A stretch of DNA of 64,000 nt from a virus (IMGVR_UViG_3300023174_000117:23581-87580), one strand, 5' to 3'. Counted from the first letter of the stretch, positions 1 to 64,000 are shown. A program made the numbers and translations. The notes: generated by a model not told the origin, from the letters alone.

Positions 1-908
1 TCAGACTTTTCAATTTCAAAATCCGGCTTATCTATGTCAACAGACAGCGACATATTAGATATTTTTGAATAAGAGGAGTTTTTAAGAATTGTTACGGATA
101 TATTAGATGCAATAAGAATTCCATACGAAGAGTTGTTCAAATCTAATATATTTGCTTTTCTAACGATTCCGTTTGAGTTGTTGTAATTTTTATAGTTTTC
201 TATTGCAACTATTGGTGCTGCAACTAGGTCCTCTATTGCGCCTTGAACTGTAGATGATGATATTACAGAACCTGTATTTGCATTGTCAAAATATATTTGG
301 TTTGAATTATGAGAATTGTTTTCTGATGATATATTTGAACCACTGTAATTTACGTGGGATGATATTATGCTGTCTAATGCGGCCTGAACATTGGAATCGG
401 AGAATGATTTTAATGATTCCGATGATGAACCTGAAAATGCCGAAGTAGATATTGCGGTTGCTGGATGCCTTGCTGAAGCACTCTTATTTAGGTGAGATGA
501 TAAATTTGCGCTAATTTCTTTAATCTGAAGCTCAAGAGAATCAATTACAGAATTAACGTAAGATACTTGTGCCTGCAGAACATTAGTTGGAAAATTTAGC
601 TTTAATTTATCTTCCTCTATGGCTGCAGTTTTTGCGATATTGTCGTTTGTGATTGGTCCATAAATCACATTTGCTTTATCGAGAGCCTCTTTCAATATTG
701 AACCAGACGGATCCAAACTCTTGGATAGCCTGGACGAGACGCTATTACCTATGGCACCCTGAGGGTTTATGCCTAAAGTTTTTTCAATTTGGATTATTGC
801 AGATCTAATAGAGTTTATGGAGTCTGCACCTATCTCATTTAAGTTGTTTCTTACTATAGGTAGCTCAGCAGATGTATCTATTTGATTTGGATATTTTGAA
901 TTTGACAT
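1..908 (-). CDS. Virion structural / tail-fibre-like protein (3' end outside window)
   Basis: Reading leftward from the ATG at 908, the frame stays open to base 1, so about 302 N-terminal residues are visible and the C-terminus lies outside the window. The protein is rich in Ser, Asn, Ala and Ile. It twice shows the VQxAxxxL pattern (NVQAALDSI, TVQGAIEDL) that is common in phage tail fibres and other trimeric receptor-binding or structural proteins. No enzymatic motif is visible. It is the last gene of a run of minus-strand virion genes. No clear Shine-Dalgarno sequence precedes the ATG; an AATATATTAA box lies about 20 bases upstream. The structural assignment is inference from composition and neighbours. 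Confidence 0.6.
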   Translation of the reverse strand, partial: MSNSKYPNQIDTSAELPIVRNNLNEIGADSINSIRSAIIQIEKTLGINPQGAIGNSVSSRLSKSLDPSGSILKEALDKANVIYGPITNDNIAKTAAIEEDKLKLNFPTNVLQAQVSYVNSVIDSLELQIKEISANLSSHLNKSASARHPATAISTSAFSGSSSESLKSFSDSNVQAALDSIISSHVNYSGSNISSENNSHNSNQIYFDNANTGSVISSSTVQGAIEDLVAAPIVAIENYKNYNNSNGIVRKANILDLNNSSYGILIASNISVTILKNSSYSKISNMSLSVDIDKPDFEIEKS

Positions 909-941
909 ACTCTATACTTATAATTTAATATATTGTTGTTT

Positions 942-1202
942 TTAATATACTAAATATTTTTCTTTAGAATTAGTTATTTCGTAGCACCCATTTTCAATAT
1001 TTATATTTTTGTCCGCTTCAACGGATGAATTACTTATAGGTAAAATTATGGATGGTTCAAAATTATTATAAGATATAAAGCTAAACTGAGATTCGCTTAA
1101 AGACATCATATTTATAACTTTTTCAGATATTTCATTATAATTTTTGAAAAAATAAGAAATATTAAAAAGAATGAAAATGATTAGAGAGGTATGCTTTAAC
1201 AT
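942..1202 (-). CDS. Small membrane-anchored protein, unknown function
   Basis: The protein has 86 residues. Residues 5-20 (SLIIFILFNISYFF) form a hydrophobic segment after a short Lys/His start, so it is probably a signal anchor with the rest of the chain outside the inner membrane. The remainder is Asn/Ser/Glu-rich with a single Cys and no recognisable domain. It lies in a group of small membrane proteins (942-1701 and 4611-4988), which makes a role in lysis or virion exit possible but unproven. Confidence 0.5.
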   Translation of the reverse strand: MLKHTSLIIFILFNISYFFKNYNEISEKVINMMSLSESQFSFISYNNFEPSIILPISNSSVEADKNINIENGCYEITNSKEKYLVY

Positions 1203-1214
1203 GAAACTTCCTAA

Positions 1215-1463
1215 TTATTCTAATGATATTGGATCTATCTTAACTTTTTCTATATCAGTTTTATTCATAAGTTCTTTTATTGACTCTATATTTATATCGA
1301 AGTAAATCTTGGAACCATCTTCATCTTCTGATGAAAATTTATTTAAACTGACATTATTATCATTAAAACTATTAGTAATTATTTTAGATAGCTTTTTGTG
1401 AATAACCAGGTCTGTTTTAGCATTTAACTCTGCTAATTTTTTTATTAAAAATTCCTTATTCAT
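1215..1463 (-). CDS. Hypothetical small charged protein
   Basis: The protein has 82 residues starting at MNKEFLIKKL. The frame can be extended upstream to 1511, but that would bury the start deep inside the neighbouring gene. The ATG at 1463 overlaps the upstream stop codon by eight bases and follows a GAAGAG stretch, so translation is probably coupled. The sequence is Lys/Asn/Glu-rich and predicted helical, with no domain I recognise. Confidence 0.5.
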   Translation of the reverse strand: MNKEFLIKKLAELNAKTDLVIHKKLSKIITNSFNDNNVSLNKFSSEDEDGSKIYFDINIESIKELMNKTDIEKVKIDPISLE

Positions 1464-1701
1464 TTGGCTGCTCTTCCTTTTTTCCAAAATCCGTCCATTT
1501 TCTTGCAACATAAGCAGTGAATGTGGAAGACATATACATAGTAAGTATTGCTATGTCAACTGGCACAAAAGAAAAAGATAAGTATTTCTCAAATACTGGC
1601 GAGAAAGAAACAAGAATTATATTCATGGTTACAACAAGAAAGGAAATTGTTGCAAATGTTAACATCGCATCCTTTCTACCTTTGCTATTTTTAATCCACA
1701 T
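1456..1701 (-). CDS. Two-helix membrane protein, holin-like candidate
   Basis: The protein has 81 residues. A basic N-terminus (MWIKNSKGRK) is followed by two hydrophobic stretches (about residues 14-35 and 45-66) and a charged C-terminal tail (KKEEQPNE). This small two-helix layout fits class II holins, but many phage membrane proteins look the same and I see no specific motif. It overlaps the following gene by eight bases and sits eight bases after the large baseplate-like gene. The holin role is inference only. Confidence 0.5.
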   Translation of the reverse strand: MWIKNSKGRKDAMLTFATISFLVVTMNIILVSFSPVFEKYLSFSFVPVDIAILTMYMSSTFTAYVARKWTDFGKKEEQPNE

Positions 1702-1709
1702 AGATTCTC

Positions 1710-3707
1710 CTAGGGGTTCTTCATGAATGGATATTGATACAGAATATCTGTCTTGTCCATTCTCATTAAATTTAACTTTTGCCTTCCGTACTTATTAAAT
1801 ACAAATCTTTCTCTCGATGAGTCTAAAACTTCATATATGAACTCAATATCATCAGTGTAATCAAATCGTATAATAACATCACGATCTTTTATTATTGGTT
1901 TATATAAGGCTAATGCGGATGGTTTGAATTCTTGATTTAGATGCTGATGATCCCCAAGCGCTAAATTTTCTGGGGTCTCATAGAATCTGATGAGAACCCG
2001 CTTATCAGCTCTCCTTTGATTGATATACTGCTCATATCCACCGACGATGCCCGTTCCAAAGCAGAACTTGCAACTTCTAATTTTAGGATGTTGCCTTCTT
2101 AAGGTCACACAACTGCAGGTTTCTCCAGACCATAGTCTCTTGAGAAGTACACATTTTTCTCCGACATTCTCCATCAGCTCCTCTTCTCTATCGAGAGCCC
2201 GCTGATATATATTTACTCCCCTAAATCCATTATATTCTCCACCAAGATATGTTCCGCAGTCGTTCTTATTGTTTAAAACTTCCCATGGCAATGGCTGGTG
2301 ATATCCGCAGTGATCTAGACCGTCATGGGCCATTTTCTCAAAATCAGAAAAGTCCGGAACAATAAGGCCAACAGCATTGTATTGTCTTCCGGTAGACTCT
2401 TGATCCTGATAGGTACAAGTGCCATAAATAATAACGTTGTTATCATCCTGGCAAGACAGGAACATCTCGACCGGATCCGATGAGTCATGATATGCCGGAG
2501 TTGTTCCGGAAAGTCCTCTGCCACCAGATGGCACCAGAAAATAATTTTCATCAAAATTTATTGAATTATATCTTATTACTTCGGTTCCAACTTTCAACAA
2601 ACCTGTGGCCGGAAACCCAACTACACTCGAAACTTTAATTATAGTGGATTCATCAGAAATCTCTTCAACAAGGGTTGTTGATGATGGCAGATAAAAAATT
2701 CCAGGAGAGAGCTCTCCCATGCCATCTGTATTCAAAGAGTCCTTGTACGTCTCCATAACTCTAGCGGCAAAGTAATATCCGATTCCAACGGAGAATTCTG
2801 ACAACGTTGTCTCAAGTATAGAACTATCTATCAGATACTTTGGTTCAGAATCAAAGATTTTAAGACGATCTTCTGAGTAGTATAGCAAAACATAAATATC
2901 GCTATTGTAAAATCTTGAAGCAGGCTTGGACCAGCTTATATAGAGATCTTTGCCATTTCCAAGGTCGCGAACAGACGTAACGCCCTGAAAGAAACCTACG
3001 AATCCACCTTGAGGAAATATGTCTGGAAGTGGTACTTCGGTATACTTTATAAAAAACTTAAAGGAGGAAGATAGAATCTTTGAACTTGAATTTGATATTT
3101 CATAACGAAGAGTGTATGCGCCATCTCTCAGGAACTCATCTGGATCTATTGTTATCTCTACGTCACGAAGAGTTACCGAGGTTATGTTGCTACCAATTCC
3201 ATGAAATCCGTTCTGAAAATCACCATTTTTAATTGCATAAGCGCCATTGATAGACACATTAATTGTAGATAAATCAAGATCTTCAGAGTCATCCTTAAAT
3301 TCCAAAAAAATCCTTTGAGGCGATACTACATTCGAATTGTTTTCGGGAGAAGAAAAGAAAAGATATGGCTTGTTTTCAATTACTTTGAAAGAATAATTAA
3401 AATTATTATATTTTCCTAAAAAGTTTTGAACCTGTATTTTAACGTTTATTATGGAGTTTTCTTCAAAGTTATTTTCAAGATTTATTACAACCGAAAGGTT
3501 ATCTCCGACTGGATTTATATCAGAATAAATTCCGGCAAACCCCGGCTTAAACTCAGAACCTTCTACTGCAGTTGTTCCGTTTATTTGAACAATCAATGTT
3601 GATGAATTGATTCCATTTCCATCATCAACAATAGTAAATTCAATTAATGTATCGAGAGGATTTCTTTTGGATCCCTCCGGAGGACTAACTCCAGTTAAAG
3701 AAAACAT
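1710..3707 (-). CDS. Large virion protein with Ig/cadherin-like repeats (baseplate or tail)
   Basis: The protein has 665 residues and a good ribosome binding site (GTGGAGAAATT-ATG). The N-terminal third contains two copies of a roughly 110-residue beta-rich module: VSINGAYAIKNGDFQNGF mirrors an earlier VQINGTTAVEGSEFKPGF, and both end in GI-S-I. They resemble bacterial Ig/cadherin-type repeats. A fibronectin-III-like stretch follows. The C-terminal part has a Cys cluster (CSC about 28 residues before CKFCFGTG) that could bind zinc. No enzymatic motif is visible. Position among structural genes suggests a baseplate or tail-tip component. The palindrome at 3725-3745 lies just upstream. Confidence 0.6.
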   Translation of the reverse strand: MFSLTGVSPPEGSKRNPLDTLIEFTIVDDGNGINSSTLIVQINGTTAVEGSEFKPGFAGIYSDINPVGDNLSVVINLENNFEENSIINVKIQVQNFLGKYNNFNYSFKVIENKPYLFFSSPENNSNVVSPQRIFLEFKDDSEDLDLSTINVSINGAYAIKNGDFQNGFHGIGSNITSVTLRDVEITIDPDEFLRDGAYTLRYEISNSSSKILSSSFKFFIKYTEVPLPDIFPQGGFVGFFQGVTSVRDLGNGKDLYISWSKPASRFYNSDIYVLLYYSEDRLKIFDSEPKYLIDSSILETTLSEFSVGIGYYFAARVMETYKDSLNTDGMGELSPGIFYLPSSTTLVEEISDESTIIKVSSVVGFPATGLLKVGTEVIRYNSINFDENYFLVPSGGRGLSGTTPAYHDSSDPVEMFLSCQDDNNVIIYGTCTYQDQESTGRQYNAVGLIVPDFSDFEKMAHDGLDHCGYHQPLPWEVLNNKNDCGTYLGGEYNGFRGVNIYQRALDREEELMENVGEKCVLLKRLWSGETCSCVTLRRQHPKIRSCKFCFGTGIVGGYEQYINQRRADKRVLIRFYETPENLALGDHQHLNQEFKPSALALYKPIIKDRDVIIRFDYTDDIEFIYEVLDSSRERFVFNKYGRQKLNLMRMDKTDILYQYPFMKNP

Positions 3708-3724
3708 AATTTCTCCACACTTAT

Positions 3725-3745
3725 TTAGATATTATTAATATCTAA
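3725..3745. repeat. Perfect AT-rich palindrome between genes
   Basis: Ten-base arms (TTAGATATTA / TAATATCTAA) flank one central base in the 41-base gap between 3708 and 3748. There is no GC core or T-tract, so it is unlikely to be an intrinsic terminator. An operator, a promoter element or an mRNA stem ahead of the 665-residue gene is possible. Confidence 0.4.
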
Positions 3746-3748
3746 TGT

Positions 3749-4264
3749 TTACTTCAACTTTTTAAGAAGTTCTTCCTTCTTGGATTCTGCTTCTTCTTTA
3801 TCTTTTACTTTGTGATATTTTAGCAGCTTATTTACATATTTTTCGGCTTCTTTTTCCGAACGATTGTTTGCATCAAATTTTATTTGATTTTGAAAAGCCT
3901 CAATTTCTTCTGGTCTCTCTAGATATTTTTTCTTTCTTTTCGTTCTGTCTGTGTCAAACTCTTTTTCTATATGCTGAAATACGTGAGTTAGCTCGTGAAC
4001 AACATATCTGCATAATATCTCAAATTTTTCATCAAGCAGTGATGTATTTAGAAACATTTTTCCATCTATTGTCTTTGCAGTAACATCAAGCTTAGAATCA
4101 AATGCTATAGAAACTCCATCTAAATCCTCCGGTTTTCTGTCGTACTCTTCGCAAAGCTCTTTTACTACAGGATCTTTTTTGAGATATTTCTTGACCTTAG
4201 ATAATATCTTGACTTGATTTTCTATTGATTCAATCTTTTTTTTCTTCAGTTCTACTACATACAT
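3749..4264 (-). CDS. Small zinc metallopeptidase-like protein (HELTH motif)
   Basis: The protein has 171 residues. H90-E91-L-T-H94 is a zincin HExxH site, and the following RPEEIEAF segment (E120/E122) is placed as the third zinc ligand is in minimal gluzincin-like phage and mobile-element peptidases. The first 45 and last 45 residues are Lys/Glu-rich helices. There is no signal peptide, so it acts in the cytoplasm or is packaged. The start overlaps the upstream gene's end by 35 bases and has only a weak GGGAT ribosome site. The substrate is unknown; virion maturation or lysis are the obvious options given the neighbours. Confidence 0.6.
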   Translation of the reverse strand: MYVVELKKKKIESIENQVKILSKVKKYLKKDPVVKELCEEYDRKPEDLDGVSIAFDSKLDVTAKTIDGKMFLNTSLLDEKFEILCRYVVHELTHVFQHIEKEFDTDRTKRKKKYLERPEEIEAFQNQIKFDANNRSEKEAEKYVNKLLKYHKVKDKEEAESKKEELLKKLK

Positions 4265-4442
4265 TGTTCTGCATCCCGATTATATATTGTGCTAGCTTTG
4301 TACTTTGTTCCAGTTCTGAAATTCTTTCGCTTGCCTTACAGATTAAATTTTTCAGTCCAAGAATTTCTAACTCAATTTCGTCAGGCGTCTCTGGCTTTGA
4401 GAATCCAAGATAATCAATTTTGCATTTCTCTATCTTCTTCAT
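4230..4442 (-). CDS. Hypothetical 70-residue helical protein
   Basis: The frame opens further upstream, but the ATG at 4442 (MKKIEKCKIDYLGF) has an AGAGG sequence about ten bases before it and overlaps the upstream gene by only 29 bases, so I choose it. The middle is a Leu/Ile/Glu-rich helix (EIELEILGLKNLICKASERI), probably a coiled coil. No known domain is visible. Confidence 0.45.
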   Translation of the reverse strand: MKKIEKCKIDYLGFSKPETPDEIELEILGLKNLICKASERISELEQSTKLAQYIIGMQNNVCSRTEEKKD

Positions 4443-4602
4443 GTGTCTCATCATCCTCTTGAGATTCGGCGCTAAACTTTCCAACACTCTCTGGTGGAGA
4501 TGATACTGTAATACAAATATCTTTAACCTGCTCGGATATTTTATTTTTAAGAAGGGCGCATTCCTCAATGAGTAATTTTAAGTTATTATCTAAAATATTC
4601 AT
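4414..4602 (-). CDS. Hypothetical small acidic protein
   Basis: The protein has 62 residues with a helical N-terminal half (NLKLLIEECALLKNKI) and a Glu/Asp-rich tail. An AGGATTCAGA-ATG ribosome site and tight packing against its neighbours support it as a real gene. Its 3' end overlaps the next gene. Function is unknown. Confidence 0.45.
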   Translation of the reverse strand: MNILDNNLKLLIEECALLKNKISEQVKDICITVSSPPESVGKFSAESQEDDETHEEDREMQN

Positions 4603-4610
4603 TCTGAATC

Positions 4611-4988
4611 CTATTTTTTTGATAAAAAGAATTTTATTTGTTCTAACGTTTGGGATGTGTCACTGGCCAGCTTGTGATAATCGCCAATGATTTTCTTCAA
4701 GTCATCTATTCGCTCAGATCTTAATTGAGAATTTTCTTGCGTTTTTTCCTGAAGCTCTTTTTGAGCATTTATAAGTTCTCTTTCTAGGTAGTTGATTTTT
4801 TTCTCATATCTTTCTTGATTTTGAGTTACTTTCGTCTCAAGTACCTTCTCTTTTTCATTTATGTTTTTTTCTTTTCCAAACATTTTATTTTCTTTATGAA
4901 TATTCCAAAAGAAAATCATGGCCGCAATAATTCCCCAAATGCCACCCTTTTCTATAAGCCCAGATATTATAATAGTAAAAGGATCCAT
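4611..4988 (-). CDS. Membrane-anchored coiled-coil protein
   Basis: The protein has 125 residues. Residues 5-29 form a transmembrane helix (GLIEKGGIWGIIAAMIFFW). The rest is a long charged coiled coil (about residues 33-110). This layout is seen in phage membrane proteins near lysis genes and in some tail-associated proteins, but no family-defining motif is visible. It is the first gene of a leftward run. The 85-base gap upstream is shared with the divergent gene at 5074 and should hold promoters for both. Confidence 0.5.
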   Translation of the reverse strand: MDPFTIIISGLIEKGGIWGIIAAMIFFWNIHKENKMFGKEKNINEKEKVLETKVTQNQERYEKKINYLERELINAQKELQEKTQENSQLRSERIDDLKKIIGDYHKLASDTSQTLEQIKFFLSKK

Positions 4989-5073
4989 GATTATTTACCT
5001 GTAATATTAGCAGAGTTTTATAGTTATTACTTTTATATCTTTATATAGCAAACTTGAACTTTAAAAGGAGATA

Positions 5074-5307
5074 ATGATGAAAGATTATATTTTTATATTG
5101 GCAAGCACATCAGATGTTGGACAAATTGATCTGTCGGGCTTGGTCGAACTATACAACCAGGGCAGCCCTTTTGTAAAAGTTTATCCATTTCAGGTTCCGA
5201 CTCAATGCGACGATACGACAGTAAGTCTAATGGGAAGGGGATTTGCTTTTAATGCCGGATATAATTCAATCGGAACAATAAGTATGGTAATAGCTGTCAA
5301 TCCATAA
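5074..5307 (+). CDS. Hypothetical small plus-strand protein
   Basis: The protein has 77 residues and is one of only three plus-strand genes. A strong AAAAGGAG site precedes two adjacent ATGs; the second (5077) has the better spacing. The sequence is Gly/Val/Ser-rich and probably beta-structured (FILASTSDVGQIDLSGLVEL, then RGFAFNAGYNSIGTISMVIA), with one Cys. It ends 16 bases from the convergent gene at 5324. Function is unknown. Confidence 0.5.
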   Translation: MMKDYIFILASTSDVGQIDLSGLVELYNQGSPFVKVYPFQVPTQCDDTTVSLMGRGFAFNAGYNSIGTISMVIAVNP

Positions 5308-5323
5308 TTATTGTATTGATAAT

Positions 5324-6232
5324 CTATATTATTCTTCTGGCTCGAACGTGGCGAAGGCGATTCAGGGCAGGACTTCCGCTGGTCAAATTACTATAGGTTC
5401 CAAAGCTTCTTGGTCCAGGTCTAATGCTGTTCTTGATAAACTTAAGCCTTTCCCTATAGCTGCTTAGCCAAGTACCAAAGTGAGTCTGTAAGAAGTCACC
5501 TAAAGCTGGTGGCTGATAAGAGAGTCCTCCATCGCTTATGGTGAAATCTCTGCCCTTTTCAATTAATGCCTGGGAGGATATTGCAAAAACATAAGCTCCC
5601 TCTACAAGAGCTGCGGCAAATAACTTGTAAATAACTTCATCGGCAAAAGTAAAACTTGTAAAGAATGGAATCATATTGAATTCAGAAAGGGCCTGACAGA
5701 GAAAACATATTAGGATATCATCTGAAAAGACATCGCATTCTTCGGTTATGATCTCACCGTAAGAATCGTACATTATTGCGCCAAATTCATCTCTTTTAGG
5801 CTTCTTACCTGAATTGCGAAGTCTTGCCTTAAGAAACTTCAGAAGAACGTTTATGCCTAAAATTTCGGCGTCTGTAAAGTCAAAATTGACATCATCTCCA
5901 AGTCTTATAGATCCTGATATGGCAGAAGATTCATCAACAACGAGAAACTGAAATACGTTTTGTACAGAGATTCCATTTATTTGTGCAGACCAGCTATCAG
6001 TCCAGTTGCCCTTATCAGATAATTTTGGAACAGAATATGTATATTGATATAACCCCAATTCAACTCTAGTTATGCCACTAGAAGTAGGGCCAACAATCAC
6101 ATTCCCATTGAGGTCTTTTATAGTTATCTCTGGAGTCGAATCGGTATCTGTCGGTAGACCGTCGATACCGTAATATTGAATGGAAAGGATTACATCCTGT
6201 CCACGAATTGCTTTGCTTCTGGTATTTGCCAT
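5324..6232 (-). CDS. Virion protein with N-terminal Ig-like domain (neck/connector candidate)
   Basis: The protein has 302 residues. The first 105 form a beta-rich domain (IRGQDVILSIQYYGIDG, then GLYQYTYSVP, DSWSAQINGI) like the Ig-type module of phage structural proteins. The remainder is mostly helical and ends in a basic tail (RLRHVRARRII). The C-terminal pattern SDGGLSYQPPALGDFLQ occurs in virion connector-type proteins as far as I can judge. Its ATG directly follows the stop of the 6233-6565 gene, whose N-terminus is also Ig-like, so the two are probably co-translated. The connector role is inference. Confidence 0.5.
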   Translation of the reverse strand: MANTRSKAIRGQDVILSIQYYGIDGLPTDTDSTPEITIKDLNGNVIVGPTSSGITRVELGLYQYTYSVPKLSDKGNWTDSWSAQINGISVQNVFQFLVVDESSAISGSIRLGDDVNFDFTDAEILGINVLLKFLKARLRNSGKKPKRDEFGAIMYDSYGEIITEECDVFSDDILICFLCQALSEFNMIPFFTSFTFADEVIYKLFAAALVEGAYVFAISSQALIEKGRDFTISDGGLSYQPPALGDFLQTHFGTWLSSYRERLKFIKNSIRPGPRSFGTYSNLTSGSPALNRLRHVRARRII

Positions 6233-6565
6233 TTATTTAGGCTCCGCTCTTGGTGCAGATATCACTTGTTTTTGTGACTGGGACGAAACTGTGAAGTTAT
6301 CTATTGTAACGTAATCTTCACCACTTAACGTTGTTTTTATTATAACAATATAATCTCCAGCTATCTGGGGAGTAAAGCTATAATAGTATGTAGCAGAACT
6401 TGAATCTATGGCTGTTGCCAAAGCAGGTAGGCCAGGAACCAGGGAGCCGTTTGGTTTTATAATTTTTTCTATCGTCGGAACTTGTCCAACTAGCGGCTTT
6501 CCATTTAATGTTACTTGCACCGGTATCTTTACCTCGGCCCCAAGCAAATAGCTTCCTAAACCCAT
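6233..6565 (-). CDS. Small beta-rich virion protein
   Basis: The protein is 110 residues from ATG 6565, which is preceded by AGGTGATTTC; the in-frame ATG seven codons upstream has no ribosome site. The sequence looks like a single Ig-like module (KIPVQVTLNGKPLVGQVP, TYYYSFTPQIAGDYIVIIKT), similar to the N-terminal domain of the next gene. It is probably a minor head-tail or tail component. No enzymatic motif is visible. Confidence 0.5.
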   Translation of the reverse strand: MGLGSYLLGAEVKIPVQVTLNGKPLVGQVPTIEKIIKPNGSLVPGLPALATAIDSSSATYYYSFTPQIAGDYIVIIKTTLSGEDYVTIDNFTVSSQSQKQVISAPRAEPK

Positions 6566-6610
6566 GAAATCACCTACTACTATCAATAATTATTAATATA
6601 TGAGAAGTGC

Positions 6611-7696
6611 ATGAAAAAATTAAAAGTTGGAATTACAACCAGAGATGAGGCAAGTATTTGGTCTAATGGTTTGGACCAAAATATATATTTTCTGTATAAG
6701 ATGCTTGAAGACATGGGTTATGACCCACATTTGATTACAGAAGCACAGAATTCTCTAAAACTTGTCGACATTAAAGTTGAAAAACAGGATGTCTATTCTA
6801 TTCGAGAGTTTGACCTTGTACTTGAAGTAGCTCACCCATTAAGTGAGAAACTTACTTCATATTATAACAGCCTTGGAAAACCATTAGTTTCTATAAAATA
6901 TGGAAACTCTTTTATGATAGATTTGGAAAAATATATTCAAAAAAATGGAGAAAATAAAAATTTTTCTACAGGTGTAAATATCCCATTCCGAAATAGAGAG
7001 ATTTGGGTTTCAGAACAATTCTATAAATTCAAGGATTATATAGAAGTTTTAACAAGAACTAACGTCAAAGTAATTCCTTACATTTGGGATTCTTCTATAT
7101 TAAGAATGTATGATGAGGGCTTTCATAATCAGGATATGAAAGTTAAGAAAGAAGATTTCAGAAAGTTAGCTATAGTTGAGCCAAACTTAAATATATTGAA
7201 AAACTGCATGGTCCCTCTAGCTATATGTGATATGGCTTACGATAAAAGAAGTGACCTGATCAAGGAAGTTCTTTGCTTCAATTCAAAGTCGATGGATAAA
7301 AATAACGTATTTATGAATTATATTAAGTGCTTAAATATACATAAGAATAAAATATCTTCCTATGAGGGCAGATACCCATTGTATAAGATATTTAAAAATA
7401 ACAATGCAAATACGATTATTTCAAATCAACTTTTTAACGAACAAAATTATGTCTACTTAGAAACGCTTTTTTACAAAAGACTTCTTATTCACAATAGCCC
7501 GCTATTTAAAGATGTTGGATATTACTATCCGGAATTTGATGTAAATAAAGGTTCCGACGTATTGATTGAGGCGCTGGAATCATTCGATCAAGTTAAACAT
7601 ATTGATTCTTATGAGGCGAAACTAGAGCAAGTTTCTATTTATAATGAGAAGAACCAACAAGTGACAAGAGAACTTATTGAAGGTGTTTTAAAATGA
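6611..7696 (+). CDS. DUF2827 glycosyltransferase-like protein, copy 1
   Basis: The protein has 361 residues. From memory of the DUF2827 family it has the typical landmarks in order: KVGITTRDEASIWSNGLDQN at the start, PYIWD around 160, VEPNLNILKNCMVPLAICD around 190-208, EGRYPLYKIF, SNQLFNEQNYVYLETLF, and VGYYYPEFD near residue 305. These proteins resemble GT-B glycosyltransferases lacking an obvious membrane anchor, and are found in phages and in bacterial surface-sugar loci. The gene runs opposite to all neighbours, overlaps its paralogue by four bases (ATGA) and has a GAGAAG ribosome site. A role in modifying virion or host-surface sugars is inference. Confidence 0.7.
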   Translation: MKKLKVGITTRDEASIWSNGLDQNIYFLYKMLEDMGYDPHLITEAQNSLKLVDIKVEKQDVYSIREFDLVLEVAHPLSEKLTSYYNSLGKPLVSIKYGNSFMIDLEKYIQKNGENKNFSTGVNIPFRNREIWVSEQFYKFKDYIEVLTRTNVKVIPYIWDSSILRMYDEGFHNQDMKVKKEDFRKLAIVEPNLNILKNCMVPLAICDMAYDKRSDLIKEVLCFNSKSMDKNNVFMNYIKCLNIHKNKISSYEGRYPLYKIFKNNNANTIISNQLFNEQNYVYLETLFYKRLLIHNSPLFKDVGYYYPEFDVNKGSDVLIEALESFDQVKHIDSYEAKLEQVSIYNEKNQQVTRELIEGVLK

Positions 7697-8769
7697 GAAA
7701 ACTCAAGATAGGTGTGACCTGCAAGGACTCCTCTAAACTTTGGTCCAATGGTTTAACTCAAAATGCTTATTTTTTAATTGAACTTCTAAAAAAGATAGGA
7801 TACAAGAGAGTTGATCCCGTATCTCAATTTGATGATGCGAAAAAATTTATAGAAGAATATGAAATACTCCATTTAAATAAAGACACGATCACAAATTATG
7901 ATCTTATTATTGAGGTTTGTTATTCCGTTACTGATAACCTATTAGATTATGCAAAAAAGAAAGGTATAAAGGTAATAACGATTAACTACGGCAACATCCT
8001 GATGTTGATGCAGGAGGACTTAGTTTTAAATCCAAAAAGCAATCCTGCGGTTAATAGAGGCGGATTAGACTCTTGGATCTCTCCACACTTTGAGTTTTCA
8101 AAAGGATTTGTTGAGACAACATCAAAGGGAAGGGTTGAAATCTGTCCTTATATTTGGTCTCCAAAGATATTTAACAAATATTGCAAAACAAATAATTTAG
8201 ATATTTTTTATAAAGACAAAGCAAACATAAACAAAGTTGGAATATTTGAATCAAATATAAACATAATTAAAACATGTATTTATCCTCTAATTTCTTTGGA
8301 GAAGTTAGAGAGAGAAGATAAAAATATAATAAAGGAAATCCTCATCTTTAATGCTGTACATCTGAAGGATAACCCTAAATTCAAGGAAATAACATCAAAT
8401 TTTGATATATTTTTAAACAAAAAAATATCGGCAGAGGGAAGATACCCACTGCCGAATATGTTGGCGAAAGGCTATGTTGGAATGATTCTCTCTCACCAAT
8501 TTTATTGCGATCTAAATTATCTAACTCTAGAAGGATTTTATTCTGGTCACCCCGTAATTCATAACAGCGAATTCTGTAAGGATGCTGGATATTTTTACGA
8601 AACATTTAGTGCGGATAGCTGCGTATCTCAAATAAAGAAGGCCATAGAAACTCACGATGAAAATATAGAAAATTATAGAAAATCGGCCAAAGAAGTTATA
8701 TTTAAGTTCTCCGCAGAGAATCCAGAGAACATAACAAAATATAGATATCTTATAGATAATATCAGCTAG
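7693..8769 (+). CDS. DUF2827 glycosyltransferase-like protein, copy 2
   Basis: The protein has 358 residues and is clearly paralogous to the previous one. Shared landmarks are SKLWSNGLTQNAYFL at the N-terminus, CPYIWSP, FESNINIIKTCIYPLISLE, EGRYPLPNMLAKG, SHQFYCDLNYLTLEGFYSGH and AGYFYETFS. The start overlaps the first copy's stop (ATGA), so they form a two-gene operon. Divergence between copies suggests different substrates rather than a fresh duplication. The 3' end overlaps the convergent gene at 8762 by eight bases. Together the pair looks like an accessory cassette inserted between structural genes. Confidence 0.7.
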   Translation: MRKLKIGVTCKDSSKLWSNGLTQNAYFLIELLKKIGYKRVDPVSQFDDAKKFIEEYEILHLNKDTITNYDLIIEVCYSVTDNLLDYAKKKGIKVITINYGNILMLMQEDLVLNPKSNPAVNRGGLDSWISPHFEFSKGFVETTSKGRVEICPYIWSPKIFNKYCKTNNLDIFYKDKANINKVGIFESNINIIKTCIYPLISLEKLEREDKNIIKEILIFNAVHLKDNPKFKEITSNFDIFLNKKISAEGRYPLPNMLAKGYVGMILSHQFYCDLNYLTLEGFYSGHPVIHNSEFCKDAGYFYETFSADSCVSQIKKAIETHDENIENYRKSAKEVIFKFSAENPENITKYRYLIDNIS

Positions 8770-9103
8770 ATTTCATATATTTGACAATAACTACGGATGT
8801 TCCTGGCAGCCAACGATTGAAATTTCCATCGTATAAAACGAAATCAAATCCATCCAAAGATGTTTTTTCTGAAAAATCAAAGTCATGAGAAGCTTTTAAT
8901 CCGTTGACAAAAACTTCTAATGATGAACTTACAAAGCTATAGGAAGTAATGTAGCTATATTTTCCAGGAAGAACTTGTTTTGTTATATCCTCGGTGATGT
9001 GTATGACACCGTTTATTTCAGTTCTTATTACGCTATTTCCATATGGCGTATTTCCTTCATCCGTAACTGAAAAATTTCCAGATGTTATATTAATTATTGC
9101 CAT
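8762..9103 (-). CDS. Small virion protein with LEVFVNG motif
   Basis: The protein has 113 residues and is beta-rich. The stretch SSLEVFVNGLKA closely matches GLEVFVNGNLL near the end of the large fibre (9880-12636). Such 'LEVyVNG' motifs are typical of C-terminal domains of phage fibres, so this may be a stand-alone fibre tip or a fibre-associated subunit. The start overlaps the upstream gene by 14 bases. Confidence 0.55.
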   Translation of the reverse strand: MAIINITSGNFSVTDEGNTPYGNSVIRTEINGVIHITEDITKQVLPGKYSYITSYSFVSSSLEVFVNGLKASHDFDFSEKTSLDGFDFVLYDGNFNRWLPGTSVVIVKYMKSS

Positions 9104-9413
9104 CTATTTCCTCAAATACCTCTAAAAATGGTGCATTTGGAACTTCGTTGTTTATAGGAAATCGCATAGCATCATCTGGATTCGTATAAATATCGTTGGC
9201 TTGAACAAAATTATCAAAGTGATATTTGAACGCAAAGTCTTTATAAGCGGCAATCCATTTGTTTAGTCTTAGCAACTGCTGCCTTGTCTCCGAAGAAAGA
9301 GCTTCGCTATGGTCTTGCAGTAAAAGCTCTTCAAATGGCTTGTAATAAAAATTTGCATCATTTTCAGCACGCTCTTGACAAACCCTGTTCTTTGATTTGA
9401 CATAAACAGGCAT
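9090..9413 (-). CDS. Hypothetical virion-associated protein
   Basis: The protein is 107 residues from the ATG at 9413, preceded by GGGAGG with eight-base spacing; an upstream TTG is possible but poorer. The sequence is rich in aromatic, Asn and charged residues (PVYVKSKNRVCQERAENDAN, then FYYKPFEELLL) and mostly helical. The start lies just upstream of the previous gene's stop. Function is unknown; position suggests a tail or fibre role. Confidence 0.45.
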   Translation of the reverse strand: MPVYVKSKNRVCQERAENDANFYYKPFEELLLQDHSEALSSETRQQLLRLNKWIAAYKDFAFKYHFDNFVQANDIYTNPDDAMRFPINNEVPNAPFLEVFEEIDGNN

Positions 9414-9414
9414 A

Positions 9415-9765
9415 TTAGGCCCTCCCAATTCTCTCTAAAAAGCTTCGAGCCCTGTCCGAAGGATGCATTGCGGAAAATTCAGTATTTTCTTCGGAAGTTA
9501 TTCCGGTTGAAGATGGTCCTTCCTGCCCTGGTTTATTCTGTTCACTTATGGACTCAAGAATCGGAAGTATTTCAGAGTAGACCTCCTCTCTAACTTTCCC
9601 ATCATATTTGACCATAATTACTTTATTTAAATCGTTACAATCATCATTCAATATATCCTTAAGGCAGTCCAAATAACCTTCTGAGTAAGAAACAGCCTTA
9701 CTACTTTCACTTTTTGCATTTTTTATTTGCGAAATTAAATTTAATAACTTATCTCTAGCATTCAT
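9415..9765 (-). CDS. Hypothetical protein with C-terminal Ser/Glu-rich linker
   Basis: The protein has 116 residues starting at MNARDKLLNL, with AGGAG five bases before the ATG. An apparent 29-residue upstream extension is rejected because it would be encoded by the terminator hairpin at 9823-9849. The N-terminal two thirds is helical, and the tail (QEGPSSTGITSEENTEF) looks disordered. No known domain is visible. Confidence 0.5.
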   Translation of the reverse strand: MNARDKLLNLISQIKNAKSESSKAVSYSEGYLDCLKDILNDDCNDLNKVIMVKYDGKVREEVYSEILPILESISEQNKPGQEGPSSTGITSEENTEFSAMHPSDRARSFLERIGRA

Positions 9766-9815
9766 ATTGACTCCTAGAATATAAGTCTTAATTAGTAATA
9801 GGGCGAATAATAAAT

Positions 9816-9849
9816 AAAAAAAGAGGGGGTGAGAAAAACTCACCCCCTC
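9816..9849 (-). terminator. Strong intrinsic terminator after the fibre gene
   Basis: A perfect 11-base-pair stem (GAGGGGGTGAG / CTCACCCCCTC) has a five-base loop and, on the minus strand, is followed by seven T residues. It lies 30 bases past the fibre stop and should end fibre transcripts. Confidence 0.9.
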
Positions 9850-9879
9850 CATCAGATTAAAACAGCTTTATTTTGCCAA

Positions 9880-12636
9880 TTAGGCGATTGCTTCTGTACC
9901 GACTAGGTTATAGCGAACCTGAATCTCGTCACCATTGGTGAGCTTGAAGGGGAATGCTATACCGAAGGTATCGGTGCCTACGTCGGAGTAGAAGAGGTAA
10001 TCACCATTGAGACCAGAGAAGGAGATAGAGCTTGGTGCAGAGATAACCTTGATGGCTCCAAATGCATCAAACACTGGTCTTAGGAGGTTACCGTTTACAA
10101 AGACTTCGAGACCAGGTACGAATACGAATGGTGCAGACTGAACGATGTCAGGTCCGAAGTTGAATGTATAGGTCTTCTTGAGAGCGGATGCAGTGTCAAG
10201 ATTGATGTTAGTTGCAGCGGAAACAGAAGAGAATCCACCAGAACCAACTCTAGCCATAAAGACCTTGGTAGCAGTGTCAGCAGTAATTGAAGCTTCAGCG
10301 GAGGCGATGGTGCTTTCGGCATCAGATAGTCTTGCTTCGATAGAAGAATCGACGGAAGCGCGAGCAACCTCTTCATCGGAGAGACGGCTGGTTAGGGATG
10401 AATCACCAACTTCTCTTGCAGACTCTTCGGTAGAGAGGCGTGTGGTGAGAGATGTGTCACCAGAAGCTCTGGTAGACTCTTCGGTGGAGAGACGAGTCTC
10501 TAGAGAAGTATCGGCAGAAGCTCTTGTGGAAACCTCGGTAGAGATACGACCAGCGAGAGAGGCATCGGCAGATGCTCTTAGAGATACTTCGTCAGAGAGG
10601 CGACCAGCGAGAGATGCGTCAACAGAAGAGCGAGTAACTTCCTCAGAAGAGAGACGGGTTGTGAAGGAAGTATCAGCAGAAGATCTGGTAGACTCTTCGG
10701 TAGAGAGACGGGTCTCTAGGGAGGTGTCAGCAGAAGCTCTTACAGATGCTTCGAGGGTATCAGCAGATGCACGAACAGACTCTTCAGTGGAGAGACGGGT
10801 GGTTAGAGAGGAGTCGCCAGAAATTCTGGAAGACTCTTCGCTGGAAACCTGAACGGCGAGTGAAGAATCGGCAGCGGCTCTGACAGAAGCTTCGACAGAA
10901 TCTGCAGAAGAGCGAGCAACTTCCTCAGAAGATAGGCGAACGGTTAGAGAAGAATCGCCTGCGCTTCTTAGGGAGACCTCATCAGAGATACGACCCATTA
11001 GAGAGGAATCTGCAGAAGCTCTGACAGAAGCCTCAACGGAGTCGGCAGAAGCTCTTACGGAAACCTCGTTAGAGATTAGAGTAGAGAGAGATGTATCTGC
11101 TGTAGCTCTGGTGGACTCTTCGGTTGATAGTCTGGTTGTGAGAGAGGTATCTGCAGCAGCTCTGGTAGAGGCTTCGGTGGAGATTCTGGTATCAATGCTG
11201 CTTACTAGACCGGAAAGTTCGTTGTAGTCTGCGAACTTAACGAGAGAGTAGAGCAGACCGAGTGGGCCCCAGGTAGAGATGGTTAGATCGCCATCAACTT
11301 CGGAGACGACAACATAAGCGTCGTTACCGTCCTTGACGTAGTATGCCCAACCTTCCATTACTGGAGTGCCACCTGCTGAAATAACAGAGTTATAAGCAGT
11401 TACATCACCAGCAGCAACTGGAGTTGCGGCACTCATGGCGGACTCTAGAGCGCTTACAGTGGCGAATGAACCCTTCCAGGTTACACCGGCAACCATACCA
11501 GCTTCGATGATGCTAACTCTGATACCTAGAGAGCTGTCGCCTGCAGTCCTGGAGGACTCTTCGGTGGAAACTCTGGAGGTTAGAGAGGTATCAGCAGAAG
11601 CTCTGATTGAAGCCTCAAGATCGTCAGCAGATGCACGAGTAGAAACCTCATCGGAGATACGAACGGCGAGAGAGGAATCACCAGCGGCTCTGACAGAAAC
11701 CTCGTCGGAGACAAGGGCTGCGAGAGAAGAATCTGCAGTAGAGCGAGTGGCCTCTTCAGAGGAAAGACGGGTGGTGAGAGAGGTGTCGGCAGAAGCTCTT
11801 ACAGAAGCCTCGGTGGAGAGGTTTGCAGCGAGAGAAGCATCGCCAGAAGCTCTTGCAGAAACCTCATTGGAGATGCGGCCAGCGAGAGAAGCATCGCCAG
11901 AAGATCTTAGGGAGACCTCATCGGAGATACGGCCAGCGAGAGAGGTGTCAGCAGAAGTTCTTGCGGAGACTTCGCTAGAAACGAGTACGGCGAGAGAAGA
12001 GTCGGCAGAAGAACGAGTTACTTCCTCAGAAGAAACGCGAACGGTTAGAGAGGCATCGGCAGAATCTCTGACAGAAGCTTCTACAGAGTCTGCAGAAGAA
12101 CGTGCAACTTCTTCAGAAGAAACGCGAACGGTGAGAGAAGAATCGGCAAGCTCTCTGGTGGACTCTTCAGTAGAGAGGCGAACAGTGAGGGATGAATCAC
12201 CAGCAGCTCTTAAGGATACTTCGTCGGAAACGAGAACGGCGAGAGAAGAATCTGCAGAAGAACGAGTTACTTCCTCAGAAGAGAGGCGAGTGGTGAGGGA
12301 GGTGTCAGCAGAACCTCTTGTAGAAACTTCTACGGAGAGGCTGGACTCTAGAGATGCATCTGCGGAAGCTCTGACGGAGACTTCGACAGAATCTGCAGAA
12401 GCGCGAGTAGACTCTTCGGTAGAAACTCTGGAGGTTAGAGAGCTATCAGCAGATAGTCTGGTGGAAGACTCTGCGGTCATTACTGACTCTACGGAGCTCT
12501 TATCAGGTACGACGTTCCAGTCTACTGCTAGTGCGCCAGTTGCGTCAATTGTAGTTAAGCCACCGGTGCCAAGACCGGAGCGCTCCTCAAGTGTGATCTG
12601 GTCACCTGAGATTTTGGTATTAAAGGCTCTTGCCAT
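9880..12636 (-). CDS. Long repetitive tail/head fibre protein
   Basis: The protein has 918 residues. Two blocks (about residues 55-375 and 486-783) consist of an 18-residue repeat of the form R-x-S-A-D-x-S-L-x-x-R-[LI/V]-S-x-E-x-S/V-x, with interspersed 11-residue units (RASADSVEASV). The 7/11 spacing indicates a long parallel coiled coil, presumably trimeric. A globular insert (about 376-480, VTWKGSFATVSALESAMSAA onward) separates the blocks. The last 135 residues form a beta-rich tip with GLEVFVNGNLLRP. It is a virion fibre, possibly for receptor binding. The ATG has AGGA nine bases upstream, and a strong terminator follows. Codons are more GC-rich than in neighbouring genes, consistent with high expression. 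Confidence 0.8.
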   Translation of the reverse strand: MARAFNTKISGDQITLEERSGLGTGGLTTIDATGALAVDWNVVPDKSSVESVMTAESSTRLSADSSLTSRVSTEESTRASADSVEVSVRASADASLESSLSVEVSTRGSADTSLTTRLSSEEVTRSSADSSLAVLVSDEVSLRAAGDSSLTVRLSTEESTRELADSSLTVRVSSEEVARSSADSVEASVRDSADASLTVRVSSEEVTRSSADSSLAVLVSSEVSARTSADTSLAGRISDEVSLRSSGDASLAGRISNEVSARASGDASLAANLSTEASVRASADTSLTTRLSSEEATRSTADSSLAALVSDEVSVRAAGDSSLAVRISDEVSTRASADDLEASIRASADTSLTSRVSTEESSRTAGDSSLGIRVSIIEAGMVAGVTWKGSFATVSALESAMSAATPVAAGDVTAYNSVISAGGTPVMEGWAYYVKDGNDAYVVVSEVDGDLTISTWGPLGLLYSLVKFADYNELSGLVSSIDTRISTEASTRAAADTSLTTRLSTEESTRATADTSLSTLISNEVSVRASADSVEASVRASADSSLMGRISDEVSLRSAGDSSLTVRLSSEEVARSSADSVEASVRAAADSSLAVQVSSEESSRISGDSSLTTRLSTEESVRASADTLEASVRASADTSLETRLSTEESTRSSADTSFTTRLSSEEVTRSSVDASLAGRLSDEVSLRASADASLAGRISTEVSTRASADTSLETRLSTEESTRASGDTSLTTRLSTEESAREVGDSSLTSRLSDEEVARASVDSSIEARLSDAESTIASAEASITADTATKVFMARVGSGGFSSVSAATNINLDTASALKKTYTFNFGPDIVQSAPFVFVPGLEVFVNGNLLRPVFDAFGAIKVISAPSSISFSGLNGDYLFYSDVGTDTFGIAFPFKLTNGDEIQVRYNLVGTEAIA
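10288..11181 (-). repeat. 54-base tandem repeat block 1 in fibre gene
   Basis: Degenerate tandem units of mainly 54 bases, with some 33-base units, encode the C-terminal coiled-coil block. Units are similar but not identical in sequence. Recombination between them could change fibre length. Confidence 0.75.
11512..12474 (-). repeat. 54-base tandem repeat block 2 in fibre gene
   Basis: This is the second set of degenerate 54- and 33-base units, encoding the N-terminal coiled-coil block. It is separated from block 1 by about 330 bases of non-repetitive sequence. The repeats suppress stop codons on the opposite strand, producing spurious open frames there. Confidence 0.75.
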
Positions 12637-12887
12637 TTGATTAATTCCTAAATATTGAAAGTAGTTACTCTATAACTATCTCTGTAACTGCAACTATACT
12701 TTGAACTTTGAGAATCATTATTTGATTCTAGTGTTGCCACTTATTATTGAAAAAAATAATATAGTTTATTTCCAAATATTATTTTTCGCAACATAATCTT
12801 TCAATAAAAGACAAATCTTATTAATTACAAAAATCCAATCACGGCTATTATGCCAATGTTACATAAATATTAGTAGATTTTAAAAAA
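12637..12887. other. Intergenic region upstream of the fibre gene
   Basis: These 251 AT-rich bases are the longest non-coding stretch. They contain the fibre ribosome site (TTTAGGAATTAATCAA-ATG) and presumably the fibre promoter, though I cannot identify a convincing -35/-10 pair. A weak A/T hairpin lies near 12743-12760. I see no tRNA or GC-rich terminator. Confidence 0.4.
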
Positions 12888-13121
12888 TTAATTTCTATAA
12901 AGCATTTTTTTAATAACTCTAACATGATTATCGAACTTACAAAAATCGCTGTTCAGATATTCGACAGAGTATTTTGGACCAACATCCTCCGAATCTTTGA
13001 AGATAAATTCGAATTTTCCGGATGGAGTTTTTCCGCACTTAATTAACTCTAGACCTTTCATTGCTAAAAATGCCGCCAACGAAAGATCTGATGTTATAAA
13101 TTTCTTGACTTCATTATCCAT
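12888..13121 (-). CDS. DUF5659-like small protein
   Basis: The protein has 77 residues. The layout F-ITSDLSLAAFLAMKGLELIK, then GKFEFIFKDSED, then a helical tail matches what I remember of DUF5659: a 'tsDl.lAafL..kG' helix followed by a short FxF strand. That family is common next to phage structural genes and its function is unknown. The ATG is set in an AT-rich leader (GTGTAATATTACATGG) without a clear ribosome site. Confidence 0.55.
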   Translation of the reverse strand: MDNEVKKFITSDLSLAAFLAMKGLELIKCGKTPSGKFEFIFKDSEDVGPKYSVEYLNSDFCKFDNHVRVIKKMLYRN

Positions 13122-13211
13122 GTAATATTACACTCTTTATGATAGTAACTATAATATGAGTAGAATTGCACAACCACAGGGATATATTACCAGTAATTAT
13201 ACAAATTTAAT

Positions 13212-13451
13212 CTATTTGTCATCATCTTTTTTATCTTGATATACTTCATTATATAGATTATTGCTTGGCTCAATTCCATTTAATTCTTCTTCAACATTGA
13301 ATATATCGCTAAAATCACTCTCTGTAGATGTAACTGAATCTGGAGGTACATAATTGGTATCTCGGCGATGCTTTAGTCCGCCAGGATCTGATGACTTCTT
13401 CTGAACCAGATTTTTAAAAACTAACCTATTTTTTAATCTTGCTTTATTCAT
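13212..13451 (-). CDS. Hypothetical small protein after the capsid terminator
   Basis: The protein is 79 residues from the second in-frame ATG (MNKARLKNRLVF). The ATG at 13472 abuts the terminator stem and has no ribosome site. The N-terminus is basic and the C-terminus acidic with DKKDDDK at the end. No domain is recognised. Read-through of the capsid terminator may supply its transcript. Confidence 0.45.
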   Translation of the reverse strand: MNKARLKNRLVFKNLVQKKSSDPGGLKHRRDTNYVPPDSVTSTESDFSDIFNVEEELNGIEPSNNLYNEVYQDKKDDDK

Positions 13452-13473
13452 TTTCTTTAACCCCCAAAACAAA

Positions 13474-13498
13474 TAAAGGGGGCTTTTGGCCCCCTTTA
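13474..13498 (-). terminator. Intrinsic terminator after major capsid gene
   Basis: The stem AAAGGGGGC / GCCCCCTTT, extendable by one pair, has a five-base loop and lies 22 bases past the capsid stop. On the minus strand it is followed by TTTATTTGTTTT. Confidence 0.85.
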
Positions 13499-13519
13499 AG
13501 TGTTCCTGACTAAATTAGA

Positions 13520-14542
13520 TTAGGCAGAGACGGTGCCAGTGGCGACGCCACGGGGGTTGACGATACCGATACCAATGATCTCGGAGACAACCCAACCGAG
13601 CTTGAGCTGCTTGGGCTCATCGGCGGGGAGGACTTCGATGTCCTGGCGAACTGGCATGACACCAACTAGCTCTGGCTCTGCGGTTGCGAAAGCCTTGCCA
13701 GCGGGAACGATCTTGGAGACGATGATATCGGCGCCGAAGATCTGGCCATAGAGACCGGTCTGTAGAATCTCTCTCTGGGTGACTGGATCAACCATTGAGC
13801 TACCTGCTGCACCAGCGGACTCCCAGTTTAGGATGTCGGTGAACTCATTGATGTTGAGGAAGTACTTAGAGGTAACGAGGTCCCAACGATCGATCTGACG
13901 CTTGAGGTTGAGCATACCGTCCTTGGCGAGCTGGCCGAGTCTGGAGCTTACATCGAGGGTCTGAGAATCGTTCTCGCCGCCCTTGGAGGTGTCACCGGCG
14001 AAATCTAGGGCTGCGAAGACGTTGGCATCTTCCTGAGCCTGGATTTCCTGGCGAGCCTTCTGCTGAGCACGGTCAACGATGTTGAAACGACGACGCTTGA
14101 CTTCAGCAATACGGACGGTGGGGTTAGAGACGATTTCGAACTCTGGAACTGTGACGCGATCACCGAATACACGGCTTTCTGGAGCAGAACCATTGGAGGA
14201 AACGACTACTGCGGCTACGTCGATATCACGATCGTAGACTGGTAGTGCGCCCTGGGGTAGAGGATCAACGACGAGGGCCTTACGACCAACGCCCTGATAG
14301 TCTAAGTTGCGGCGGATGGGGGTAGCCATAGCCTGACCTAGAGCAATCTTGCCCTCCTGGGTCATGAGAGCCTGCTTGATCATATCGTCTCTCTGGTCAT
14401 CGCTTAGAGATGGAGCAGAAGCGACAACAGAGTTGGATGGCTGAAGCTCTTCGATGATAGATGCGTATTTTACGATCTGCTGAAGTGCCTCTTTTACGTT
14501 GCTGGCGTTTAGTTCGCCATGAGTATTGAAGATGTTAGACAT
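13520..14542 (-). CDS. Major capsid protein
   Basis: The protein has 340 residues and is recognisable as an HK97-fold phage major capsid protein of the myovirus type. It has a helical N-arm with scaffold-contact residues (1-90), then RRNLDYQGVGRKALVVDPLP, a beta-rich P-domain region (DRVTVPEFEIVSNPTVRIAE), a long helix with acidic and basic patches, and a late segment GLYGQIFGADIIVSK. No N-terminal protease site is obvious to me. A strong AAAGGAG ribosome site, GC-rich codons and a dedicated terminator fit the most abundant virion protein. The decoration-like gene lies 27 bases upstream. Confidence 0.85.
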   Translation of the reverse strand: MSNIFNTHGELNASNVKEALQQIVKYASIIEELQPSNSVVASAPSLSDDQRDDMIKQALMTQEGKIALGQAMATPIRRNLDYQGVGRKALVVDPLPQGALPVYDRDIDVAAVVVSSNGSAPESRVFGDRVTVPEFEIVSNPTVRIAEVKRRRFNIVDRAQQKARQEIQAQEDANVFAALDFAGDTSKGGENDSQTLDVSSRLGQLAKDGMLNLKRQIDRWDLVTSKYFLNINEFTDILNWESAGAAGSSMVDPVTQREILQTGLYGQIFGADIIVSKIVPAGKAFATAEPELVGVMPVRQDIEVLPADEPKQLKLGWVVSEIIGIGIVNPRGVATGTVSA

Positions 14543-14569
14543 TTTTTTCTCCTTTTTATCCTTATTTAA

Positions 14570-15196
14570 TTACTTAGACACGCCTAAGAGGTAGACAGCG
14601 TAGTATTCTGGGGTTGCGAGTGATGCACCGGTTGCAGCAGCGGCGGTGGTGCTAACGAGTGAGCTATCAGCAACAGTATTGACGAATACTGCGACCTGTG
14701 GACCGGAGGAAGCGGTGGAGAGAAGACCGGTTGAAGAAACAGCGTAGAGCTTGGTGTTAACGGAAGCTGGTAGAGCGCCGAAAGCATCTGCAGTTACGCC
14801 ATATAGACCTGGCATGGACCATAGGGTGGCCTTGCCGGAAGCGAAGAAGGTCTTTGGACCGACGACAACAGCGCCAGTGGCGCCAGAGACAGCGTAAGCG
14901 CCAGAGACGAAGCCGGTGCCCTGACCTGCGGTGCCGCCAATGACGGTGCCGTAGAGGGTGCCATAACCGCTGGTGCCTTCATCGAGGAGGCCGTATAGCT
15001 CGCCTGCGGCGGGCTGACCGGTGGTTAGCTTGACGTCTGGAGCGATAGAAAGACCGCCAGCGTCAGCAGCGTAGTAATCGCCAGAAGCGACAGTCTCAAA
15101 TACGCCAACTTCACCGCCAACGAGGGAGGTTACAGTATCCTTAAGATCGTACTGGCCGAGGGGTAGGTAGCCAGGATGTAGTGGTTTTAATGCCAT
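14570..15196 (-). CDS. Probable capsid decoration or head-stabilising protein
   Basis: The protein has 208 residues, very rich in Gly, Ala, Ser and Thr, with almost no charge clusters and a predicted all-beta fold (LKPLHPGYLPLGQYDL at the start). A strong AGGAG site, capsid-like codon use and its position directly before the major capsid gene suggest a capsid-associated protein made in large amounts. I do not recognise the family by sequence, so the role is inference from position and composition. Confidence 0.55.
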   Translation of the reverse strand: MALKPLHPGYLPLGQYDLKDTVTSLVGGEVGVFETVASGDYYAADAGGLSIAPDVKLTTGQPAAGELYGLLDEGTSGYGTLYGTVIGGTAGQGTGFVSGAYAVSGATGAVVVGPKTFFASGKATLWSMPGLYGVTADAFGALPASVNTKLYAVSSTGLLSTASSGPQVAVFVNTVADSSLVSTTAAAATGASLATPEYYAVYLLGVSK

Positions 15197-15212
15197 TTGT
15201 TACTCCTAAAAG

Positions 15213-17510
15213 TTAATTAAAAAACTGATTAATTGTCTGCTTAATTAGATCTGAAACTTCGGTTTTATTTTGAGCTTCTGCCACCTTCAATAGTTTGTTT
15301 AAATAAGCGTGGGTTTCTGCATATTTTGACCGAAAATTGCCACTAGGTGTACTGAGAGCGACAGCCTCAGACTTAACCTGTTGCTCTAAACCATTCTCCA
15401 CTAATCCGCCGTCGCCCATGGCTTCTGCTAGATAGGTAGATTTTGGATGGGCTTCTAAAAGTAAATCGTATCCGGTTTCCTCTTGAAATCCATACAGATC
15501 TTTTAGGTCTGTCTTTTGAGCTTTTGGCTTCTCACTATACATACTATCTAAGCCTGCATAATAAGATTTTGTTAATTTATCCTTAAGGTCCTTTACGGCA
15601 TCCTCGTGGTAAGTTATTCTGTCTTTTGACAAGGCGAGCTTGTTCATAGTTGAACTCTTTTTATTAATAGAATCTGAAAAATTATTTTGATAATCTGAAG
15701 ATTTACTCATGCTAAGACCATCATCAGAAAGCGATTCAGAAGAAGAGCCTCCGCCTCCTTTATACTTTTTAATTAATTTTTCAAATGCCTTTTGTTCAGG
15801 TTCATTCTTAAAAAGTTTTCTTAATGGGCTGAGTCCTGAATTTATAGACTTAATGATGTCTCTTTTAAGATCTCCCTCATTTTTTATTCCATTGTTGTAG
15901 CAATATTTTATTGCTGCAGCAATTCTTCCGTTACCATTGAGTGGTTTTCCTACGGCATTGGGGACTAATCCGGACCCATCTGGATCTACGAACGCTGTAA
16001 AAGTTGGAGAAGAAAAGAACGGATTTCTGCCGTCCTGAAAGAAAAGTATAAATTTGGGTGGGATAGAGGGTTTCTTAGTAGTTATATCAACAGTATGTGT
16101 CGAACCATCAGAAAGAGTTACTGTTCCAGAGATGGCATTTCCGGAAGAGGTTCCAGAACCATCAGAATAAGGTTGTCCGCCGCTTGAACGACCTCCTCTT
16201 TCCACTGCTTCGGTTGCAAGATTCATAATAATTGATTTTGCTGCATTAAAGTTTGTTACTATGCAAGAAAATGCTTCTGAGACGGTGACGGAGAAGCCAC
16301 CGTTTATCTCTTCCGGATTTGCCTGAAGATGGTTTGCAAACTCAAAAATAGATCCGCTACCAGTTCCGCCAACCTTATCTATAAGCTCCCCATAATTTCT
16401 AACAAATTCTTCTGTAACACTTCCTGATGTCATGGAGCTCATTTGATTTATTTTCTGGAGATCCGATGACAATGCCATCTTTAAGGACTCTGCCCTTGTT
16501 CCTGAAATGGTGTCGATTGAATCGAGACAGCCCTGTGATTGAACGAGGTACGAGGATATCTTCTCTCTCTTTGATTGTGTTGCGGAACTAAAGTAATAAT
16601 AAATTGCCCCTATGGATCCGAGAAATAGGGTTGTTGAAAATATTGCTTTCATAGAGCTGATTGTAAACAGATCTCTAAATGCCTTGCTTAAATCACTACG
16701 AGCCAACTCTCTATCTTGTTTGATTTTCTTGAGTAATTCGGCTTCCTTAGCTTCCTGAGTTAACTTTTGTATTCTTTTTTGCGCTTCCAAAGCTTCGGGA
16801 GTTAGCTTTCCATCAGCTCCGGTCTCTTGCGCTTTGGGCTTAAGATCGTCTATCTCTTTTTGTCTTGCCGCAGCCTGCGCTTCTGCTTCGGCCTCTGCCT
16901 TTGTCGTAGTCTGCGCAGCATCGGCTCCTGGCTCAGCGACAGTACGGGTGGGAGGTGTTACAGATGGGGTGGGTGCTCCGGCTGCCGAATCAGCTTCGCT
17001 CTTTATTATTTTTGAAAGATCAGGATCTGCAAAAAACCTATAGGCCCTCTCTATCTTTCCTACTTTTTCTGGAGTAAGTACGTTGGATATATTACCTACA
17101 TCGCTCTTCATTATATTTTGAAGATCGATGTATTCGCCTATAGCATCTCCAGCAGAGCCAAAACTATATTTCGAACTCGCAAGTTGGTTGAGTTTTTCTA
17201 CGACTTCGGTACTTGATCCATCTACACCTTTAAGGCTTTCGAGGCCGGGCTTTATAGATGCTTGTGTTGCTTTATCCGACAAGAAATTTACAAAGTTTCT
17301 GTATGGCGGCAGCCTTGTCGTATTAAAAACAGCTTTTTCTGCTGGCGTTAAGACGCTCCAATCTTTTGCAAATATTTTTGCAAATTCTTCAATAAAATCA
17401 AAAATAGCACTCGCTTCACCAGCACTCTTAGCAAATCCTTGACGAGTTCTCTCACTCATTTTTTTCACAAAGATATTGAAAACTTCGGAATGATTAGTTT
17501 TGGTTATCAT
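15213..17510 (-). CDS. Large virion protein with one membrane-type helix
   Basis: The protein has 765 residues. Residues 1-170 are helical, 185-245 form an Ala/Glu/Pro-rich linker, and one hydrophobic helix lies near 287-307 (SMKAIFSTTLFLGSIGAIYY). A Gly/Ser-rich linker near 440-460 follows, then a C-terminal region with Lys/Ser-rich helices. Such a solitary hydrophobic helix in a large head-region protein is typical of internal or ejected proteins, but no transglycosylase or peptidase motif is visible. Its ATG overlaps the upstream stop (TAATG). Confidence 0.5.
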   Translation of the reverse strand: MITKTNHSEVFNIFVKKMSERTRQGFAKSAGEASAIFDFIEEFAKIFAKDWSVLTPAEKAVFNTTRLPPYRNFVNFLSDKATQASIKPGLESLKGVDGSSTEVVEKLNQLASSKYSFGSAGDAIGEYIDLQNIMKSDVGNISNVLTPEKVGKIERAYRFFADPDLSKIIKSEADSAAGAPTPSVTPPTRTVAEPGADAAQTTTKAEAEAEAQAAARQKEIDDLKPKAQETGADGKLTPEALEAQKRIQKLTQEAKEAELLKKIKQDRELARSDLSKAFRDLFTISSMKAIFSTTLFLGSIGAIYYYFSSATQSKREKISSYLVQSQGCLDSIDTISGTRAESLKMALSSDLQKINQMSSMTSGSVTEEFVRNYGELIDKVGGTGSGSIFEFANHLQANPEEINGGFSVTVSEAFSCIVTNFNAAKSIIMNLATEAVERGGRSSGGQPYSDGSGTSSGNAISGTVTLSDGSTHTVDITTKKPSIPPKFILFFQDGRNPFFSSPTFTAFVDPDGSGLVPNAVGKPLNGNGRIAAAIKYCYNNGIKNEGDLKRDIIKSINSGLSPLRKLFKNEPEQKAFEKLIKKYKGGGGSSSESLSDDGLSMSKSSDYQNNFSDSINKKSSTMNKLALSKDRITYHEDAVKDLKDKLTKSYYAGLDSMYSEKPKAQKTDLKDLYGFQEETGYDLLLEAHPKSTYLAEAMGDGGLVENGLEQQVKSEAVALSTPSGNFRSKYAETHAYLNKLLKVAEAQNKTEVSDLIKQTINQFFN

Positions 17511-17968
17511 TATTCTTCGTCCAAAATTTCTTGAATGGTTCTTTCGATTTGATACGCTAATTTGATATTTCCGGATATTGCGGCATCATAAGCCAAGGTT
17601 CTTAGCTCGTCCAATACCTGATCTTTTGCATCATCCTCTTCCCAATCTGCAGTGGGATTTGGACCAAAATTGCCCGCATACGGATTGTCTTTGTGAGCCA
17701 TCAGAAAATCTTCTTGAGTGGACTCTCCGTCATCAGCGGAGGAAGTTAGTCCAGAATTTTTTATTGCTTTGCTTGCCTCATTTACGGCATTGGTGAGATC
17801 CTGAACCTGCTTTGTTTTTTCAACAAGACCTGATTGAGCACTTTTATTTATAGCATAATTTCCAGAAGAAAGTTTCTGAATATTATTTAAGATTGTCTTT
17901 TCAAATTCTGAAAAAACTTCGCTATTTTCCCAGGCTCTTCTATCTTCCTTGGCCCAAAATTTAGACAT
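17510..17968 (-). CDS. Hypothetical helical virion-region protein
   Basis: The protein has 152 residues, mostly helical, with an acidic middle (DWEEDDAKDQVLDEL) and an acidic end. A GGAG site lies five bases before the ATG. It is translationally coupled to the 765-residue protein downstream, so the two may act together. No domain is recognised. Confidence 0.45.
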   Translation of the reverse strand: MSKFWAKEDRRAWENSEVFSEFEKTILNNIQKLSSGNYAINKSAQSGLVEKTKQVQDLTNAVNEASKAIKNSGLTSSADDGESTQEDFLMAHKDNPYAGNFGPNPTADWEEDDAKDQVLDELRTLAYDAAISGNIKLAYQIERTIQEILDEE

Positions 17969-18030
17969 AAAAACTCCGTATCCAATTTACTAAAAAAATA
18001 ATAGTAGTTTCAAAGATGAAGAAAAATAGG

Positions 18031-18729
18031 TTATAGTAAGAGAAATTCTAAACTTCCTATTGTTGCTGATGGTGGACCAGTACAAATTGCAACGCCGGGA
18101 TGATTTTCGGTTGGTTGTTTTGATGTTAACATTCCATCAAGACCGATGTATAGCGTTGCATTGAGTGGATAAATTTGAGTTGTATCAAACTGGTCTGATG
18201 CGTAGATACCTCTTTGATAATGAATTGTAACTCTTCCAGATGATATCGTGCTATCGTCGCCTGGTTTTGTTGCGACTCTATAAATATAATTTACAACAAC
18301 CTTGTAACCATCAAACGCACCGTCTCCATCATAATCATGATTTAATGGCGTTCCGGCCGGGACCGAAATAATTCCGTTGACATAATTTAAGAAGACGGAT
18401 ACGCTGGAGGTAAAGCTTGATTGAATAATATGCGGATGTTCTAGGGGAGAATTTACATCGGTTATATTTACCCTGTTTCCATTTTCATCTATAGCAATGT
18501 TATTATCAGCAACTTCAATTTGAACAATCTCATCTATCTGGGCTTTTGTAAAAGAAGTGGTCCTTACATCATCAATAATTCCTAGTGGCGCAGTTCCATC
18601 CGACACACCAGCCACTATATCATTTCCAATTAGTTTTAGTTGAGCAAACATACCTGGTTGAAATTCCGCAGTGGGATCAACAGGTAAGCTCATAGGCATT
18701 GCGTTACCGGAGTGAATTACTTTTAACAT
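18031..18729 (-). CDS. Beta-rich head protein, decoration-type candidate
   Basis: The protein has 232 residues. The opening (LKVIHSGNAMPMSLPVDPTA, then FQPGMFAQLKLIGNDIVAGV) resembles the barrel-like N-terminus of some phage head proteins. A DYDGDGAFDG loop (calcium-loop-like) sits mid-protein. AGAGGACTC precedes the ATG. It lies between the acidic protein's terminator and the 152/765-residue pair. Probably a virion protein; exact role unknown. Confidence 0.5.
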   Translation of the reverse strand: MLKVIHSGNAMPMSLPVDPTAEFQPGMFAQLKLIGNDIVAGVSDGTAPLGIIDDVRTTSFTKAQIDEIVQIEVADNNIAIDENGNRVNITDVNSPLEHPHIIQSSFTSSVSVFLNYVNGIISVPAGTPLNHDYDGDGAFDGYKVVVNYIYRVATKPGDDSTISSGRVTIHYQRGIYASDQFDTTQIYPLNATLYIGLDGMLTSKQPTENHPGVAICTGPPSATIGSLEFLLL

Positions 18730-18755
18730 GAGTCCTCTTCTTAATAATAAAAAAT

Positions 18756-18785
18756 AATAAAGGGGAGAAAAATCTCCCCTTTATT
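18756..18785 (-). terminator. Intrinsic terminator after the acidic protein gene
   Basis: A 13-base-pair perfect stem (AATAAAGGGGAGA / TCTCCCCTTTATT) has a four-base loop and a T-rich minus-strand tail. It lies about 20 bases past the 18807 stop. Confidence 0.85.
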
Positions 18786-18806
18786 ATACTCATCGGGAAA
18801 CTTTTA

Positions 18807-19430
18807 TCATCTATTGATCTTAGTTATAGCATCCCTTACCAAAGAAGCAGCCTTGAGGTCTCCAGAATCAATTAGATCTGAAGCCATCTTAACTAATTCA
18901 CGAACAACGTTCTTGCGAGAAGCGGCCTGCTTAACGATATCAGTTCTGATCTCTGAAGCAGTGACTCTCACTAGATCTGCGGCAAATCCCTCGCCCTTGG
19001 CTCTTAGACTTGCCTCAATCTTTCCTAGACCCTTCATTAGATATACATCTCTTTCGGAGGCTTCAGCATAATGAGATAGAGAGTCATCGGAGTCGTTCAT
19101 AAGATCGTCATCCATATAGTCTGCCATGGAATTCATATGTCCGTCTAAAGAGTCGTCATCAGCATCAGATGACTCATCAGATAGAAGGAAGTCAGAAGAA
19201 TCCCAAGACTCGTCTGAGGAATCAGAAGAATCATCTGATAGATCCTCGTTTGAATCTAGAGCAGAATCATCCATATGATGCATCATTTTGTCAGAAGCAT
19301 CGTCATCAACATGATGGACCTTCTTATCAGAAGCATCGTCATCAGCATCCATATGCTCTGGATGTGAGGCGGACTTAATTAGTTTTAACATTTCCTGGGC
19401 GATAGTGTCGCCAGCGTATTTATTAAACAT
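18807..19430 (-). CDS. Asp/Ser-rich acidic head-module protein
   Basis: The protein has 207 residues. Residues 25-120 are extremely rich in Asp and Ser (DLSDDSSDSSDESWDSSD), with repeated DDDASDK-HHxDD units. The flanks are amphipathic helices with K-x-A-S motifs (LIKSASHPE, VKMASDLIDS). It has a strong AAGGAG site and its own terminator, and lies directly after the protease/scaffold gene. The composition fits a scaffold-like, DNA-mimic or calcium-binding capsid-interior protein. None of these can be proved from sequence. Confidence 0.5.
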   Translation of the reverse strand: MFNKYAGDTIAQEMLKLIKSASHPEHMDADDDASDKKVHHVDDDASDKMMHHMDDSALDSNEDLSDDSSDSSDESWDSSDFLLSDESSDADDDSLDGHMNSMADYMDDDLMNDSDDSLSHYAEASERDVYLMKGLGKIEASLRAKGEGFAADLVRVTASEIRTDIVKQAASRKNVVRELVKMASDLIDSGDLKAASLVRDAITKINR

Positions 19431-19440
19431 AATTATCTCC

Positions 19441-22400
19441 TTATTCCCAGAGCATCTTTAGGATGTCGGAAGATGACTTGGATGGTGATTGCTCAGAGGA
19501 CTCAACACCAACATTAACTCCACCAAGATCTGTTGCAATCTTTACGGAAGAAATAGACTTTGCGTTAGCTACGCTTCTCTTGAAAGCTTCGAAAGCACGG
19601 TCATCGAAGTCCATGATGTCATCGACCTGCTTGTCTAGAGCAGTCTTGCTCATGCCAATTAGGCCTTTCTTCTGCATTTCAAGGGCGACGTCAAAAGCTC
19701 TGCGGAGCTTTAGCTTGTAGACTTCGCGGTCCTGATCAGCCTTCTTTGTGGAGAATGCCTCGGAAACAATTTCCTTTAGAGAGGCGGTCTTCTTCTCTTT
19801 TGCGTCATCAGACTTCTCTTCTTTGGGCTCTTCCTTCTTCGAAGCCTTTTCGGACTTCTTTGGCTCCTCGTCCTTCATCTTCTTTGATTTTGGAGCCTCT
19901 TCCTCCTCTTCGGCCTTACCCTTAGCCTTAGATGGCTTTGCTGGGGCCGACTTTGCAGCAGGAGCCTTCTTCTTTGCAGCCTGAACAAGAATCTCTTCTC
20001 TTCTTGCTCTTCTTAGATCCATGGCCATAGAGATTAGGTCTTGAACTTCATCATCGGAGTCGTCAGCCTGACCAATTATGTCGTGCATGTCGTGAGACAT
20101 GTCGCCAACTTCGGAGCTCATGTCGGAAGAATCGTCAGCCATGGTCTGATAGTCTTCTGCATAAACGACCTTTGCGGTTTTGGTCATAACCTGAGAAAGG
20201 GAGGATGCCATCTTGGTTAGTGCTGAGGTCTGACCGAGAGCTCTATCTGCATCTCTTAGTGAGTCACGAGCAATCTTATTGAGATCTGCAACGTTCTCAG
20301 AGGATAGTCTATGAGCATTCTCATAGGTCTCTGCGATCATGGCTAGCTCGTCAGCAGATTCATCCAACTCTGCAAGAGCAACCTTAAGCTGCTGAGAAAT
20401 CTCTCTAGAGAGCTTGACTTCCTCACCACCAGACTCAACGTCTGCAGCGCCCTGGTCTGCATCAATATTGACAGTTACCTTGCCGCCGCCCTCAATCTTG
20501 CCGAGTGCATCTCTAGCCTTGGCGACTGCCTCTTCGATTGAAACGAGAGCGTCCTCAACAGTCTTCTTAGGGGAGTCATCGCCCTCATCAGACATCTCGG
20601 GAGCTTCACCGGCAGGAGGAGCCATTGGTGGCATTGGTGGCATTGGAGGAGCGGGTGGTGCGCCAGCCTCTGGACCCATTGGGGGTGCTGGTGGCATCTC
20701 CTGTGCGCCCTTTAGAAGCATAGTTACGTGATCTAGGCCGCTAGCTCTGATCTGCTTGCAGACTTCCTGACCATACTCCTTGCTGGTGAACCAATCCCAA
20801 TTCTGGGATAGCTCGTCACCGAAGATTTCGGAGCCAGTTGCGGCGATAACACGCTTATCGCCAGCAAAAACCTCAAATACTGCGGCAGACTTGTTGATCT
20901 GACCGGATGGGGCTGGGGCCCAGCTTAGCTTGGTGGAGAGGGCTGGACCTTCATAAGAAGCTCTCTTCATCTTCTCTTTTAGCTGCTGATCGCCGGGGAA
21001 CATACCCTTGTCACCACCCATCTTGCCATCCTGATGCATCTGCTTGTCTTCATCGAATGGGAAGGGCTCAGACTTAAAGGTTTTTGGCTCAGCACCCTCA
21101 GAGGCGCCCTGGAAGTAAGCAAGACGGCGAAGTCTTCTTTCCTCAAGCTGGGCTCTGCTGAGCTTCTGCTTGATGTCCTGGTCTCCTGGGAAGCTGCCTT
21201 CGGCGCCGCCCATCTTACCATCCTGATGCATCTGCTTGTCTGCCTCGAAAGAGAAGGTCTCTTTCTTGAAGGTTGCTGGCTCAACGGCCTTATCAGAACC
21301 ACCCTGGTGATAAGCTAACTTTCTTCTTAGCTCAGCACGCTTTCTTAAACTAGACTCACTCATTATATCCTCCAAAACTGACGATAACATTGATTTGTTA
21401 AAATGATCATTTTCTTCTTCTGCTGCAAACTTAGATACTGACGCTTTTTTTGCATCCCAAGTATTATCTGGAATCACTCCTCCAGCCTGAAATTCATTTG
21501 AATCGCTAGGTGAAGCAATTAGTGAGCCAGAAGCGCCAGTATAGTCTTTAACGTCAAAATCATCAGATCCTACCAAGCCAGTTATTGGATTTGTAGTTTG
21601 TCCTGATGTAAAATTTTCCATATTCTGTGGGGAGCCCTGTACAACTGGGGCGTCTGTGGATGCAACTTTTAATAAATTATTCTTGGTTAAGAAACTTGTG
21701 ATGATTTTCTTTCTCTCTGTTATGGAGCAACCTTCATCACCACAAGCTGTCTTGACTATCGTGTTTAGATGCTGAGCTTGCTCTGAAGATAGGCTGCCCA
21801 ACATTTCTTCGAAATTATCTACACCATAGTTTACGAATTCATCACGATAGCTTTTTAGCGATGCTATACACTTCAATAGGACCGCACCAGCTTCCGCAGG
21901 CTGAACAACAAGAGAGTATTCAATTGGCTTCAATCCAACGTTTATTTCGCCCCAAGCAGATCTCTTTGTGACATGATCACAATATTCTTTTGCGGTCTTT
22001 GCTTTATTTCCACATTCGGAGCAAACAGATACTTCTACTGCGGTTCCCATCGAACCATATCTTACTATACCTGTCTCAACTTTCTTTGCCAAATCAGCAT
22101 AATTTATGCGATCTAGAGCGCAGAGGCCAACGACCTGTTTTAGCTTTTCGTCGTAATGAGTATCTAGAATAATTCCTCTTATACCATCAACAGAATCTGA
22201 GATATGATCCTTGCATAGAGGTTTTCCAATCCAATCTCTTGCGGCTTTTTTAAGCTCTGCTTCGGGGAAAATATCGGAATTGCTGTTTTTGTGTGGGCGA
22301 ACGTTACCGTGCCATCTCCAGTTGTCATCAAAGTATCCCCAAGCTCTTTCTCTTCCAACCTTCTTGAGATCTCCCTTTTCATCTATAAGGGCTGACTCGG

Positions 22401-22572
22401 CGGCCTTAATGAATATAATAGAGAAATAAAGAAAGTCATCTGACTTTGGGGCTATAGACTTAATTTCGTGAGCAAGCTTCGTCATGCGATCCACAATGAC
22501 TGGATCAGCAAGAACTGCTTCGCTACTTAAAGGAGTGATCTCCGAGGAACTGTATCCTACTTTTTTAAACAT
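19441..22572 (-). CDS. Prohead protease fused to long scaffold-like region
   Basis: The protein has 1043 residues. The N-terminal 230 match the logic of S78/HK97-type prohead proteases: GKPLCKDHISDSVDGIRGII (His123), RYGSMGTAVEVSV (Ser174), and PIEYSLVVQPAEAGA, the usual E-x-S-L-V-x-x-P-A signature. A CSECGN/YCDH finger (C184, C187, C198, H200) sits after the serine and may bind zinc. The rest is low-complexity. It includes two copies of a roughly 60-residue unit (about 416-476 and 483-541, each with DKQMHQDGKMGG) and a Pro/Met-rich stretch (626-658). An extended helical Lys/Glu/Ala-rich region follows. Self-cleavage releasing a scaffold is the expected behaviour of such fusions; here it is inference. 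Confidence 0.7.
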   Translation of the reverse strand: MFKKVGYSSSEITPLSSEAVLADPVIVDRMTKLAHEIKSIAPKSDDFLYFSIIFIKAAESALIDEKGDLKKVGRERAWGYFDDNWRWHGNVRPHKNSNSDIFPEAELKKAARDWIGKPLCKDHISDSVDGIRGIILDTHYDEKLKQVVGLCALDRINYADLAKKVETGIVRYGSMGTAVEVSVCSECGNKAKTAKEYCDHVTKRSAWGEINVGLKPIEYSLVVQPAEAGAVLLKCIASLKSYRDEFVNYGVDNFEEMLGSLSSEQAQHLNTIVKTACGDEGCSITERKKIITSFLTKNNLLKVASTDAPVVQGSPQNMENFTSGQTTNPITGLVGSDDFDVKDYTGASGSLIASPSDSNEFQAGGVIPDNTWDAKKASVSKFAAEEENDHFNKSMLSSVLEDIMSESSLRKRAELRRKLAYHQGGSDKAVEPATFKKETFSFEADKQMHQDGKMGGAEGSFPGDQDIKQKLSRAQLEERRLRRLAYFQGASEGAEPKTFKSEPFPFDEDKQMHQDGKMGGDKGMFPGDQQLKEKMKRASYEGPALSTKLSWAPAPSGQINKSAAVFEVFAGDKRVIAATGSEIFGDELSQNWDWFTSKEYGQEVCKQIRASGLDHVTMLLKGAQEMPPAPPMGPEAGAPPAPPMPPMPPMAPPAGEAPEMSDEGDDSPKKTVEDALVSIEEAVAKARDALGKIEGGGKVTVNIDADQGAADVESGGEEVKLSREISQQLKVALAELDESADELAMIAETYENAHRLSSENVADLNKIARDSLRDADRALGQTSALTKMASSLSQVMTKTAKVVYAEDYQTMADDSSDMSSEVGDMSHDMHDIIGQADDSDDEVQDLISMAMDLRRARREEILVQAAKKKAPAAKSAPAKPSKAKGKAEEEEEAPKSKKMKDEEPKKSEKASKKEEPKEEKSDDAKEKKTASLKEIVSEAFSTKKADQDREVYKLKLRRAFDVALEMQKKGLIGMSKTALDKQVDDIMDFDDRAFEAFKRSVANAKSISSVKIATDLGGVNVGVESSEQSPSKSSSDILKMLWE

Positions 22573-22596
22573 TAAAATTCCCTGTTATTTTACAAA

Positions 22597-22788
22597 CTAT
22601 TCTTCTAAATTAGTTGAAAATTTTTTTTGTGTAAAAAAATCACTTGATTTTTTATAATCAGGATTTTCTGAACATCTGCAGACGCTTCTATCGTTTATTA
22701 TCAGTAACTTATTACCGCAATTCTCGCAAACTTCTGAGGAATCTTCAACGGAAGTAGAGTTTGTTGTATCTCCGTATTTCAAAAACAT
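22597..22788 (-). CDS. Small zinc-ribbon protein
   Basis: The protein has 63 residues with CENCGN and CRC (C21, C24, C37, C39 approximately), a single zinc ribbon like those of head-module proteins or nucleic-acid adaptors. AGGTGACCA precedes the ATG, and the upstream gene stops seven bases before. Function is unknown. Confidence 0.5.
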   Translation of the reverse strand: MFLKYGDTTNSTSVEDSSEVCENCGNKLLIINDRSVCRCSENPDYKKSSDFFTQKKFSTNLEE

Positions 22789-22795
22789 TGGTCAC

Positions 22796-24940
22796 CTATT
22801 TTGTTAAAACTTTTTGATTTAAAATATTTTGAGAAATATAATCAATAAAATTATTTATATTGTTCTCAAGATCTTCGGTTGATTTGGAAAACTTCTCTGT
22901 ATCTTCAGCTAGTTTTGCGATAAATACTTCTGGCTCGGATATTTTATCGACAAGCGCAAAGATCTCCTCAACAACATCGACGTATTGAGAGCAGGAAATC
23001 GTCAAAGAGTCTATTTTTTCTGATACAGATGAGATATCTTTAATCTCGTTCATTATCTGTAGAGATGATTTGATGACAGATAGAGCGTCAAAAACTCTTT
23101 TTGCGTTTCTTCGGCAAGACTGCTGATAAGCACCTTTGTAGGTTTTTATTAATTCGGGCTTATCTTTTATTTTTGAGAATTCTTGATTATTAGCTTGTAG
23201 CTTATCTAATACGATTGAAACTAAATCTAAAGATTTTTTTAATTTCAAGTAAGCCTTTTTTGCCTCAGACTTTATGGAATCTGGAATAGGTATTCCAGAA
23301 ACTTTCTTGAATTCCGCCGAAGAGATGTATCTAAAGTTTTTGCCACCAAATCTTTCGGACGCAACTCTTATGATCTGGCTTGGTTCTAAATCATTTGATA
23401 TTGTAAATACCTCGCTGGCCCAAAGATCAGGATGAACCAAAAGCTCTTCTTCAGCCCTCTTCAGAATAAGCTTCTTTAAAAGATCTGAATTTTCTATATT
23501 TCTAGTTGCGAATACAACTTTATCTCCGGAAGCAATGCTTTTGTTTAATTCATAAATTATTCTTCTTGCTTCAGGATTCGTGTTGCTTTCTTTTGCCATA
23601 AAATTAGAAAAGCTACCCAATTTATTTGGGATAACCGAATAATCTTTGTATTGACCCACCTTGGAAAGAAATTCTTTCAATCCGATAATCTTGGAGGACT
23701 CGCCTTTGCTAGATAGGGAAGATTTTTTAAATATCTTTATTTTTGCATCCTTATCGAAGATGATTTGATCAAAATCAAAGATAGAAACATTTGAATTAAA
23801 ATCACTGCTAGAAGCAATTTTAGATAGGGGAGGGATGGAGAAAGGACTGGTGCCACTAATTATATCGTAATTTTTAAATTCAATTTTTTTATTTGAAAAT
23901 TTTGTTATACGATGATAAGTTGGCCTATCAGAAGTCAGCTCCTTTGTCGAAGAGTACTTCTCAAACTGTTCGCCATTTACTGAGGATACAGTTATTTTAT
24001 CGCCAACATTTATTCCTAATTTATCGGAAGTTTCTCCGAGAACTTCCAGAACGCATGAAATATTCGCTGCACCAAAACTGCCGATTGTCCCCGGAATAAT
24101 ATTCTTGCAGATCTTCTTTATCTTATTGTCTGCATCGATAAAAATTATGTCAATTGGAAAATCCACTGTCCCCATGTGATACATTACATCTTGAGGCCTG
24201 TCGTATGGGAAAATCAGACCGGAACCATATTTTAATCTAGGGTAAGTTTGAAGTCCTGCAATTTTGTCTTCTATATTTGATGCAACGTCACAAATAAACC
24301 AGGCTTTTCCATCGAGACTTTTTGAGTCAGATATTTCTATTGATGCGACCTTTGAAATCTCATTCTTCTCTACGTAGTAAAGACCATCATTATGATCGCT
24401 CTCTTTTATTTCAAAGCCTAACTTGCTGAGATAATCGACAGACTTCTTATTTGCATTTACAATAACACCCTTGCAGACTGGTCTCGAATACTGACTGATG
24501 TTGAAAAAAATTCTTTTTTGATCTTCTGGTGTAAAATCCTCAAGATTAATTAGGAATCCGGAAAACTTCTTCATAATGGGAGAATTCCTCAGATCAATTC
24601 TTAGGAAATCATCTCCTCCCTTTGAAGAAAATTTAATCACAGAGTCGCCTACATCATTACCGGGGTCTATGTTGTAGGTGATTACAGTTCCATATTTACC
24701 TACAGATGAGCTTATTTTCTGCAGAGTCTTCTGAAAAGAATTTTTTGACAAGCTCAAAGTTACGTCAGGATCTTGATCTGAAACATCACTGATATGGCCT
24801 TGCTCATAGGAATCCACTGGAGAAAATGGTACTCCGGAATCATACCTTATTTCGCTTCCATGCTCTTTTTGGGTGGCAGTTTCGAAATTTTTATTTCGCT
24901 GACTTTCCAATGTTAGTAATGATTCTGAATTTTTGCGCAT
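22796..24940 (-). CDS. Large virion-region protein with DUF192 and HAD-like segments
   Basis: The protein has 714 residues. Residues 212-320 match DUF192: YGSGLIFPYDRPQDVMYHMG, FPIDIIFIDADNKI, ISCVLEVLGETSDKLGINVG, VGDKITV. Residues 115-192 resemble part of an acetyltransferase-like fold (NKKSVDYLSKLGFEI), and 386-540 resemble a HAD-type domain with a DFDQIIF start and FATRN, but the usual catalytic threonine after DxD is missing. The C-terminal 170 residues are coiled coil. It lies between the portal side and the prohead protease, so it is probably packaged. DUF192 proteins are small, exported or membrane-linked in bacteria and poorly understood, so a copy inside a phage protein is odd. Confidence 0.55.
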   Translation of the reverse strand: MRKNSESLLTLESQRNKNFETATQKEHGSEIRYDSGVPFSPVDSYEQGHISDVSDQDPDVTLSLSKNSFQKTLQKISSSVGKYGTVITYNIDPGNDVGDSVIKFSSKGGDDFLRIDLRNSPIMKKFSGFLINLEDFTPEDQKRIFFNISQYSRPVCKGVIVNANKKSVDYLSKLGFEIKESDHNDGLYYVEKNEISKVASIEISDSKSLDGKAWFICDVASNIEDKIAGLQTYPRLKYGSGLIFPYDRPQDVMYHMGTVDFPIDIIFIDADNKIKKICKNIIPGTIGSFGAANISCVLEVLGETSDKLGINVGDKITVSSVNGEQFEKYSSTKELTSDRPTYHRITKFSNKKIEFKNYDIISGTSPFSIPPLSKIASSSDFNSNVSIFDFDQIIFDKDAKIKIFKKSSLSSKGESSKIIGLKEFLSKVGQYKDYSVIPNKLGSFSNFMAKESNTNPEARRIIYELNKSIASGDKVVFATRNIENSDLLKKLILKRAEEELLVHPDLWASEVFTISNDLEPSQIIRVASERFGGKNFRYISSAEFKKVSGIPIPDSIKSEAKKAYLKLKKSLDLVSIVLDKLQANNQEFSKIKDKPELIKTYKGAYQQSCRRNAKRVFDALSVIKSSLQIMNEIKDISSVSEKIDSLTISCSQYVDVVEEIFALVDKISEPEVFIAKLAEDTEKFSKSTEDLENNINNFIDYISQNILNQKVLTK

Positions 24941-24949
24941 AAGTAGCCT

Positions 24950-26002
24950 CTAGATATGTTTCTTTAGTTCTTCTAAAACAGCCTTAATAAAATAACCATC
25001 TTTTCCGTTTAATATATTCTTAACAAGAGCGATACTCGTTCCGATTGCTGCACCGGCAGGAGTTTTCTTAGCAACCATCTCGGATACATTAAGGTTGGAT
25101 ATCCTACCTCTTATGTTGGCCCTCGCCTTATTCCTTGAATTCATAGAAAACTTAGAAATCATTATCATGATGATTTTTGAAATTTGCTCGCCAACCGTCT
25201 TTGGATCGGTAGAAACAACCTGAGCCTCCTTGAGAAGTCCTATGTTAGATACGACCTCTTTATAAGCCAACTCCTTTGCCTTGTCTAGTGGTAATCCTGA
25301 GTCAAAATGCTTTCTAATTGATTTTGAAAAATCCATGGAAAATTTTTGAATCTTTTTACTCGAATCAGGCATATCAGACATATATATCTTGTATATATAA
25401 TCTATATATAGTGACTCATAAGATATTTTTTCAACTTCAGCATTTTTAACAATTAAGAAATTTAAAAAATCAGAAAGAACAACGTTACCGGAGACATCCG
25501 ATACGTTTTTTAGATTGTGTAGAGTATTTCTGATATCATTGCTTATTTTTTCATCATCCTCAATGGATGTTTTTAGATTATACATATCCGGCGTTATTTT
25601 GGGATTAATCTCCGCCGGGAGTCCCGAAGAAACTGGATAGGAGTCTCCAGGCATAATAAACCCAAATCTCCCTCCATTCTCAGTGTTGCTTTCATCGCCC
25701 CCAACGAGAGAGGGTATGTTTGCAAAATCAACTAATTCATCTGCAGGTCTAGAGCTGTATGATGTCTTTTTTATCTTTTTTTCGGTCTTGCCAAAGCCAG
25801 GCTTGTTCACCATCTCGCTCATAGTATGAGCTTTATACTTCTTTGGTTTAAAGCTTGTTTTTCCATCTCCATCCGGATCTTTCAGCTTTCCCTTTCCCTG
25901 AACTAAGTCGGTAATTGTAAAAATTACCTCCTTTCCAGATGGAGATTTTGTTTTATAAAGAGAGGTTGTGGCAGAGCCATTGAAAGCTTTCTTGTTATTC
26001 AT
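24950..26002 (-). CDS. Head-module protein, unknown function
   Basis: The protein has 350 residues. The basic N-terminus contains DPDGDGKTSFKPKKYKA, an EF-hand-like Asp loop. A long central linker follows, and the C-terminal half is helical, ending in a small hydrophobic Gly/Ala segment (KTPAGAAIGTSIALVKNI). It follows the portal gene by 27 bases that contain CTGCTAATATTA, a motif also seen at 4989-5010. No known domain is visible. Confidence 0.45.
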   Translation of the reverse strand: MNNKKAFNGSATTSLYKTKSPSGKEVIFTITDLVQGKGKLKDPDGDGKTSFKPKKYKAHTMSEMVNKPGFGKTEKKIKKTSYSSRPADELVDFANIPSLVGGDESNTENGGRFGFIMPGDSYPVSSGLPAEINPKITPDMYNLKTSIEDDEKISNDIRNTLHNLKNVSDVSGNVVLSDFLNFLIVKNAEVEKISYESLYIDYIYKIYMSDMPDSSKKIQKFSMDFSKSIRKHFDSGLPLDKAKELAYKEVVSNIGLLKEAQVVSTDPKTVGEQISKIIMIMISKFSMNSRNKARANIRGRISNLNVSEMVAKKTPAGAAIGTSIALVKNILNGKDGYFIKAVLEELKKHI

Positions 26003-26029
26003 AGTTTTTATTTTAATATTAGCAGGTTG

Positions 26030-27682
26030 TTAAGCTGGAGTTGGAGGCTCCCCGCCCGCAGGAGAAGATGACATTCCTGGCAACCCGCCTCCACCACCAG
26101 CCGCTGGTTCTGCGGGAGTGACTTCTTCTGGTGGCTCCGGTATTGCTTTTTCTGGGTCAAGAGACAGTAGTTCCGATAGTCTCATGTTTCCAAGGATGCT
26201 CTTTTCCTTGTTTGTAATTGCTTCGTGAATAGCCTCTTCTCTTAATCTCTTTTGCTCTTCTTCGTAGCTTAGACCCAAGCTTCTGCATAGAGTCTGAACT
26301 GAGATTTGCTTATTACCAACATAATTACCTAAGGTTTGGACGTAATCATTCAAATCGTATAGATTCATATGGTTGAAGTCGATAGAAGGAACTTGAAGTC
26401 TTTTTTCGCCATCAACATATTCAAAGAAATCTTGAAGCTCGCACATTGGGGCGAAAATTTTGCGCTCCAACCATTTTTTAATCATATTTCGGAATATATC
26501 ATAACGCTGCCTTAGGACTTCAAGACCAACAGAAGATGAGGCATAGGATGCTCCCTCTTGATCAAACAATGCCTTTGGTGCCATAAGCCCATTATACAAG
26601 TTATTCATAATAAACTCTAAATCCGAACCCACATCAAGTGTTGCGCCGGAGAATCCAACTCTAGCAATATCGACATTATTATGAGTGACAATTTTGAAAT
26701 CTTTGTCGTATTGAGCTTCCTCAAGAACCTGTCTAAAAGCCTCAATGTCATTTTGAGTTGGTTTGTATTCATCACCGCCAAGCTTGACGAGAGTTATAGG
26801 GTTAATCATTCCGTCGGCCTGAGCAAATTTTGATTCACGAATTTTATCTAAAAGCATCAAGTCTTTGTAAACAGAAACGATAATTGAAGTACCCCTTATA
26901 TCATAAGGTGAGCTTAGGAGTTTTAGGTGTGATACGTTAAATGTATCAAGTGGAATATTCTGATTTCTTCTCACATAATCAAGAATATGTGTTGGTAACT
27001 TGGATTTTATAACCGCATCCGATGGATCGCTAGAAGTCGCCAGTCTTTTCAGTGTGGCATCTGGCATGAGAGAAACTATAGTTTGGTCACCTATTACAGA
27101 CTTTTTAACATGCACATAGTCTGGATTTAAGATAGTTATTCTTTTCCATGTTCCAGATGCCTGATCTAGCTCGGAATAAGGAAAGACCTCTCCAAGCTTC
27201 CAATACTCCAAAGCAACACCATAAACTATTGAATAAAGATCGATTTTCTCAGACCACTCCAAGAAAAACTGCTGAACCTTTTTATTCTTGCAAGAGATGT
27301 TTATTTTGCTTAGCGGATAAGATGAGTGGAGGTTTACTGCGTTTCTAACGATTGGATTGGTATCGTAATAGATACGATTCCAAGAGTTCATCGTTACGCG
27401 ATCTCTTGGCAAATTTAGATTTGCAAGCAAGAATAGGGGCGAGAAAACATCAGGTGCCATACGATCTGTGTCGTGTGTTGTTTTCAAAGGCCCCATTGGG
27501 GAAGCGATTGAGCCCTGCTTTTTGAAGTTAGTGCTATGAGCAATTGCCGCATTGGGAACTAAGCTTGATGCCTCAGCTTTGTTAACAACTTCTGAAATTT
27601 GTGCCCTTCTAATCTCGCTAAGAGACTCGGAGGCATATTTTGAAATTTGAGATTCAGATGGCGGCCTACTAACTCTTCTCAT
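26030..27682 (-). CDS. Portal protein
   Basis: The protein has 550 residues. Its place immediately after the large terminase and the order of its motifs indicate the portal vertex protein: PIVRNAVNLHSSYPLSKINI, a central wing with LNPDYVHVKKS, LKLLSSPYDIRGTSIIVSVY, the clip/stem region MAPKALFDQEGASYASSSVG, and VLRQRYDIFRNMIKKWLERK. These correspond to the conserved 'G.s....v...l....~~~~~~~~~~l~~~~~~P' portal core. The C-terminal 40 residues are a Pro/Gly-rich flexible tail. It forms the dodecameric DNA channel and docks the terminase. Confidence 0.85.
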   Translation of the reverse strand: MRRVSRPPSESQISKYASESLSEIRRAQISEVVNKAEASSLVPNAAIAHSTNFKKQGSIASPMGPLKTTHDTDRMAPDVFSPLFLLANLNLPRDRVTMNSWNRIYYDTNPIVRNAVNLHSSYPLSKINISCKNKKVQQFFLEWSEKIDLYSIVYGVALEYWKLGEVFPYSELDQASGTWKRITILNPDYVHVKKSVIGDQTIVSLMPDATLKRLATSSDPSDAVIKSKLPTHILDYVRRNQNIPLDTFNVSHLKLLSSPYDIRGTSIIVSVYKDLMLLDKIRESKFAQADGMINPITLVKLGGDEYKPTQNDIEAFRQVLEEAQYDKDFKIVTHNNVDIARVGFSGATLDVGSDLEFIMNNLYNGLMAPKALFDQEGASYASSSVGLEVLRQRYDIFRNMIKKWLERKIFAPMCELQDFFEYVDGEKRLQVPSIDFNHMNLYDLNDYVQTLGNYVGNKQISVQTLCRSLGLSYEEEQKRLREEAIHEAITNKEKSILGNMRLSELLSLDPEKAIPEPPEEVTPAEPAAGGGGGLPGMSSSPAGGEPPTPA

Positions 27683-27685
27683 TTT

Positions 27686-30532
27686 TTACATCCTTCTTGT
27701 CACATGAGCCAGGACTGGTTTTGGCATAACAGTTTCGCTATTATTTATACCTGGTTTAATAGTAAAACCTTTAGTTAAATCAAATTTATATGCCATATAG
27801 GCATACATAAGTGCCATAAGACCGTCGTTAGGCGAATTACCCTTTATATATGTTTTTATCGGCTGACCACCAACAACTCTGATGGATGATTCCATAGACG
27901 TGCAATGATCGATGAGCCATTCAATATACTCAAAGCTTTTCCACGGAAATCTTATCTTTCCTTTTCTAAAGTTATCAAAGATTTCTTCAACCAAAAGATC
28001 TTTATTATAAGAGACTATCAATTCGTCATCTCTGAATTTCAGAGGCTTTAATAAATTTCCGCTTCCCTGGGCGCCTAAAAATTTATCGCCATAATGCCTT
28101 TGAAGATCATGAACAACGTCCTGACCAAAGAACCAGTCAGACACGCCGAGTTTTACCCCAAATCTTTTATACATCTCATTTATTGTCTCTTTCTTATAAT
28201 CAAAGTCTTGCTTCTTTAATTTATGGGCATGCTCAACAAGAAGTGTTCCGTCGGGCATAGCAGAAAGAATAACAACACAGGAGTATGACTGACCCACGTT
28301 GGAGGAATTATCATCGTCTTTGCCACCCCAGTCAACTCCAAGATAAGTTGTCTTTTCTCTGGGCAAAATCCTTTTGGCAAGAGAACGATCTGCATCTCGG
28401 CATTTTTCATATATTTCAGCCCTAGTTATTGGAAGTCCCGCTCCAGAGAAAAATTCTCCAACAACCTCGTTCTTATAAATCCTATCTGTCTGAAGTGGGT
28501 TATTTTCAGGCATAAGGTTTAGAATATTTTCTTTTGTAAAGTAAGGGATATATAGCTGATTTATATGAAAACCTACGAATTTACAATCCTCTGATTTTCT
28601 TGAGGCTACCCACATGCCGTTTTCAATTGCATCTACTTTATTCTGTTCGCAGGAACAAAGTGGACACTTTATTGTGTAACCGGAGACCCAGATGTCCAAC
28701 CAGTCTCTGCTTTCGGGAAGATAAAAAGGATAAGTCCCTTTGCAATTCTTGCAGCCAAGATGATAATATCTCTGATCAGACATATCCCACATGGATGAGA
28801 AATAACTATTCTTTTCCTTTGGTGTTCCAAAGTAAACTTGAACGCCAGTGCCAACAGGACCATATTTTGCTGCGGTCAATATTTTTGTTGCGTTTCCAAT
28901 TGACTGTGCAAACATGTCCTGACAATTGCTGACTACTATTCCTCCAAGATTTTTGCTAGTTTTTGAAGTAGTTACGATAAAATTGTGGTTGTCCTCAACC
29001 TCAATATCATAAACAACTTCTTTGTAATCTAATTTTATTATTTTATCAACAGATGTGACACTAGTTACAAGTTTTCCTTCATTCCATTCATATTTATCAT
29101 TATCAGTGTTTAGAATTTCATATGATATATTGTCATGAACATATGGAGAAATTAGTTCGGATAACTTCTTAAAACTATCCTCATTAAAATATATTGAATA
29201 ATACTTCTTATCCTTTTTTGCACCAGAAAGATAAGATTTGTAGTGACAATCTATTCCAAGTGACTTAAATTTTTCAACGAATCTTTTCTGTGAATCTTCA
29301 TCAAAAGAACGGGTTGATAAACACACAGAGCCGGATTCACCCCATTTTTTAACGCTACCATTATCCATAAACCATATGGCAATACCTCTTTCATCAAGGC
29401 TATCCAAAACCCATTGAGGGCAACTAACCTTATTCTTTGGTAAAGCCGAATTCAAGCCAAACAACTTGGTAGTAAATTTGATGGCCGGCTTTTTACTAAA
29501 GCCATTTTCTTCTATTGTAGCAATACTAGAATCAAAAAATGATGCCTTCCACTTGCAATAATTTGATTGTGATTCTCCATGAATCACGCTCATCCTGTAT
29601 TTTCCATTTCCACTACTTGCAATGGAGCCGGCGCCAAGAAATGAACCCAAAACTATTTGTAATTGATCAGAATTTAAATTTCTAACGAATGTTTTTGTGG
29701 CCGGGGAGGACATTATCAGGCTTCCGATCGTGAGATTTTCCGCCATAATCCAGCCTTTAGTTGTTAAAAATTTATGATTTGGCGTACATCTGACTACCCT
29801 ATTTCCAAGATGTAGCTCTAATAAACTTCTCTCGCCTCTATTCCAAGCATTTTTAATCTTTTTAAATTCAAAAGACTTCAATTCTTCATTGTAGCTTTTT
29901 ACAAATGGAAGTTGCTCACCTTTTGTAAATAGGTCAAATATTTTTCCTATTTCTATTTTTCCAGAATCAGTCTCTATAAATGTGTTGTATGGAAAGCATT
30001 CATCAAAAAAGATAGCATCAACGGTCATACCACGAATTCTGTCTGCATCTTCACCAATACTATCTATCCATAAAGTTCCGTTATTAAACTGCTTCATGGT
30101 TAGATTGTCTGCTGCGTTCGTTGATTTTAGCTTGTTCTTTATTAGAAAGTTATCTTTTGATGTTCTTATTAAGCTTTCTAACTTATCCTGAGAAAAACGC
30201 TTTACGAAATGAAGGGCGGGAAAGGCATGAAGAACCTTCATATTTTGAAACATACCACCATTTGTAAAATATAGATCTAAGGCGGCGGCCATCATAGTGG
30301 CACCAACCTGTCGACCCTTTTTGATTACAACTGGTTTCCCAATCTTCTGAGTTGATTGCAGACCTATATATCTATAAATGTCAACCATGAATTTCCAGCC
30401 GTTACCAATAATTCGGAACTCCTCTCCATCGAGTCTCAAATTATTTTGGATAAAGTAGGCTGGGTCTAAATCCAGAAAGTTGCTTTTTATATTATCAAAT
30501 AGTTCTTGCTCTTTCTTTTTTAATTCATTCAT
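27686..30532 (-). CDS. terL: Terminase large subunit, interrupted by an intein
   Basis: The protein has 948 residues, 590 after removal of the intein (residues 179-536). The ATPase shows VVIKKGRQVGATMM at residues 68-81. It is a deviant Walker A with Ala where Lys is usual, as in lambda gpA-like enzymes, with Lys71/72 just upstream. Walker B is AIFFDE, cut by the intein directly after the glutamate. After the intein come zinc-type pairs (CKNC, CPLC) and YLGVDWGGKDDD, the first acidic motif of the RNase-H-like nuclease. The layout with zinc pairs resembles the GpA-type terminase family. No ribosome site is visible before the ATG, which overlaps nothing upstream. Confidence 0.85.
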   Translation of the reverse strand: MNELKKKEQELFDNIKSNFLDLDPAYFIQNNLRLDGEEFRIIGNGWKFMVDIYRYIGLQSTQKIGKPVVIKKGRQVGATMMAAALDLYFTNGGMFQNMKVLHAFPALHFVKRFSQDKLESLIRTSKDNFLIKNKLKSTNAADNLTMKQFNNGTLWIDSIGEDADRIRGMTVDAIFFDECFPYNTFIETDSGKIEIGKIFDLFTKGEQLPFVKSYNEELKSFEFKKIKNAWNRGERSLLELHLGNRVVRCTPNHKFLTTKGWIMAENLTIGSLIMSSPATKTFVRNLNSDQLQIVLGSFLGAGSIASSGNGKYRMSVIHGESQSNYCKWKASFFDSSIATIEENGFSKKPAIKFTTKLFGLNSALPKNKVSCPQWVLDSLDERGIAIWFMDNGSVKKWGESGSVCLSTRSFDEDSQKRFVEKFKSLGIDCHYKSYLSGAKKDKKYYSIYFNEDSFKKLSELISPYVHDNISYEILNTDNDKYEWNEGKLVTSVTSVDKIIKLDYKEVVYDIEVEDNHNFIVTTSKTSKNLGGIVVSNCQDMFAQSIGNATKILTAAKYGPVGTGVQVYFGTPKEKNSYFSSMWDMSDQRYYHLGCKNCKGTYPFYLPESRDWLDIWVSGYTIKCPLCSCEQNKVDAIENGMWVASRKSEDCKFVGFHINQLYIPYFTKENILNLMPENNPLQTDRIYKNEVVGEFFSGAGLPITRAEIYEKCRDADRSLAKRILPREKTTYLGVDWGGKDDDNSSNVGQSYSCVVILSAMPDGTLLVEHAHKLKKQDFDYKKETINEMYKRFGVKLGVSDWFFGQDVVHDLQRHYGDKFLGAQGSGNLLKPLKFRDDELIVSYNKDLLVEEIFDNFRKGKIRFPWKSFEYIEWLIDHCTSMESSIRVVGGQPIKTYIKGNSPNDGLMALMYAYMAYKFDLTKGFTIKPGINNSETVMPKPVLAHVTRRM
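28925..29998 (-). mobile_element. TerL intein with LAGLIDADG homing endonuclease
   Basis: The 358-residue intein begins at Cys179 of the precursor (CFPYNTFIETDSG) and ends VVSN before Cys+1 (CQDMF). Splicing block B is RCTPNHKFLTTKGW. The block F-like stretch is VYDIEVEDNHNFIV. Two LAGLIDADG-type motifs (LGSFLGAGSI and IAIWFMDNGS, intein residues 117-126 and 206-215) mark a DOD homing endonuclease. The second acidic positions look degenerate (Ala/Gly and Asn/Gly), so nuclease activity is uncertain. The penultimate residue is Ser rather than His. The site is the Walker B of the packaging ATPase, a highly conserved and therefore typical homing target. Confidence 0.85.
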
Positions 30533-30544
30533 AGAGACATATTA

Positions 30545-31117
30545 CTACTTTTGAATTGGCATCGCATGATTATAATAATCTGCGATATCATCCCCCTGCA
30601 TTGGATCTACTTCCAATTGTTTATAAACTATAGGTTCTCTGGCTGATGGGATCTTACTTTTGATACTTGCGACAAATCTCTTCAGTTTGTCGAGATCTAT
30701 CTTGAGCTGATCCATATCTGAGAAATTATCACGACATCTCTGAATGACATTTAGCTGATCTAAATGTGGCTCGCTTGAAAGCATATCTGAGATGAATTTT
30801 TTTATCTCATCAACCTTTCTAACTTTATCGCAAATACAAGATGCACCCTTGCCGCAGGAGCACTCCTTGGAAGCGGTCTTGCTATTGGTTTCTTCAGAAC
30901 CTTCCTTTATGTTTGTGAAGGTTTCAAAGCCAACTCTGCTCATGATATCCTTCATTTTATCTTCAATTGTTGCGAATTTTTCATTTCTGTGAAAAACTCC
31001 AGGTGGAGGCGGCGGCGCAACATTTGCAATCTTTGGAAGATTCTTGGCAAAATTGTCTAACCAATCAACGGTTATGTTGTATTTCTCAACCTCATCTGTT
31101 CTTGTTATTTTTGTCAT
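30545..31117 (-). CDS. Hypothetical protein with Cys cluster upstream of terL
   Basis: The protein has 190 residues. A proline run (APPPPPG) near residue 35 and a Cys-rich knot (CSCGKGASCICDK) near residue 90 separate two helical parts. Four closely spaced Cys could bind one metal ion. Position just before terL makes a small terminase or packaging partner possible, but no helix-turn-helix is visible. Unknown. Confidence 0.4.
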   Translation of the reverse strand: MTKITRTDEVEKYNITVDWLDNFAKNLPKIANVAPPPPPGVFHRNEKFATIEDKMKDIMSRVGFETFTNIKEGSEETNSKTASKECSCGKGASCICDKVRKVDEIKKFISDMLSSEPHLDQLNVIQRCRDNFSDMDQLKIDLDKLKRFVASIKSKIPSAREPIVYKQLEVDPMQGDDIADYYNHAMPIQK

Positions 31118-31134
31118 TTTAAGTCCAATAGGTA

Positions 31135-32031
31135 TTATGAGAAATAATTTTTTATAAATTCAATTCCGTAGTTTTCCTCTCCAGACTTCTCGGGGTCATG
31201 AGAGAATGTTCCACGATCTTTGAAGATTGGAAAGCCGCTATCCATAACAACCTGCATTATAGAGAGTTCGTCTCTCTCAGTTAGATCATATTTTTTCTTT
31301 AGAAAATCAAATACTTGCTCGAAAGGCTTTCCTCCGGCAACAACTGAGTTTATCAATATTCCAGATATTGCTCTTTCAAATGGAGTTACTACAACTCTTA
31401 GCTTTGGAGAAAATGCTTTCTTCTCCATGGCTTCGTCGCCAATCATTTTGTCATAAACAATTTCTATAGATTCGTCCATGCCCTCAAAGGCTTCCTTATC
31501 TAGGCTGGCGCTCTTTTTCATGCCCTTCAGCTCTGATTTTAATTTTGTCAGATGGTCTTTTAGGACTATAAGATCTTTCATGATCGAAACTCTTACTTCT
31601 TCGAGTCTCACGACATCTAAAATGTTATCCATATCCTTTTTTATTGCCGATGAAATTTCTTTGTTTATACCATCGAGGAATCTTATTGCTCTCTCGCAAC
31701 CAAGAGTGCTCTTTCCATCGTGACTTGGAATGCCACCTGGATACATGGATTCAACATATTTCATAAAGCTCTTTACGTTATTATTTTCTTTCCAGTCTTT
31801 GATAAAATCCTCTGGTGGATGATCCATTACAACAGATTCCTGGTCATCGGCCGAATTTACAAGAGCATCGCTTCCTGGAATTTTCTCTTGGAAGACTATC
31901 TCTTCTACCTTTACGGGGTTTAAGCCTGAAGAATCCTCTGCGTAAGATACCTGAGATGTTTGTGGATTTGCTCCCGAAGAATCTTTTAATTCTTCAGAAA
32001 AAGCTACGACATAAAAATTGTTATCTTTCAT
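31135..32031 (-). CDS. Hypothetical head-module protein
   Basis: The protein has 298 residues. A disordered Ser/Asp/Pro-rich first 75 residues leads to a helical core (CERAIRFLDGINKEISSAIK, coiled coil to about 170). The C-terminal domain contains RVVVTPFERAISGILINSVV. A GTGGAG ribosome site precedes the ATG. K-x-A-S type motifs (KKSASLDKEAF) occur as in other proteins of this module. No known domain. Confidence 0.45.
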   Translation of the reverse strand: MKDNNFYVVAFSEELKDSSGANPQTSQVSYAEDSSGLNPVKVEEIVFQEKIPGSDALVNSADDQESVVMDHPPEDFIKDWKENNNVKSFMKYVESMYPGGIPSHDGKSTLGCERAIRFLDGINKEISSAIKKDMDNILDVVRLEEVRVSIMKDLIVLKDHLTKLKSELKGMKKSASLDKEAFEGMDESIEIVYDKMIGDEAMEKKAFSPKLRVVVTPFERAISGILINSVVAGGKPFEQVFDFLKKKYDLTERDELSIMQVVMDSGFPIFKDRGTFSHDPEKSGEENYGIEFIKNYFS

Positions 32032-32043
32032 AAATTCTCCACT

Positions 32044-32442
32044 TTATGGTAAAAGACTGATAAGTCCATAATAAACTGTTCTAATATTATCATCGGCATA
32101 ATATGGTAACGGATAAGAATGGGTTGGGTTAGAAGTGTTGCCGACATACATGTGGGGATAAATTGGGCTTCCGTCCATAGGTATATTAGCAGAATTATTA
32201 CTTGAGACACCCTCTCCAAACTTACAATCAACAGATTTCTTTTGCTCTAATATAATATTTGCATAAGGACAAGCCCTGCCATCTTCTGCATTTAAAACAT
32301 ATACTCTTTGATTATATTCCTTATGTGCCTCTGTATCCTCAGAGTTCAAAGGAATCATTTCAAAGACTGATTTTCCAACAGACTTACAGGCTCCAGGTAT
32401 CTGAAGCCCAAATGGACAGGTTTTTATCTTTCCTCTTAGCAT
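32044..32442 (-). CDS. Small cysteine-containing protein, unknown
   Basis: The protein has 132 residues with four Cys (TCPFG, GACKS, ACPY, DCKFG), possibly a metal site. The Pro/Tyr/His-rich C-terminus (NPTHSYPLPYYADD) is probably extended. A 16-base AT palindrome (AATATATTAATATATT, 32459-32474) lies in the leader. Function is unknown. Confidence 0.4.
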   Translation of the reverse strand: MLRGKIKTCPFGLQIPGACKSVGKSVFEMIPLNSEDTEAHKEYNQRVYVLNAEDGRACPYANIILEQKKSVDCKFGEGVSSNNSANIPMDGSPIYPHMYVGNTSNPTHSYPLPYYADDNIRTVYYGLISLLP

Positions 32443-32487
32443 TTTTATAAATTACCAAAATATATTAATATATTGTTAAAATTTTTG

Positions 32488-33264
32488 CTATGACATATAG
32501 TCTAGAAGCAGACCCTTCCGTATTATATATTCTTTGTATGGACCAACGAGAGGAATTTTTTTGTAAAGTCCCATCTCTTTTATATAAAAGAATGTGGCCT
32601 CCGGATCTATCATCATTGCTTTGTTTATCTCGGAAGATTTTGAAAAGTCATCAGTATCGTTCTCGTCTTCTTTAGAATATATATTTTTAGAATAATCTAT
32701 TATATCGCCATGAATATTAAACCCCATCTTAACGGCAAGATGTATGGCCCTAAATATTCTTCTTTTGTCGTTACCTATAGATATTCTTGCGGGACATGGG
32801 GTTCTGATTATTTTATCGGAAATATCTCGAAGTCCTAGCTCGGTTGGATCGTAAATCTTTTCAGAGAAGAAATCTTGATGCATACTGTTTATTGTAAAAT
32901 CTCTTGAAAAAGATTCTTTAAATTTTATTTTTTCAGGATGGTTCTGATTAACATAATCAGAGGCATTGGAATAAATTACATTGGAGCTAAAATCATAATT
33001 TTTTAACTCATCAAGTATAGATACGTGCTTATCTTTAAACATCTTGAAAGTTTTATTTCTTATCGATGCAAAAAGAATGGATAGTCTGACGCAATCATTT
33101 GACATAGTTGTTATATCAAAGTCTTTTATTTCATCAAATGATAAACCTGAGCAATAATCTCTTACGGCGCCCCCAACGAGATATGGTTTACCAATAAGAT
33201 ACTCTCTGTGAAGCCGAGTCAGCAGCGAAAAGTCTTCGTAATTCTTTTTGTAGAAATCCCCCAT
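32488..33264 (-). CDS. CCA-adding / poly(A) polymerase-like nucleotidyltransferase
   Basis: The protein has 258 residues. It matches the head domain of class II tRNA nucleotidyltransferases and bacterial poly(A) polymerases: YLVGGAVRDYCSG (residues 28-40), KDFDITT with the two metal-binding aspartates D48/D50, RDFTINSM, IYDPTELGLRDISDKIIRTP, and RRIFRAIHLAVKMGF. The usual C-terminal body and tail for RNA binding are shortened: about 400 residues are normal. It should add nucleotides to RNA 3' ends, but the template RNA is unknown. AAGGA precedes the ATG. Being inside the virion gene cluster is unusual. Confidence 0.75.
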   Translation of the reverse strand: MGDFYKKNYEDFSLLTRLHREYLIGKPYLVGGAVRDYCSGLSFDEIKDFDITTMSNDCVRLSILFASIRNKTFKMFKDKHVSILDELKNYDFSSNVIYSNASDYVNQNHPEKIKFKESFSRDFTINSMHQDFFSEKIYDPTELGLRDISDKIIRTPCPARISIGNDKRRIFRAIHLAVKMGFNIHGDIIDYSKNIYSKEDENDTDDFSKSSEINKAMMIDPEATFFYIKEMGLYKKIPLVGPYKEYIIRKGLLLDYMS

Positions 33265-33278
33265 TTCTAATCCTTAGC

Positions 33279-34814
33279 CTATGCCGTTGGAGCGGGCGCT
33301 GGTGTTGCTGGCTGGCCTGAAACTGGCGCTGTAGCTGCCGCCGAGGGTGCTGCCGGTGTCTCGACCGCCTCAGCCCCTTCGGCGCCTTCCTGAGCCTCTT
33401 CAGGCTCGGTTTCGGATGGCTTGCCTCCAGAGGCCAACTCCATAATTGCACGATTATTAGATAACATACCAAGCATCTTGGTTACTCTAACTAGTGCATA
33501 AGAGTAAGAATCGATGAGCTTACTCTGAGCTTCTGATAGCTCAGGGAACATTGATGCGATACCTATCTTATCTAACATAATATCGAATTCCGCCAAGAAT
33601 CTGATTACCCTTCGATCGGATAACATTCCTGCTATTTGCTCTAGCTTTTTGGAAGCATCATCTATGTTTACCGATGTTCCAAGAACTTTATCATATTCAT
33701 TTGGCATAGGTCCCGGAAGTGGAGCAACCTCTTTTATCATTTCTTCGCCAACAGTTTCGTTCTGACGATCTTGACTTCTCTTTTCTGCAGCGATTTGCTC
33801 TGGAGTTTTTTCTGGTGATTCATCTGTAGCGACCGGAGCAGCAACTGGCTCTGTAGGAGCTGATGTCGGAGCGGTAACGACTTCTGGGGAGGCTGTCTCT
33901 TGAGCAAACTTTTTAAGTATATTTGCGCCATCGGAAAAACCTATCTTCTGGAGCTGATTTGCGGCACCAAAAGACAAGTCTGATGCAGTAGAGTGCAACC
34001 TTACTTTGCCAATTTGAACGTCAAGCTTATGTAGAATCTCTGAAATTTGCTCATATTTATCGGGATCGACAAAATCCTCGCTTTCCTTGAGAATCTTATC
34101 CATTCTTCTCCAGGCTGTGTTGAACTTTTTCTTCCAGGTCTTATAGGAGGTCTTCATCTCAGCCTTATCCCTGGCGTCGTTCACAGAATTCTCAAAGCTA
34201 TGCGCAGAGCTTAAGGCTGTACCATAATCGCGATCACCGCTATAAGAATCAGTTCCATTCATTGGTAAATAGAAGGATGCTTGCTTTTTCATATTTTCAG
34301 TCCCATTCTCATTGCTATATTTTTTATTATTACCATCATTATAATATTTTACCCATCTTTTAAACTTCATTCTTTCTTCGGGATCTTTTATTTTCAATGA
34401 TGTTTTTTCTAAAGACTCTGGATAAGAATATTTTCCCTCATAAAAATTTGAATAAATTTCCTTTACCAATTCAGACCAAGCCATTAGATCATATTGGTTT
34501 TGATATATCTCAAAAATTCTCTGTCCAGATGTGTTGGGATAAGCACTCTTGACCATGTTTTTTTCTGCAGAATCTACTCTAGAATGATAAAGCTGAGAAA
34601 ATACTAGATGATAATAGTCTGCAATGGTTTTGTAATCTTCGGAATTCCCTCTATTATCCCAACTCTTCTTTACAATAGATTGATCTTTAATGCCGAGAAG
34701 ATCTGCGGCAAGTTTTATTTTTGCAAAAAAAGAGTGGTCTTTTTCGCTCTTAATTTCATATGAATCCAGATTCAAGATTTCTTGATCTAAAAATTTATTA
34801 AAATTATCATTCAT
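33279..34814 (-). CDS. Large helical virion-region protein with Pro/Ala tail
   Basis: The protein has 511 residues. The N-terminal 330 are helical. A Pro/Ala/Thr-rich linker (about 325-355) leads to a second helical domain (MLSDRRVIRFLAEFDIMLDK). The final 60 residues are a disordered Pro/Ala/Glu tail. The same Pro/Ala tail type occurs on the portal. The ATG overlaps the upstream stop by eight bases. Probably structural; no motif is recognised. Confidence 0.5.
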   Translation of the reverse strand: MNDNFNKFLDQEILNLDSYEIKSEKDHSFFAKIKLAADLLGIKDQSIVKKSWDNRGNSEDYKTIADYYHLVFSQLYHSRVDSAEKNMVKSAYPNTSGQRIFEIYQNQYDLMAWSELVKEIYSNFYEGKYSYPESLEKTSLKIKDPEERMKFKRWVKYYNDGNNKKYSNENGTENMKKQASFYLPMNGTDSYSGDRDYGTALSSAHSFENSVNDARDKAEMKTSYKTWKKKFNTAWRRMDKILKESEDFVDPDKYEQISEILHKLDVQIGKVRLHSTASDLSFGAANQLQKIGFSDGANILKKFAQETASPEVVTAPTSAPTEPVAAPVATDESPEKTPEQIAAEKRSQDRQNETVGEEMIKEVAPLPGPMPNEYDKVLGTSVNIDDASKKLEQIAGMLSDRRVIRFLAEFDIMLDKIGIASMFPELSEAQSKLIDSYSYALVRVTKMLGMLSNNRAIMELASGGKPSETEPEEAQEGAEGAEAVETPAAPSAAATAPVSGQPATPAPAPTA

Positions 34815-35043
34815 CTTTAGTTACTTTTATTTTTTCCTTCAAAGAGTCTAGCTTATGTAAAAAATCTGCAACATGTTCTTTTCTATGATCTGTAATATTT
34901 GTTTTTCTTATTTGCTCTGATATATTATCTATGAGCAAATTTAATATATGAGAAGGGCATTCAGCTTTTATATTGGTATTATCTTTAATCCAATTTTTAA
35001 AAGCAAAAACAGTATCTGTATCCTTTGCGCTTATCTTTGCCAT
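34807..35043 (-). CDS. Hypothetical small helical protein
   Basis: The protein has 78 residues and is all-helical with high Lys/Asp/Asn content (HILNLLIDNISEQIRKT). It is coupled to the upstream gene by a TAATG overlap and to the downstream one by an eight-base overlap, so the three are co-translated. Unknown function. Confidence 0.45.
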   Translation of the reverse strand: MAKISAKDTDTVFAFKNWIKDNTNIKAECPSHILNLLIDNISEQIRKTNITDHRKEHVADFLHKLDSLKEKIKVTKDE

Positions 35044-35741
35044 TAAATATTCTCGCTGCTAACATCTATCAAATAATTATTATATTCTGGCGAATCATAA
35101 TTTAATTGCTGCATTCTTTTGTTCAATTTTTCCATAAATACTAAAATTAGTGATGGTTCCATCTCCCTAATGAGATCAAGCATTACCTCTTTGAGTATCT
35201 TTACCTGCGAATCTACAACTTGAACGCTAATATTATGCTCAATCTTTGTATCTGCAACACCCTCAACATATTTCTTCCAATCCTGCATTATAGCTCTCAT
35301 GGCATTTAAATATTCAAGAAAAACCTTATCATGCTTGGTGCTCCCGCCAGCCATTATTGTGTTGTAATAAAATTCAAGCCTTGATGAGATTAGCTTTTCC
35401 ATTTCAAGAAGTTTTCTGGAAACATCTATTTCATTGGAAACAATTTCATCTAACTTCTTCTGATATTCGGAAGAATTAACGACAGCAAGACGAGCCTCAT
35501 GAGAGGCCGTCTCTTCCTCATTCATCTTTCTTCTATTTTTTATATCTTCGAGTAGGTCACCTTTTATGTCTAAATGCTTTGACCTAAAGGTTTGCAAGCT
35601 CATATAAGATATGTGATATCTCTTGTTTTTCGGATACTTTGATTTTAACCAGGCCTCGACATGTTTGACCGAATCACCATTTAGAAGTTTTTTTATAATT
35701 TCTTCTTTATCTGGATGTCTAGAGATCTTGTTCTCAAGCAT
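35043..35741 (-). CDS. Possible small terminase subunit (HTH plus coiled coil)
   Basis: The protein has 232 residues. The first 55 (KEEIIKKLLNGDSVKHVEAW ... SLQTFRSKHL) look like a helix-turn-helix with the 'step up, spaced recognition helix' seen in small terminase subunits. A central coiled coil (about 70-160) and a C-terminal acidic tail follow. This three-part layout fits TerS proteins, but sequence alone cannot confirm it and it lies 5 kb upstream of terL. GGAAG precedes the ATG, directly after the terminator at 35757-35785. Confidence 0.4.
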   Translation of the reverse strand: MLENKISRHPDKEEIIKKLLNGDSVKHVEAWLKSKYPKNKRYHISYMSLQTFRSKHLDIKGDLLEDIKNRRKMNEEETASHEARLAVVNSSEYQKKLDEIVSNEIDVSRKLLEMEKLISSRLEFYYNTIMAGGSTKHDKVFLEYLNAMRAIMQDWKKYVEGVADTKIEHNISVQVVDSQVKILKEVMLDLIREMEPSLILVFMEKLNKRMQQLNYDSPEYNNYLIDVSSENI

Positions 35742-35756
35742 TACTTCTTCCCAAAA

Positions 35757-35785
35757 AAAATAGGAGGTTATTTACCTCCTATTTT
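35757..35785 (-). terminator. Intrinsic terminator between 35805 and 35741 genes
   Basis: A 12-base-pair stem (AAAATAGGAGGT / ACCTCCTATTTT) has a five-base loop and, on the minus strand, is followed by more T residues. It should end transcripts of the 35805-38276 group. Confidence 0.8.
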
Positions 35786-35804
35786 ACTTTAACTTATGTT
35801 AATT

Positions 35805-36209
35805 TTAGTAACCAACTTTCGTTTGTAGTGAAACGCTCCCACCTGGAACTATGGAGCCGTCTTCTCTCTTGAATCCCTGAGAGTAATCATAAATTTTTCC
35901 GGTTATTGGATCTGCAACGACGCCATCAGAAACTCTAATGGCACCTTGGCCGGGTCTGTCTGGGGAAGATCTTGTTGAGAGTGGTCCCATGGTCTCTGGT
36001 TTTTTGACATCGACCTTTGGCTGATTCTCTCCAGGGGTAGGATATTTCGAAGATTCTGGTGGTACTTGAAGCTCTTTCTTCTTGACAGCATCCTCTCTAG
36101 TACCATAATTGGTGACTACTGGATTTGGAGTCTGAAGAAAGCCGGATGGCTCTATCTGAGATTCTTTGTATATTCCGGCAATTTTTAAAAGCCTATTCTC
36201 TCTCTTCAT
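35805..36209 (-). CDS. Hypothetical Pro-rich protein
   Basis: The protein has 134 residues, Pro/Gly/Lys-rich and mostly extended (GENQPKVDVKKPETMGPLST), with a small C-terminal unit reading GAIRVSDGVVADPITGKIYD. AGGATTCAAA precedes the ATG. It is probably a minor virion or assembly protein; no domain recognised. Confidence 0.4.
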   Translation of the reverse strand: MKRENRLLKIAGIYKESQIEPSGFLQTPNPVVTNYGTREDAVKKKELQVPPESSKYPTPGENQPKVDVKKPETMGPLSTRSSPDRPGQGAIRVSDGVVADPITGKIYDYSQGFKREDGSIVPGGSVSLQTKVGY

Positions 36210-36220
36210 TTTGAATCCTA

Positions 36221-37780
36221 TTAGTTAAAGAAAATTTTGCTTGTAGTGAAACCAACGCCATCTAGAGACTCTAGGTTTTCAGCCTTAGATCTGTGCTTTG
36301 GAACTGGCCTTCCATTCTTATCGAAGTCTATCTTGCTTAAAGGTAGGCCGAGCTTGGGACAGAAAAGTTCGATAGAGTTTGCTGTTTTTATTAAGTCCCC
36401 TCTCTTTAGCGCTTCTTTTACAAGAGAGTCGTCAGAAGTTTTTGATGCATTCTTGATTAAAGATTGGAAGTCATTTAGCGCAATCTTGAATCTCTCTGGT
36501 CCAAACTTGTCGCTAATGATGGTTAAGGCATCCTCTGCAAGCTTATAATCAGAAATTGCTACTGCTGCAGTTATTTTGTCGAATAGCTGAGAGTAGGAAA
36601 GCTTGTTTAGCTCGTCAGAATCTCTGAAGAATGGAGCGCTCTTTTCAGAGATAACGCCCGCTTCCTTTGTGAAGCTCTGAAATCCAGAGTGAGAGAAATC
36701 GTAAGACTTCTTGTTGAGGGTGTAGAACTTAGATGGAAGATTTACTAGGTCACCAGAGACTTCGACTGGAACTACAACGTCCTCATATCCTGAGGTGGTT
36801 GGTATTCTGGCCGCAAAAGCAAGTCTGTTCTTCTCAGATGAGGCAAGCTTAATCTGTGGATTAAAGGCCCCTATTAAGGTTAGTTCGGAGAAAACTACTC
36901 TAGAGGCTTTCTTCACTAAGTGCTCTGGAAGTCCGGATGCAGATGCTGTCAAAACCTCTTCGACATCAATCATATCTTTTAGTGCAGATGGAGTTACAGG
37001 AACATAGTCAGTTACACGGTATGATGCTCTCTGCTCCTCAAAATCACTTCTTGCGGAAGCCTTCTTATTCAGGGACTGTGACTTAAGCTCAACAAGTAGG
37101 GCTTCTTTTGTGATCGGCTCTAGGGAGTCTCCGGAAATAAAAGCCTTTGGTGGTGTAACTACGCCATTTGAAATCTGAACTGGAATTTTAACAGAAGATG
37201 TTGTAAAATCAGAATTCTTATAGGAAGCGCTGCAAAGAATGAAGTGCTCATTTCCACCAACGATATCAATTGAAGCTGGAGGAAGGTTTGCGGACGATAG
37301 CTCAATTGAGGTTAGCTTTTCTGCTTTTTTGATGAGATTCTTATCATAGGTTCCAAAGGATTTGTTGGCACCGAGTGAGAATATTCTGGAGAAAGCGTTT
37401 ACTGTATCGCTATCCTCAGAGAGTGAAACTGGGGCGGCTTCATCAGAAGCTCTCTTGGAGTGATAGGTTTTGTCAGATGGCTTGACGGAGGCGAATCCTT
37501 CAGGAAGGAGATCGTTTAACTCATATCTAAAAGCAGAATTGCCGTTAGAAAAACCATACATCTTGTTATAAAGATCTGCTATCTCTTTCTGTGAAATTAC
37601 GGGCTGCTTGCTGGCAACCTTAGTTAGGACATCCCTCATGTTTCCAATAAGCTGATCAGAAGGATTGCTCTGAGAAGATACTTCTAGTCTGTTGATTACA
37701 TAGGATGTTGGAAATTTCTTTCCATTATCCATTTTATCTAGAGCACTCTTTGCTGTTTTTATTAATTTAGATAATGACAT
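36221..37780 (-). CDS. Large virion-region protein rich in K-x-A-S motifs
   Basis: The protein has 519 residues with alternating helical and beta-rich parts. K-x-A-S style tetrapeptides recur (TKVASK, SKRASDE, NKKASAR, VKKASRV, IKLASSE, IKNASKT), which may be protease sites or simply helix ends. A repeated beta pattern (VKIPVQISNGVVTPPKAF and VVVPVEVSGDLVNLPSKF) suggests an internal duplication of about 170 residues. AGGTGAAAA precedes the ATG. Probably structural. Confidence 0.5.
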   Translation of the reverse strand: MSLSKLIKTAKSALDKMDNGKKFPTSYVINRLEVSSQSNPSDQLIGNMRDVLTKVASKQPVISQKEIADLYNKMYGFSNGNSAFRYELNDLLPEGFASVKPSDKTYHSKRASDEAAPVSLSEDSDTVNAFSRIFSLGANKSFGTYDKNLIKKAEKLTSIELSSANLPPASIDIVGGNEHFILCSASYKNSDFTTSSVKIPVQISNGVVTPPKAFISGDSLEPITKEALLVELKSQSLNKKASARSDFEEQRASYRVTDYVPVTPSALKDMIDVEEVLTASASGLPEHLVKKASRVVFSELTLIGAFNPQIKLASSEKNRLAFAARIPTTSGYEDVVVPVEVSGDLVNLPSKFYTLNKKSYDFSHSGFQSFTKEAGVISEKSAPFFRDSDELNKLSYSQLFDKITAAVAISDYKLAEDALTIISDKFGPERFKIALNDFQSLIKNASKTSDDSLVKEALKRGDLIKTANSIELFCPKLGLPLSKIDFDKNGRPVPKHRSKAENLESLDGVGFTTSKIFFN

Positions 37781-37787
37781 TTTTCAC

Positions 37788-38276
37788 CTAGATATATTTT
37801 TTTAATTCTGGAAATGTATTGATGAGGGATTCTTTCTTTGTAACTGGCTGCTCAGAAAGCAATTCTTTAACGAACTTTTCGTCAGAACCGGCTTTATCTA
37901 AAATAGCGGACTTAAAAATAGAAATATCCTCTCCGGAGAAACCAAAGTCTTCAGAAGAGAATCTATGTATTGGGATATTTTTATAGGCAAGTGTTACATT
38001 ACAATTGTCATAATCTGATGCTACAACCCAATCTCCAGAAGTTTTATAATCAAATTTTGGATCCGAGGCTCTAACCAAAAATTTCTTTCCATCAACTTCA
38101 GATAAGGTCCAGAGACCGTCATAAGGATTATATGGGCTGTTGGTGATCCTCACCATACCAAAAGCAACCTTCTCAAAACCAATGTCATCAGTTACCTCAA
38201 CGATTGTTTTATCGTTGAGATCCCTGGATTGTTTTTGTAATAATTTTATTAAAATATTGTCAAGATTGCTTGACAT
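37788..38276 (-). CDS. Hypothetical protein at the head of the late block
   Basis: The protein has 162 residues: a helical N-terminus (LDNILIKLLQKQSRDLNDK), a central SH3-like beta segment (FGMVRITNSPYNPYDGLWTL, then VDGKKFLVRAS), and a helical C-terminus. Its leader (38277-38369) contains the 12-base inverted repeat and a CTAGGAGAAG ribosome site, so it is probably the first gene of a leftward operon. No known domain. Confidence 0.45.
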   Translation of the reverse strand: MSSNLDNILIKLLQKQSRDLNDKTIVEVTDDIGFEKVAFGMVRITNSPYNPYDGLWTLSEVDGKKFLVRASDPKFDYKTSGDWVVASDYDNCNVTLAYKNIPIHRFSSEDFGFSGEDISIFKSAILDKAGSDEKFVKELLSEQPVTKKESLINTFPELKKYI

Positions 38277-38297
38277 AAACTTCTCCTAGGTAAACAA

Positions 38298-38349
38298 AAA
38301 TCTATTTATTAATAGAACTAATATCTATTGCCTGGTTATAAATAGATTT
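38298..38349. promoter_or_regulatory. 12-base inverted repeat in a probable operon leader
   Basis: AAATCTATTTAT (38298-38309) and its exact complement (38338-38349) are separated by 28 bases that contain a further AATAGA/TCTATT pair. It lies between the sigma-like gene and the first structural gene. It has no GC stem and no T-tract, so an operator or activator site is more likely than a terminator. Confidence 0.4.
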
Positions 38350-38369
38350 GAGAATTAATGTCATTATAT

Positions 38370-38807
38370 TTATATAGTTTTCTCTTTTATTTTATCCATT
38401 TCTTCCAGAAGAATCTGTATTTTGGGGTTTGTCTTGCAAATCTTTTTTAATTTTTTAAAGATTCCACCATATCTTTTTTTATCATTCCTATAATCAAGAT
38501 TCCCTCTAAGAGCCTTATGAACTGCGGACTGAGTGATGCCAAGAGACTCTGCGATTTGATTTTGTGTTTTTCCAACCAGAACCATATAGAGAATTTTTCT
38601 TTGGTGCTCAGTTAAAAAATCACCGTTTATGATTTCATAAACCTGCTCTAGGAGCTCAGACCTTAAGTCTACCAAATCTTCTGATAATGAATTTTCAGCC
38701 AATACTCCGGCTATACCTTTATCTTCTGAAAAATTATTTAACTTAGACTGATCAAAAGAAATCTCAACAATTCTATGTTGATAATTCTTGCTTTTATTTT
38801 TTTTCAT
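38370..38807 (-). CDS. Sigma region-4-like DNA-binding protein
   Basis: The protein has 145 residues. FLTEHQRKILYMVLVGKTQN followed by QIAESLGITQSAVHKAL (about residues 68-105) is a sigma-70 region-4 helix-turn-helix. No region 2 is present, so it is either a partner of another sigma factor or a repressor/activator with a region-4 fold. The ATG at 38807 overlaps the primase stop (TAATG) and has GGAG six bases upstream; a GTG six bases earlier is less likely. It is placed at the border between replication and structural genes, fitting a late-transcription regulator. Confidence 0.65.
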   Translation of the reverse strand: MKKNKSKNYQHRIVEISFDQSKLNNFSEDKGIAGVLAENSLSEDLVDLRSELLEQVYEIINGDFLTEHQRKILYMVLVGKTQNQIAESLGITQSAVHKALRGNLDYRNDKKRYGGIFKKLKKICKTNPKIQILLEEMDKIKEKTI

Positions 38808-39571
38808 TACCACTCCAAGGGAAGAATTTGGTTTACTTCATTAAAAAAATCCTCTTTTGCTTTTCCAGAATTTAAAAAATATTCCCCTGCATCTTTATAA
38901 CCTGACGGCAAACTCAGAAACCTAAGTTTCGCACCCTTGCTTATAAATTTGTTATAAATTTGAGAAGATGATTTTTTTCCACCATCATCCATATCTAGAA
39001 AAAATGTAATCTTATCGGTATATCTTGACAACTTGATGAAGTGATTCTTTGAAAACGCAGTTCCACACACAGCCACTGTGTTGGTTATACCGGAATCAAA
39101 CATACTCATTTGATCAAAATAACCCTCAACAACAAAAACATTTTGATTTAGTAGAATTTCCCTTCTGGAGAGTCCCAAACCAAATAAATAATTTGTTTTT
39201 TTAAACTTGCTATTTTTGTACTTCGGAATGTCGAGAATTGTCCTTTCTCTCTCAGACAACATGGTTCTTCCGGCCAAACCTACCGGGTTCCCATACTCAT
39301 CACGAATAGGAAAGATGATGGAATAATAATCGGAAAAATCACTCGTTCCGTCATAGTTCATCATTCCAATTTTTTTCAGAAAATCTTCTGATACATGCTT
39401 ACATAAGGTTTTTATATTTTTTGGAAAAAAACCTAACTGATATGTTTTAAAGATGTCGGTAGAGATCTTCCTCTCATCAAAGAGATAATCTTTACCTACC
39501 TTTGTTTTCTTTAAATTTTGATGACAAATATCGATTAATTTATTTAGTTCCGAAAAATCATTCTGAGTCAT
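38807..39571 (-). CDS. dnaG: DNA primase catalytic (DnaG RNA-polymerase/TOPRIM) domain
   Basis: The protein has 254 residues, containing only the catalytic core of DnaG: IIFPIRDEYGNPVGLAGRTM (residues 85-104), the NYLFGL motif, the TOPRIM glutamate motif FVVEGYFDQMSMFDSGI (E149, D153), and the DxD of ITFFLDMDDGGKK (D193/D195). The N-terminal zinc-binding domain is absent and is encoded separately at 59895-60428. The helicase-binding C-terminal domain is also missing. It synthesises RNA primers at the fork. It sits between a zinc-ribbon protein and a sigma-like gene; it overlaps the upstream gene by 14 bases. Confidence 0.85.
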   Translation of the reverse strand: MTQNDFSELNKLIDICHQNLKKTKVGKDYLFDERKISTDIFKTYQLGFFPKNIKTLCKHVSEDFLKKIGMMNYDGTSDFSDYYSIIFPIRDEYGNPVGLAGRTMLSERERTILDIPKYKNSKFKKTNYLFGLGLSRREILLNQNVFVVEGYFDQMSMFDSGITNTVAVCGTAFSKNHFIKLSRYTDKITFFLDMDDGGKKSSSQIYNKFISKGAKLRFLSLPSGYKDAGEYFLNSGKAKEDFFNEVNQILPLEW

Positions 39572-39923
39572 CTTCTTTCTCTATTGCCAAGACATTTGGT
39601 TTTATTTTTTCCATCGCATGAACCATCATCTCACTAACCTGAATTGTACAATTCTTGGTCTGACAGTCCTTGCCATATGGAACACCATTAATTACGGTGG
39701 TTTCAACCCTATTGTTGCAATTAGAGCAATTAAAAGTAAATGCTTTGTTCTTTGTCTTCATGAATATATCTTTGTTTCTTCGCATGGAAGATTTTGTATA
39801 TTCCGAAACATTAACTATCTCTTCGTCACATTTTCTACAGATTACCTGATTTGAGTCCAGATCGAGCGAACCTTCCGTCATACCATCTGATTTCTTACAT
39901 CTGTTGTTACAATTTAAAAGCAT
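39558..39923 (-). CDS. Two-zinc-ribbon protein, possible primase accessory
   Basis: The protein has 121 residues. Cys pairs occur as CNNRCKK, CRKCDE, CSNCNNR and CQTKNC, enough for two zinc ribbons. The tail is acidic. A CGGAG site lies six bases before the ATG. The start lies between RecA and the primase core and overlaps the latter, so it may supply a DNA-binding function to one of them; that is inference. Confidence 0.5.
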   Translation of the reverse strand: MLLNCNNRCKKSDGMTEGSLDLDSNQVICRKCDEEIVNVSEYTKSSMRRNKDIFMKTKNKAFTFNCSNCNNRVETTVINGVPYGKDCQTKNCTIQVSEMMVHAMEKIKPNVLAIEKEDDSE

Positions 39924-39926
39924 ATG

Positions 39927-41078
39927 TTACTCCGAATCTTCGAGTGCGGATGAATCCGACGCAGAATCTTCATCATCATGAACTGATGCAACTGGACCCT
40001 CTCCGGAGAGATATTTTTCTCTACATGCTTCTTCAAGCTGGATTAACTTTGTATTATCATCCAGATAGTCAAGAATAGCTTGCTTTCCATTAAATTTTTC
40101 TTGCCCAAGAACATAGGTTTTGTTATTTGGCCTATCAACGAGTCCCATCAGGATTGCTAGATTTAGAACTTCTTCATTTCTATTTACAATACCTTTTGTA
40201 TATTTGATTGTATAGATAGCCTCTCTATATGGTGCTCCCACTTTATTCTTCTGAATCTTTGCTTTGACCTTATGACCGACTATCTCTTCATTTTCATCTT
40301 CGACCCGGTTGTCCGCACCTCCCATGGGAGCCATGTTAATCATAACACTGCAGGCATGTTTAAGTGCCTTTCCTCCTGGCGAATCCTCGGGATTCCCATA
40401 CATAACTCCTGGATTTACTCGTATCTGGTTGATGAAAATCATGGCCACATTTGCTTCTGCAACGGCCGGTGTAAGTTTCTTCAACTCTGTAGATAGGAAC
40501 CTTGGCATTGGAGCCATATTCTGTTTACCGATAGAAGCATCTGCTTCCATTGGGGTATTCATTGCAGCAACTGAATCAATGACAATAACTCCAAGGTTTT
40601 TAAACCTAGGGTCTGTACCCTCCTTAACTAAATCTAGGACACCCATAGTACTCTTAGTTGTTTTCCCGGTAATCTTATTTGTGGTAGATTTTCCAATCAA
40701 TCCTTCGAAAATCTTCTTTGCATCATTTGTCTTTGCAACAATAATTCTGGATGTGTCAAGACCAAGAGACTTTGCCCAGGAAGCATCATAGGTAAACTCG
40801 GCATCAACAAACATTGCCGTATTTGACGGATTTTCATTCAGCCAAGATTTCATACAGAGTAGGGATAGGAGTGTCTTACCAGACGATTCTTTCCCGGCCA
40901 ATTGGATAATTCTTCCTCTTGGAAATCCACCGACACCAAGAGCATAATCAAGCGAAGCACTTCCACTTCTAATAACATCATATGCACCAACTGTATCAAT
41001 ATCGCCATCAAGAAAGAGGCAATCGTCACCAAACAATGACAAAAGCTCTTTCTCTCCCTCAGAAGTTTTTTTACTCAT
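39927..41078 (-). CDS. recA: RecA-like recombinase
   Basis: The protein has 383 residues. Walker A is GKESSGKT (62-69), the catalytic glutamate lies in DAEF (92-95), and Walker B is GVIVIDSVAAM (163-173). The MAW-like INQIRVNPGVMYGNPEDSPG corresponds to the RecA L2 region. The C-terminal tail is acidic with DEDSASDSSALEDSE, as in host RecA. It forms filaments on single-strand DNA for strand exchange and repair. TGGAGATAGT precedes the ATG. It sits in the recombination cluster with SSB and RuvC. Confidence 0.9.
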   Translation of the reverse strand: MSKKTSEGEKELLSLFGDDCLFLDGDIDTVGAYDVIRSGSASLDYALGVGGFPRGRIIQLAGKESSGKTLLSLLCMKSWLNENPSNTAMFVDAEFTYDASWAKSLGLDTSRIIVAKTNDAKKIFEGLIGKSTTNKITGKTTKSTMGVLDLVKEGTDPRFKNLGVIVIDSVAAMNTPMEADASIGKQNMAPMPRFLSTELKKLTPAVAEANVAMIFINQIRVNPGVMYGNPEDSPGGKALKHACSVMINMAPMGGADNRVEDENEEIVGHKVKAKIQKNKVGAPYREAIYTIKYTKGIVNRNEEVLNLAILMGLVDRPNNKTYVLGQEKFNGKQAILDYLDDNTKLIQLEEACREKYLSGEGPVASVHDDEDSASDSSALEDSE

Positions 41079-41092
41079 ACTATCTCCATTTT

Positions 41093-42736
41093 TCAGTAGT
41101 TATGGTTTAGGTTGGAACTTGATGGTACACGCCAGCCTGCGGGGGGTTGCCACCCCGAAGGATTTGCAAGGTCTTCGGACAGTACGGCTTCTGTATTTAA
41201 GAGCAGAAGTGTAATACTTACAGCATTTTGTACGGCCGTCTTTGTAACTTTTTTGGGATCCAAAACCCCCATTTTAAGCATATCGCCGTACATTCTTCCA
41301 TGTAGATTATACCCATGCCAATAGTTATTTTCAGACAAAATTCTTGATTCGATTTCTTCAGGTGACTGATATCCATTTTCCATTATTTGGCGAAATGGAC
41401 GCTTGCACGCACGCACGAGCACCTCTGTTGCTGCCCGATATTCTTGAGGAACATCATCCATGCAAATGGACGAGGCAGCCCTCAAAAGAGCAATGCCGCC
41501 GCCAGGAAGGATTCCGGATTCTATCGCAGCCTTTGTTGCGCACACCGCATCTTCAACTCGATCTCCCTTTTCTCGTAGCTCTGCCTCAGTAGAATAAGCA
41601 ACGCCTATAACTGCAGCCTTATTATTTAGGAAGGCCAGCCTTTCACGAATGTCTTTTCGATCCATGTCGCTTATGACGTTTTCTAGAGCTTCACGATAAA
41701 GCTTGCTCTTTTCTCTTATCGAGTTTTCATCTTTTCTTCCACCAATAATTGTTGTGAAATATCTAGAGACGGTTATTTTTTCCGCAAAACCTAGCTCAGA
41801 AACTGCTGCGCTCGCCAAAGGAAGGCCACGCTCCTCCCCATAGACTTTTGTTCCGCAAAGGAGTGCCAAGTCTGCCAACCACTCCGAATTATTCTTACCC
41901 ATAATGGGGTATTCGACCGTTACTGCGTTTAGCCTTCCTTGCTTTCTATTTAGGGCGATCATGTCAATCGCCTCTTGCCTAATTGTCTTTGCGATAATAA
42001 GGATTGGTCGATTCTCCTTGTGAAGCTGCTCAAGAACCTGGACGAAATCCTGCACATGAGTAATGTCACGTTCACATATGAGCACGTATGCGTTATCTAA
42101 TGTGACTGGATCTTCATCTTTCTTTAGGATTGCCGATGTAGAATATCCAGATTTTAGCTCTACTCCATCGGTATACTTTACACGATTCTCAACACCCGCA
42201 TAAGCTTCTGCGGTAACCAGGCCATTTCTACCAACCTTTTCAAAAGCCTCTGCAATGACAGAGCCAAGCTCATTATCATTGTTAGCCGAAATAGAGGCGA
42301 TGTGCTTAATCTCATCAAAGGAGTCAATCTCCTTTGAATGATCATCAAGATGCTTTAAAATTAGAGAGGCGGCATAATTTAAGCCGTCTCTGAAAAAGAT
42401 AGGATTTACACCAGAAGATATGGTTTGCATACCCTCAGAAAGAATTGCCTCAGCTAATACTGTTGCCGTAGTTGTTCCGTCTCCAGCGACATCAGCAGTA
42501 CGACCAGCAACTTCTTTTATCAATCTACATCCCAACTCCTCTACAGGATCTTCTAGGACGACCTCTCTTGCAACAGAAACACCATCTTTTGTAATTGTTG
42601 GTGCTCCGACGAATTTTCCGAGAATTACATTCCTTCCGTGCGGACCCATGGTAACCGAAACTGTTTTTGCCAATTTCTTGGCGCCACTAACAATCTTTTC
42701 TCTCGCCTCATCACCATAAACAATTATTCTTGACAT
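41093..42736 (-). CDS. groEL: GroEL-type chaperonin
   Basis: The protein has 547 residues from the ATG at 42736, which has AGAGG just before it; the frame continues upstream but would run into the previous gene's region. GroEL landmarks are present: VSVTMGPHGRNVILGK, DGVSVAREVVLEDPVEELG, AGDGTTTATVLAEAIL, ASISANNDNELGSVIA, and SGILPGGGIALLRA. The typical GGM-repeat tail is replaced by a Pro/Trp/Asn-rich end (PPAGWRVPSSSNLNHNY). It probably folds virion or replication proteins in place of, or with, the host chaperonin. No groES is visible in this window. Confidence 0.9.
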   Translation of the reverse strand: MSRIIVYGDEAREKIVSGAKKLAKTVSVTMGPHGRNVILGKFVGAPTITKDGVSVAREVVLEDPVEELGCRLIKEVAGRTADVAGDGTTTATVLAEAILSEGMQTISSGVNPIFFRDGLNYAASLILKHLDDHSKEIDSFDEIKHIASISANNDNELGSVIAEAFEKVGRNGLVTAEAYAGVENRVKYTDGVELKSGYSTSAILKKDEDPVTLDNAYVLICERDITHVQDFVQVLEQLHKENRPILIIAKTIRQEAIDMIALNRKQGRLNAVTVEYPIMGKNNSEWLADLALLCGTKVYGEERGLPLASAAVSELGFAEKITVSRYFTTIIGGRKDENSIREKSKLYREALENVISDMDRKDIRERLAFLNNKAAVIGVAYSTEAELREKGDRVEDAVCATKAAIESGILPGGGIALLRAASSICMDDVPQEYRAATEVLVRACKRPFRQIMENGYQSPEEIESRILSENNYWHGYNLHGRMYGDMLKMGVLDPKKVTKTAVQNAVSITLLLLNTEAVLSEDLANPSGWQPPAGWRVPSSSNLNHNY

Positions 42737-42744
42737 AGGACCTC

Positions 42745-43290
42745 TTATTTTATATTTTTTTGATTTTTTATCGCATGACAATAAGCTACTGCGATAGCGT
42801 CGGCTTGATCGAAATACTCTTTGGATATATTACCAACTCTATTTAAATCAAATTTGAAGGAAGGGAATGTTGTTTTCATTAAGTTAAAAATATCGTCTTT
42901 TGAAACACTTTTTATATTTAAATGCTTGGATATTACAGACCTGACGCTGGTAACCGGATATTTGTCAGTCTCATAACCTAATGTTTGAAGGCAAATTAAT
43001 GACACAAGTTCGTTAAAAAAAGAAAGAACTATAATTGTCCTTGCCGTACTTCTTCCTGCTGTAAATCTGCTTGCATACGCTTCTACAGCTACGGAGTCTG
43101 GAGCTTCCGTCAACAGCAAGCTCTTTATTTTCTCGGATGCCTTCATGGCCCTGAAAGTTAAACTTCCTTTTGAAGATGGTGGCGGCTTGATATGACCCGT
43201 CTTTATCAAGCTTATATTCTTATCGTCATATTCTATTACTGCATACCCTATGGTATTTGATGATATATCTAAACCTAAAATTTTTGGCAT
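42745..43290 (-). CDS. ruvC: RuvC-like Holliday-junction resolvase
   Basis: The protein has 181 residues from MPKILGLDISSNTIGYAVIE. The first acidic residue of the RNase-H-like core is D7 in GLDISSN. The second acidic motif is VAVEAYAS, and the end has EYFDQADAIAVAYCHAI with the typical final acidic pair. The Lys/basic region follows the junction-binding pattern. It should cut recombination intermediates before packaging. An upstream start would overlap the terminator at 43320-43343, so I reject it. No ribosome site is visible before 43290; TATATTATATCT lies there, possibly a -10 box, so a leaderless or short-leader start is possible. Confidence 0.75.
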   Translation of the reverse strand: MPKILGLDISSNTIGYAVIEYDDKNISLIKTGHIKPPPSSKGSLTFRAMKASEKIKSLLLTEAPDSVAVEAYASRFTAGRSTARTIIVLSFFNELVSLICLQTLGYETDKYPVTSVRSVISKHLNIKSVSKDDIFNLMKTTFPSFKFDLNRVGNISKEYFDQADAIAVAYCHAIKNQKNIK

Positions 43291-43319
43291 AGATATAATA
43301 TACTGCATAAAAAAAATGA

Positions 43320-43343
43320 GGCGAGTAATTTTACATACTCGCC
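43320..43343 (-). terminator. Intrinsic terminator after the SSB gene
   Basis: The stem GGCGAGTA / TACTCGCC has an eight-base loop and on the minus strand is followed by TCATTTTTTTT. It lies about 20 bases past the SSB stop. Confidence 0.8.
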
Positions 43344-43364
43344 CCAAAGAAACAAACTTAAATC

Positions 43365-44018
43365 TTACTCAAAGTCAAAATTGAACTTGGAACTCTTTCC
43401 TGACGAAGCTGACTTTGATTGAGCGGCTTGAGCGAAATCATCATCGTCATCACTATCTCCTGCACTCCAACCTAGAAGCTTGCAAATCTCCTCGTCTGGC
43501 ATGGGGCTTGTAATCTTATCAAGATTGATTCGATCATTGAAGTCCACAAACTTCTGTTTTAGATTTGACTCCAACGCTTCTTTTGGATTTGGAGTTACGG
43601 TATATAGTGGCTGAGTACCCTTTGGACCCTTGTTGATGCTGATGTCGTAAGCGGTTGCCTTACCCCACTTAGGGTTATTGATTAGAGTCTGAATTCCCTT
43701 GAAGATCTGGCTTCCAACTTCAAGGACTCGAAACTCATTATCACTACGGTCAAGAACCTTGATTAGATAGCTTGGCTGAAGTCGAAAGCCTGCCTCCTCA
43801 AGTCGCTTAACAAGTGACTGGTTACCGGTGGGGCTCAAGATCTTCTTGTTGGAACCATCCTGAGTTGTAATCCAGTGAACATAAGTTCGAATGGGGTTAC
43901 TCATAACGCGAACAACGTTCTCACCCTCCTTCAGCCTCATGAAATCTGAGGGTCGCTTCTCCTTTGATGCTCCAACGTCATTCCAATCGATCTCGCCTGA
44001 AGTAAGTTCTCGTGACAT
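43365..44018 (-). CDS. Single-stranded DNA-binding protein
   Basis: The protein has 217 residues. An OB-fold-like core begins EGENVVRVMSNPIRTYVHWI and continues to KWGKATAYDISINKGPKG and PLYTVTPNPKE, as in phage gp32/SPO1-type SSBs. The C-terminal tail is acidic (DSDDDDDFAQ) and ends FNFDFE, the usual aromatic-acidic tail that recruits partner proteins. A strong AAAGGAG site and its own terminator suggest high expression. It coats single-strand DNA at the fork. Confidence 0.75.
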   Translation of the reverse strand: MSRELTSGEIDWNDVGASKEKRPSDFMRLKEGENVVRVMSNPIRTYVHWITTQDGSNKKILSPTGNQSLVKRLEEAGFRLQPSYLIKVLDRSDNEFRVLEVGSQIFKGIQTLINNPKWGKATAYDISINKGPKGTQPLYTVTPNPKEALESNLKQKFVDFNDRINLDKITSPMPDEEICKLLGWSAGDSDDDDDFAQAAQSKSASSGKSSKFNFDFE

Positions 44019-44082
44019 GTATTCTCCTTTTAATTTATTTTGTTGAACTAAGAATCAATTGTTTTTTTATTTTTGAATCAGT

Positions 44083-44643
44083 TTACTTCCACTCTATATC
44101 ACCACAAAAATTTTCTTCCTCACTTTTTGCTTTGTTGTAAGTTGGTAACTCTAACTCTGAATAGTTTGGCGTTGGAGCAAATGTAGAATACCCTGATGAA
44201 GCTTCAATACCATAATCTCTTTTTAGATACGATTTGAGCGAGTAATGCCACATCGAAAAATACTTTACCTTGTTTTCAAGCCACATCTTACAGACTTTCG
44301 CAATCTCAAGATCTTCCTTTGCTGAAATAACCTCGACATCACTTTGAATGAACCACTCCTTCTCTTTAGCAGTTTTATGACCAGCATCTTTGGCTCTAAT
44401 TAGTGCTGATTCTGCTTCTATCTTGTCTAATCGGATTTTCTTAATGCCAATATACTTATCAACTTGCGCAATTTTCTCTTGACACAAATCCTGTGCTTCA
44501 ATCGTTGTTATCAAATATTTTTCTGCAATATTTGCATCAATTACTCCGTTTTTAGGAAGAATCTTCCCAAGCTTCATAATATCGGAAAGATCCATATCTT
44601 CTATGGAAAATTCAGCTATATTAACAACCGATTTAAATTTCAT
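44083..44643 (-). CDS. Coiled-coil protein, possible recombination mediator
   Basis: The protein has 186 residues. Residues 55-150 are a long charged coiled coil ending WHYSLKSYLKRDYGIE, and the C-terminus is short and acidic. The order 'helical core, then SSB gene' is the same as for UvsY-type mediators that load RecA-type proteins onto SSB-coated DNA, but sequence alone is too weak to name it. Unknown otherwise. Confidence 0.4.
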   Translation of the reverse strand: MKFKSVVNIAEFSIEDMDLSDIMKLGKILPKNGVIDANIAEKYLITTIEAQDLCQEKIAQVDKYIGIKKIRLDKIEAESALIRAKDAGHKTAKEKEWFIQSDVEVISAKEDLEIAKVCKMWLENKVKYFSMWHYSLKSYLKRDYGIEASSGYSTFAPTPNYSELELPTYNKAKSEEENFCGDIEWK

Positions 44644-44684
44644 CGAACCAATCCCTTCCGTCCCTTATATTCTACCCCGACCTT

Positions 44685-44996
44685 TTATTCGGAATTGTTA
44701 ATTTTATCTTCCATTTTTTTAATTCTTTTTTCCATATTTTCAACCCTATCGACAAAAGAATCCAGCCTTCTCATGCGCTGATTAAAAGATACATTTAACA
44801 AGAAATAAATTATGGGGACAGGCGTAGCCTTTTGTAGGCTTGGAGAAACTTGAATTATACATCCAGCACTATTTGTTTGGAATAGCCCTACAAAAGACTC
44901 CGACCCGAAGATCTTTGCCAAATTTTCATAATAATGAAATTCTTCTTTTGTGAGAAGTATTTTAGTATTGGCTATGTTTCTAATGGATTCGGACAT
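44685..44996 (-). CDS. Hypothetical small protein
   Basis: The protein has 103 residues with a hydrophobic middle (PVPIIYFLLNVSF) and a C-terminal coiled coil (VDRVENMEKRIKKMEDKI). A single membrane-like helix is possible. The start overlaps the upstream stop (TAATG), so it is co-translated with the zinc-ribbon protein at 44996. Confidence 0.45.
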   Translation of the reverse strand: MSESIRNIANTKILLTKEEFHYYENLAKIFGSESFVGLFQTNSAGCIIQVSPSLQKATPVPIIYFLLNVSFNQRMRRLDSFVDRVENMEKRIKKMEDKINNSE

Positions 44997-45598
44997 TATT
45001 CAATCCTGCTTACACCCTTAAAAACCTTCTTGAGCGTTGGGGAAGTATCGTATAGCTTCTTCAGTCTCTTAACACGATCATCCACATCCTCATCTGAAGA
45101 ATCCATATCGTCATCCTCGCCCTCATCTTCATCCTCGTCTTCGGACCGGATTTCAGACAAGACTTCCCGCTTTACCTCATTTCTTATTTCGGATAGAGAC
45201 TGAGCTCTGGAAACCGACTTGTGGACCAATTTCGGCTTTTCCTGTTCAACCTCTCCGCCGGATGACTCATCATCACGATTGGATTCTTCTCTAGAGCTAG
45301 GCTCCTCAAATCCCTCGGAAGTTGATGAATGTCCAACCTCTGCCCTATAAACCTTCTCTAGCTCAAACTTAAAAAAGATGCTGAGATCATAGATGAGATT
45401 CTGAACAAGGTCTTTATTAAGTTGTCCGGAAAGATTTATCATAAATTCTTGAGATTGGAGCTTTTTGTTAATCGCATTAATCTCGCCAAAGACAGCATCC
45501 GAAAGAAGGTTTGAACCACAAGATGGGCAAAAGTTTTTTGCTATGCTGAAGCGCATCTTGTTGCTTACTTTAAAATTGCATTTTATGCACGTAATCAT
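44996..45598 (-). CDS. Zinc-ribbon protein with acidic middle
   Basis: The protein has 200 residues. CIKCNF ... CPSCGSN (residues 4-30) is a zinc ribbon; the middle is Glu/Ser/Asp-rich, including a long DEDEDEGEDDDMDSSDED run. A small helical C-terminus (RVKRLKKLYDTSPTLKKVF) follows. It directly follows glutamine synthetase. The ribbon plus acidic tail recalls small transcription or recombination adaptors; no family is recognised. Confidence 0.5.
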   Translation of the reverse strand: MITCIKCNFKVSNKMRFSIAKNFCPSCGSNLLSDAVFGEINAINKKLQSQEFMINLSGQLNKDLVQNLIYDLSIFFKFELEKVYRAEVGHSSTSEGFEEPSSREESNRDDESSGGEVEQEKPKLVHKSVSRAQSLSEIRNEVKREVLSEIRSEDEDEDEGEDDDMDSSDEDVDDRVKRLKKLYDTSPTLKKVFKGVSRIE

Positions 45599-45603
45599 CT
45601 ATA

Positions 45604-46605
45604 TCACCATAGTTTTAAGGTTGACTTCACAATGCAGAGGGCGACACTATATGGATCGCAATTACTTGCAGGTCTGCGATCTTCTACATAGCCCTTCCAC
45701 TCCTTGCCTGTATCAATTGGTACGCGAATTGAAGATCCACGATCGGAGACACCCCAAGAAAATTTGTCGATCGACTGTGTTTCATGCCGACCCGTCAATC
45801 TTGCTTCATTACCCTTTCCATAATTCTGAATGTGATCCCAATGATGATCTGAGAATGATTGAAATATTCCCTCGAAATATTCCTGACCACCAACATCTCT
45901 CATTTGAGTTGTACTGAAATTCGTATGGCAGCCAGAGCCGTTCCAATCTCCCCTAATTGGCTTTGGTGAAATGTCGATATCAAGACCTTCCCTCTCAGCC
46001 ATGAGGTATAGCATATATCGACTAATCCAAAGATCATCGCAGGCTTTTAGGGTGTCCTTTGCAAAACATTGGTATTCCCACTGCCCTGGCGCAACCTCAG
46101 CATTAATGCCGGTAAGCTGAATTCCCATAAACAAACAGAGATCTAAATGCTCTTCTACAAGCGGCCTTGCTTTAATCTGGTTTCCTCCTACACCACAATA
46201 ATAAAGGCCCTGAGGGCGGGGATAACCACCATCTGGAAAGCCAACTGGTGTAAAATTTCTTGTTATGAAATATTCCTGCTCAAAACCCCACCAGAAGCCG
46301 GAAGAATCCATATGATCCTGGAGTTCTCTCAATTTGCTACGAGTATTTGTTACATGAGGAGTTCCGTCCGGATTGAATACCTCACACAGGACTATTGTTT
46401 TTGACTCACTAAATTTATAGATTCTAACTGGTTTCAAGATACAATCAGACTTTCTTCCTGTAGCTTGCTCAGTGGATGAACCGTCAAAATTCCAATCCTT
46501 AACAAACTTTAGGAAATGTGGGGGCTCATCAACAACTTTAATCTTACTTCTCAAATTCTGTGTCTCATATCCATCTAACCAAACATACTCTAACTTATGT
46601 GACAT
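45604..46605 (-). CDS. glnA: Glutamine synthetase, eukaryotic-type (GSII)
   Basis: The protein has 333 residues from the second of two adjacent ATGs, which is better spaced from GGAG. It matches GSII across its length: LEYVWLDG, DWNFDGSSTEQATG, WGFEQEYF (metal-binding Glu pair), GYPRPQGLYYCGVG, GINAEVAPGQWEYQ, GDWNGSGCHTNFS (catalytic His region), GNEARLTGRHET and YVEDRRPASNCDPY. All key acidic, His and Arg positions look intact, so it should make glutamine from glutamate, ammonia and ATP. GSII of about 340-370 residues differs from the usual 470-residue bacterial GSI. Glutamine feeds purine and CTP synthesis, useful during DNA replication. It is coupled to dnaE-C by a TAATG overlap, which argues for regulation with polymerase. 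Confidence 0.9.
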   Translation of the reverse strand: MSHKLEYVWLDGYETQNLRSKIKVVDEPPHFLKFVKDWNFDGSSTEQATGRKSDCILKPVRIYKFSESKTIVLCEVFNPDGTPHVTNTRSKLRELQDHMDSSGFWWGFEQEYFITRNFTPVGFPDGGYPRPQGLYYCGVGGNQIKARPLVEEHLDLCLFMGIQLTGINAEVAPGQWEYQCFAKDTLKACDDLWISRYMLYLMAEREGLDIDISPKPIRGDWNGSGCHTNFSTTQMRDVGGQEYFEGIFQSFSDHHWDHIQNYGKGNEARLTGRHETQSIDKFSWGVSDRGSSIRVPIDTGKEWKGYVEDRRPASNCDPYSVALCIVKSTLKLW

Positions 46606-46607
46606 CA

Positions 46608-47729
46608 TTACTCCTTTATTCCGAAAATTTCTATCAACTCAGATAGTGAAAGGCTTTTTTGCCCCAGATACTCATCTACCTTGCAGATTGCCTTAAAAGG
46701 TATCCCATCCTTAAATTTTGTTCCGTATTTTTCGTAATCATCCATCCACAGTGTAATTTCGGATGTATCGCCGGAAAGATCTTCTATGAGATATTTGGCA
46801 AACTTTCTGCCTAAATTTTTACCTTGTTTTACTTTAAATTCTTTGACTTTTGTTTTTATAATTGCCTCAACTCTTATTTTAACCCCCGGCTTATAAGAAC
46901 CTAAATCTTTAAGCTTGAAGGTGCTCCCCATATTCCTGAAGAATCCGGCAAAGATTTCGTGAGAATTTCCGGAAATCGTTCTACCCAGAACCTCCCTTTC
47001 GTTATAAAGTAATTCCTTTCTATCCCACTCTTCGATGGGAGGTGGGAAATCTGTTTCGGAGATAAGTTTTCCTTTTTTCAAACCATTCTTTATTTTTGTT
47101 CTAAAGTCATCGAAATTCTCAAAAATGTCCTTTCTCGTCCTCCCGAAAGAATCAAGGGCGCCAGCTCTTGCCATAGATTGAATTGATGACTTTCCGATAA
47201 AAGGAATATTTTCAATCTTATTCTCTTTTGTTGCTGGCTTTCCAAGTTTTAAGAAATCATAACAGCCAAGCTCCTCTCCATCTACATGAACAAGGATTCC
47301 TTTGCAAATAAAGTCGGAAAAACTATTGAACGGTTGATATTTTATAATCTCAGAAATTGCTGCGGGACCCAAGCCTTTTATCGCCGAAAGTCCGGTTGCA
47401 ATCGTTTTCTCCCCAACGACTCTATAGTTATCACCGCTCTTATTTACGTCGGGAGGGATAATTTCTATACCAAGCCTCTTACATTCGTTAAGATATTCCT
47501 GAACTTTATCACTATTCGGATCTTCTCCATTTAGAAGTGCGCACATGAATTGTGATGGATAATGACACTTCAGCCAAGCAGTTTGAACAGAAATAATAGA
47601 ATAAGAGATTGCATGAGAGTTTGATGTGAGAATGCCATTTGATAGATAATACTGATGGTCTGGATGATCGACTTCCAGATCATACGTATCGAACTCACCA
47701 ACCTCTTCGCATGAAACTATTTTTGCCAT
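46608..47729 (-). CDS. dnaE: DNA polymerase III alpha, C-terminal part with N-terminal half-intein
   Basis: The protein has 373 residues. The first 37 are the C-terminal half of a split intein (TYDLEVDHPDHQYYLSNG, ILTSN). Serine 38 begins the C-extein SHAISYSIISVQTAWLKCHY, which is exactly the conserved DnaE stretch after GYGFN(K/R). The 336-residue extein includes the helix-hairpin-helix region (ATGLSAIKGLGPAAISEIIK) and an OB-fold (KIRVEAIIKTKVKEFK ... ITLWMDDYEKYG). It is inactive alone and needs trans-splicing to the upstream gene product. A GGAG sits 11 bases before the ATG, in the stop region of the endonuclease gene. Confidence 0.9.
   Translation of the reverse strand: MAKIVSCEEVGEFDTYDLEVDHPDHQYYLSNGILTSNSHAISYSIISVQTAWLKCHYPSQFMCALLNGEDPNSDKVQEYLNECKRLGIEIIPPDVNKSGDNYRVVGEKTIATGLSAIKGLGPAAISEIIKYQPFNSFSDFICKGILVHVDGEELGCYDFLKLGKPATKENKIENIPFIGKSSIQSMARAGALDSFGRTRKDIFENFDDFRTKIKNGLKKGKLISETDFPPPIEEWDRKELLYNEREVLGRTISGNSHEIFAGFFRNMGSTFKLKDLGSYKPGVKIRVEAIIKTKVKEFKVKQGKNLGRKFAKYLIEDLSGDTSEITLWMDDYEKYGTKFKDGIPFKAICKVDEYLGQKSLSLSELIEIFGIKE
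47619..47729 (-). mobile_element. Split intein, C-terminal half (IntC)
   Basis: The 37-residue IntC contains block F (YDLEVDHPDHQYYLSNG) and block G (GILTSN followed by Ser+1). This length matches known phage-type IntC pieces. The residue before the final Asn is Ser, not the usual His. Confidence 0.85.
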
Positions 47730-47734
47730 TTAAT

Positions 47735-48874
47735 TTAAACTCCGTAAATCTTTAAAATTTCTTGTTCTGTTTTGGCAAAAGTATACTCTTGACCATTCCA
47801 ACTCTTGCCTATAAAATGGACGCCGGGTGTTGGTGATGTTATTATTTCCCTTGCCTTGTTTAGTGCAAATTGGTTGAATCCACCACCCGATTTGTACGAA
47901 TAAATATCAGAAGACACTCTAATTAGAGTTATTGAATTTCTGATGCAATATTTTGAAAAAAAAGAATCCTTCAATTTAATCTTAGTTAAGGTCCCTTTCC
48001 ACACTTCTTTAAAATGAAGAAATCCATCATATTCTATATATATTTTTTTTGAATCAGAAATTATATCGATTTGTTTGTTTCCGGTCTTATTGAATGAAAA
48101 GAAGGAGTTGTCTTTTTTGAATTTATTATTAACGAAATTATGATCTGGAAAATAGGATGATATAATTCGATACAACTCTTTTTCTGGCCTAGATTTATAC
48201 TTATGCATATTCGATGTACATTTAATATAGAAATCTTGCCTATTGCCATCTCTCCATTTCTTTAAGGTAAAAGCTCTCTTCTCTTGAATGTCTTTTCTCG
48301 CAGAAGTCTTCTTCGCAGTTTCGCTTGCTTTCTTTCTAAACGCCTCAGTCTTATTTAGAGAACCCAGCATGTCTGCCCTTCTCTTTCTTTCTTCTGGGGA
48401 ATTTAGTATTGATTCTCTGACACCCGCAGAGACTTTCTTCCAATACTCGGTTAGGTCTTCACCTCGTTCTTTTGCTTTAACAATCCAATTGCCATTCTCT
48501 TCCGCTGCCTTGGAATATTTATCTCTTGACCCCGGAGCAAGAACAGGTCCATGGACTTTGATATATTCTTTTTTATCAATACCATGAACCTTTCTAACAT
48601 GAAGTGCGAGAGATGAGCCGACTTCATCACAGAGAGCGCACTTTACAAGTTCGCCTTGCTCTAGGCCAAGCCTAATTCTCTCTTTTTCTTCTGCGACCAT
48701 AATCTCGCATTTAGATTTGTGAAATGAAAGAGATCTGACGGAGTAGCAAACCTCTCCACATTTGCATGTTCTTTGCTCTATTGGTTCGTTACGATCTCTA
48801 GGTTTTCTTTTAGAATCTGGTGAAGAGGCAGCATTCTCCCGTCCATCGTTCTGAACTTGTGATTTATCGTGCAT
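47735..48874 (-). CDS. Free-standing Vsr-like homing endonuclease inside the fractured dnaE
   Basis: The protein has 379 residues. Two zinc fingers lead: TCKCGEVCYSVRSLSFHKSK (C37, C39, C43, H52, C56) and a MucR-like C2H2 finger (C79, C82, H92, H97) followed by YIKVHGPVLAPGSRDKYSKA. A Lys/Arg-rich helical region (160-205) resembles NUMOD-type DNA-binding helices. The C-terminal 100 residues fit the Vsr-like EDxHD fold: EKELYRIIS (E231), QIDII (D270), IYIEYDGFLHF (E281, D283, H287). It should cut intein-less dnaE alleles and drive spread of the split cassette. Its first 32 codons overlap the end of IntN in another frame, and it stops five bases before IntC. Confidence 0.8.
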   Translation of the reverse strand: MHDKSQVQNDGRENAASSPDSKRKPRDRNEPIEQRTCKCGEVCYSVRSLSFHKSKCEIMVAEEKERIRLGLEQGELVKCALCDEVGSSLALHVRKVHGIDKKEYIKVHGPVLAPGSRDKYSKAAEENGNWIVKAKERGEDLTEYWKKVSAGVRESILNSPEERKRRADMLGSLNKTEAFRKKASETAKKTSARKDIQEKRAFTLKKWRDGNRQDFYIKCTSNMHKYKSRPEKELYRIISSYFPDHNFVNNKFKKDNSFFSFNKTGNKQIDIISDSKKIYIEYDGFLHFKEVWKGTLTKIKLKDSFFSKYCIRNSITLIRVSSDIYSYKSGGGFNQFALNKAREIITSPTPGVHFIGKSWNGQEYTFAKTEQEILKIYGV

Positions 48875-49083
48875 TCTACAGTTTCCCCGTCATCAAGTGT
48901 GATTTTGAATAGTTTGAGCTTGCCATGATAATGATTGTCCAAAACCTTTACGGATATGTTTTCGCCGGTAACTTCATCCCGAGATAGGACTGTGCTGCCA
49001 GGCTTGACGTTTTGGATCTCAATATCTTGCCAATCTCCACCCTCTGGAGGAATTATACGCACCTCTTGAGAAAAAATCAAGGA
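48778..49083 (-). mobile_element. Split intein, N-terminal half (IntN)
   Basis: The 101 residues begin SLIFSQEVRIIPPEGG (block A), include block B CTINHKFRTMDG, and end at the gene's stop. IntN plus the 37-residue IntC totals 138 residues, the size of a minimal intein. The first residue is Ser instead of the commoner Cys. The insertion point (GYGFNR/SHAIS) is four residues beyond that of the cyanobacterial split DnaE intein. Confidence 0.85.
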
Positions 49084-51429
49084 TCGGTTGAAACCATATC
49101 CAGAAAATGAAGAGATCTCTTCATCCCATATTTTCTGACCTTCTTCATAAGACATGCCCCATGTTTCCATGCAACCTTTGATAAAGTTTGCCTCGGTTTT
49201 AAGTGCCAACTGAGGATCTTTTCCCTTTAGTTTAGTAAGCTTTCTCAGGTTATCGGCTTCGTTAAGATCCCATCCGGCACATTCCCTCGCGATACCCATC
49301 ATACTTTCTTCGTATAGCGAGATGCCGTAAGTATCCTTAAGAACAGGCTCTAGAGATTGATGGGTATAACGAACGCGATCTTGACCAAACCTTCTTCGGA
49401 TATAACTTTGACGCTGCTCTGATGGGCAGCTAGGACGACCTAAGGCGTTGATGGCGGCAATTGTCTCGACATCGCTTGGCTTAATTTTTACGCAAAGCGG
49501 CGATAAGGATGACTCCAGTTGGAATACCCCAATATTCTCTCCACGAGAAATCATCTTGTATGTTTCTGGATCATCAATCGAAATATCTGATATTTTAATA
49601 TCCTTGTTGTCGGTTGTCTCTCGAATATATTGCAAGCAGCTTTCGATAACATTGAGAGTATTTAGACCGAGAACATCCATCTTGACAAGTCCAAAATCCT
49701 CAACTCTGGTCTTCTCCCATTGAGTGACTGTGATAGACTCTCCTGTTTTTTCGTCCTCTTCAATTCTCAATGGAATAATTTCATATAGAGGTCTGTCTCC
49801 AATAATTACACCCGCAGCATGTACGGACCACTGACGAGTTAGATTTTGAAGCTTTGATGAATAATCCTTAACATCAGGATATTGATTCATAAATTTTGAG
49901 AATTCCTTGCTTCCATCGATTGCCTCTTCAATCGTATCAACATCAGGCATGATGGATGTAAGATGATTCGCTATTTCAAATGCTGACTTTTTATCTCCAC
50001 CAATCTCAAGACTTCTGGCGACATCTTTGAGAACGACCTTTGGAGACATCGTTGACCAGTTGCTGATTTGGGCGACATAATCTTTTCCATATTTTTCCTT
50101 GATATATGCCTTGACTCGATCTGGATTTGAGAAGTCACAGTCAATATCAGGAAAGGCTTTCTTCTCCCTATTGTGGAACCTTTCAAATAGCAAGTTGTAT
50201 TTGATTGGATCAACCGATGTGATAGAGATCAAGTTTGCAACTAGAGAACCGGCAGCACTTCCTCTTGCTGCTCCCACAGAAACACCATTTTGCTTCGCCC
50301 AATTTACATAATCAGCAACAATCAACATGTATGATGAGAAGTTTCTAAGCTCAAGGATGGAAAGCTCGTATTTTGTACGATTCCAATACTCCCTCTTTTT
50401 TTCCTCAGAAAAAGATTGAGTCATCTCTTGGAACCCTAGAACGCACTTATATCTGAGGTAAGCCTTATCCATCGGAAGCTCTTCACAATTTTCCTGCCAC
50501 CATTCACGAAACTGAAGAAAGTCTGGCTGGTTTTTCACAGGAAATTGTGGAAGTATTGCACCTTTGGTTTTGAGATAATGAGGTTCTTCGCAAGCGGCAG
50601 CAATCTTTAGAGAATTGTTCATAGCCATGATGCCAATCCTGCTTCCAAAAAAGCTTATGATTTCATCATGAGATTTTAGATACATTTCTTGGACGCCGTA
50701 GCGGAAACGATCTGGATCTGAGAGTGGCTTCTTATCCTTGATTGCAAGCATCATATCGTGATACTTTGCATGATCCTTATCTAGGTAATGGGCATCGCAA
50801 GTTGTAACAAAAGGAATATCATGCTTTCTGGATAGCGAGATTAGATTTTCGTTTAACTTTACCTGATCCACCTTTCCGTCATCTGTCTTTAGAGCGTGAG
50901 GCTGAATTTCTAAAAATAGTCTATCCTGAAAGATGGAGTGGAGCCTGAGAAGATTTGCTTCCGCAGAATCTATATTGTCAGAAACAATGTCTTTTGAGAG
51001 CAAACCATTAGAACAAGCGGTTAGACAAAAAATATCTGAATTGAATTTCTCGATATGCTCCCAAGAAATTCTGGGCGTCATTTTGCCCATATATCCTGAG
51101 GCTTGATTGTTATAAGCCTCGTAATTTAGGCGCAAAATATTCTTATATCCGGTTTCGTTCTTTGGAACCAAAACCATATGGGAAGACTTCTTTTCCTCTA
51201 GATTCGGAGAGAAGTAAGCTTCAATTCCTGGGATTAGTTTTACACCGGTTTTTTGAGAGGCACGATAGGCATCATAATGACTAACGGCGGTTCCATGCTC
51301 TGTGATTGCCAGGGCCGGGTGTTCCAATTCCTTAGCTCTATCAAAAAGCTTATTTACATCATTCAGCGCATCGAGGGCGGAACCTTGCTCGCTGTGATTA
51401 TGTAAAGATACGAAAGGTCCGTTAGGCAT
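48778..51429 (-). CDS. dnaE: DNA polymerase III alpha, N-terminal part with C-terminal half-intein
   Basis: The protein has 883 residues from the second ATG (51429), which has GAGG at proper spacing; an ATG six bases upstream is too close to it. Residues 1-782 are the N-extein: PHP domain (SLHNHSEQGSALDALN, ITEHGTAVSHYDAY, IPGIEAYF), polymerase palm with the catalytic PDIDCDFSNPDRV, then fingers to FSGYGFNR. The final 101 residues are the N-half of the split intein starting at Ser. Spliced DnaE would be about 1118 residues, close to normal. It is the phage's replicative polymerase. Its start overlaps the HNH gene by eight bases. Confidence 0.9.
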   Translation of the reverse strand: MPNGPFVSLHNHSEQGSALDALNDVNKLFDRAKELEHPALAITEHGTAVSHYDAYRASQKTGVKLIPGIEAYFSPNLEEKKSSHMVLVPKNETGYKNILRLNYEAYNNQASGYMGKMTPRISWEHIEKFNSDIFCLTACSNGLLSKDIVSDNIDSAEANLLRLHSIFQDRLFLEIQPHALKTDDGKVDQVKLNENLISLSRKHDIPFVTTCDAHYLDKDHAKYHDMMLAIKDKKPLSDPDRFRYGVQEMYLKSHDEIISFFGSRIGIMAMNNSLKIAAACEEPHYLKTKGAILPQFPVKNQPDFLQFREWWQENCEELPMDKAYLRYKCVLGFQEMTQSFSEEKKREYWNRTKYELSILELRNFSSYMLIVADYVNWAKQNGVSVGAARGSAAGSLVANLISITSVDPIKYNLLFERFHNREKKAFPDIDCDFSNPDRVKAYIKEKYGKDYVAQISNWSTMSPKVVLKDVARSLEIGGDKKSAFEIANHLTSIMPDVDTIEEAIDGSKEFSKFMNQYPDVKDYSSKLQNLTRQWSVHAAGVIIGDRPLYEIIPLRIEEDEKTGESITVTQWEKTRVEDFGLVKMDVLGLNTLNVIESCLQYIRETTDNKDIKISDISIDDPETYKMISRGENIGVFQLESSLSPLCVKIKPSDVETIAAINALGRPSCPSEQRQSYIRRRFGQDRVRYTHQSLEPVLKDTYGISLYEESMMGIARECAGWDLNEADNLRKLTKLKGKDPQLALKTEANFIKGCMETWGMSYEEGQKIWDEEISSFSGYGFNRSLIFSQEVRIIPPEGGDWQDIEIQNVKPGSTVLSRDEVTGENISVKVLDNHYHGKLKLFKITLDDGETVECTINHKFRTMDGRMLPLHQILKENLEIVTNQ

Positions 51430-52729
51430 TACCATTCCTCATGTGTCTTGGTATGAATTTGTTGTCTTTATAATTACTATCATCTGAAAGATTTTTGATT
51501 ATCTTGGAGTACAGACTTACTATTTCATTTCTTTCGGATGATTTGATTCGCTTAGAAAGTGTGATAAGCCAGTCTTTTGGCAGCAAATTTTTTTTCATGG
51601 AGTTACATTGCCAACATGCAATGTCTAAGTTATTTCGATCGTTCGACCCGGATTCTTTTTTTCCTAAAACTGGAATTATGTGCTCTAAATGTAGTTTAGC
51701 CGTTCCGGATGGATGGTCCGGTATCTCGTCTTTATGCCTTTCGCAGTAACAACATGAATCGTACTCGTCCAGTAATTTTGAAAGAAATACTCTGTCTATT
51801 TTTCTTAAATGTTTATCTCTTCGGTTTTGAGAACTTGAGATTTGCGATAATTTTCCAGATTTCGTCCGAGTCCATTCTTTGTATCTTTTTTTAATCTTGT
51901 CTTTATTTTTTTCAGAATAAGCTAAGTCATACTCTGATTTTTTTAGCTTTAAAGCAAAATCAATCTTGTCAAAGCATATCTTGCAAAGAAGGCCGTCACG
52001 AAATTTATTTAGTAAAGCCTCAGGAATCTCAACTGAATATTTCTCACAGGCGCTGTTTTGACAATATCCCATACCTACTTCTGGTTTTTTTAAATTTCTT
52101 CTTGCCCAAAAAGGGTATGACCTGCCTGCAAATAGAGTTAGGTGTTTTGGTGACACACAGTTTATATTTCCACATGATGCAGATATGGAAAAGTATTTGG
52201 AAGTCACTTTTGAGTTAAAGAGTTCATAATATATTTTTTTTGAAGAAAATAAATTTTTTCCAATTTTCAATATCGCTTTTTTGGATGATGAATCGCCGTA
52301 AATCCAGCAGTCCCCTTTTGTGGTAATTCTATCTATAAGTATAGACCTAACTGCAATTATCTCTTTTTCAGATGGATTGGAAAAATTTATTTCGGAATCA
52401 AGACCATACTTAAACCAATATGGTTGAGAGTTTTTCTCGAAATAGAAGAAATGCTCTTTATTCATACATGATTTATTGCATCTGATGTGAATGTACTTTC
52501 CGGTGTTTGGAACAAGAACTCTTCTTATAGAATTGTAATAATCGCTATCTCTATCCTGGTCCGGCCACAACATACAACCAAGCTCATTTTTGATTGCAAC
52601 GCTGTTTATAACATTTTCTGCCTTAAACTTCTTCCAGCAAGAAAAACAAACTACGGATGGCTTCGCCCCTTCTTTTTTGATAAAGGAGCTTTCATCCTTG
52701 TTTTCATTACATTTTAAACATCTTATCAT
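51422..52729 (-). CDS. HNH endonuclease (probable homing enzyme) upstream of dnaE
   Basis: The protein has 435 residues. The N-terminus is a zinc ribbon (RCLKCNE ... CFSCWKKF). Two partial 'CxxxxCVxPxHL' modules (RCNKSCMNKEHFFYF and SCGNINCVSPKHLTLF) recall degenerate HNH_3 folds. A further zinc site follows (CQNSACEKY ... CKICFDKI). The C-terminus is a clear HNH nuclease: CCYCERHKDEI, LHLEHIIP, then NLDIACWQCNSMKKNL. No ribosome site is visible at its ATG. It overlaps the start of dnaE-N by eight bases and probably homes into this locus independently of the split intein. Confidence 0.75.
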   Translation of the reverse strand: MIRCLKCNENKDESSFIKKEGAKPSVVCFSCWKKFKAENVINSVAIKNELGCMLWPDQDRDSDYYNSIRRVLVPNTGKYIHIRCNKSCMNKEHFFYFEKNSQPYWFKYGLDSEINFSNPSEKEIIAVRSILIDRITTKGDCWIYGDSSSKKAILKIGKNLFSSKKIYYELFNSKVTSKYFSISASCGNINCVSPKHLTLFAGRSYPFWARRNLKKPEVGMGYCQNSACEKYSVEIPEALLNKFRDGLLCKICFDKIDFALKLKKSEYDLAYSEKNKDKIKKRYKEWTRTKSGKLSQISSSQNRRDKHLRKIDRVFLSKLLDEYDSCCYCERHKDEIPDHPSGTAKLHLEHIIPVLGKKESGSNDRNNLDIACWQCNSMKKNLLPKDWLITLSKRIKSSERNEIVSLYSKIIKNLSDDSNYKDNKFIPRHMRNGNA

Positions 52730-52812
52730 ACAAAGTATGTGCGTATATTACCATTTTTCTGAGCATTAATTCCAAAGTTTTAAAATCTTCTTATATCATA
52801 TGCAATAAAAAT

Positions 52813-52839
52813 TTGGCCGACAACAGATGCATCGGCCAA
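52813..52839. terminator. Bidirectional-looking intrinsic terminator
   Basis: The stem TTGGCCGA / TCGGCCAA has an 11-base loop, A/T tails on both sides (seven T on the plus strand, ATTTTT on the minus). It lies 24 bases past the 52863 stop and upstream of the HNH/dnaE operon. Confidence 0.75.
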
Positions 52840-52862
52840 CTTTTTTTAAAGGCTCTTTGCTA

Positions 52863-53135
52863 TCACTTCGTTTCTACAAGGTCTGCAATATGAGCGTAAA
52901 TTGATGCAGTTACCTCAGGATCGATATCCGATTTAACCATCTTGATGGCCTCCATAACCTCTTTCTTGGGAACGTTATGCTCATCGATAAAGTCAGAAAT
53001 AATCTTCTTCCTTTCGTCACGAAGCTCTTTGATTTGAGAATCTAGCTCTGACATTTGGCGAACCATCGAGCGAACATTCTCCATGGTATAATTACCGTTC
53101 TTTACTACTGGCTGGGCTACTGTCTGGTCACTCAT
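52863..53135 (-). CDS. Small coiled-coil protein, unknown
   Basis: The protein has 90 residues: a short disordered start, a coiled coil (RQMSELDSQIKELRDERKKI) and a helical tail with an acidic end. An eight-base overlap couples it to the upstream gene. The layout loosely recalls small nucleoid-type proteins, but no signature supports this. Confidence 0.5.
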   Translation of the reverse strand: MSDQTVAQPVVKNGNYTMENVRSMVRQMSELDSQIKELRDERKKIISDFIDEHNVPKKEVMEAIKMVKSDIDPEVTASIYAHIADLVETK

Positions 53136-54177
53136 ATTTAACTCCGTTTATTATTTGTTTAAAGTCTAGTAGGAAATTCTGCCAATTTTCTCTTAACGAG
53201 TTGTCTTCCGTTCTTGATGACGGTGTGTATATTTTTGATTTTTCAATATCTATATCTAAACCTTTTTTCTCTGTTAAATTCCCATCAAGAATGTTCTGAT
53301 AAAACAGGTTACTCAGAATATTATATTTGGAGAGTAGGTCGCTATCCTCGGAAATTTCTTTCTTATCCTTAAGAATTATTGCCTTGTAATATTTTCCTTC
53401 GTAGAAGACATTTTTCAATGTATATGAGAAAATCTCTGAAAAATCGATACCGCTGATAACTATCTTCTTAAAGCAAACCCAAGAGGTTTCTCGTCCAAGA
53501 TGCTTTATGGGTAGTACTATACCCTTCGTCATTTTTCCATGGGAGATAATTTTTTGAAAACTAAAGTGAAAATCTTGCTCAGGATTAGAGGCTATGATAT
53601 TTGTTAGATTTTTTATTTTGTAAATCGGTTTCTTCTGTCGAGTTAATTCCGCTAAAATTTCACTTACGGATTCATCGTAAAATCCAAATACTTCATTCGG
53701 ATGGTGGGTTACGAACTCTGAGAAAATTTTATTTGATGAACTGACTTCACCCAAAAATTTTAACTTAGAGTCTATTGCTTGAAATAATTTTAAACTAGAT
53801 TCAACTAATACTAACCTTCTCATCTTGTCTTTGACGGTAACGCAGGATTTCTCTCCCTCAACTGAAATCTTCTGAAAGAGGCTTTTTCTATACCTTAGGA
53901 TTGCCTCCAATACTTGAAATTCTGCTGGTTCTGAATTTTCAAGATAAAGCTTTATAAAGTCTTTCTTGGAAGATCTGAAAAGCCTTACTGCCGTCATGGC
54001 ATCAGAGACGCTACTTATATTTAAAGAATTAAAGTCAATATCTTGAAAATAACGCTCTATATCAATCAGACGATTAATTGCAACATCAGAGAGGTTACTG
54101 CTTCTCAATAGTGATTCGACTCTAAGTTTCGAAACTTCAATTTCAGAGTCTATGTATTTCTTTACATCTTGACGCAT
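53128..54177 (-). CDS. Hypothetical replication-region protein
   Basis: The protein has 349 residues, helical in its first two thirds (LRSSNLSDVAINRLIDIERY) and mixed alpha/beta in the C-terminal third (VCFKKIVISGIDFSEIFSYT). No catalytic motif is visible. The sigma-factor gene ends three bases upstream, so the two are co-transcribed. Unknown function. Confidence 0.45.
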   Translation of the reverse strand: MRQDVKKYIDSEIEVSKLRVESLLRSSNLSDVAINRLIDIERYFQDIDFNSLNISSVSDAMTAVRLFRSSKKDFIKLYLENSEPAEFQVLEAILRYRKSLFQKISVEGEKSCVTVKDKMRRLVLVESSLKLFQAIDSKLKFLGEVSSSNKIFSEFVTHHPNEVFGFYDESVSEILAELTRQKKPIYKIKNLTNIIASNPEQDFHFSFQKIISHGKMTKGIVLPIKHLGRETSWVCFKKIVISGIDFSEIFSYTLKNVFYEGKYYKAIILKDKKEISEDSDLLSKYNILSNLFYQNILDGNLTEKKGLDIDIEKSKIYTPSSRTEDNSLRENWQNFLLDFKQIINGVKYE

Positions 54178-54180
54178 GAC

Positions 54181-54957
54181 CTACTTTGTTAGAAGTTCCC
54201 TAATCTTCTTGTTTTTAGAAAGATTCTTCAGCCTTACATTTGCTGCCCAGCTCGTCATACCAATCTTATCGGCGGCATCTTTAATGGAATAATCTTCAAA
54301 ACAAACCAGTTGGATTAGCTTTCTTGTCTTATCATCCATATCTGCACATACGTCCGCAAGTGCTCCGCTCATCTCAATCAGTTCTTCGGGAGAGGTTGAT
54401 TGCGCAAAAATAGAGTTATCTCGTGGCACCGAATCGATGAAAGAAATCTTTCCCTCATCTCCACGATCTATTCTCTCATCCATCACGGAAAATGGTATTT
54501 CTGTTTTTGCATTCTTAAGCTTCTTGGTGTAAAGCTTATCGCACGAAACACACCTTCTCCTTTCCTCCCCAGATTTAGTTTCAACCATGAAGATGGTACT
54601 TCCGCAATTACATGTATCTGGTAGGGAGGCATTCTCAATTGAAGAGGAGGCATTATTTGAAAGTTTATTCTTGCTTCTAATCTTTGAAACAATCTTGTTG
54701 TGAAGATGGATGTGCAAAAAAGTGCTAAGCTTTACATTCTTAGTTCCATCGTAAGACCTAATTCCCTCTATGGCCAAGATAGCCAACTCTTGCTTTAGGT
54801 CTTCTGTTGAATAGCCGGGGATATAAATGGACCGTGACATCTTATGAAGAAGTGGGTCAATCTTCTTCAAAACACTATCTAAACCAGTACCCGTAGAGGA
54901 ATCAACGAAAATATCTTCGTTATAAACTTTGGCCTGCCCAGAAAACATTTTTCCCAT
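54181..54957 (-). CDS. Sigma factor with inserted zinc ribbon
   Basis: The protein has 258 residues. Sigma-70 region 2 spans about residues 25-100 (DPLLHKMSRSIYIPGYSTED, then LKQELAILAIEGIRSYDGTK), including the core-binding and -10-recognition helices. A CNCGS ... CVSCDK zinc ribbon (about 113-140) sits where region 3 would be. The C-terminus is region 4 (LIQLVCFEDYSIKDAADKIG, then MTSWAANVRL). It should direct host RNA polymerase to phage late or middle promoters. GGAGACTTT precedes the ATG. A second, region-4-only protein is encoded at 38370-38807. Confidence 0.75.
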   Translation of the reverse strand: MGKMFSGQAKVYNEDIFVDSSTGTGLDSVLKKIDPLLHKMSRSIYIPGYSTEDLKQELAILAIEGIRSYDGTKNVKLSTFLHIHLHNKIVSKIRSKNKLSNNASSSIENASLPDTCNCGSTIFMVETKSGEERRRCVSCDKLYTKKLKNAKTEIPFSVMDERIDRGDEGKISFIDSVPRDNSIFAQSTSPEELIEMSGALADVCADMDDKTRKLIQLVCFEDYSIKDAADKIGMTSWAANVRLKNLSKNKKIRELLTK

Positions 54958-54970
54958 AAAGTCTCCATAT

Positions 54971-55723
54971 TCAGTCTGTCCAGTTGTTCATGCAGAGATC
55001 TTTGAAGTCACAAAAATTACAAAGTTGCGATGGCTTTTTATCCCAAGCAGAATCCGTTGTAATCAAATTTCCAAACTTGGCAATTTTATCTTTACAATTG
55101 GAAATGTCTTTATCTGAAATTTCCCATGTCTTATAATCGCAATTATGCTTAAGAAGCATGTAGCTTCCGGTTATCTTCTCTGCATCAGAAAACTCTTCCT
55201 TGATGACGAGAGAATAAACGTAAAGCTGGAATGGCGTCAAATACTTGGGATCCTTACTTGTCTTATAATCAACTACATGATAGTGTCCATCGCCAACCTT
55301 GTCGATCCGGTCGATGAACCCTCTTATATTATAATCACCGATTTCCATAAGGAAAGGCTTTTCGACAAAAAGAACATTTGGGAGACTATTTTTTTTGATT
55401 TGGTCCAGATAGGACTGAAGTGTCCGTCGTACTAAATCTGCATCTTTCTCAAGAATGCTTTCGTCAAATTCCTTTAGAGCTAGTTCCATGCACTTCTTCA
55501 TCAGTGCTGGGTACTCAGACTGTGGTAGGAATTGCTCAATTAAGTACTTGTGAAACTTTTCCAAAACCAAGTGGACATACGAGCCGAACTCAAGATGATC
55601 CCACTTCTTCTTTGGGATGTCTGGCTTCTCTATATAAGTATACCAATATTTCTTTGGGCACTTTTCATATGTTCCTATCGAAGAGACTGATAGGGCAAGT
55701 CTTTTTTTTATTTCTAATGACAT
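54971..55723 (-). CDS. Cas4/RecB-like Fe-S exonuclease
   Basis: The protein has 250 residues. C22 (YEKCPKKYWY) plus C235/C238/C244 (LCNFCDFKDLCM) form the four-Cys iron-sulfur site of Cas4/AddB-type nucleases. The active site is GFIDRIDKV ... HVVDYKTSK, followed by the glutamine motif TPFQLYVYSLVI. Such enzymes degrade or resect DNA ends and often work with RecA-type proteins. No clear ribosome site; the ATG lies one base past the upstream stop. Confidence 0.8.
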   Translation of the reverse strand: MSLEIKKRLALSVSSIGTYEKCPKKYWYTYIEKPDIPKKKWDHLEFGSYVHLVLEKFHKYLIEQFLPQSEYPALMKKCMELALKEFDESILEKDADLVRRTLQSYLDQIKKNSLPNVLFVEKPFLMEIGDYNIRGFIDRIDKVGDGHYHVVDYKTSKDPKYLTPFQLYVYSLVIKEEFSDAEKITGSYMLLKHNCDYKTWEISDKDISNCKDKIAKFGNLITTDSAWDKKPSQLCNFCDFKDLCMNNWTD

Positions 55724-55724
55724 T

Positions 55725-56606
55725 TTAAAATATTTTACTCATAACTGGGTCCTCGATCCACGGGAATACATAATTATTACGCAAATGGTTAGTTAAATCT
55801 AGAGTTTTTTGATTTATCGACTGGGTTGACTCTATCCATCTGCACTCACGACTATCGTGATAGTAGAAGACTATTTTTCCAGTTTTTTGATTTACGAAAT
55901 ACCTAACTAAATTTCCAAAAACAGGTGGTGAACTTTGAAGATGCTCGTTGTAAAAATTAGATCTGGTATTTAAAGTTCCTAATGGTCTGTTTATTATCTT
56001 CACTACTTGAGACTTCATATTCTCTTCGGTAGACCCATCAATCAAGATTAAACCTGCATTTGGATCAAATTCAAGATTGTTGTTTACAGAGCTTGTCTTT
56101 GACTGATATGGTTCCTCTATAGATGCAAGCTCCAAAGTAAAGTTGATGAAATCTACTGCGGTTTTTCCACCATCGAATGGTTTATAAACATCTCGTGATG
56201 ATGGCTTGTACTCTAAATCTATAAATGGAATGCTGGTCTGCTGAGCTTCTTCGTTATCCTGGTTGTAGGAAAGATATTCCACTGGAGTTGAGTCCACAGG
56301 AAGAACCGAGATTCCATCATTCTCAGCAAATCTTTTTGTAAATGTAGTTGGGGTCTGAGAGTAAACTTGCTCAAAAATATCGGTTGATTCAATCCCAGAT
56401 ATAGCGATGGCCTTGAATGTAAATTCGAGATAGTTTGTGGGCAGATAAAGAACACCGCCCTCAACCATTTCCGAAGACCCGTCAGGGTCTGTTCCATCTA
56501 AAGTATAGAATACGGACGCTGGAACATTAACCGTAAAAGTTAAATATTCTGGAATTCCTGAGACTATCTGCCTAGTGCTTTCTTTTACTGTTAATAATAT
56601 TGCCAT
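55725..56606 (-). CDS. Baseplate/tail-like protein with CHB_HEX-like start
   Basis: The protein has 293 residues. Residues 28-60 (VPASVFYTLDGTDPDGSSEM) match the small chitobiase-C-type module found in phage and surface proteins. The rest is beta-rich and aromatic with RPLGTLNTRSNFYNEHLQSS and a Trp/Arg-rich end, typical of baseplate wedge proteins. It lies between the nuclease and sbcC, far from other virion genes. Structural role is inference. Confidence 0.5.
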   Translation of the reverse strand: MAILLTVKESTRQIVSGIPEYLTFTVNVPASVFYTLDGTDPDGSSEMVEGGVLYLPTNYLEFTFKAIAISGIESTDIFEQVYSQTPTTFTKRFAENDGISVLPVDSTPVEYLSYNQDNEEAQQTSIPFIDLEYKPSSRDVYKPFDGGKTAVDFINFTLELASIEEPYQSKTSSVNNNLEFDPNAGLILIDGSTEENMKSQVVKIINRPLGTLNTRSNFYNEHLQSSPPVFGNLVRYFVNQKTGKIVFYYHDSRECRWIESTQSINQKTLDLTNHLRNNYVFPWIEDPVMSKIF

Positions 56607-56629
56607 ATTTTATTGCTCTTAATTAGTAA

Positions 56630-58735
56630 CTATCTGGATGTAAAGCTAGTCGTACTTTCACCATTTATCTTTTGAACCTCTATTATATTGTCAAACCTCT
56701 CCTTTAAGGACTCATCGTGAGTAATGACAAGAATTTTGTATTTCGACTCAAGTGATTTTATCACATTTACAAACAAAGTCTCGACCCCACTCTTGTCTAA
56801 TGGTGAGTTTATCTCATCGAGAAGTAGAAACTCTAGTGAAGATCCACCATGATTACTTGCCATTTCACTAAGAGCTATTCTGAGGGCCAGAGCAATCCTG
56901 AATTGCTCACCACCACTAAGAGAATAAAAATTACAAAGTGAACCATCTTTCTTTACATTTAAATCGAGAGTTTCTACGATAGAGACCCCATCAGATCCTG
57001 ATCTTTGAGTTTCAAGGCAAATTACGAAGGAGTCGCTAGAAATAGATTGAAGAATTTCATTGGACTTCTTTTCTAAATCGGATATAACAACATCAAGAAG
57101 AATTGTTTGAATTCCATTTTTACCAAACATCTTTGTCATCTTCTCAAAAACTGCGACCCGATCTTGTTTCCTTGAGAGATTTTTCATCTCAGAGTTTAGA
57201 GAATCCTTCTTCAAGCTAAGTGTCGAAGTTTTCTCTTTTAGTGTTCCTAGCTCAACGCTAGAACTCAAGATGAGAGATGACAAAGTGGAAAGATCTTCTT
57301 TTCTCTTTTTCAGCTTTGAATTAAGATTCTGGAAGTTTTCGTTTTTTAGAGAATCAAGAATAGCATCATTATCTATAATTTTGTTCTTAATTCCAACGAG
57401 TGTGCCATACATCTCGTCCTTTTCTTTTTGAATTTGTTCTATGTCTGAGTTAAGAGAGGTAAGCTTAAAAGAGAGAATTGGTAACTTTGCGTTGTACTCA
57501 TCAACTCTCTTCTTGTCCTTCTGCTGCTTGAGAAGATCCTCAGAAGTCTTGTCGAGGTATTGTACTCTTGTTTCGGCGTTTTCTTTTTTATCCTTTAGGA
57601 ATTGAACCTTTTGATCATGCTCCGATTTAATCTTTGCGAAATCTTCAGGAGATACTTTCTGATGGCAGGTGTAGCACTCCTCTTCTTTTATTGAGATTTT
57701 CTCCAGCTCTTTCAGCTTTTCTTTGGAAGACTTTATGATGGAGTTATATTCGTAAGTCTCTGCCTTAGTCTTTTCAACTTTAGAGTCAAGATCTGGATCT
57801 ATATTAATTAGAGATATTTGCTTTTCAATCTCTGATATTTCAGATTCTACCTTGTTTTTATAGTTTGTTTTTTCCTCTAACTGAGAGACATATCTCTCAT
57901 ATTTAACCTTAAGGTCTTTCCCGGATGTTTTGAGCGAAGCGGTTTCCGCAGTTATTCTGTCCCAACTGTCGGTATCGATAAGACTCTTCTCCTTGAGATA
58001 TCTTTCGGATAGAGCTTCGACCTCTGATTGCAAGGAAGCCAATTCGGAATTTTTTTCCTCAATAAGCTTTCCCAAGTTATCCATTTGAGATTGAAATGGA
58101 GAAAGGACTTTAATTTCTTCGTTCAGAGTATCAATCTTTGTTTGAGTTACAATCAAATCATTCTGAGCTTCTTTTAACTTTTTCTTAGACTCCTTCTCGT
58201 AGGTATCCCACTTAGAAATATCTACGATACTTTTCAGAATCTCTTTTTTTCTAGATGCTTCTGATGTTGCAAATTCAGAAATATCATTTTGCCGAAAATA
58301 AGCTGAGTTGACAAACGTCTTATAATCAAGCTTAATTGTGGAACAAATCTTATCGTTGGTATCGCCAGAAGTCGAACCAGAAAGGCTTATCCATTTGCCA
58401 TTCTCATCTAAAACTAAAAAGTCAACAGTAGATGTAGACGTGGAACGAAGTCTCGTCCGCTTCACCCTATATGTATGTGAGTCATGGATGAAATCGAAGG
58501 TGACGGAGCATCTGTTTTCGCCCCAATGAATAACATCATCCATCATTGATGCTCTTGACTTATTAAAAAGGCACCAGAGGATTGATTCGAAAATTGCAGA
58601 CTTTCCGGAGCCATTTGACTTTGAATAATCGCCATCAGTGCTACCCAAAAGTAGTGCGGAATTGAAATCTTTAAATTCGATTTCGGAAGATCTGTGAGAA
58701 AAGAAATTCTCCAAAATTAAAGATACTGGTTGCAT
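56630..58735 (-). CDS. sbcC: SbcC/Rad50-like ATPase (gp46 type)
   Basis: The protein has 701 residues. Walker A is SNGSGKSAIFESILW (about 40-54), followed by a Q-loop-like NSAYFRQNDISEFA. Long coiled coils surround a zinc hook ECYTCHQ near residue 354. The C-terminus has the ABC signature YSLSGGEQFRIALALRIALS and Walker B LEFLLLDEINSPLDKSG. With SbcD it forms the end-resection complex that starts recombination-dependent replication. It overlaps sbcD (TAATG). The length is close to T4 gp46-like proteins. Confidence 0.9.
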   Translation of the reverse strand: MQPVSLILENFFSHRSSEIEFKDFNSALLLGSTDGDYSKSNGSGKSAIFESILWCLFNKSRASMMDDVIHWGENRCSVTFDFIHDSHTYRVKRTRLRSTSTSTVDFLVLDENGKWISLSGSTSGDTNDKICSTIKLDYKTFVNSAYFRQNDISEFATSEASRKKEILKSIVDISKWDTYEKESKKKLKEAQNDLIVTQTKIDTLNEEIKVLSPFQSQMDNLGKLIEEKNSELASLQSEVEALSERYLKEKSLIDTDSWDRITAETASLKTSGKDLKVKYERYVSQLEEKTNYKNKVESEISEIEKQISLINIDPDLDSKVEKTKAETYEYNSIIKSSKEKLKELEKISIKEEECYTCHQKVSPEDFAKIKSEHDQKVQFLKDKKENAETRVQYLDKTSEDLLKQQKDKKRVDEYNAKLPILSFKLTSLNSDIEQIQKEKDEMYGTLVGIKNKIIDNDAILDSLKNENFQNLNSKLKKRKEDLSTLSSLILSSSVELGTLKEKTSTLSLKKDSLNSEMKNLSRKQDRVAVFEKMTKMFGKNGIQTILLDVVISDLEKKSNEILQSISSDSFVICLETQRSGSDGVSIVETLDLNVKKDGSLCNFYSLSGGEQFRIALALRIALSEMASNHGGSSLEFLLLDEINSPLDKSGVETLFVNVIKSLESKYKILVITHDESLKERFDNIIEVQKINGESTTSFTSR

Positions 58736-59898
58736 TATCCTATAATCCTTTTAGATTCTTCCAGCAGAAGTTTCATCATTTCTGGGGAAAGGTCTTGCAT
58801 TTCTGCATAAGCCTTAAAAATATCATAATCATTTTTATGATTTAGTATATCTTGATTTTTCTCAGATTTGGTTTGCGATATATCAATTAGAATCTTCGTT
58901 AATAAAAAGCAACCTCTTCCATAACAGAATTTCTCTATTTCATTTTTGTTGATGACCCCAGATAAGTTTTCTTTAATTAGAAGCTTAATTTTTATAATTT
59001 TATCTGAAAGGTCTTTATTCTTCAAAAAGTCTTTTACGGACTCAAGATAATTCGACGTTGTTGCAGACTTGAGATCTATCTCAATGTCTTCGATTTCTCG
59101 AACTGGATTTTTTATTGTCTTAACTTCTTTTGTTAAGAAATTGAAATCTATAAAGTATTTATCCGTCTTAGAATCGCCAAAGTTTGTCTTCTCAAGTGAG
59201 CCTACATAATAAGAGACTGGTTCTTTCTTTCTGACGAGAGAGAACTCATGGAGATGACCCATAACAACAAGATCAGATCTCTTTACTGATTCGGGATAAA
59301 GCAAAACTTCTCCGCCACCAAAATCAAAATAATTTCCCTTAAAAAAGAAATTATGTCCAACAGTTAGCGTTGGAAGCTTCAGATCCACATCGGAAAACAA
59401 AGATGAAATATGGGTATTGAAGCTTTCAACATATTCTTTTTGATTTGAGCCCGCATACATTCTCTTGTCACGATATGGGATCATGAAAAGATTTGCTTTA
59501 TTGCCATTCTTGTTTGTATAAACGATATTCTCTGGCTCCAAAAGCAGCCTTACATTGGAATAATTCTTCGCAGGAAGTGAAGATATTGAGCTGGTAAAGG
59601 TTTCTCCTGTCTTTTTATAATCATGATTTCCCATTATTATTATAGTGAAAATGTGGTTATCAGACAGTTTTTTTATCGCACGATCAGCTATTTCGATCTG
59701 CTCTGGAGTTGGATTCCTAACTTCAAAAAGATCTCCAGTCTGAATGAAGATATCTGCCTCCGTCTTGATGGCATAATCAACGATATAGTTTAGTGAACGT
59801 TCATAGTCATCAATTCTTGTATTTCCACCATTTCCATTGTTCTTGCCTAAACCAAATATGGCCCCAATATGGGTGTCTCCACAAATTACAGCCCTCAT
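58735..59898 (-). CDS. sbcD: SbcD/Mre11-like nuclease (gp47 type)
   Basis: The protein has 387 residues. Metal ligands of the calcineurin-like phosphoesterase fold are all visible: GDTH (D8, H10), TGDLFE (D56), MGNHDYKK (N91, H92, D93), VGHNFFF and MGHLHEFS. It cuts DNA ends and hairpins with SbcC. Its ATG overlaps the primase-zinc gene by four bases, so the resection complex and primase subunit are co-translated. Confidence 0.9.
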   Translation of the reverse strand: MRAVICGDTHIGAIFGLGKNNGNGGNTRIDDYERSLNYIVDYAIKTEADIFIQTGDLFEVRNPTPEQIEIADRAIKKLSDNHIFTIIIMGNHDYKKTGETFTSSISSLPAKNYSNVRLLLEPENIVYTNKNGNKANLFMIPYRDKRMYAGSNQKEYVESFNTHISSLFSDVDLKLPTLTVGHNFFFKGNYFDFGGGEVLLYPESVKRSDLVVMGHLHEFSLVRKKEPVSYYVGSLEKTNFGDSKTDKYFIDFNFLTKEVKTIKNPVREIEDIEIDLKSATTSNYLESVKDFLKNKDLSDKIIKIKLLIKENLSGVINKNEIEKFCYGRGCFLLTKILIDISQTKSEKNQDILNHKNDYDIFKAYAEMQDLSPEMMKLLLEESKRIIG

Positions 59899-60428
59899 CT
59901 TGCACCAAATTTTTTCTTCATCTTTTCATTTAAGGATGTTAGGTATTTCGCATCATCTTTCTTTTTTTCGAAAATTACTTCATCTAGCTTTTGCAAAAAG
60001 CCGTTGGTATCTTCGAGAGTCTGTGGGTTGTTAATCAGAAATTCTCTAATTACTTCGGAGTTTTGCACCAAAAGCGGAAAGCACTCCCTTTTCTTCTCAA
60101 CAACATCAGAATATTTACCAGGAAACTTAACAAGAAGCTTTAGATCATTTAGGGCTTCTAGAAATTCCTTTTGAGCGCAAAGCATATAGAAATCTATAAC
60201 AGAACTTCCTGCATTACACCCATAGCAAAAAAAGTTATTATCCTTCGAGTTGATATAAAGAGACGATGTTCTTTCTCTTCCGTGCTTATGATTTACGGAG
60301 GGGCATCTACACCTAAGATCAAAATTACCGGCGGCAGTTCTCTCCAATCCAATGGAAAAGTTACGAGCTATATCAGCTATCATAACCTGCTTTATGACGT
60401 CATTTTTAGATGCCTTCAAATTTTCCAT
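59895..60428 (-). CDS. Stand-alone DnaG zinc-binding (CHC2) domain
   Basis: The protein has 177 residues. Residues 38-82 are the DnaG zinc finger: CRCPSVNHKHGRERTSSLYI (C40/C42, H47), FFCYGCNAGSSVIDFYM (C68, C71). A helical C-terminal region of about 90 residues follows, with no polymerase domain. It should recognise priming sites on single-strand DNA and act with the catalytic half at 38807-39571. Overlaps sbcD by four and the FtsK-like gene by 13 bases; the ribosome site is weak, suggesting coupled translation. Confidence 0.8.
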   Translation of the reverse strand: MENLKASKNDVIKQVMIADIARNFSIGLERTAAGNFDLRCRCPSVNHKHGRERTSSLYINSKDNNFFCYGCNAGSSVIDFYMLCAQKEFLEALNDLKLLVKFPGKYSDVVEKKRECFPLLVQNSEVIREFLINNPQTLEDTNGFLQKLDEVIFEKKKDDAKYLTSLNEKMKKKFGAR

Positions 60429-61471
60429 CTCGATAGTCCGAATATATCAAAAAAGCTGGAAGGCTTATGTTTATTAATAGTACCGGAAATATCATCAAGT
60501 CGAGGACTTCGAAAAATAATATCCTGAGGATGATTTGGGCTTGAAAAAATTGCAGAGCCAATCTCCGAAAGATTCTCTGCGCCAGCCTTATCTATAATAA
60601 TCCTGCTTTCCATGGAGTTTGACGTTCTTAGCGCAATTTTTCCTGAAAAAGAAGCTTTAATTAGTCCGGGAAAGACTTTAGATGACGGCCTTTGAGTTGC
60701 CAAGATTAGGGATATTCCGGCCGCTCTCCCCTTTTGAGCTAGGCTTACAACCTGGTCTGCAATACCGGGATTGGAAAGAACTATGTCAGCCCATTCATCA
60801 ACGATGAGACATTCGTATTTTTCAGAAGGATCTTTGCGTGCTCGATACTCTTTGATGTTCGAACAGCCTGAGTTTTTATATTTCTCAAATCGGGTGTTCA
60901 TAATCTTCGTCAAATGACTTAAGACTAGCCCTAGCTCGTGATTATTCAGAGAGATCGTCATTACATTTTTGACGCCCGAATATTTAGAAAATTCCACAAG
61001 CTTGGGATCGCAGAGATGAATGTTTGTGTTAGACTTCATCATAGAAATTACTATTGAGTGCAGCAACATACTTTTTCCAGAGCCTGGAACTCCACCGATT
61101 ATGAGGTTTGGTATGGTGGAAAGATCAGGCTGAAGTATATTTCCGTCTGCGTTTAGACCAAGCAGTATTGGAATTTCTCCAGAATGCTTTTGCTCAAAGT
61201 CCTCAAAATTCCTTGACTCAAGCTCTCTTTTTCTAAAGGTGATTTTAAAGCAACCTGACTCGTAATCATAATGTCCTAGTGGCTCGGTTTTCGCCTTAAG
61301 CATAAGACCTATCTGCTTAAGATTCTTTTCCAGCCTAGATATTTTTGAATCTACTCTTGGGTAAATAGAGACAATATCTAAGGAACCTGATTCTGAAAAG
61401 TCTACTCTTTCTGGATTGATTTTTAAGGAGTCGATAAAACTATTGAATTCAGCTTGTTCATCGATATTCAA
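60416..61471 (-). CDS. FtsK/SpoIIIE-like DNA translocase ATPase
   Basis: The protein has 351 residues from a TTG start; an in-frame TGA two codons upstream rules out extension, and GGAGTGACAT-TTG is a good ribosome site. Walker A is GGVPGSGKS (126-134), Walker B is ECLIVDEWADIVL, and the downstream SLILATQRPSSKVFPGLIKA matches the FtsK motor (the 'ATQRPS' motif). The N-terminal 100 residues are unlike host FtsK, with no membrane segments and no KOPS-reading gamma domain. It may move phage DNA during replication, recombination or packaging; host targeting is also possible. Confidence 0.8.
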   Translation of the reverse strand: MNIDEQAEFNSFIDSLKINPERVDFSESGSLDIVSIYPRVDSKISRLEKNLKQIGLMLKAKTEPLGHYDYESGCFKITFRKRELESRNFEDFEQKHSGEIPILLGLNADGNILQPDLSTIPNLIIGGVPGSGKSMLLHSIVISMMKSNTNIHLCDPKLVEFSKYSGVKNVMTISLNNHELGLVLSHLTKIMNTRFEKYKNSGCSNIKEYRARKDPSEKYECLIVDEWADIVLSNPGIADQVVSLAQKGRAAGISLILATQRPSSKVFPGLIKASFSGKIALRTSNSMESRIIIDKAGAENLSEIGSAIFSSPNHPQDIIFRSPRLDDISGTINKHKPSSFFDIFGLSRWKI

Positions 61472-61482
61472 ATGTCACTCCA

Positions 61483-61833
61483 TTACTTTTTCTGGGTTTT
61501 TAACTTTTTCACCTCTAGCTCTAACTCTCTAACCTTAACTTCCAGCTTGATGAATTCATCCTTTAACTTCAGGGAGGTTCTAAAGTTCATAACGATAAGT
61601 CCGAATAACCCCTCTCCTGGATAAACTTTATCTAGGGAGTCCGCAAAAGAAAGCATTCTGGATAGAATTGACTTTACGTTATTGTGATAGGCCGTCGTCT
61701 GATTATCGGGGTGTGTCTTATCGGATAGGATTTTTTTAAAATCTTCTAAAGCCGAAGTGAATCTAGACCTTGCTTCTTGTTTTTTTGACTCCAAGAAAGA
61801 GGAGCCTGAGGGAATTTCTACATCGTCGTTCAT
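61483..61833 (-). CDS. Hypothetical coiled-coil protein
   Basis: The protein is 116 residues from ATG 61833, directly after a strong GGAGG that overlaps the upstream stop (TAATG). The longer upstream frame is rejected. A C-terminal coiled coil (FIKLEVKVRELELEVKKLKT) suggests an oligomer or partner binding. Unknown function. Confidence 0.5.
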   Translation of the reverse strand: MNDDVEIPSGSSFLESKKQEARSRFTSALEDFKKILSDKTHPDNQTTAYHNNVKSILSRMLSFADSLDKVYPGEGLFGLIVMNFRTSLKLKDEFIKLEVKVRELELEVKKLKTQKK

Positions 61834-62159
61834 TATACCTCCGGTATAAGTTGCAGAAAGACTCCGCAATCCTTATGTAATTTAAAAAAATATTGAATTT
61901 TATTAACCTGGTCTTCCGAAAAAAGATGAAAATCTTTTTGGATTAAATTGATGACATTGAAAGCCTTGTTGTGGTTAATTACTGGCGAATCAAAAAGACC
62001 TGCGGCCTTATCTAAAAAATCTATAAGCTTATCTACATCAACCTCATTGGCCCTTATCTTAGCAAAATCTAAGATAACATTAGCGCATGAGTTGCAATAG
62101 ATAAAGCCAGATTTGTCTGCATTTCCGTTGCAGCACAGATATAGCTTTAGTTTATCCAC
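61833..62159 (-). CDS. Small Cys-containing protein, GTG start
   Basis: The protein has 108 residues starting at GTG; no Shine-Dalgarno is visible and AATATATTAACATC precedes the start. Cys pairs (LCCNGN, YCNSCANV) at the N-terminus form a possible zinc finger, followed by helices. It is the first gene of the replication block on the minus strand. Confidence 0.45.
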   Translation of the reverse strand: MDKLKLYLCCNGNADKSGFIYCNSCANVILDFAKIRANEVDVDKLIDFLDKAAGLFDSPVINHNKAFNVINLIQKDFHLFSEDQVNKIQYFFKLHKDCGVFLQLIPEV

Positions 62160-62181
62160 GATGTTAATATATTACTTTATA

Positions 62182-64000
62182 TTATTGCAATTCTGACCAT
62201 GTTAAGGAAATAAATACATCTGCACCAACGGAAGTTTGCGCAACAAATGTTATTATCTCTCCTGATTCGCAGTTTATATTAAGATCTCTGAGCGATGTTA
62301 CTATCGAGCCATCTCTAGGTACTATAAAAGAATGTAACAATACTCCTGAGGTATAGGTTGTTGCAGAGCTGTCAATTTCCGCAAGAGAGATTGTGTTGTC
62401 ATATGCTGAGAAAGAAGAGTCTGTGCCTAAAGTTCCACCCTTATAGACGTATATTCTTACTGGTTTCGTTCCTGTAGTTACGGCAGCAGAAATATACTCC
62501 AACTGCAATTGACTGTGAGCAACCTTGTCATTTAGAACCTTTCCGGCTCTAATTGTAAATATTGGCTTTGCAGTAGTTACGTTTGATTTGGACTGGACTG
62601 TTGAAAATCTGAGGGCAGACCTCGACGAAATTCCATGAACAAAAGAAGCTCCCGAAGCGCCACGAAGATCTATATTTGTTGCGTCATTCCCAAAGTTTCT
62701 GACTCTCCATGAAATATAGAGAGATGGGTTATTAAGATTGGTGACTTGATTTGAATTGGCATATCTTATGACATGAACAGGGTAAAATCTTCCAGAGCTA
62801 GAATCCTCAATTGCGAAGAATATTGCACCATAACCAAGATATTGAGCTATAATGCTATAGACATTACCGTTCTGTGGAGCCAATGTCATTCCGGATGAAC
62901 CAGAACCGTTCATAACATCGATATTCCAATTTGACTGAGAAATAAACGTTTGATCTGGAGTCACTCCGGAGGTAATCTCGGTAAAAACACCAGTAACTCC
63001 AGTTGCACCGGCGTTGACAGAGAAAGATCCCACTGCATCTCTGGCCGTCCTAGATGTAAAATAAACTACGGCTCCGAGAGCATAAGCATCCCATCCGTAT
63101 CCAACGCTAGAAAAATCCGCCTGAGCTATCTTGGCGGCAACTACAGATACTGAATCACCATCCGCTATTGCGATGTTTCCAGAGGCTTCGCCATCAAGCG
63201 TTATTGTTATGTTCCCGCTTCCGCTAGCCTGCGAGTTAACCACCAACCTTTGGATCTCTTGTCTTCCGCCGTTAAGATGAAAAATTCCAAATTGAGTTTC
63301 ATTATATCCAAAATAATATCCACACTCTGGATTTCCAACTCCAGCCATAGAACTGCTGTTTGCAGCACTATTGGTGAATCTTGCTGTAAATCGAGCTTCG
63401 CTAGCCTGCCCAGGTCTATAATGAAGTGGTATTATTGTTCTTAATATTGAGGATGAATCTGGATTTACTCCAGATCTAACTCTGGCTTCAGTTAAAACCG
63501 AATCAATTGCTGGAGTATTATAAGTTTCGGTATACATCACAAAATCGTTGATGCCGTAAACAAAGTTAAACTGAGATACTGGCGTTGGACTTATAGACAT
63601 AAGCTCACCAAAGCCAGAGAGAGGTGCTGCCAAATCTATCTTGAGGTTTCCGACCTTAGAAGATGGATATGATATATCTCCATTTTGTTCTGTCATGGCC
63701 AAAAAGGCTTTGGTCACAACAATGTCATCGTTCGGGTTTATACCCTCATCTGGATCGGATCTCAATTGCTTCGGACTGTTAGTAAATACCGTCTGTATAG
63801 TCGGATTTATAGCTTCAACTGATTGATTTTGAAATCTAACTCTGAAATATTTGGCTATTGGCTTTGATGAGGTCACCCTTCCATCTTCAGTCCATGAAGA
63901 AACTTGCTCCGAATATCTCTTGATTATATCATTTCCATTCTGAGAAAATTCAAGATGTATTGTGCAACTTGCGGAAAATGGATAGCCTGAACTTGATAAG
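62182..64000 (-). CDS. Large virion protein, 5' end beyond the window
   Basis: The frame stays open through base 64000, so the true start lies outside. A GTG at 63876 is only an internal codon: the 41 codons upstream of it encode a sensible continuation (SQNGNDIIKRYSEQVSSWTE) ahead of SKPIAKYFRVRFQNQSVEAI, a beta-sandwich motif common in phage tail proteins. About 605 residues are visible. They are beta-rich, with SGNITITLDGEASGNIAI and DATNIDLRGASGASFV. Probably a tail, baseplate or fibre protein. Confidence 0.6.
   Translation of the reverse strand, partial: LSSSGYPFSASCTIHLEFSQNGNDIIKRYSEQVSSWTEDGRVTSSKPIAKYFRVRFQNQSVEAINPTIQTVFTNSPKQLRSDPDEGINPNDDIVVTKAFLAMTEQNGDISYPSSKVGNLKIDLAAPLSGFGELMSISPTPVSQFNFVYGINDFVMYTETYNTPAIDSVLTEARVRSGVNPDSSSILRTIIPLHYRPGQASEARFTARFTNSAANSSSMAGVGNPECGYYFGYNETQFGIFHLNGGRQEIQRLVVNSQASGSGNITITLDGEASGNIAIADGDSVSVVAAKIAQADFSSVGYGWDAYALGAVVYFTSRTARDAVGSFSVNAGATGVTGVFTEITSGVTPDQTFISQSNWNIDVMNGSGSSGMTLAPQNGNVYSIIAQYLGYGAIFFAIEDSSSGRFYPVHVIRYANSNQVTNLNNPSLYISWRVRNFGNDATNIDLRGASGASFVHGISSRSALRFSTVQSKSNVTTAKPIFTIRAGKVLNDKVAHSQLQLEYISAAVTTGTKPVRIYVYKGGTLGTDSSFSAYDNTISLAEIDSSATTYTSGVLLHSFIVPRDGSIVTSLRDLNINCESGEIITFVAQTSVGADVFISLTWSELQ

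What the first reader, a model, noticed from the sequence alone, without database searches (positions are those of the whole stretch)
46608..51429. Fractured dnaE rebuilt by a split intein, with a homing endonuclease between the halves
dnaE-N (48778-51429) stops after GYGFNR plus 101 residues with intein blocks A and B. dnaE-C (46608-47729) begins with 37 residues carrying blocks F and G, then SHAISYSIIS. Joining the exteins restores the normal DnaE sequence GYGFN-(K/R)-SH exactly. A free-standing endonuclease gene fills the gap. This is the 'fractured gene' arrangement known from environmental phage DNA, here in a replicative polymerase and at a site four residues beyond the cyanobacterial split DnaE intein.
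Basis: partly seen in the sequence, partly recalled or inferred. Interest (0 to 1): 0.9.

Follow-up and report, generated by a model that had tools for sequence, protein, structure and literature searches.

The report
Phage polymerase split by mobile intein
A bacterial virus carries its DNA-copying enzyme as two separate genes with a DNA-cutting mobile-element gene wedged between them; the two protein halves carry matching self-splicing ends that should stitch the enzyme back together, and relatives show many stages of how such broken genes spread, decay and apparently heal.

Summary
In an 87.6-kb IMG/VR phage contig, dnaE (replicative Pol III alpha) is broken at GYGFNR^SHAIS. DnaE-N ends in a 101-aa IntN and DnaE-C starts with a 37-aa IntC. 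A 379-aa nuclease ORF lies between them; it starts inside IntN in the +1 frame and has a Vsr-like (EDxHD-type) nuclease domain and zinc fingers. No second dnaE was found in the contig.

New here: (1) 24 of 27 further viral contigs with an intein at this DnaE site have it split, 12 of them with a homologous nuclease. (2) The closest relative (L006, exteins 95/86% identical) carries the same intein as one contiguous 147-aa mini-intein; the next clade has an empty site. (3) The window's intein matches L016 better (84/89%) than L006 (71/81%), opposite to the exteins: lateral movement. (4) Nuclease remnants show the split outlives the nuclease; L006 nests inside split inteins, suggesting re-fusion. 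(5) Some jumbo-phage dnaE genes are in 3, 4 or about 8 pieces. New variant of the known fractured-gene kind.

The parts
49084..51429 (-). DnaE N-extein (PHP, Pol III alpha NTPase and finger domains), ending GYGFNR
   Evidence: Pfam PHP 4e-30, DNA_pol3_alpha 3e-73, finger 3e-38; dN/dS vs L006 0.063/3.0
48781..49083 (-). IntN, 101 aa, Ser1; block B T72-I-N-H75
   Evidence: NCBIfam intein_Nterm 4e-4; family profile 159 bits; homologous to contiguous intein L006:10350-10790
47735..48874 (-). Homing-type endonuclease gene (379 aa): C2H2/Ros-like zinc fingers plus Vsr-like nuclease; first 97 nt (48778-48874) overlap the end of dnaE-N/IntN in the +1 frame
   Evidence: Alignment A3 of 13 homologues with invariant P230 E231 D270 E281xD283G H287F D303; AF2 model top Foldseek hits 1cw0/1vsr Vsr and 2jsp Ros; PHROG homing endonuclease hits
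48884..48888 (-). GGGGA, candidate Shine-Dalgarno for the nuclease, inside the IntN coding sequence
   Evidence: GGAGA at the same place upstream of the nuclease ATG in all 9 homologous loci printed
47807..48187 (-). Vsr-like/EDxHD-type nuclease domain of the endonuclease (residues 230-356)
47619..47729 (-). IntC, 37 aa, blocks F and G ending LTSN; Asn C-terminal, penultimate Ser, +1 Ser
   Evidence: NCBIfam intein_Cterm 2.2e-4; alignment A1
46608..47618 (-). DnaE C-extein (rest of finger motif SHAISYS, HHH_6, OB fold) with stop
   Evidence: Pfam HHH_6 7e-17; dN/dS vs L006 0.09/2.1
51422..52729 (-). HNH endonuclease ORF immediately upstream, overlapping the dnaE-N start; separate mobile-type gene, not part of the split intein
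   Evidence: Pfam HNH 2.5e-6; a like ORF sits in the same place before the intein-free dnaE of L003, absent before dnaE of L006

Best explanation
A naturally split class-1-type intein interrupts the phage's only detected replicative DNA polymerase gene at GYGFNR^SHAIS. DnaE-N-IntN and IntC-DnaE-C are translated separately, the intein halves associate, and trans-splicing (Ser1, Asn37, Ser+1) joins the exteins into full-length DnaE. The Vsr/EDxHD-like nuclease encoded between them, translated from a start nested in IntN, probably cuts intein-less (or divergent) dnaE alleles of co-infecting phages, so that repair copies the whole IntN-nuclease-IntC cassette. Shown by sequence: the split, the homologies, the predicted nuclease fold, conservation, lateral movement of the intein, nuclease decay in relatives. 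Inferred: splicing, cleavage target, homing.
For: Exact extein restoration against intein-free and intein-containing relatives. Intein profile hits. Contiguous homologue L006 modelled at pLDDT 93 with NpuDnaE as best PDB match, TM 0.81/0.84; sequence match to DnaE inteins, 7qil E=6e-12. Both exteins under strong purifying selection, dN/dS about 0.02-0.04. One dnaE-N match in the contig and only one full dnaE-N match in each of the 459-, 321- and 233-kb family contigs. Nuclease: 13 homologues, invariant catalytic-type residues, Vsr as top fold; dN/dS 0.14 between L040 and L041. Intein and extein phylogenies conflict: exteins join window+L006 at 100/99 and reject window+L016 at p=1e-51; inteins group {window, L006, L016} at 98/96 and reject L015-L018 as one clade at p=0.011.
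Against: No direct evidence of splicing or cutting. The penultimate intein residue is Ser rather than the usual His (conserved in the family), so efficiency is uncertain. The window's genome is an 87.6-kb record that may be a fragment, so a second dnaE elsewhere is not strictly excluded. The nuclease target site is unknown.
Confidence: 0.88

Rival explanations
1. The two halves work as separate subunits that associate without splicing, as reported for a phage nucleotide reductase split by a homing endonuclease gene; the intein pieces are leftovers.
For: Such a split exists elsewhere (cited in PMC10448857); the penultimate Ser is unusual.
Against: IntN and IntC stay conserved and, where tested, under purifying selection, with Ser/Cys1, TxxH, terminal Asn and Ser+1 kept; the break lies inside the highly conserved GYGFNKSH motif.
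Confidence: 0.06
2. dnaE is a broken pseudogene after nuclease insertion and the phage uses the host polymerase.
For: The gene is interrupted.
Against: Exteins 95/86% identical to the contiguous relative with dN/dS about 0.02-0.04; the split is stable across deep divergence.
Confidence: 0.02
3. Assembly or frameshift artefact of a contiguous intein with an embedded nuclease domain.
For: Metagenome-assembled contig; L006 has the intein contiguous.
Against: Same three-ORF layout in many contigs from different samples; a ribosome-binding site and ATG for the nuclease at a conserved nested position; halves lie kilobases apart with unrelated genes between in L036, L038 and L039.
Confidence: 0.02
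4. The gap ORF is not a homing endonuclease for this site but an unrelated free-riding nuclease.
For: No Pfam or NCBIfam hit; target not tested; L042 has a different 661-aa nuclease-like ORF in the same gap.
Against: Homologues occupy the same gap in 12 other contigs, usually with the same nested start; Vsr-like fold; lateral movement of the surrounding intein.
Confidence: 0.1

Closest known systems
Fractured genes with split inteins and intervening endonucleases (Dassa et al. 2009, paper not held here; AceL NrdHF, PMC7891396)
   Same: Two extein genes with split intein halves and an endonuclease gene between them, in phage-like environmental DNA.
   Different: Host gene is the replicative polymerase dnaE at a site for which I found no report; nuclease start nested in IntN; relatives include contiguous, nuclease-decayed and physically separated forms.
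Cyanobacterial split DnaE intein (Ssp/Npu DnaE)
   Same: Split intein in dnaE, split at the same loop, among the closest solved inteins by sequence and fold.
   Different: Inserted four residues further downstream (after GFNK/R rather than before), Ser1/Ser+1 instead of Cys, nuclease present, phage-borne.
EDxHD homing endonucleases (I-Bth0305I) and Vsr endonuclease
   Same: Predicted nuclease fold and E..D..ExDG..H..D pattern; EDxHD family described in PMC3943268.
   Different: No I-Bth0305I structure appeared among the listed hits; has N-terminal Ros-like zinc fingers; no activity data.
Cys-less phage split inteins (Aes123 PolB1; LCGC14 PolB2, PMC12707363)
   Same: Ser1 nucleophile, split intein in a phage replicative polymerase.
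   Different: Family-B polymerase host, and this intein is not cysteine-free (one Cys in each half).

Membership tests
Fractured gene (split intein plus endonuclease) | Gene split into two ORFs each carrying one intein half at the break | tested here: met
Fractured gene (split intein plus endonuclease) | Joined exteins restore an uninterrupted protein | tested here: met
Fractured gene (split intein plus endonuclease) | Endonuclease gene between the halves | tested here: met
Fractured gene (split intein plus endonuclease) | Protein trans-splicing occurs | not testable with these tools
   needs co-expression
Class 1 (Hint-fold) intein | Position-1 Ser/Cys nucleophile, block B TxxH, C-terminal Asn, +1 Ser/Thr/Cys | tested here: met
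   Ser1, T72/H75, Asn37 of IntC, Ser+1; Cys1 in relatives L049, L051, L056 and L058
Class 1 (Hint-fold) intein | Penultimate His (usual but not obligatory) | tested here: not met
   Ser in all 10 rows of A1; common, not a strict requirement, from general knowledge of inteins
Class 1 (Hint-fold) intein | Hint fold | tested here: met
   Modelled on contiguous homologue L006, not on the window's two chains
EDxHD/Vsr-like homing endonuclease | Vsr-like nuclease fold | tested here: met
   Top PDB matches 1cw0 (prob 1.00, E 3.6e-3) and 1vsr (prob 0.93); modest E-values
EDxHD/Vsr-like homing endonuclease | Conserved E-D-x-H-D type residues | tested here: inconclusive
   E231, D270, E281, D283, H287, D303 invariant in A3 where letters are present; not aligned to I-Bth0305I itself
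EDxHD/Vsr-like homing endonuclease | Site-specific cutting of the empty allele | not testable with these tools
   needs assay
Cyanobacterial DnaE split-intein allele | Same insertion site | tested here: not met
   Window site is GYGFNR^SH; the cyanobacterial site four residues upstream is taken from general knowledge

The most novel reading that the evidence does not exclude
This DnaE intein lineage runs a full homing cycle on a split gene: invasion as a split intein plus nuclease, decay and loss of the nuclease while the split persists, physical drift of the halves, and re-fusion to a cis-splicing mini-intein (L006); in some jumbo phages the process is compounded until the polymerase is encoded in about eight trans-spliced pieces.
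Probability: 0.5. Interest if true: 0.8.

Novelty: new variant of a known kind. Interest (0 to 1): 0.66.

Why it matters
How split inteins arise and persist is an open question, usually argued from isolated cases. Here one intein site in one essential gene shows empty, contiguous, split-with-nuclease, split-with-decayed-nuclease and separated states in related phages, with a contiguous/split pair at 95/86% extein identity. That makes direct tests possible: cis versus trans splicing of sister inteins, the nuclease target, and whether a split can heal. The Ser1 inteins with an invariant LTSN end are also new candidates for trans-splicing tools.

Tried and rejected
A related-loci scan with the single window nuclease found no relatives, and tblastn in named phages found none; relatives came only through the intein. 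No Pfam/NCBIfam family for the nuclease. Class 3 intein considered and set aside: Ser1 present, no Cys in block F, relatives with Cys1. A second intact dnaE was looked for and not found in the contig. A scan of 84,980 cellular genomes gave one hit, a 3.2-kb low-coverage contig in a Thioploca MAG, probably phage DNA, so a cellular origin is not supported. A link to the cyanobacterial DnaE intein was seen only as best similarity and not tested by tree. Nuclease remnants were not found in the gaps of L015 and L054, only weakly in L051.

Full report
Observation. On the minus strand, dnaE-N (49084-51429 extein, 48781-49083 IntN, stop 48778) is followed by a 379-aa ORF (47735-48874) and dnaE-C (47619-47729 IntC, 46608-47618 extein). 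Pfam and NCBIfam give PHP, Pol III alpha and finger domains for the N half, HHH_6 for the C half, and intein N- and C-terminal models at the break. The window lies in an 87,580-bp IMG/VR phage record with one dnaE-N match.

Relatives. A DnaE search gave phages with an empty site (L002-L005, L012 at about 78% identity in the best segment; L007-L011, L013 at about 62%) and L006, whose dnaE is one 1264-aa ORF with a contiguous 147-aa intein at the identical position and no nuclease. Printed empty sites (L002, L003, L005) read ...GGN-TAY-GGN-TTC-AAY-AAR^TCN or AGT-CAY-GCN..., so the insertion point is exact.

Family. An alignment of the IntC region found 27 viral contigs with an intein at this DnaE site (L033-L059). 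Reading each locus: 24 split, 2 contiguous (L006=L033 and the more distant L056), 1 cut by the contig end (L050). A homologous nuclease of full length sits in the gap of 11 (L040, L041, L045-L049, L052, L053, L055, L057) and a contig-end-truncated one in L059. L018/L034 has it broken into two frames; L016/L037 keeps its 5' end and a short 3' tail; L043/L044 keep a 3' remnant. L015 and L054 have short gaps without a detectable remnant. L042 has a different 661-aa nuclease-like ORF. In L036 and L038/L039 the two halves are about 3.5-4.7 kb apart with unrelated genes between. L038/L039 and L043/L044 are near-duplicates, so independent cases are somewhat fewer than contigs.

Nuclease. Thirteen homologues align (A3) with paired Cys/His residues in the N-terminal part and invariant P230-E231, Q268xD270, E281xD283-G, H287-F and D303. 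The AF2 model (pLDDT 79.6, pTM 0.44; confident in the C-terminal domain) matches Vsr endonuclease best, and Ros zinc finger for the N-terminal part. The Foldseek E-values are modest (3.6e-3), but the probability is 1.00 and the residue pattern agrees. The start codon lies inside IntN in the +1 frame, 97 nt before the end of the dnaE-N stop codon, behind GGGGA; all nine printed relatives have GGAGA there, encoded by the intein's own Gly-Glu. dN/dS between L040 and L041 beyond the overlap is 0.067/0.468.

Intein. Ser1, T72xxH75, IntC ending LTSN, +1 Ser. The contiguous L006 homologue models at pLDDT 93 with its weak stretch at about residues 101-110, where the window intein is broken, and matches NpuDnaE best. 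By sequence the closest solved inteins are DnaE inteins (7qil 6e-12, Npu 2keq 8e-10), then gp41-1 at 2e-4.

Movement. Window versus L006: exteins 95.0/85.8%, intein 71.4/81.1%. Window versus L016: exteins 61.0/52.3%, intein 83.7/89.2%. Trees agree: exteins pair window with L006 (100/99) and reject window+L016 (p-AU 1e-51); inteins group window, L006 and L016 (98/96) and reject L015-L018 as a clade (p-AU 0.011), although exteins unite those four at 100/100. Whether the window's intein is closer to L016 than to L006 within that trio is not resolved by the tree (p-AU 0.27). The simplest reading is lateral transfer of the intein, as homing predicts.

Polarity. With DnaE SAAGSL-site inteins as outgroup, L006 (contiguous) nests in a 97/93 clade in which every other member is split, and in a 97/97 trio with window and L016. 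Parsimony then favours re-fusion in L006 over many independent splits. Caveats: about 138 columns, long outgroup branches (the tool warns of them), and repeated nuclease-driven conversion of contiguous inteins could mimic this.

More fractures. Other DnaE sites also carry inteins in these phages. Site GPARG^C..N^SAAGSL is contiguous in L015 and L018 and split with a second, different nuclease-like ORF in L040, so that dnaE there is in three genes with two intervening ORFs. L052 is split in its N-terminal part too. In a 172-kb contig (L084/L085) dnaE is in at least four pieces, and in a 309-kb contig (L083) in about eight ORFs over 13.7 kb. These were not checked against reads.

Literature. In the held library no report of a fractured dnaE in phages was found. 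The key 2009 paper is not held, so it cannot be excluded that it or the subscription literature lists one. AceL NrdHF is an example of the same arrangement in another gene (PMC7891396).

Conclusion. The finding is real and correctly read. As a single locus it is a new member of the fractured-gene kind in a replicative polymerase; the set of related states around it is what makes it valuable.

Noticed in passing
L083 (G013:C1:73900-88500): A 309-kb phage contig appears to encode DnaE in about eight ORFs flanked by intein halves, with three nuclease-like ORFs between; possibly the most fragmented polymerase gene here.
   Followed up: partly
L040:1002-7146: dnaE in three pieces at two intein sites, each gap holding a different nuclease-like gene (323 aa and 360 aa).
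   Followed up: partly
L084 and L085 (G015, 172 kb): dnaE in at least four pieces; the first piece lies about 16 kb from the next.
   Followed up: partly
window 27686-30532: Terminase large subunit carries a full contiguous intein with a LAGLIDADG endonuclease domain, a different intein type in the same phage.
   Followed up: partly
window 51422-52729: HNH endonuclease ORF overlapping the dnaE start; a like ORF sits before intein-free dnaE in L003, absent in L006; looks like a second, independent mobile nuclease at dnaE.
   Followed up: partly
window 45604-46608: Glutamine synthetase-like gene directly downstream of dnaE-C; conserved in L006 but not seen right after dnaE in L007-L013.
   Followed up: no
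window 38807-39571 and 59895-60428: Primase zinc-finger part and DnaG_N/toprim part are separate genes 20 kb apart, without visible intein halves.
   Followed up: partly
window 6611-8769: Two adjacent plus-strand DUF2827 genes in an otherwise minus-strand region.
   Followed up: no
L082: Only cellular-genome hit: a 3.2-kb, 1.6x contig in a Thioploca MAG with the same split dnaE; probably phage contamination.
   Followed up: partly
L048 around IntN start: Junction reads FNK-TCHFEE: Thr at position 1, or an extra extein Thr before Cys1; splicing product unclear.
   Followed up: no
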